From assembly GCA_934255515.1 (NCBI GenBank), contig CAKQON010000031.1, forward strand, positions 1-18,084: DNA of 18,084 nucleotides. The letters are read 5' to 3'. Origin of the DNA: an uncultured Sutterella sp. Lineage in GTDB: Bacteria; Pseudomonadota; Gammaproteobacteria; Burkholderiales; Burkholderiaceae_F. The translations under genes were made by a program, and so were the position numbers. The notes under the pieces are model-generated. The model was not told the DNA's origin, did not search any database, and worked only from the letters and a program-made list of their open reading frames with translations. Below are positions 1-18,084 of this stretch, in pieces. Position 1 is the stretch's first letter. Every line of letters starts with the position of its first letter.

Positions 1-75
1 GGAGCGGGAGACGAGTCTCGAACTCGCGACCTCAACCTTGGCAAGGTTGCGCTCTACCAACTGAGCTACTCCCGC
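1..75 (-). tRNA. tRNA-Gly (GCC), last base of CCA outside the window
   Basis: On the minus strand the sequence folds as a cloverleaf: acceptor GCGGGAG pairs with CTCCCGC, the D arm is AGCTCAGTTGGTAGAGC, and the anticodon stem CAACC/GGTTG encloses loop TTGCCAA, giving anticodon GCC. The T arm contains GTTCGAG. CCA is encoded, but its final A lies just outside the window. The gene is base-for-base identical to the second tRNA-Gly at 169-244. It is the last visible member of a three-tRNA unit. Confidence 0.96.
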
Positions 76-89
76 AGGAATTCTGTGCC

Positions 90-163
90 TGGAGGCGCGA
101 GGCGGAATCGAACCGCCGTAAACGGATTTGCAATCCGGTGCATGGCCACTTTGCTATCGCGCC
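90..163 (-). tRNA. tRNA-Cys (GCA)
   Basis: The minus strand reads GGCGCGATAGC at the 5' end and CGCGCC plus T plus CCA at the 3' end. The anticodon stem encloses loop TTGCAAA, giving anticodon GCA, and the T arm contains GGTTCGATT. The length is 74 nt with an encoded CCA. It sits between two identical tRNA-Gly genes, 14 nt from one and 5 nt from the other, so the three are almost certainly cotranscribed and released by processing. Confidence 0.96.
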
Positions 164-168
164 GTCAG

Positions 169-244
169 TGGAGCGGGAGACGAGTCTCGAACTCGCGACC
201 TCAACCTTGGCAAGGTTGCGCTCTACCAACTGAGCTACTCCCGC
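169..244 (-). tRNA. tRNA-Gly (GCC), second copy
   Basis: This is identical to the tRNA-Gly at the left edge, with anticodon GCC and an encoded CCA (TGG at 169-171 on the plus strand). It is the promoter-proximal member of the Gly-Cys-Gly unit, only a few nucleotides from the predicted transcription start. Confidence 0.96.
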
Positions 245-257
245 ATTGAGAAGAGAA

Positions 258-285
258 ATTTTACTGATTTCAAAAAATATGTCAA
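258..285 (-). promoter_or_regulatory. Promoter of the tRNA Gly-Cys-Gly operon
   Basis: Reading the minus strand, a perfect -35 box TTGACA (280-285) is followed after 16 bp by TAAAAT (258-263), and the first tRNA-Gly begins 13 bp further on. The strong -35 box and very short leader fit a stable-RNA promoter. No gene competes for this position; dcuA ends upstream at its own terminator. Confidence 0.75.
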
Positions 286-336
286 GTCCCTTGCGCTCAA
301 ACATTAGAGCTCAGAAATAACGCTTGCCCGGGGCGC

Positions 337-367
337 AAAAAAAGGGACCATCCGAAGACAGTCCCTT
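337..367 (-). terminator. Rho-independent terminator after dcuA
   Basis: On the minus strand an AGGGAC...GTCCCT stem extends through G-U pairs to a C(UUCG)G tetraloop, giving a near-continuous 10-bp stem, and is followed by seven T residues (337-343). It lies about 60 nt beyond the dcuA stop codon and separates that operon from the tRNA promoter. Confidence 0.9.
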
Positions 368-426
368 GCATTTTTTACTTCATCAGGGAAGCACCGCTGA
401 GGATGCCTCCCCTCGCGAGTCAGGTA

Positions 427-1776
427 TTAGAAGACCATGCAGGCGACGAAGCCGAGGCACACCGAGAAGACGATGGCGAGAAGGCCCGGGATGAAGAAGG
501 CGTGGTTGAACACGTACTTGCCGATGCGGGTCGTACCGGTGTCGTCCATCTGGACCGCGCCGAGGAGGGTCGGGTAGGTCGGGAGCACGAAGAGGGCGGA
601 CACAGCAGCGAACGAGGCCACGAGCATGTAGGAGTCGCCAGGATTGGCGGCGCTGATGCCGAGAGCAGCGACGATGGCCGGGGTGATGGCCTTCGCGGTA
701 GCAGCCTGCGAGTAAAGGAGCATGGCGGCGAAGAAGAACACGACGGCGAGGAGAGCCGGGTAGGCAACCACAGCGTCAGCAGCGAACGACTTGATCTCGT
801 TCACATGGCCGGACACGAACGTGTCGCCGAGCCAGGCAACGCCGAGCACGCAGACGCAGGCAACCATACCGGACTTGAAGACGGAGGTCGAAGCGACATT
901 GCCGAGCTCAACCTTGCAGAAGATCGTCGTCAGGGTGGCGACCGTCAGCATGAGGCTCATAATGGCGGCGTCACGCGGAACGATAACGTTCTTGATGAGG
1001 CCGACAGCAGGCGAAATCGCGGAAGCGTAAAGAACAACGCAGATAACGCCGAGGAGGAAGATCAGCACGGAGCGCTTGGCATAGGGCTTGAGCTCCATCT
1101 GGGCGACGCCGGAGGAGGCCTTCACGAGGCCCTTGGCGAGACGTTCCTTGTAGACCGGATCGGAGTCGAGATCCATGTTCTGGATCTTCGTCATCACGAA
1201 GGCGGTGAGCATGCAACCGACGAAGGTCGTCAGGAGCCAAATGCCGAGCAGAGCCGGATAGGACCAGCCGAACGGTTCAAGAACGCCGGACATGTAGATC
1301 ACGGCGGCGGAAACCGGGGAAGCCGTAATGGCGATCTGGGAGGCGACGACGGCGATCGAAAGCGGGCAACAGGGACGAATCTTCTGTTCCTTGGCAACTT
1401 CGACGATAACCGGGATCATCGAGAAGGCGGTGTGGCCCGTACCAGCGAAAATCGTCAGGACGTAGGTCACGACAGGAGCGAGATAGTTGATCTGCTTCGG
1501 GTTCGAACGAAGGACGCGTTCAGCAATCTGAACGAGGTAGTCAAGGCCGCCGGCGAGCTGCATGCAGGAAATGGCAGCGATCACCGAGGCGATGATGAGG
1601 ATCACGTCCCAGGGAATATTGCCCGGCTTCATGCCGAGAAGAAGACCGAGGACGAGCACGCCGAGACCGCCGGCGTAGCCAATACCGATGCCGCCGAGAC
1701 GGACACCGAGGAAGATCGCGCCGAGCAGGACAACGATCTGAAGAATAAGCATGAAATCCATAATGCCTCCAGGCAT
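427..1776 (-). CDS. dcuA: Anaerobic C4-dicarboxylate transporter, DcuA type
   Basis: This is an inner-membrane carrier of the Dcu family, which exchanges or takes up fumarate, malate, succinate and aspartate under anaerobic conditions. The 449-residue protein is hydrophobic throughout. It keeps DcuA-like signatures: GARLGGIGIG-type N terminus (here GVRLGGIGIGYAGGLG), MQLAGGLDYLV, LTIFAGTGH, QIAITASPVSAAV, LLYSQAATAKA and MDDTGTTRIGKYVFNH near the C terminus. These resemble E. coli DcuA more than DcuB. It lies downstream of aspA on the same strand, the same pairing as in E. coli, so aspartate import and deamination are linked. The ATG at 1776 follows GGAGGAGGAG; a second ATG at 1761 has its own GGAGG 5 nt upstream and gives a protein five residues shorter, so the exact start is open. 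Confidence 0.93.
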   Translation of the reverse strand: MPGGIMDFMLILQIVVLLGAIFLGVRLGGIGIGYAGGLGVLVLGLLLGMKPGNIPWDVILIIASVIAAISCMQLAGGLDYLVQIAERVLRSNPKQINYLAPVVTYVLTIFAGTGHTAFSMIPVIVEVAKEQKIRPCCPLSIAVVASQIAITASPVSAAVIYMSGVLEPFGWSYPALLGIWLLTTFVGCMLTAFVMTKIQNMDLDSDPVYKERLAKGLVKASSGVAQMELKPYAKRSVLIFLLGVICVVLYASAISPAVGLIKNVIVPRDAAIMSLMLTVATLTTIFCKVELGNVASTSVFKSGMVACVCVLGVAWLGDTFVSGHVNEIKSFAADAVVAYPALLAVVFFFAAMLLYSQAATAKAITPAIVAALGISAANPGDSYMLVASFAAVSALFVLPTYPTLLGAVQMDDTGTTRIGKYVFNHAFFIPGLLAIVFSVCLGFVACMVF

Positions 1777-1896
1777 GTTGAGATCTCCTCCTCCCGATTT
1801 GCTTTTGCCCAGTATGGGAATGCTCTAAAGCCAATCAGGCGAGGGCGGTGCTCGCTCTGGTAACTGATCCTGCATGCAGCTTCTCCGGACGCCTGC

Positions 1897-1920
1897 GGCA
1901 TGAAAATTTCTTTTCATGCC
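1897..1920 (-). other. Perfect hairpin in the aspA-dcuA spacer
   Basis: GGCATGAAAA and TTTTCATGCC form a perfect 10-bp stem. In the minus-strand transcript the loop is GAAA, a stable GNRA tetraloop. There is no T tract behind it, so it looks more like an RNA processing, stabilising or pausing element than a terminator. It sits 120 nt upstream of the dcuA start. Confidence 0.6.
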
Positions 1921-1983
1921 CCAGGTGTTTGATCAGCAGCTGCAGTTCGGGAAATCAGGCGACCCCGCTTTGGTGGTTGATCG

Positions 1984-2011
1984 CAGAGCCTCTCTTTTTC
2001 GAGAGGCTCTG
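1984..2011 (-). other. Perfect 11-bp hairpin downstream of aspA
   Basis: CAGAGCCTCTC and GAGAGGCTCTG pair perfectly around a 6-nt loop, 64 nt after the aspA stop codon. No U-rich tail follows on either strand. Known aspA-dcuA operons are partly uncoupled, and this hairpin could be a weak terminator or a 3'-end protector of aspA mRNA; that role is inference. Confidence 0.6.
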
Positions 2012-2074
2012 TCGGTCTGCTCTTCCCGGATCTATTTGTTTAATTTGTCCGGGTCAGAGCGTAGCGAGTTCGAA

Positions 2075-3472
2075 TTACTGCTCGAACTTCGGGTTGATGA
2101 GGTTGTCGTACGTGAAGACCTTGTCCCACTCTTCCTGGGTCAGCATCTTCTTTTCTTCGACGACGAGCTGGTGCAGCGACTTGCCGGTGAGGAAGCCTTC
2201 GCGGGCAACGGCGGCGCAGGGCTTGTAGCCGAAGTGCGGCTTCAGAACCGTAACGATGCCGAGGGAGCCCATGACGAGGTCTTCGCAGTGCTTGGCGTTG
2301 ACGACGATGCCGTCGACGCACTTCTCACGCAGCGCGATGCAGGCGTTCGTGAGGACCTTCATCTGCATGTAGAGCGCGAAGGAGATGACCGGTTCCATCA
2401 CGTTCAGTTCGAGCTGGCCGGCGGAAGCGGCGAGCATGACGGACGTGTCGAGACCGATGGCGAGGAACGAAGCCTGGTTCGTCACTTCCGGGATGACCGG
2501 ATTGACCTTGCCCGGCATGATCGAGCTGCCCGGCTGGAGCTGCGGCAGGACGAGTTCGGAAAGGCCGGTGCGCGGGCCGGAAGCGAGGAGACGGAGGTCG
2601 TTGCAGACCTTCGTGAGCTTGACGGCGAGGCTCTTGCAGGCGGAGGAGAGGCCAACGTAGGCGCCGCAGTCGGACGTGGCGGCGATCAGGTCGTCGCTGT
2701 TGACGAAGTCGATGCCGGTGATCTCAGCGAGGTGCTTGACGGCGAGGGCCGGATAGTCCGGGTGAGCCGTAACGGTCGTGCCGATGGCGGTGGCGCCGAG
2801 GTTGACGACCTTCAGGTGAGCTTGGGCTTCCTTGATGACCTTGATTTCGTCAGCAATCGTCGTGCCCCAGCCATGGAATTCCTGGCCAAAGGACATCGGG
2901 ACGGCGTCCTGCAGGTGGGTGCGGCCCATCTTCAGAACGTTCTTGTTCTTTTCAGCCTGAGCGTAGAAGCTGCCGACGAGCTCTTCAACGGCCTTCAGGA
3001 GGACGTTCGAGCGAAGGAGCAGCGAGAGGTGCAGAGCGGTCGGATAGGTGTCGTTAGTCGACTGGCCGAAGTTGGCGTGGTCGTTCGGGGAAACCTTCTT
3101 GTCGCCCTTGGCGAGGCCGAGGTGTTCGCAGGCGAGGTTGGAGATGACCTCGTTGCAGTTCATGTTCGTGGACGTGCCGGCACCGCCCTGGAGCCAGTCA
3201 GTAACGAACTGATCGTTGTACTTGCCGGCGATGAGCTGGTCGCAGGCCCAGATCAGGGCGTCAGCAACGTCGGCCGGGATCGTGCCGAGTTCCTTGTTCG
3301 CCATGGCGGCAGCCTTCTTGACATAACCGAAGGCCTGAGCAAAGAACGGTTCCTGGCTCATCGGCATTTCGGTGATGTGGAAGTTCTGCTTGCCGCGCAT
3401 CGTCTGCACGCCATAGTAATCCTCATCAGGGATCTCGAGAGAACCAAGGAAATCGCTTTCAATACGGGACAT
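2075..3472 (-). CDS. aspA: Aspartate ammonia-lyase
   Basis: This cytoplasmic homotetrameric lyase converts L-aspartate to fumarate and ammonia. The 465 residues are normal for the family. Visible active-site segments of the fumarase/aspartase superfamily are GAGTSTNMN (about 98-105), SPNDHANFGQSTND (about 128-141), GRTHLQDA (183-190) and the mobile signature loop GSSIMPGKVNP (315-325), whose second Ser supplies the catalytic base. The aspartase-versus-fumarase call rests on overall similarity to AspA and on the neighbouring dcuA. The start at 3472 has a good GAGGAG site 6 nt upstream. The gene has a long structured 5' leader and supplies fumarate for the fumarate reductase encoded just upstream in the window. 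Confidence 0.95.
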   Translation of the reverse strand: MSRIESDFLGSLEIPDEDYYGVQTMRGKQNFHITEMPMSQEPFFAQAFGYVKKAAAMANKELGTIPADVADALIWACDQLIAGKYNDQFVTDWLQGGAGTSTNMNCNEVISNLACEHLGLAKGDKKVSPNDHANFGQSTNDTYPTALHLSLLLRSNVLLKAVEELVGSFYAQAEKNKNVLKMGRTHLQDAVPMSFGQEFHGWGTTIADEIKVIKEAQAHLKVVNLGATAIGTTVTAHPDYPALAVKHLAEITGIDFVNSDDLIAATSDCGAYVGLSSACKSLAVKLTKVCNDLRLLASGPRTGLSELVLPQLQPGSSIMPGKVNPVIPEVTNQASFLAIGLDTSVMLAASAGQLELNVMEPVISFALYMQMKVLTNACIALREKCVDGIVVNAKHCEDLVMGSLGIVTVLKPHFGYKPCAAVAREGFLTGKSLHQLVVEEKKMLTQEEWDKVFTYDNLINPKFEQ

Positions 3473-3495
3473 TTATTGCTCCTCAAATATGTCCG

Positions 3496-3542
3496 ATGCG
3501 GTTTATTTCATAAGAGCGGTATTTGCTCTCTAAAAACCGCAT
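3496..3542 (-). promoter_or_regulatory. Nested stem-loop in the aspA 5' leader
   Basis: Outer arms ATGCGGTTT (3496-3504) and AAACCGCAT (3534-3542) enclose a second pair of arms, AGAGC (3513-3517) and GCTCT (3525-3529). The structure ends about 23 nt upstream of the aspA start codon, just above its ribosome-binding site. It could affect mRNA stability or translation; no known riboswitch class was recognised. Confidence 0.5.
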
Positions 3543-3553
3543 TTGCAGTTGAC

Positions 3554-3610
3554 TCACTCCCAGCAGCCAGTTATCCGAGGATCAGCTGTGGTCCGCTGCT
3601 GTCTGAGTGA
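3554..3610 (-). promoter_or_regulatory. Second stem-loop in the aspA upstream region
   Basis: TCACTC plus CAGCAG (3554-3566) pair with CTGCTG plus GAGTGA (3596-3610), separated by a small internal loop. It lies directly upstream of the leader stem at 3496-3542, so if transcription starts near 3620 the aspA mRNA begins with two tandem hairpins. Confidence 0.4.
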
Positions 3611-3626
3611 AGCAGTTCGCTTGAAC

Positions 3627-3665
3627 TACTCTTTAATACGTGTAAATACGTATATTTAAAGAGTA
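3627..3665. promoter_or_regulatory. Nested inverted repeat upstream of aspA, possible operator
   Basis: TACTCTTTAA (3627-3636) and TTAAAGAGTA (3656-3665) form perfect 10-bp arms. Between them lies a second near-palindrome, TACGTGTAAATACGTA (3637-3652), which contains the perfect arms ATACGT/ACGTAT. The inner 16-mer is matched at 13 of 16 positions by a sequence at 7742-7757. Its place 155-195 bp upstream of the aspA start suggests a regulator-binding site; the regulator is unknown. Confidence 0.5.
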
Positions 3666-3883
3666 TTTCTTGCGTTGAGTAAATATTACTGCTTATCTCG
3701 CTCAATGTGAATAGCTCATTTTCCTTTTAAATATCGGAATAACCCTTACTTGTAAGAACGGATGGCTTGTTTAAGAGAAAACGCCGCACCGGTTTGGTGC
3801 GCCTATATATCCGAAGCGTAAAAAAGACTGATCTTAATTAAGGTATAACTTTGAAATTTACTTTTCTCAAAAAATATCGAACC
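3666..3883. other. AT-rich spacer between the aspA control region and the frd terminator
   Basis: No gene is visible here. The stretch is AT-rich and holds a CGCACC/GGTGCG hairpin (3785-3801) followed on the minus strand by GCGTTTTCTCTT, perhaps a weak second terminator for frd. It also has short palindromes CTTACTTGTAAG (about 3746-3757) and CTTAATTAAG (about 3833-3842). The aspA promoter probably lies at the left part of this region, but I could not choose a clear -35/-10 pair. Confidence 0.4.
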
Positions 3884-3919
3884 AATAAAAAAGGCTGATA
3901 CCCAAAATGGATACCAGCC
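3884..3919 (-). terminator. Rho-independent terminator after frdB
   Basis: On the minus strand GGCTGGTATCC pairs with GGGTATCAGCC (11 bp with two G-U pairs) around loop ATTTT, and is followed by TTTTTTATT. It starts 34 nt after the frdB stop codon and closes the frdAB transcript. Confidence 0.92.
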
Positions 3920-3952
3920 TCTTTCAGACAGAGTCAGACTCTGCGGTCAAGC

Positions 3953-4804
3953 TTACTTAATGGGCTTGATCGGAATAGCCTTCTTGCCGTTCTGCGTCGG
4001 CAGGACCTTGTCGTAGTTGCCCATGCCCTGTTCAGCCATCTTGCGGCGGATGAAGGCGATCTGGGTCTTGAGCGGAAGATCCTTCGGGCAGAAGTCGTGG
4101 CAGGCGAGCAGCGACATGCAGCCGAACACGCCGGATTCGTCGCCGACGACTTCGTAGTAGTCGGCGTCGTTGCGCTCGTCGCGCGGATCAAGGCGGAAGC
4201 GGGCGATCTTGTTGATGCCCACAGCGCCCACGAAGTCCGGGCGGATGCGGACGGTGCCGCAGCCGGCGATGCAGCAGCCGCATTCGACGCAGCGGTCGAG
4301 AACGTAGATGTCCTCGGCGAGCTGCGGGTCCATCGGCGCTTCCTGCTTGCGCAGGTCGACTTCGTCGATCTTCGCGTGAACCCACGTTTCCATGCGTTCG
4401 GACATGTTGCGCATCCACTTGCCGGTGTTGACCGAAAGGTCGCCGATAAGTTCGAAGGCAGGCAGCGGGGCGAGCGTGAACTCGTCGGGCAGATCCTTCG
4501 TCAGGGTGCGGCAGGCGAGGCCCGGCTTGCCGTTGATGAGCATCGCGCACGAACCGCAGATGCCGGCGCGGCAGACGAAGTCGAACTGCAGCGTGGGATC
4601 CTGTTCGTTGCGAAGGTCATTCAGGGCAATGAAGAGCGTCATCGAGTCCGATTCCTGGAGCTCGTACGTCTGCATGTGCGGAACGCTGTCCGGATCCTGC
4701 GGGTTGTAGCGCAGAATGCTGATCTTCAGAAGACGATGCTTCTTGGCGGGAGCATCCGCGGCCTTGGCGGCCGGAGCCGCCGTCTGGGTCTTTTCCTGGG
4801 TCAT
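3953..4804 (-). CDS. frdB: Fumarate reductase iron-sulfur subunit
   Basis: This subunit relays electrons from quinol to the flavin of FrdA through three iron-sulfur clusters on the cytoplasmic side of the membrane. In the 283-residue protein the [2Fe-2S] ligands are C78, C83, C86 and C98 (CRAGICGSC then C). The [4Fe-4S] ligands are C172, C175, C178 and C239, and the [3Fe-4S] ligands are C182, C229 and C235. All sit exactly 21 residues later than I recall for Wolinella succinogenes FrdB. The shift comes from an Ala/Pro/Lys-rich N-terminal extension (about residues 1-24). The start is 20 bp after the frdA stop, with GGGAG about 15 nt upstream, so it is cotranscribed with frdA. Confidence 0.95.
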   Translation of the reverse strand: MTQEKTQTAAPAAKAADAPAKKHRLLKISILRYNPQDPDSVPHMQTYELQESDSMTLFIALNDLRNEQDPTLQFDFVCRAGICGSCAMLINGKPGLACRTLTKDLPDEFTLAPLPAFELIGDLSVNTGKWMRNMSERMETWVHAKIDEVDLRKQEAPMDPQLAEDIYVLDRCVECGCCIAGCGTVRIRPDFVGAVGINKIARFRLDPRDERNDADYYEVVGDESGVFGCMSLLACHDFCPKDLPLKTQIAFIRRKMAEQGMGNYDKVLPTQNGKKAIPIKPIK

Positions 4805-4824
4805 TTTCTATCAAAGCTCCCAAA

Positions 4825-6810
4825 TTAGTCTTTCAGCGGTTCATCGATGCGCTCGTTGCGGCCCTGGAGGCGCTTCGGCAGCAGATGCTGGTACGGCATG
4901 ATCGCATCCTGAATGGCCCAGCGATCCTTGCCTTCGGCTTCCATCTTCTGACGGATGGCGTCGACTTCGGCCTGACGCTTGGCGGATTCGGGATTTTCGA
5001 TGTAGTTCTTGACGCCGTAGCCGCGGAATCCCGGGGGAAGTTCCATCTTGCTGATGTCAAGATCCTTGTAGGAGAGGGTCGGCAGCGTATCGCCTTCCTT
5101 CCACGTGGCGATCGTGCGCTTGAGCCACTTGACGTCGTCGCGGACCGAGTAGTCTTCGCGGTAGTGAGCGCCGCGCGATTCCTGACGGCAGGAAGCGCCG
5201 AGAGCAACCGTAAGCGCGACGCGAAGCATCGAGCGGGTGCGGTATGCGTAGACGAGTTCGGGGTTGTTGCCGGCGACGTCCTTCACGGGGATGTTGAAGG
5301 AGCGCTTGTAGAGCTCCTCGAGTTCCGTGACGGCTTCTTCCATGTCCTTGCCCTTGCGGAAGATGCCGATCTTGGTCGTCATGATTTCCTGCATGCGGGT
5401 GCGGAGCGCCACTGCGTCTTCATTGCCGGTGTTCTTCAGGTAGCCGTTCAGTTCGGCCTGTTCCTTGGCGAGAGCATCGTAAATGAGGGACGTCGGGATG
5501 TCGATGCCGTTTTCGGCCTTGTCGCAGAAGTCGGCGATGTATTCGCCGACGATCATGCCGGCAACGACGGTTTCAGCAACGGAGTTGCCGCCGAGGCGGT
5601 TGAAGCCGTGCATATCCCAGCAGGCGGCTTCGCCGGCCGCGAAGAGGCCCTTCAGGGTCTCGGATTCACCGCTCGGCTTCGTGCGCACGCCGCCCATCGT
5701 GTAGTGCTGCGCCGGACGGACCGGAACCCATTCCTTCGTCGGGTCAACGCCGAGGAAGTAGTGGCAGATTTCATAGACTTCACGGAGCTTGTGCTTGATG
5801 TGGTGTTCGCCGAGGAGCGTGATGTCGAGCCAGAGGTGTTCGCCGTACTTGGTCTTGACGCCCTTGCCCATGGCAATGCGTTCTTCCATGCGGCGCGAAA
5901 CCACGTCGCGGGAGGCGAGTTCCTTCTTTTCCGGTTCAACGTCCGGCATGAAGCGGTAGCCGTCGACGTCGCGCAGCAGACCGCCGTCACCGCGGCAGCC
6001 TTCCGTCACCAGAATGCCGGCCGGGAAGATGCCGGTCGGGTGGAACTGAATGGCTTCCATGTTGGAGAGGGTGGCGACGCCCGTCTTGAGGGCGAGGTCG
6101 TAGCCCGTGCCGTCGCAGATCACGGCGTTCGTCGTGACGCGGTAGATACGGCCGGCACCGCCCGTGGCGATGGCGGTCGCCTTGGCGACGTAAGCCATGA
6201 GTTCGCCTGTGATGAGGTCGCGGACGATCGCGCCGTAGCAGCGCTTGCCGTCGGAAATGAGCGAGAGCGCCTCAACGCGTTCAATCACCGGAACCTTTTC
6301 GGCGATGATGCGGTCGGAAACGGTATTGAGCATGGCGTGGCCCGTGCAGTCGGACACGTAGCAGGTACGCCACTTCTTGGTGCCGCCGAAGTCGCGCTGG
6401 TTCATCATGCCCTGCGCTTCCTTGCGTTCCGTAATCGTCACCTTCTCGCCGTTGATGATCACCTGACGGTCACCGGCGGTGATTCGCGACCAGGGGCAGC
6501 CCCAGGCGGCGAGCTCACGCACGGCCTTGGGCGAGGTGTTCACGAACATGCGGACGACTTCCTGGTCCGCACCCCAGTCGGAGCCGCGGACGGTGTCGCC
6601 GAAGTGAACGTCCTCGTTGTCGCCCACGCCCTTGATCACGTTGCCGAGAGAGGCCTGCATGCCGCCCTGAGCAGCCTTCGAGTGGCTGCGCTTCGGCGGA
6701 ACGAGAGAAAGGACGATCGAGTCGTGGCCGCGGCGCTTGGCAGCAACGGCCATGCGGAGTCCGGCAAGGCCACCGCCGATAACCAGCACGTCGGTGTAAA
6801 TGATTTTCAT
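4825..6810 (-). CDS. frdA: Fumarate reductase flavoprotein subunit (Wolinella type)
   Basis: This subunit reduces fumarate to succinate in anaerobic respiration. The N terminus has a dinucleotide-binding [10 protein letters not shown] (12-21). H43 in [10 protein letters not shown] is the expected covalent FAD attachment site. Catalytic and substrate residues fall at H257 (FHPTG), R301 (ASRDVVSRR), H369 (QHYTMGG) and R405 ([11 protein letters not shown]), nearly the same numbers as in the Wolinella succinogenes enzyme. The start chosen is the ATG at 6810, with GAGGA about 8 nt upstream and alignment of [10 protein letters not shown] to the family N terminus. A longer in-frame ATG at 6891 would add 27 residues with no family support. 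The 661 residues are normal. There is no twin-arginine signal, so it is not the periplasmic methylmenaquinol enzyme. No frdC gene adjoins it. Confidence 0.96.
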
Positions 6811-6827
6811 GAGTTTTTCCTCGGAAA

Positions 6828-6845
6828 TCCCGCCCTTGGGCGGGA
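6828..6845 (-). promoter_or_regulatory. GC-rich hairpin just upstream of the frdA ribosome-binding site
   Basis: TCCCGCC and GGCGGGA pair perfectly (7 bp) around a 4-nt loop that reads CAAG in the transcript. The hairpin ends 17 nt before the frdA start codon, directly above the GAGGA site. It may stabilise the frd mRNA 5' end after processing or tune translation; this is inference. Confidence 0.45.
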
Positions 6846-7894
6846 GGATCGGCGCACAGCTCCTGACTATGCGTCCGTCCAGTCTTTGCAAATAGTCCGC
6901 TTTGCCTGATTCAGGCGCCGCGGGCTGTTGCGACCTTTCGGCCGATTCCCATTAGTCGCAGACTTCATCCGCACATGCTCCCCCCTGAGGAGCTTCCGCC
7001 TCCGGAACGGGGAATGTTCCGACGCGGGTCTTTTGCGCTTCTTCCTGCGGGTCCTCTTTCTGGGACTCTCACCCAAGGCGGACCGCACGAAGGACAAGAC
7101 TCCCTGCCCTGGGAATCTTTTCCTCAACCCGGAAAGCCCGAAGGGGACATCTGCCTAGGCAGCCGTCCCCGCACGCGCTTGCCGTCCGAATTCACCTGCG
7201 TTGCTGTTCTCCTTGTAGCGACGCAGTCAAACTAAGACGTAGAGCAACTTCGCTCTTCTGCGGTTTCTGCTTATATCGATGAGCCGATTGCTGCTGCATT
7301 CAAGACTTCCGAAGCTTTGTTCCACCCTGCCGGCTGGCGGCCGGCTGAGCAGGAATACGTAGATCCGCTCGTTCTTCCGCCGAGGCCAAAGCCCGAGCGA
7401 AAAACCGCGTTCCAAGTGCTCCGGAACCCTACAGTAGCGGGCTCAAACGAACTAAGTAGAAAACGCAGGGAGTTTAACTGTCACCCTCCCTACTACTATA
7501 TCAGCAGTAACCCTTGATTACATCTTGAAATTTGACTTGAGTTAGGGCTTTCGGAGTATCTGTACATTTCCTTTTTCACAATAAAATTTTTCAATATTTC
7601 AACTAAATACAAATTTCTTATTCAAGAATCAGCTTACGTATTAAGCATATTTATTGATACCTATTAGAAAGTACGATCAAACCCTTACTTCATAAATTAC
7701 GAGTTTACTTAACGGATTGTTCGGATTTAAAAATCAATTTATACGTATAGATGCGTACAAATAAGGCATCGCCTCCAGCCGAATCGTTTTGTCTCAATTT
7801 CAGGTATCACTTTGATAGATCGCAACACTATTGACCAATAGAAATCGATAGAATCTTTTGAAGCCATCTTTCTATGATTCCGGAGGTGTCAATC
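6846..7894. other. Long noncoding spacer between frdA and ridA
   Basis: No open frame here looks like a protein: candidates are short, lack ribosome-binding sites, and are rich in Arg, Pro and Ser as expected from random GC-rich DNA. The left part (to about 7500) is GC-rich with hairpins, for example GCCTGA/TCAGGC (6904-6916), GACTAT/ATAGTC (6875-6896 region), GGGGAC/GTCCCC (7143-7170), CCGGC/GCCGG (about 7328-7345) and AGGGAG/CTCCCT (about 7468-7495). The right part (about 7500-7870) is AT-rich and presumably holds the divergent frd and ridA promoters. I could not assign exact promoter boxes. If frd transcription starts in the AT-rich part, its leader is about 700 nt or more. Confidence 0.5.
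7742..7757. promoter_or_regulatory. Near-palindrome matching the aspA upstream element
   Basis: TACGTATAGATGCGTA has symmetric TACG..CGTA ends and agrees with TACGTGTAAATACGTA upstream of aspA at 13 of 16 positions, the differences being A/G changes. It lies in the AT-rich divergent region between frdA and ridA, which suggests a shared regulator for the fumarate genes. No known consensus was recognised. Confidence 0.4.
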
Positions 7895-8278
7895 ATGGCC
7901 AAACGCATTATTTCCACTCAGGAAGCTCCTGCCGCACTCGGCTACTACAGTCAGGCGACCGCAACGGATGCGACGCTCTACTGTTCCGGTCAGATCGGCA
8001 TTCGCCCGGATACGGGAGAACTTGAGCACGGCGTTGAGGCTCAGGCCCGTCAGGCCTTCCGCAATCTTGAAGCCGTCATTGCCGAAGCCGGCCGTTCGAC
8101 CGCGCAGGTCATGAAGCTCACCATCTTCCTAGCCTCGATCAACGACTTTGCCGTCGTCAACCGCGTCATGGGCGAATTCTTTGAAGCTCCCTATCCCGCC
8201 CGTTCGTGCCTTGCTGTCGCCGCGCTCCCGAAGGGCGCCCTCGTTGAGGTCGAGGCGATCGTTGATCTTGCCCCCTGA
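7895..8278 (+). CDS. ridA: RidA family reactive enamine/imine deaminase
   Basis: RidA (YjgF/YER057c/UK114 family) hydrolyses reactive enamine and imine intermediates released by PLP-dependent enzymes, such as 2-aminoacrylate from serine. The 127-residue protein shows the family core: GYYSQA near the N terminus, CSGQIG, and the C-terminal YPARSCLAVAALPKGALVEVEAIV with the conserved Arg that binds substrate carboxylate. The start at 7895 was chosen because GGAGG lies 8 nt upstream; an in-frame ATG at 7874 overlaps that site. It begins a plus-strand run with recG 18 bp downstream. Confidence 0.93.
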   Translation: MAKRIISTQEAPAALGYYSQATATDATLYCSGQIGIRPDTGELEHGVEAQARQAFRNLEAVIAEAGRSTAQVMKLTIFLASINDFAVVNRVMGEFFEAPYPARSCLAVAALPKGALVEVEAIVDLAP

Positions 8279-8296
8279 CCACCGGGTTTTAGGACA

Positions 8297-10387
8297 ATGA
8301 ACCAGGTTCAGCGCCCTCCCCAGAAAGCTTCCGGCGTCATCCGCTCCGGAAAGCTGGCACCTTTGAACGAACGGCTTAAAAAGCTCGGACTCGTCACCGA
8401 CTGGGACTTCATTCTTCATCTTCCTCTGCGCTATGAGGACGAAACGAAGATCGACCCCGTCGGGATGCTCATCCCTGGCGAACCCGCACAGGTGCAGGGT
8501 GAAGTCGTTCGCTCTCAGATGACTGCGACGCCCCGGGGACAGCAGCTGATTGCGCTTCTCAAGGATGAAACGGGCGTACTTGCGCTCCGCTTCATTCACT
8601 ACTTCCCCGGGACGCAGGCCGCCCTGCGCCCCGGTGCAATCGTGCGCGTCTACGGCGAACCGCGCCCCGCCTTCGGGGGCGGGCTTGAGATGATTCATCC
8701 CAAAATCCGCCAGCCCGTTGCGAGCGGCGTTACGCTTCCGAAAGCGCTCACCCCCGTCTACCCCCTGGGCGAAGGCATTCAGCAGAAGTGGCTGAGAAAG
8801 CGCATCGCCAGAGCGCTTCTCGATATGCAGGGGATGGAGGATCCTATTCCCGCCTCGCTCACGGATGAGCTTCACCTCCCCGGCCTCAGAGCCTCGCTCG
8901 AATACCTCCATAATCCGCCGCCCGACGCCGACTCTGAAGCGCTCATCAACCGCACGGATCCGCATTGGCAGCGGCTCAAGTTCGACGAACTCATTGCGCA
9001 GCAGATCACGCTTCGCGAAATGCGTGCGCTCGCAAAGAGTGACAAGGCCAAGAGGCTTCTGGTGCCGCAGTCGGGCGGACTCATTCAGCCTTTCATGGAA
9101 GGACTTCCCTTCAGGCTCACCCGTGCGCAAATAAAGGTCTGGGGCGAAATTGAAAGGGATCTGGCAGAGCCTCATCCGATGCACCGCCTTGTTCAGGGCG
9201 ATGTGGGAAGCGGCAAAACGGTTGTTGCGGCGCTCGCCGCCCTTCGGGCCATTGAAGCCGGCAAGCAGGCGGCACTCATGGCGCCGACAGAGATTCTTGC
9301 CGAACAGCATTTTCAGAAAATCGTCTCCTGGCTCGAACCCCTCGGCATTCGCACCGCCTGGCTCACCGGAAGGCAGAAGGCTGCCGAGCGCGAGGCGTCT
9401 CTCGCGAGCATTCGTTCGGGAGAGGCAAAGCTTGCCGTCGGAACGCATGCGCTTATTCAGGAGGGCGTCACCTTTCACGATCTCGGACTCGCGATTGTGG
9501 ACGAACAGCACCGCTTCGGCGTCGCGCAGCGCCTTGAACTCGCCCGCGCCACGGAAAACGGCCTGAAGCCGCATCTTCTCATGCTCTCCGCCACGCCCAT
9601 CCCGCGCACGCTCGCCATGAGCTACCTCGCCGACATTGACGTGTCGATCATCGACGAGCTCCCGCCCGGGCGCACTCCGGTCGAAACGAAGCTTGTCCGC
9701 ATGGACAGGAAGGACGCCGTCGTCGGCGTGCTCCGCCACACGGTCGGCGAAGGCCATCAGGTCTATTGGGTGTGCCCTCTCATTGATGAGTCGGAAGCGC
9801 TCGACCTCACGCCCGCCGTGAGATGCGCCGAGGAGCTGCGCGCGATGCTCCCGGACCTCACGATCGGCCTCCTTCACGGCGGCATGCCAGCCGCTGAAAA
9901 GGAAGCCGTCATGAACGACTTTTCCGCAGGCCGGATCCAGGTGCTTGTTTCCACCACGGTGATCGAAGTGGGGGTCGATGTCCCCAACGCAACCCTGATG
10001 GTGATCGAGCATGCCGAACGCTTCGGCCTCGCGCAGCTTCATCAGCTCCGGGGCCGCGTCGGACGCGGCGGCGGCAGAAGCGCCTGCGTGCTTCTCTTTG
10101 ACGTGCGTCTTTCCGACATCGGCCGGGAGCGCCTCAAAATCATCCGCGAAACGACCGACGGCTTTGAAATTGCCCGCCGAGACCTGCAGCTGCGCGGACC
10201 CGGCGATTTTTTGGGCGAACAGCAGTCCGGCATGCCGATGCTTCGGTTCTGCGATCTCGAAAAGGATGCTGCCCTGGTTGAAAAGGCGCGCGATGCCACC
10301 GACCGGATGCTCCTTGAGCACCATGAACTTGCGCTCAAGCACGCTTCGCGCTGGTTCCAGGGAAAGGCTGAACTCCTCACGGCCTGA
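8297..10387 (+). CDS. recG: ATP-dependent DNA helicase RecG
   Basis: RecG remodels stalled replication forks and branch-migrates Holliday junctions. The 696 residues match the family. The N-terminal wedge/OB region is visible (HLPLRYEDET, 41-50). Then come superfamily 2 motifs: Walker A GDVGSGKT (301-308), APTEILAEQH (329-338), DEQH (402-405), SATPIPRT (431-438), VSTTVIEVGVDVPNA (551-565) and QLRGRVGRG (583-591), then the RecG-specific DLQLRGPGDFLGEQQSG region. The start codon is preceded by AGGA at only 2-nt spacing, so translation may be weak or coupled to ridA. It is adjacent to oxyR, as seen in other proteobacteria. Confidence 0.97.
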   Translation: MNQVQRPPQKASGVIRSGKLAPLNERLKKLGLVTDWDFILHLPLRYEDETKIDPVGMLIPGEPAQVQGEVVRSQMTATPRGQQLIALLKDETGVLALRFIHYFPGTQAALRPGAIVRVYGEPRPAFGGGLEMIHPKIRQPVASGVTLPKALTPVYPLGEGIQQKWLRKRIARALLDMQGMEDPIPASLTDELHLPGLRASLEYLHNPPPDADSEALINRTDPHWQRLKFDELIAQQITLREMRALAKSDKAKRLLVPQSGGLIQPFMEGLPFRLTRAQIKVWGEIERDLAEPHPMHRLVQGDVGSGKTVVAALAALRAIEAGKQAALMAPTEILAEQHFQKIVSWLEPLGIRTAWLTGRQKAAEREASLASIRSGEAKLAVGTHALIQEGVTFHDLGLAIVDEQHRFGVAQRLELARATENGLKPHLLMLSATPIPRTLAMSYLADIDVSIIDELPPGRTPVETKLVRMDRKDAVVGVLRHTVGEGHQVYWVCPLIDESEALDLTPAVRCAEELRAMLPDLTIGLLHGGMPAAEKEAVMNDFSAGRIQVLVSTTVIEVGVDVPNATLMVIEHAERFGLAQLHQLRGRVGRGGGRSACVLLFDVRLSDIGRERLKIIRETTDGFEIARRDLQLRGPGDFLGEQQSGMPMLRFCDLEKDAALVEKARDATDRMLLEHHELALKHASRWFQGKAELLTA

Positions 10388-10446
10388 TCACACCCAATGC
10401 TTCTTATCCAACCGATTTTTCATCATCACTTGTTCATTACCTCGTC

Positions 10447-11394
10447 ATGACTCTTACTGAACTTAAGTACGTCATTGCAGTTGCCCGGGAACGGCACTTC
10501 GGCCGGGCAGCAGAAAGCTGCTTTGTGAGCCAGCCGTCGCTTTCCGTTGCCGTGAAGAAGCTCGAGGAGGAGCTCGGCGTTTCGATTTTCGAGCGCCGCT
10601 CCAACGACATCGCCGTCACGCCCGTCGGCAGCCTCATCATCGATCAGGCCCGCAAAGTCATTGAAGAAGCTCACCGGATCACGGAAATCGCCCACCAGGG
10701 CCAGGATCCGCTCTCGGGTCCCGTGCGCCTCGGCGTCATCTATACGATCGGGCCCTATCTGCTTCCGGACCTCATCAGCCGCATGACGGAAACGACGCCG
10801 CAGATGCCTCTGATTCTTGAGGAAGGCTTCACGTCCGAGCTCCTGCAGAAGCTCCGCAACGGCCAGATCGACGTGGCCATCACGGCTGACACGCTCGTCG
10901 ATACGGGCTTCATGACCGAAGAGCTCTACGAGGAAAACTTCGTTGTTGCCGTGCCCTCCCACCACCCCTGGGTCAACCGCAGCTACATCGGTACGGATGA
11001 ACTGAAGGACCAGACGATGCTTCTTCTCGGCGCCGGTCACTGCTTCCGCGATCAGATTCTCGGCGTCTGCCCGGACCTCGCGCGCTTCAACCTCAACGCA
11101 ACCGACGTTCAGAAGACGGTTGAGGGCTCGAGCCTTCAGACGATCTTCCATATGGTTGCTCAGGGTCTCGGCATCACGGTGCTGCCCGCCTCGGCCATTC
11201 CTTATCTCACGGGACTCTCGAACGCCATCAAGATTCTCCCCTTCAAGAATCCGCCGCCCACCCGCAAGGCGATGCTCGTCTGGAGAAAGAGCTTCACGAG
11301 GATGGCCGCAATCGAAGCCATCCGCGAGGCGACGCTTTCACTTAAGCTCAACGGCTGCGCGCCGCTTCCTGAAAGCCACCCCGAGATGCGCTAA
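10447..11394 (+). CDS. oxyR: Hydrogen peroxide-sensing LysR-type regulator OxyR
   Basis: OxyR activates peroxide-defence genes after forming an intramolecular disulfide. The N-terminal winged helix-turn-helix (about 1-60) includes AAESCFVSQPSLSVAVKKLE. The two redox cysteines sit at C199 and C208 in GHCFRDQILGVC, the same numbers as in E. coli OxyR, which separates it from other LysR proteins such as CysB or catabolic regulators. The length (315) is typical. It begins 59 bp after recG with no clear ribosome-binding site. The usual divergent catalase or peroxiredoxin target is not next to it. The iscB element begins 25 nt after its stop codon. Confidence 0.95.
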   Translation: MTLTELKYVIAVARERHFGRAAESCFVSQPSLSVAVKKLEEELGVSIFERRSNDIAVTPVGSLIIDQARKVIEEAHRITEIAHQGQDPLSGPVRLGVIYTIGPYLLPDLISRMTETTPQMPLILEEGFTSELLQKLRNGQIDVAITADTLVDTGFMTEELYEENFVVAVPSHHPWVNRSYIGTDELKDQTMLLLGAGHCFRDQILGVCPDLARFNLNATDVQKTVEGSSLQTIFHMVAQGLGITVLPASAIPYLTGLSNAIKILPFKNPPPTRKAMLVWRKSFTRMAAIEAIREATLSLKLNGCAPLPESHPEMR

Positions 11395-11403
11395 CCCGCA
11401 GTC

Positions 11404-11419
11404 TGATACCTGAGACACC
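11404..11419 (+). other. Predicted native guide segment of the omega RNA
   Basis: In characterised IscB loci the guide of about 16 nt is the flanking sequence immediately 5' of the omega RNA scaffold. Here that segment is TGATACCTGAGACACC, lying between the oxyR stop and the first scaffold stem. The expected match is the unoccupied insertion site in related strains. The exact boundary is uncertain by a few bases. Confidence 0.4.
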
Positions 11420-11678
11420 GTCAATCTACCCTCGGCTGAAGCCGAAGGCTTGTAAAAACAAGTCTTGGTTGACTAGTCCCAGTAATCCGAACGGATAAAA
11501 CCGCAAGGAGAACTACGTTGGTTGGGAATCCATAGGCACCGCGGGATGTACATCCTAGTCCCGCGCTCTGCGGCAGGTGATTAAAAGCTCTGAGGGAAAG
11601 GAGCGGTGTCCCCTGCATCAAACCCCTTCCAACATCGACGAAGGATGCTTACTGCCCGAAAGGGCATGGGGACAAAAC
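11420..11678 (+). ncRNA. IscB omega RNA scaffold (HEARO RNA)
   Basis: This stretch folds into the ordered stems expected of a HEARO/omega RNA directly upstream of iscB. P1 is GTCAATC (11420-11426) with GGTTGAC (11467-11473), closing two hairpins: TCGGC-TGAA-GCCGA (11432-11445) and CTTGT-AAAA-ACAAG (11449-11462). Next, TCCCA/TGGGA (11477-11481 with 11523-11527) encloses ATCC-GAAC-GGAT (11485-11496). Then CACC/GGTG (11537-11540 with 11576-11579) encloses GCGGGA/TCCCGC (11541-11546 with 11559-11564). Last, GTCCCC/GGGGAC (11608-11613 with 11668-11673) encloses CCTTC/GAAGG (about 11625-11644) and GCCC-GAAA-GGGC (11654-11665). The pairing was done by eye. The 3' end meets the iscB start. Confidence 0.82.
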
Positions 11679-12944
11679 TTGAGAGTATTTGTTACCAACC
11701 AGCGTGGCAAACCCTTAATGCCATGCTCTCCTGCAAAGGCACGCGTGCTTCTGCGGGAAAAGAAGGCACGCGTGAAGCGCCGCACTCCCTTTACGATTCA
11801 GCTCACGACGGCAACGGGCGAAGCCAGGCAGGACGTCTCTCTTGGAGTTGACGCCGGCTACAGGCACGTAGGTCTCTCGGCTTCCACCGAAAAGGCCGAA
11901 CTCTATGCCAGTGAAGCAGTACTGCGCGACGACATCACGGATCTCCTGTCAGCGCGTCTGGCGCTGCGGCGAGCTCGCCGCAATCGCAAGACCCGTTATC
12001 GGGCTCCAAGGTTCAGCAATCGAGTTCACAGCAAGAACAAGGGCTCGCTTGCGCCATCGGTCGGGCACAAAATAGCCTCGCACCTGAAGCTTGTCGAAAA
12101 TGTCTGCCGGCTACTGCCTGTGACGAAGATCACGGTGGAAACCGCGAGCTTCGATATGCAGGCTATTAAGAACCCGGACATTAAGGGCGCAGAGTATCAG
12201 CAGGGCGAACAGCTCGGCTTCTGGAACGTGCGCGAGTACGTTCTTTGGCGTGATGGTCATCAGTGCCGGCACTGCAGAGGGAAGTCCGGAGACCCGATAC
12301 TGAACGTGCATCATCTCGAAAGCCGGCGCACCAGGGGCGACGCCCCCAATAACCTCGTGACGCTCTGCGAGACGTGCCACAAGGCATATCACGCAGGTCG
12401 GATCGACCTGAAGCTGAAGCGCGGCAGATCCATGAGGGCAGAAGCCTTTATGGGCATCATGCGGTGGACGTTCTTCAACCTGCTGAAGGAGAGTCACTCT
12501 GACAAAACAGTTGAGAACACGTACGGCTATTTGACGAAGAACACGCGCATCACGCACGGGATTGAGAAATCCCACTGCGCCGATGCGTACTGCATTGCCG
12601 GCAACCTGCGCGCCGAGCGTCTTCCTGAATTTCTGTTTCAAAAACAGGTACGAAAGCACAATCGTCAGATACACAAAATGACGATCGGCAGGGGCGGCAT
12701 TCGCAAGCGGCAGCAAACGCCGTTCGAGGTGAAGGGCTTCCGTCTGTTTGACAAGGCGCGCCTTGGCAGCGAGGAGGGCTTCATTTTCGGAAGAAGAAGC
12801 AGCGGTTATTTTGACGTTCGTCGGCTTGACGGACAAAAACTCTCGGCCGGCGTCAGTTTTAAGAAACTGCATCTGCTCGAAAAACCAACCACTTACCTGA
12901 AGGCGCTCCTCCCTCGTCTCAAGACGAAGGTTTCCGCACCTTAA
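11679..12944 (+). CDS. iscB: IscB RNA-guided HNH/RuvC endonuclease
   Basis: IscB is the compact ancestor-like relative of Cas9 that cuts DNA under omega RNA guidance. With the TTG start at 11679 (GGGGA 6 nt upstream) it has 421 residues. Domains in order: PLMP domain (about 1-42, PLMP at 12-15); RuvC-I LGVDAGYRHVGLSA with D58; Arg-rich bridge helix (about 97-116); RuvC-II ITVETASFD with E154; HNH (about 183-238) with zinc cysteines C196, C199, C230 and C233 and catalytic NVHH (H211/H212); RuvC-III KSHCADAYCIAG with H299 and D302; and a basic C-terminal target-interaction domain (about 320-421). All catalytic residues are present, so the nuclease looks intact. There is no REC lobe, so it is not Cas9. 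An in-frame ATG at 11577 would add 34 residues but lies inside the omega RNA. Confidence 0.92.
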   Translation: MRVFVTNQRGKPLMPCSPAKARVLLREKKARVKRRTPFTIQLTTATGEARQDVSLGVDAGYRHVGLSASTEKAELYASEAVLRDDITDLLSARLALRRARRNRKTRYRAPRFSNRVHSKNKGSLAPSVGHKIASHLKLVENVCRLLPVTKITVETASFDMQAIKNPDIKGAEYQQGEQLGFWNVREYVLWRDGHQCRHCRGKSGDPILNVHHLESRRTRGDAPNNLVTLCETCHKAYHAGRIDLKLKRGRSMRAEAFMGIMRWTFFNLLKESHSDKTVENTYGYLTKNTRITHGIEKSHCADAYCIAGNLRAERLPEFLFQKQVRKHNRQIHKMTIGRGGIRKRQQTPFEVKGFRLFDKARLGSEEGFIFGRRSSGYFDVRRLDGQKLSAGVSFKKLHLLEKPTTYLKALLPRLKTKVSAP

Positions 12945-12951
12945 TGAATCT

Positions 12952-14172
12952 ATGAAAGAGCAGACGACAGAAACGCACAAGCCCGCAACCAGTCCTCTGA
13001 CGGGCGCCCGCAAGCGCCTCTCAAGGATTGCCTCCGGGCGAGGCATCGGGTTCGGCGAACGCATCGACCTGATCGTTCGCATTGCGCTTATGGCTGTAGT
13101 GGCGATCGGTTGCTTCATGGTGCTTCAACCCTTTCTCACTGCGATTCTTCTTGCCGCCGTCATCGCCGTCGTCACGTGGCCGCTCTTCAGGCGGCTGCGC
13201 GCGTCCCTCCGGCAGTCCTCGGGCGCTGCGGCAACCCTGATGGTGCTCCTCATCGTGGTCGGCTTCCTGATCCCGATGTCGTTTCTTCTCGTCGCGCTCG
13301 CCCAGCAGATTCCTTCCTGGGTGACGAAGACCGCCGCCTGGCTCAAGGACCCGACCCCGGTGCTTCAGGCCGTCGCCGACATTCCCTATGCAGGCTCGTG
13401 GCTCCATGAGCAGCTCGCGCTCGCGATCGACCCGGCGACTTTCGGTCATACCGTCCAGCGCATCCTCGATCCGCTCTCAAGCTGGATCGTCAATGCCGCC
13501 GTCAATGTCGGCAACGGTCTGGTTCAGCTCGCGCTCGTCACCTTCATTGTCTTTTTCTTCTACCGCGACGGCGCATGGTTTGCCGACCGGATTTCCGAAC
13601 TTGTCGAACGCGTATCGGGCGGTATTGCGAGAGAAATTACCGGGATTCTCGTCAACACCACGCGCTCGGTCGTCTTCGGCATCGTCGGCACTGCCATCGG
13701 GCAGGGGCTTGTTGCCGGCATCGGCTTCTGGATCGCCGACGTGCCCGGCCTTCTCGTCCTCTCCTTTGCCGTCTGCGTCCTCTCCGTCATTCCGATCGGG
13801 CCCCCGCTCATCTGGGGGCCGGCCGCCATATGGCTCTATACCCAGGGCGAACTCGGGATGGCCGTCTTTCTCGTTCTCTGGGGAACGCTCGCAGTTTCGA
13901 GCGTCGACAATTTCATCAAGCCGATCCTGATTTCCCGGGGAACGTCGATGCCCATTGCGCTCATCTTCCTCGGCGTTTTCGGCGGCGTCCTCGCCTTCGG
14001 ATTCCTCGGCCTCATCCTCGGGCCGCTCCTTCTTGCCATCGGCCTTGCACTATTCACCGCCTGGCTGAAGCGCCCAGTCATTCGGCTTGCTGAAGCTGCC
14101 GTCTCCCGCACTGACAAAGAAGCCCCAAACGTCGCCGAGGCCGCGGACGCATCCGAATCGAAGATTCAATAG
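12952..14172 (+). CDS. AI-2E family transporter-like membrane protein (YdiK/PerM type)
   Basis: This 406-residue polytopic inner-membrane protein belongs to the AI-2E transporter family (includes TqsA, YdiK and PerM), whose substrates are mostly unknown. Hydrophobic segments appear at about 40-85, 95-125, 175-205, 235-300 and 310-375. YdiK-like features are FMVLQPFLTAILLAAVIAVVTWPL near the N terminus, the FFYRDG segment, PIGPPLIWGPAAIWLY, SSVDNFIKPILISRG and FGFLGLILGPLLLAI. The soluble N-terminal 35 residues and the C-terminal tail are charged. No ribosome-binding site precedes the ATG, which lies 7 nt after the iscB stop, so insertion of the iscB element may have replaced its original translation signals. 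Substrate not assignable from sequence. Confidence 0.85.
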   Translation: MKEQTTETHKPATSPLTGARKRLSRIASGRGIGFGERIDLIVRIALMAVVAIGCFMVLQPFLTAILLAAVIAVVTWPLFRRLRASLRQSSGAAATLMVLLIVVGFLIPMSFLLVALAQQIPSWVTKTAAWLKDPTPVLQAVADIPYAGSWLHEQLALAIDPATFGHTVQRILDPLSSWIVNAAVNVGNGLVQLALVTFIVFFFYRDGAWFADRISELVERVSGGIAREITGILVNTTRSVVFGIVGTAIGQGLVAGIGFWIADVPGLLVLSFAVCVLSVIPIGPPLIWGPAAIWLYTQGELGMAVFLVLWGTLAVSSVDNFIKPILISRGTSMPIALIFLGVFGGVLAFGFLGLILGPLLLAIGLALFTAWLKRPVIRLAEAAVSRTDKEAPNVAEAADASESKIQ

Positions 14173-14253
14173 GCGGGCTAATGTCGTCATGATCAGCCCG
14201 AGATGTCCGGCGGAAGTTGGGCGTACGGAGAATGCTGACCAAGCTCCCGATCG
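14173..14253. other. Short spacer between the YdiK-like gene and the repeat array
   Basis: No gene or clear terminator is seen here. The AI-2E family gene ends at 14172, and the sequence passes directly into the 23-bp repeats, so transcription of that gene may read into them. Confidence 0.4.
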
Positions 14254-14368
14254 AGACAAGAATAGCAATACGGTCTGGACAATTCTTGCACTAGAGGTCG
14301 GACAAAAATAGCATTAGCTCATGGACAATTCTGGTATTAGATCTTAGACAAAATTGGCATTAGGCCGT
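14254..14368. repeat. Five tandem degenerate 23-bp repeats
   Basis: Units begin at 14254, 14277, 14300, 14323 and 14346, exactly 23 bp apart. Each starts RGACAA (AGACAA, GGACAA, GGACAA, GGACAA, AGACAA), has four AT-rich bases ending mostly in T, and then a core close to NGCATTAG (AGCAATAC, TGCACTAG, AGCATTAG, GGTATTAG, GGCATTAG). The last 5-6 bases vary. Nothing similar was seen elsewhere in the window. This resembles the multiple transposase-binding repeats inside the ends of IS21-family elements, but no transposase is near, so it may be a solo end or a regulator-binding array. Confidence 0.7.
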
Positions 14369-14391
14369 TAAATTTCATATACATCAAATAG

Positions 14392-14405
14392 TTGATTTTT
14401 TTCAA
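14392..14405. promoter_or_regulatory. FNR-like box upstream of hmp
   Basis: TTGATTTTTTTCAA matches the FNR/CRP-family half sites TTGAT-N4-ATCAA at 9 of 10 positions. It lies about 150 bp upstream of the predicted hmp transcription start, further than typical activator positions, and inside an AT-rich stretch where chance matches are likelier. Confidence 0.35.
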
Positions 14406-14515
14406 AGATTGACTCATTCAGTGTCCGAATTCGTCCTTGCCTCGATAGGATTCCCGACTGCCAGAAGCCTCCTACCTCAGCCTCAGGCGAGCTCACAACC
14501 CGCAGCCGGGGCCTC

Positions 14516-14543
14516 TTGCTAAATCTTGCATTTCAAATATAAT
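14516..14543 (+). promoter_or_regulatory. hmp promoter
   Basis: A perfect -10 box TATAAT (14538-14543) lies 16 bp downstream of TTGCTA (14516-14521). Transcription would start near 14550, giving a leader of about 80 nt before the hmp start codon. Confidence 0.7.
14525..14543. promoter_or_regulatory. NsrR-like operator overlapping the hmp promoter
   Basis: CTTGCATTTCAAATATAAT fits the NsrR palindrome (GATGYATTT-N-AAATRCATC as I recall it) well in the left half and core TTGCATTT-C-AAATA, with mismatches at the outer right end. It covers the spacer and -10 box of the hmp promoter, where a bound repressor would block RNA polymerase. A predicted NsrR is encoded immediately downstream of hmp. Confidence 0.55.
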
Positions 14544-14628
14544 ATTTCGAAAACATCCTGAGGGCGCGTGGATTACCGCATGCGCTCCCCGAACCTGAAG
14601 ATTTTTTTATTGCAGGAGATCCCTGACC

Positions 14629-15855
14629 ATGCTTACGCCCCGCCAGATTGAGCTCATCAAAGCTACCGTTCCCGTGCTTCGCGAGCACGGCGTTGCGCTT
14701 ACCTCTCACTTCTATAAGCGCATGCTGAACGGCAACCCCGAACTGAAGAATGTCTTCAACCAGTCCCATCAGGCGCTCGGCCGCCAGCAGAAGGCGCTCG
14801 CCGGCGCGGTACTCGCCTACGCGGAAAACATTGAAAACCCAGGCGTTCTCATCGGCGCTGTGAAGCACATCGCCGCCAAGCACTGCACGGTCGGCATCCG
14901 CGCTGAACACTACCCGATCGTCGGCAAGCACCTTCTTGCCTCGATCCGCGAAGTCCTCGGCGAAGCCGCTACCGATGAACTCATCGACGCCTGGGCCGCG
15001 GCCTACGGCATGCTGGCCGACCTTCTGATTCAGGTCGAGAGCGGCATCTACACGGAACAGAGCACCGCTGAAGGCGGCTGGTCCGGCTGGCGTCCCTTCG
15101 TTGTCGAAAAGCGCGTTGAGGAAACGCCCGAGGTTGCGAGCTTCTACCTCCGTCCCGCCGACGGCGGCACCGTGCCGTCCTTCAAGCCCGGTCAGTTCGT
15201 TTCCGTCCGTGCGTATCTCCCGGAACTCGGCGTTGATCAGCCGCGTCAGTATTCGCTCTCGCACGCTCCCGTCTGCGACAAGGGCCTGCGCATCTCCGTG
15301 AAGCGCATCGACGCTCATGACGGCGCTCCTCAGGGCCGCATGTCGACGCACCTCCATCAGACGCTGAAGGAAGGAAGCATCATTGAGCTCTCCGCTCCGG
15401 CCGGCGAATTCTTCCTGAAGGAAAGCGATAATCCTGTCGTTCTCGTGAGCGCCGGCATCGGCATCACGCCGCTCTTTGCCATGCTGCAGTCGATCGCCTC
15501 GAAGACGCCGAATCGCCCCGTGGTATTCATGCACACGACGCGCACCAAGGAAAGCTTCGCGCTGCGCGAAGCCGTGAAGAAGGAGCTCGCCAAGCTCGAG
15601 AACAAGAAGGCTCACGTCTTCTTCACGGCGGCTGATGCTGCCGACGTTCCCTGCTGCTGCGGCTGCGCCTTCGAAAAGCATCACGGCCGTCCGGGCGCCA
15701 AGGACGTTCTCGCGCTCAATCCGCCCAAGGACGCCGACGTCTACATCTGCGGCCCGACCGCCTTCATGGCAAGCATGAAGGAAGCCTTCCTCAATGCAGG
15801 CGTTCCGGCCGGCAGCATTCATTCGGAAGTCTTCGGCACGGGTTCTGAAAGCTAA
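14629..15855 (+). CDS. hmp: Flavohemoglobin, nitric oxide dioxygenase
   Basis: Hmp detoxifies nitric oxide to nitrate with O2 and NAD(P)H, and can reduce NO anaerobically. The 408 residues contain a globin domain (1-140) with distal Y29 and Q53 and proximal H85 (in AAKHCTVGIRAEHY); an FAD domain with RQYSLS (about 203-208); and an NAD domain with SAGIGITPLFAML and YICGPTAFM. An unusual cysteine cluster CCCGC (342-346) followed by AFEKHHGR lies in the NAD module shortly before CGPTAFM. The start has AGGAG about 10 nt upstream. The promoter overlaps an NsrR-like site, and nsrR follows 85 bp downstream. Confidence 0.95.
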   Translation: MLTPRQIELIKATVPVLREHGVALTSHFYKRMLNGNPELKNVFNQSHQALGRQQKALAGAVLAYAENIENPGVLIGAVKHIAAKHCTVGIRAEHYPIVGKHLLASIREVLGEAATDELIDAWAAAYGMLADLLIQVESGIYTEQSTAEGGWSGWRPFVVEKRVEETPEVASFYLRPADGGTVPSFKPGQFVSVRAYLPELGVDQPRQYSLSHAPVCDKGLRISVKRIDAHDGAPQGRMSTHLHQTLKEGSIIELSAPAGEFFLKESDNPVVLVSAGIGITPLFAMLQSIASKTPNRPVVFMHTTRTKESFALREAVKKELAKLENKKAHVFFTAADAADVPCCCGCAFEKHHGRPGAKDVLALNPPKDADVYICGPTAFMASMKEAFLNAGVPAGSIHSEVFGTGSES

Positions 15856-15890
15856 GTCCACGCGGGCTCGCAAAGCTCCCTGCTATCATC

Positions 15891-15923
15891 AAAGGCCTGC
15901 CGGATATTTTCCGACAGGCCTTT
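15891..15923 (+). terminator. Hairpin between hmp and nsrR, probable terminator or attenuator
   Basis: AAAGGCCTG(C)CGG pairs with CCG(A)CAGGCCTTT over 12 bp with one mismatch around a 7-nt loop. The following TTTCGTCTTCC is only moderately T-rich, so termination may be partial and allow some read-through into nsrR, whose start codon is 17 nt further on. Confidence 0.6.
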
Positions 15924-15940
15924 CGTCTTCCAGGTCCCTC

Positions 15941-16411
15941 ATGCATCTCAAGCTCTATACCGATCTCGGACTGCGCGTCCTCATGGTTGTCGCCCGGCTC
16001 AAGCCCGAAGAGCGCATGACGCTCCCGGAGCTCGCCCCGCGCCTCAATTGCTCGCAGAATCACGTGACCAAGGTCGCCAACTATATGGTGCGCCTCGGCT
16101 GGCTGACGACGGTCCGCGGCAGAAACGGCGGCATGCAGCTTACCATGCCTGCCGATCAGTACCGCATCGGAGATGTCGTGCGCACGCTCGAAGGGAGCGA
16201 CCCGCTCATCGACTGCAGTGATCCGCCCTGCCCCTTCTGCGGCAGATGCTCGCTTTCAGGGCTCCTCGATGAAGCGAGGGAAGCTTTCTACAGGACGCTC
16301 AATCAGGAAACTCTCGCCTCCATACTGAGCGCTCCCCGGCCGATTTCAATGTCTTCATTCATCCGGTCTCCGAAAGAACCCGTCCGGGAAACTGAAAAAA
16401 GCGCATCCTGA
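15941..16411 (+). CDS. nsrR: Rrf2-family nitric oxide-sensing repressor NsrR
   Basis: NsrR is an iron-sulfur repressor that leaves its operators when NO attacks the cluster. The 156-residue protein begins MHLKLYTDLGLRVLMVVA, like NsrR (QLTSFTDYGLRALIYMA in E. coli). It then has a winged helix with NCSQNHVTKVANYMVRLGWL and VRGRNGGMQL, and the cysteine region C92, C97, C100, C103. Three of these match the E. coli NsrR ligands by spacing; C100 is additional. It is shorter in the cysteine loop than IscR-type spacing, and its location beside hmp supports NsrR. The start at 15941 was chosen from family alignment; upstream in-frame codons lack support. Only a weak AGG precedes it. Confidence 0.9.
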   Translation: MHLKLYTDLGLRVLMVVARLKPEERMTLPELAPRLNCSQNHVTKVANYMVRLGWLTTVRGRNGGMQLTMPADQYRIGDVVRTLEGSDPLIDCSDPPCPFCGRCSLSGLLDEAREAFYRTLNQETLASILSAPRPISMSSFIRSPKEPVRETEKSAS

Positions 16412-16429
16412 CCGCAGATCCTTCTGCGG
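16412..16429 (+). other. Hairpin abutting the nsrR stop codon
   Basis: CCGCAGA and TCTGCGG form a perfect 7-bp stem with a TCCT tetraloop starting at the base after the nsrR stop codon. No T tract follows on the plus strand, so it may be a weak terminator or a 3'-end stabiliser. Confidence 0.45.
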
Positions 16430-16440
16430 CGCTTCAGAAT

Positions 16441-16477
16441 AAAAAAACGGGCGGAGAAAGAAGTTCCTCTGGCCCGT
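16441..16477 (-). terminator. Rho-independent terminator after sdaA
   Basis: On the minus strand ACGGGC (16472-16477) pairs with GCCCGT (16447-16452) around a purine/pyrimidine-rich interior that can pair further, followed by a run of seven T residues (16441-16447). It begins 11 nt after the sdaA stop codon. Confidence 0.8.
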
Positions 16478-16487
16478 CCGCTTCCAA

Positions 16488-17852
16488 TCAATCGCAGTGG
16501 AGCACACGTATTGCGAGCCCGCCCTGGCTTGTTTCACGATACTTGGCGTTCATGTCCTTACCGGTTTCGTACATGGTGACGATCACCTTGTCGAGGCTCA
16601 CGGTCGGCGCAGACGTGCGCCTCAGCGCCATGCGGGCCGCATTGACGGCCTTCACCGCGAAGATCGCATTTCTTTCAATGCAGGGCACCTGAACCTGACC
16701 GTTCACCGGATCGCAGGTAAGCCCGAGCGAATGCTCCATGCCGATCTCGGCGGCCGTGCAGACCTGCTCGGGGCTTCCGCCCATGACTTCGGCAAGACCC
16801 GCCGCCGCCATCGAGCAGGCAACGCCCACTTCGCCCTGGCAGCCCACTTCCGCACCGGAAATCGAGGCATTCATCTTGAAGAGTTCGCCCACTACGGAAG
16901 CCGCAAGGAAAAAGCGCAGGCGGTCGTCGGGTGACGGGTCAGCGATGATTTTTTCCCAGTAGGCGAGCACCGCCGGAATCACGCCGCAGGCGCCGTTCGT
17001 AGGAGCCGTAACGACGCGTCCGCCCGCTGCATTCTCTTCGGAAACGGCGAGCGCGAACATGTTGATCCAGTCGATGACGGCAAGGGGATCCACGCTCGTG
17101 CGGCCCATCGAAAGAAGCTGGCGGCGAAGCGCCGGCGCGCGGCGCGGCACGCGCAGCGGCCCCGGAAGAACGCCTTCCGTGCGGGTGCCGCGTTCAATGC
17201 CTTCCTGCATCACCTCATGCACATGCGCAAAATGCGCGAGGATTTCCTTCATCGGACGGCGCGCCTTTTCGTTTTCAAGCGCGAGACCTGAAATCGAAAG
17301 TCCGGACTCCCGGCAGTGCGCAATGAGCTCGGCCGCCGTGCTGTAGGGATACGGCACGCGAACCTCTTCCTTCGGCTGATCGTGAAAGTGCTCTTCATCC
17401 ACGATGAAGCCGCCGCCGATCGAATAGTAGGTGCGCTCAAAAAGAAGCTTTTCACCCTCCCAGGCGTGAAGCGTCATTCCGTTCTCGTGGAGCGGAAGAA
17501 ACTCCGAATGAAAGACCATGCCGGAATCCTTCGGAAATTCCACTTCCCTTTGACCATTGAGGAGAAGCTTTCCAGTCCTGCCGATCCCTTCAATGATGGA
17601 GGGAATCCTTTCGAGGGGCACCGTGTCGGGAAGAAATCCCTCGAGCCCGAGGAGAATGGCCTGATCGGTATGGTGGCCGTGTCCCGTGAGGGAAAGAGAG
17701 CCGTAGACATCCGCCCCCACGCGGGTTGTGCGTTCGAGCAGACCCTTTTGAACAAGATCTTCGCAGAAGGTTTTTCCCGCCCGCATCGGACCGACGGTAT
17801 GGGAACTCGACGGGCCGATGCCGATTTTGAAGATGTCGAAGGCGCTGATCAT
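16488..17852 (-). CDS. sdaA: L-serine dehydratase (iron-sulfur, single chain)
   Basis: The enzyme converts L-serine to pyruvate and ammonia with an oxygen-sensitive [4Fe-4S] cluster. The 454 residues start [23 protein letters not shown], as in E. coli SdaA. Cluster cysteines are C338 (GCQGEVG), C380 (LTCDP) and C391 (VPCIE), with the same 42- and 11-residue spacing as in the Legionella enzyme. The C terminus ends in LHCD, whose penultimate Cys is the known fourth ligand in the resting state. The start at 17852 follows family alignment; an in-frame ATG at 17891 would add 13 residues. Ribosome-binding signals are weak at both. It is convergent with nsrR. RidA in this window would deal with the 2-aminoacrylate that serine breakdown releases. 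Confidence 0.95.
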
Positions 17853-17960
17853 GGAAATTGCCTGAATGGATATCAGAGAGAACTGAATCATGCCTCAAAA
17901 GAAGCATGAGCGGGACAAAGGACTTTCCTTGACCGTCACTTGAAGTCCCGCGGATCAAGG

Positions 17961-18008
17961 AAAAAAATAAAGCCCCCGCGGCGCATTCCGTGAGGGCTTG
18001 AATTTTTT
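17961..18008 (-). terminator. Bidirectional terminator at the right end
   Basis: AAGCCC-C-CGCGG (17970-17981) pairs with CCGTG-A-GGGCTT (17988-17999) around CGCATT. On the minus strand the stem is followed by TTATTTTTTT (17961-17969 region), and on the plus strand by GAATTTTTT. It most likely ends a minus-strand gene entering from the right, upstream of the sdaA promoter region. Confidence 0.8.
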
Positions 18009-18021
18009 GGTTCTTCGGAAA

Positions 18022-18084
18022 TTAGCGGGCAACCTCTACTAAAGAAGTAGAAACTTTCAAGCGATTACTGAGGAGCGTTTCCGG
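18022..18084 (-). CDS. Possible 3' end of a gene entering from the right
   Basis: One minus-strand frame is open from the window edge to a TAA at 18022-18024, reading PETLLSNRLKVSTSLVEVAR. The terminator at 17961-17999 follows 22 nt later, the usual place for the end of a gene. Only 20 codons are visible and no family can be recognised, so this rests on position and an open frame alone. Confidence 0.35.
   Translation of the reverse strand, partial: PETLLSNRLKVSTSLVEVAR

Follow-up and report, generated by a model that had tools for sequence, protein, structure and literature searches.

An uncultured Sutterella sp. carries, between an oxyR-like and a ydiK-like gene, a locus which a preliminary description had read as an intact IscB-omega RNA system, and the question that it raises is how an RNA-guided nuclease gene of this kind came to lie there and what its position means for the gene that follows it. 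The locus was analysed within a stretch of 18,084 nucleotides (contig CAKQON010000031.1), called the window in the following, and in genomes of relatives, which are designated by G numbers, and their loci by L numbers. With high confidence, it is explained as an intact-looking IscB element of the IS200/IS605 type that has no transposase of its own and separates the ydiK-like gene's leader from its start codon; the element would be moved by a TnpA supplied in trans, the host leader would serve as its guide and IscB would recut the empty site. What the preliminary description overlooked is that the system, as far as sequence comparison can tell, is a discrete mobile element of 1532 bp, the site of which is empty in relatives and the guide of which is host DNA.

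Boundaries of the element and its empty site

The left neighbour is a LysR-family, oxyR-like regulator (10447-11394, forward strand; PF03466, PF00126) and the right neighbour a ydiK-like AI-2E transporter gene (12952-14172, forward strand; PF01594), whose match to NF008216 reaches 166.8 bits, below the cut-off of 305; the flanking genes had been named correctly. The oxyR-like gene is found in 12 of 12 Sutterella genomes, in all of which it shares one contig with the ydiK-like gene and the matched parts of the two lie only 28-161 nt apart, which leaves no room for the element. Also in agreement with the preliminary description, which proposed a gut proteobacterium, the nearest named record is Sutterella seckii, which itself has an IscB copy with 94% protein identity. 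At positions 1-244 of the window, on the reverse strand, tRNA-Gly(gcc), tRNA-Cys(gca) and a second tRNA-Gly(gcc) follow each other in series, with both Gly genes scoring alike.

The ends of the element were placed by comparison with the empty sites of two relatives, G001, which is the nearest genome compared and shares 44% of sampled words with the window, and G008. The window reads ...GATACCTGAGACACC/GTCAAT...AATGAATCT/ATGAAAGAGCAG (slashes mark the junctions) and the empty site of G001 reads ...GATACCTGACACAAC/ATGAAAGAGCAG; in G008 the site is empty at the same place, but the leader is different. Because of these junctions, the element is taken as 11420-12951, 1532 bp in length and exactly 5' of the ydiK-like ATG, and 11404-11419 as host DNA, of which 14 of 16 letters are shared by the empty site of G001 (two mismatches to the guide). 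The right end at 12951 lies 7 nt past the iscB stop, and both empty sites indicate an insertion without target duplication. The bases that follow it, ATGAAA (12952-12957, forward strand), are the same at the empty sites of G001 and G008 and would be both the target-adjacent motif (TAM) and the start codon of the ydiK-like gene; ATGAA is found 3' of the copies L001 and L002 too.

The ATG at 12952 is likely to be the start codon in question, judging from the ydiK-like protein, whose identity to the proteins of G001 (97%) and G008 (95%) extends from residue 1, while the matches in the other 10 genomes of the genus begin at residues 8-32. The profile match begins at residue 40, which corresponds to profile position 13, and since the N-terminus is therefore 27 residues longer than the profile, an alternative start keeps a small probability. 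According to the list of open reading frames, iscB is the sole long gene between the element ends on its own strand. No Y1 transposase lies inside the window's element, the Y1_Tnp domain having been met in separate elements of relatives, and no transposase-like gene was recognised when the lists of the window's reading frames were read by eye, in agreement with the reported lack of a transposase partner nearby.

The omega RNA and the IscB protein

The covariance model HEARO (RF02033) matches 11420-11652 on the forward strand with 120.1 bits, against a gathering score of 83 (E 8.6e-25), and over model positions 1-211 of 211. The RNA was therefore located correctly in the preliminary description, except for its start at 11404: the scaffold and the element (left end GTCAAT) both begin at 11420, and 11404-11419 belongs to the flanking host DNA. 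The guide of IscB systems immediately precedes the RNA scaffold on its 5' side, and the TAM is found 3' of the target. Given this arrangement, the 16 nt at 11404-11419 (forward strand), which the empty site of G001 places outside the element, are presumed to be the guide.

The iscB gene (11679-12944, forward strand, stop included) encodes 421 amino acids and probably starts at TTG 11679, the most plausible start, 27 nt past the end of the HEARO match; the stop is TAA at 12942-12944, and a longer reading frame with a GTG start at 11577 would overlap the omega RNA. Its product matches the Pfam families RRXRR (PF14239, 210.7 bits) and HNH (PF01844, 27.7 bits) and, over residues 3-306, the NCBIfam equivalog guided_IscB (NF040563), with 348.8 bits against a cut-off of 175. 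Fifteen distinct sequences of solved structures are matched, the top seven of which are named IscB, while the rest include an IscB fusion, IsrB and Cas9-like chains. Aligned with two solved IscBs, the RuvC and HNH motifs named in the preliminary description fall on equivalent places (LGVDAG/LGIDPG, TVETASF/VLELNRF, NVHHLE/HYHHVV and EKSHCADAY/PKDHYLDAY). Compared with its two nearest relatives, iscB has dS values of 0.295 and 0.311 and dN values of 0.026 and 0.031, and the resulting dN/dS of 0.09 and 0.10 argues that the protein is maintained by purifying selection. With the family profile (PLMP, split RuvC, bridge helix, HNH) and a HEARO directly upstream, both of which are the marks of an IscB, the locus is an intact-looking IscB-omega RNA system.

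Element ends and mobilisation in trans

Both ends of the element carry predicted hairpins. The left, subterminal one (11429-11448), which is of the IS200/IS605 type, is at the same time the first hairpin of the omega RNA (z -3.1 for the minus-strand DNA fold). At the right end, a two-tier hairpin (12900-12942) is predicted with z -2.2 as RNA and -1.9 as DNA, and covaries in 39 right ends of relatives; in the window's copy, one pair of the outer stem is broken. Hairpins at both ends, a short fixed target and the absence of a duplication make this an element of the IS200/IS605 type.

A tnpA element with the window's right end was not found in 41 genomes. Apart from a weak match to G004 over 29 nt, this end has matches only to the IscB copies in G001 and G008, and in these two genomes the tnpA elements examined have ends different from the window's. 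Shared ends do occur in G027, which belongs to the same family but to another genus: over 55-57 bp, six tnpA loci (L213-L218) match an IscB element's right end, reverse-complemented, with 89-100% identity. The shared end includes TTCAT in 6 of 6 copies, two of them at 100% identity, and the tnpA elements read TTCAT/AGAAATTCC..., the mirror image of the IscB right end ...GGAATTTCT/ATGA. Besides Y1_Tnp, these elements carry a second gene with OrfB_IS605 and Cas12f1-like_TNB domains and are thus of the tnpB type; similar tnpA-tnpB elements are present in G005 and G003. Since ends are shared with tnpA-tnpB elements in this related genome, the absence of a local TnpA can be understood there, and mobilisation in trans by such a TnpA is the likely reading. 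As far as the portion consulted of PMC9755519 goes, the IscB group commonly has no local TnpA.

Copies in relatives

G001 and G008 each contain one 94%-identical IscB at loci other than the window's, and G008 additionally a distant one (43%). The DNA similarity of L001, L002 and L031 to the window is confined to 11419/11420-12957/12959; with near copies elsewhere and its own site empty throughout the genus genomes compared, the window's element is not a fixed resident. A point against the preferred explanation is that the near copy is single in both G001 and G008, which gives no sign of recent movement within the window's own subfamily. The missing tnpA element with the window's right end, the two guide mismatches to the empty site of G001 and the different leader of G008 count against it as well. 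In G027, two internally deleted iscB copies, L266 (779 bp) and L267 (596 bp), keep both ends and lie 5' of ATGA.

Several arrangements around other copies deserve mention. The IscB copy of G008 is surrounded by 430-bp inverted repeats (L002, 352-781 and 3092-3522), which match a stretch beside the tnpA element L205 at 100%. In Sutterella wadsworthensis, two HEAROs lie in tandem (L037, 2019-2239 and 3709-3929) along with two iscB matches; a Quinella contig has a second HEARO about 330 nt upstream of that belonging to iscB itself (L040, 3225-3437), and another second HEARO lies at 7649-7880 of L039. Solo omega RNAs were considered as a class in G027 and rejected: a first pass scored 11 of 35 candidates, and the 9 further HEARO places then examined all contain at least a piece of iscB (in L271, 24 residues only).

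A family-wide preference for gene starts

The position of the window's element directly before an ATG was compared with that of related insertions from Sutterellaceae, Firmicutes and other loci. From 100 loci with a right end, 90 distinct flanks were obtained, and hand exclusion of L030, L045, L059, L064, L096 and L102 left 84 distinct insertions; boundaries were moved by hand in 9 loci, and the offsets of the window and L002 were adjusted by one base. Both ends are available for 67 of the 84, and 66 of these are without N and form the testable set. On restored empty sites, an ATG was counted as a gene start if it opens an ORF of 60 codons or more and has an in-frame stop at most 30 codons upstream, and the remaining ATGA or ATGGA sites of these flanks served as null sites; the gene calls are crude, and related copies are not independent of each other. 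The boundary rule seeks ATGA, ATGG or GTGA, and for this reason counts of the flanking five-mers are partly built in; independent support for the boundaries comes from the empty site and from copies of one element that part exactly there.

Gene-start positions account for 36 of 66 insertions and for 422 of 4155 null sites (P 1e-18), and outside called genes the excess persists, with 33/54 against 226/918 (P 4e-8). A Shine-Dalgarno-like core is present in the 20 bases to the left of the element in 35/66 insertions, compared with 847/4611 null sites (P 4e-10), and the guide would therefore often include the ribosome-binding site of the displaced gene. For several products, picked as recognisable out of 20 proteins scanned, the start of the profile match coincides, or nearly so, with the flank ATG: residue 1 falls on profile position 1 in LeuD, SerC, LplT and NikR, residue 2 on position 2 in HisA, residue 4 on position 2 in RapZ and on position 1 in LolC/E and NtrC, and residue 3 on position 5 in signal peptidase I, for which this model scores slightly below its cut-off and a second signal peptidase model above.

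The genome of G027 provides the densest set of examples. There, an ORF of at least 60 codons follows 18 of 21 copies, and 12 of the 16 two-ended copies pass the strict gene-start test. IscB elements directly precede lepB and serC, for neither of which a second match exists in G027, and one directly precedes lolC/E, which has a single further match, a weak one (E 7.6e-5); in Escherichia coli, both lepB and lolC/E are essential. The same genome has an IscB element before a YdiK-like gene (L274, 394-1563, reverse strand), an independent insertion at the type of gene affected in the window. Relatives favour gene starts, and the window's place before ydiK is one case of this family-wide bias. The first description of HEARO reportedly noted insertion 5' of ATGA or GTGA, and this target may already be published; at the level of titles and abstracts, no report of start-codon insertion by IscB elements, or of a ribosome-binding site carried by them, was found.

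A candidate spare ribosome-binding site at the right end

The right-end hairpin is preceded on its 5' side by AGGAG or GGAGG in 59 of 84 insertions. Counted along the sequence, a median of 52 nt separates this motif from the host ATG, and predicted folding of the hairpin reduces the unpaired distance to a median of 9 nt (10-90%: 6.8-12). An unpaired distance of 5-13 nt is predicted for 33 of 36 motif-bearing right-end families, compared with 46% for shifted placements, that is, for the motif moved through all positions between about -100 and -29 of these right ends (P 1e-8). The motif is concentrated near the end of the element, being found in 41/104 of the last two 60-nt segments versus 76/922 inner ones (odds ratio 7.2). 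Coding is no explanation for it, since each of the three iscB frames contains it and 8 of 36 families have it after the iscB stop. Compensatory changes were seen in 13 of 13 predicted pairs of the hairpin among 39 aligned right ends, with 1-12 sequences per pair broken or gapped; 17 loci of odd length or with doubtful ends were left out of this alignment, and L053 is misaligned in it.

The tnpA-tnpB elements of the same end type offer a comparison, since AGGAG/GGAGG is absent at that end from 9 of 9. In the three genomes that have both kinds of element (G027, G005 and G003), 4/9 tnpA-tnpB elements and 27/32 IscB elements stand before an ORF of at least 60 codons (one-sided P 0.025); for G027 alone, the figures are 2/6 versus 18/21 (P 0.024), and the samples of tnpA-tnpB elements are small in both comparisons. 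The window's copy, L001 and L002 are without AGGAG/GGAGG, and in the window's copy and its two nearest relatives the iscB stop lies 7, 7 and 4 nt before the ATG. In right ends generally, for instance in L186, AGGAGG could be masked by pairing with a conserved TTCCTCC in the hairpin, and a switch is conceivable. The right flanks of L059, L081 and L096 have no right-end hairpin and carry GGAGG directly 5' of the flank ATG, either from the element or from the gene itself.

These observations suggest a tentative reading, to which slightly less than an even chance is given in view of the negative controls described below, that the IscB elements of this branch are start-codon specialists which compensate their host. 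With the start codon as both target and TAM, they would enter between leader and ATG, borrow the host promoter for the guide and omega RNA and supply a Shine-Dalgarno sequence of their own by way of the hairpin, so that even lepB and lolC/E tolerate the insertion; in the window's copy, this substitute would have been lost or replaced by a coupling to the iscB stop.

Proposed mechanism and alternative explanations

In the preferred explanation, a TnpA provided in trans would move the element as single-stranded DNA. Transcription from the host side would then yield an omega RNA with the host leader (11404-11419) as its 5' guide, and IscB with this RNA would cut a resealed empty site, in which the guide sequence is followed by ATGAAA as the TAM, whereupon repair from the sister copy would restore the element; this course is modelled on what is known of the IscB family. 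The element would tend to sit between leader and ATG, in the same direction as the gene, because its target contains the start codon. In many relatives, the Shine-Dalgarno-like motif and the right-end hairpin could permit translation of the host gene, whereas the ydiK-like gene of the window, being without the motif, would have to rely on weak initiation or on the iscB stop located 7 nt before its ATG.

The bias and the right-end signals can also be accounted for without any service to the host, if ATGA is simply common at gene starts, insertions that break genes are lost, and GGAGG and the hairpin serve TnpA recognition or coding and not host translation. This alternative is a serious one, falling just short of an even bet. 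It is in keeping with the window's copy, L001 and L002, which do without the motif, and with the finding that the motif shows no association with gene-start position: the expectation that motif-bearing IscB elements are commoner at gene starts found no support (25/45 with the motif, 11/22 without; Fisher P 0.80), and the contrast with the 9 tnpA-tnpB elements is the single comparison that points in this direction. A selected coupling of the iscB stop to the host ATG found no support either: the iscB frame has a stop in the interval from -4 to +7 nt around the host ATG in 14 of 51 families, no more often than the other frames (12 and 17). The right-end hairpin occurs in tnpA-tnpB elements too, so that selection at the DNA level, through TnpA recognition, could explain its covariation, and GGAGG could pair with TTCCTCC. 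It is harder to reconcile with the gene-start excess outside called genes, with a motif found in three frames and beyond the stop, with tnpA-tnpB elements that have the hairpin, uniformly do without the motif and lie less often before ORFs, and with insertions directly before lepB and lolC/E in a genome that has no other strong homologue.

Two further alternatives concern the window's copy itself. A domesticated, immobile IscB, retained by the host, for example to regulate ydiK or oxyR, would fit the low dN/dS and the one near copy per genome (G001, G008), but these near copies occupy different loci, all 12 genus genomes compared lack an insertion at the window's site, the ends of the element are intact and the catalytic motifs are retained, which makes domestication improbable. 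Still less credible is an inactive relic, or a chance reading frame beside an RNA-like fold; the broken pair in the outer right-end stem would suit it, whereas a full-length HEARO of 120 bits, a full-length IscB and a dN/dS of about 0.1 speak for an intact-looking IscB element.

Significance and comparison with known systems

The window's system is itself of a known kind, namely an IscB in an IS200/IS605-type element, and its value lies in being compact and apparently intact, with exact ends, an expected guide and TAM and an empty site, which make it directly testable. Of greater importance than this copy is the pattern of the family, in which insertion at start codons is combined with a candidate compensating ribosome-binding site. 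If the compensation were real, a transposon-borne, structure-bridged ribosome-binding site would represent a simple, non-splicing way to harmless insertion. It would likewise account for the way in which an element with an external guide acquires a promoter and would give ATGA-type TAMs a natural rationale, and it suggests that the natural guides of such IscBs are perhaps often gene leaders.

Among characterised systems, OgeuIscB (PDB 7UTN, 7XHT) resembles the window's in protein family, RNA family and the order of guide, RNA and ORF. It differs in the length of its chains, 495-496 amino acids versus 421, and for the window's element exact ends, an empty site and a start-codon target are defined here. 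The part seen of PMC13180657 gives the TAM classes NTAAA and NWRRN for OrufIscB and NWRGNA for an engineered OgeuIscB, and the expected TAM ATGAAA is compatible with the NWRRN class. The IS605 tnpA-tnpB elements of G027, G005 and G003 share with the IscB elements the TTCAT target and one hairpin end, about 50 bp of which are identical in G027; in contrast to them, they carry tnpA and a TnpB-type gene, have no GGAGG at the end (9/9) and lie less often before an ORF.

For the proposed bridging of a ribosome-binding site, a precedent exists in genes 38 and 25 of phage T4, in which, according to the portion consulted of PMC3014915, structure between the Shine-Dalgarno sequence and the AUG shortens the spacing from 22 to 5 and from 27 to 11 nt, respectively. 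The effect is experimental in T4, while the shortening at IscB right ends (median from 52 to 9 nt) is predicted, and the signal of the IscB elements would be brought to many genes by a transposon. A likeness also exists to the IStrons, as far as they are presented in the excerpt available of PMC4227781, since in both a feature of the transposon RNA could make the insertion harmless to the host gene; IStrons do so by self-splicing, whereas the IscB elements possibly supply a signal for the start of translation.
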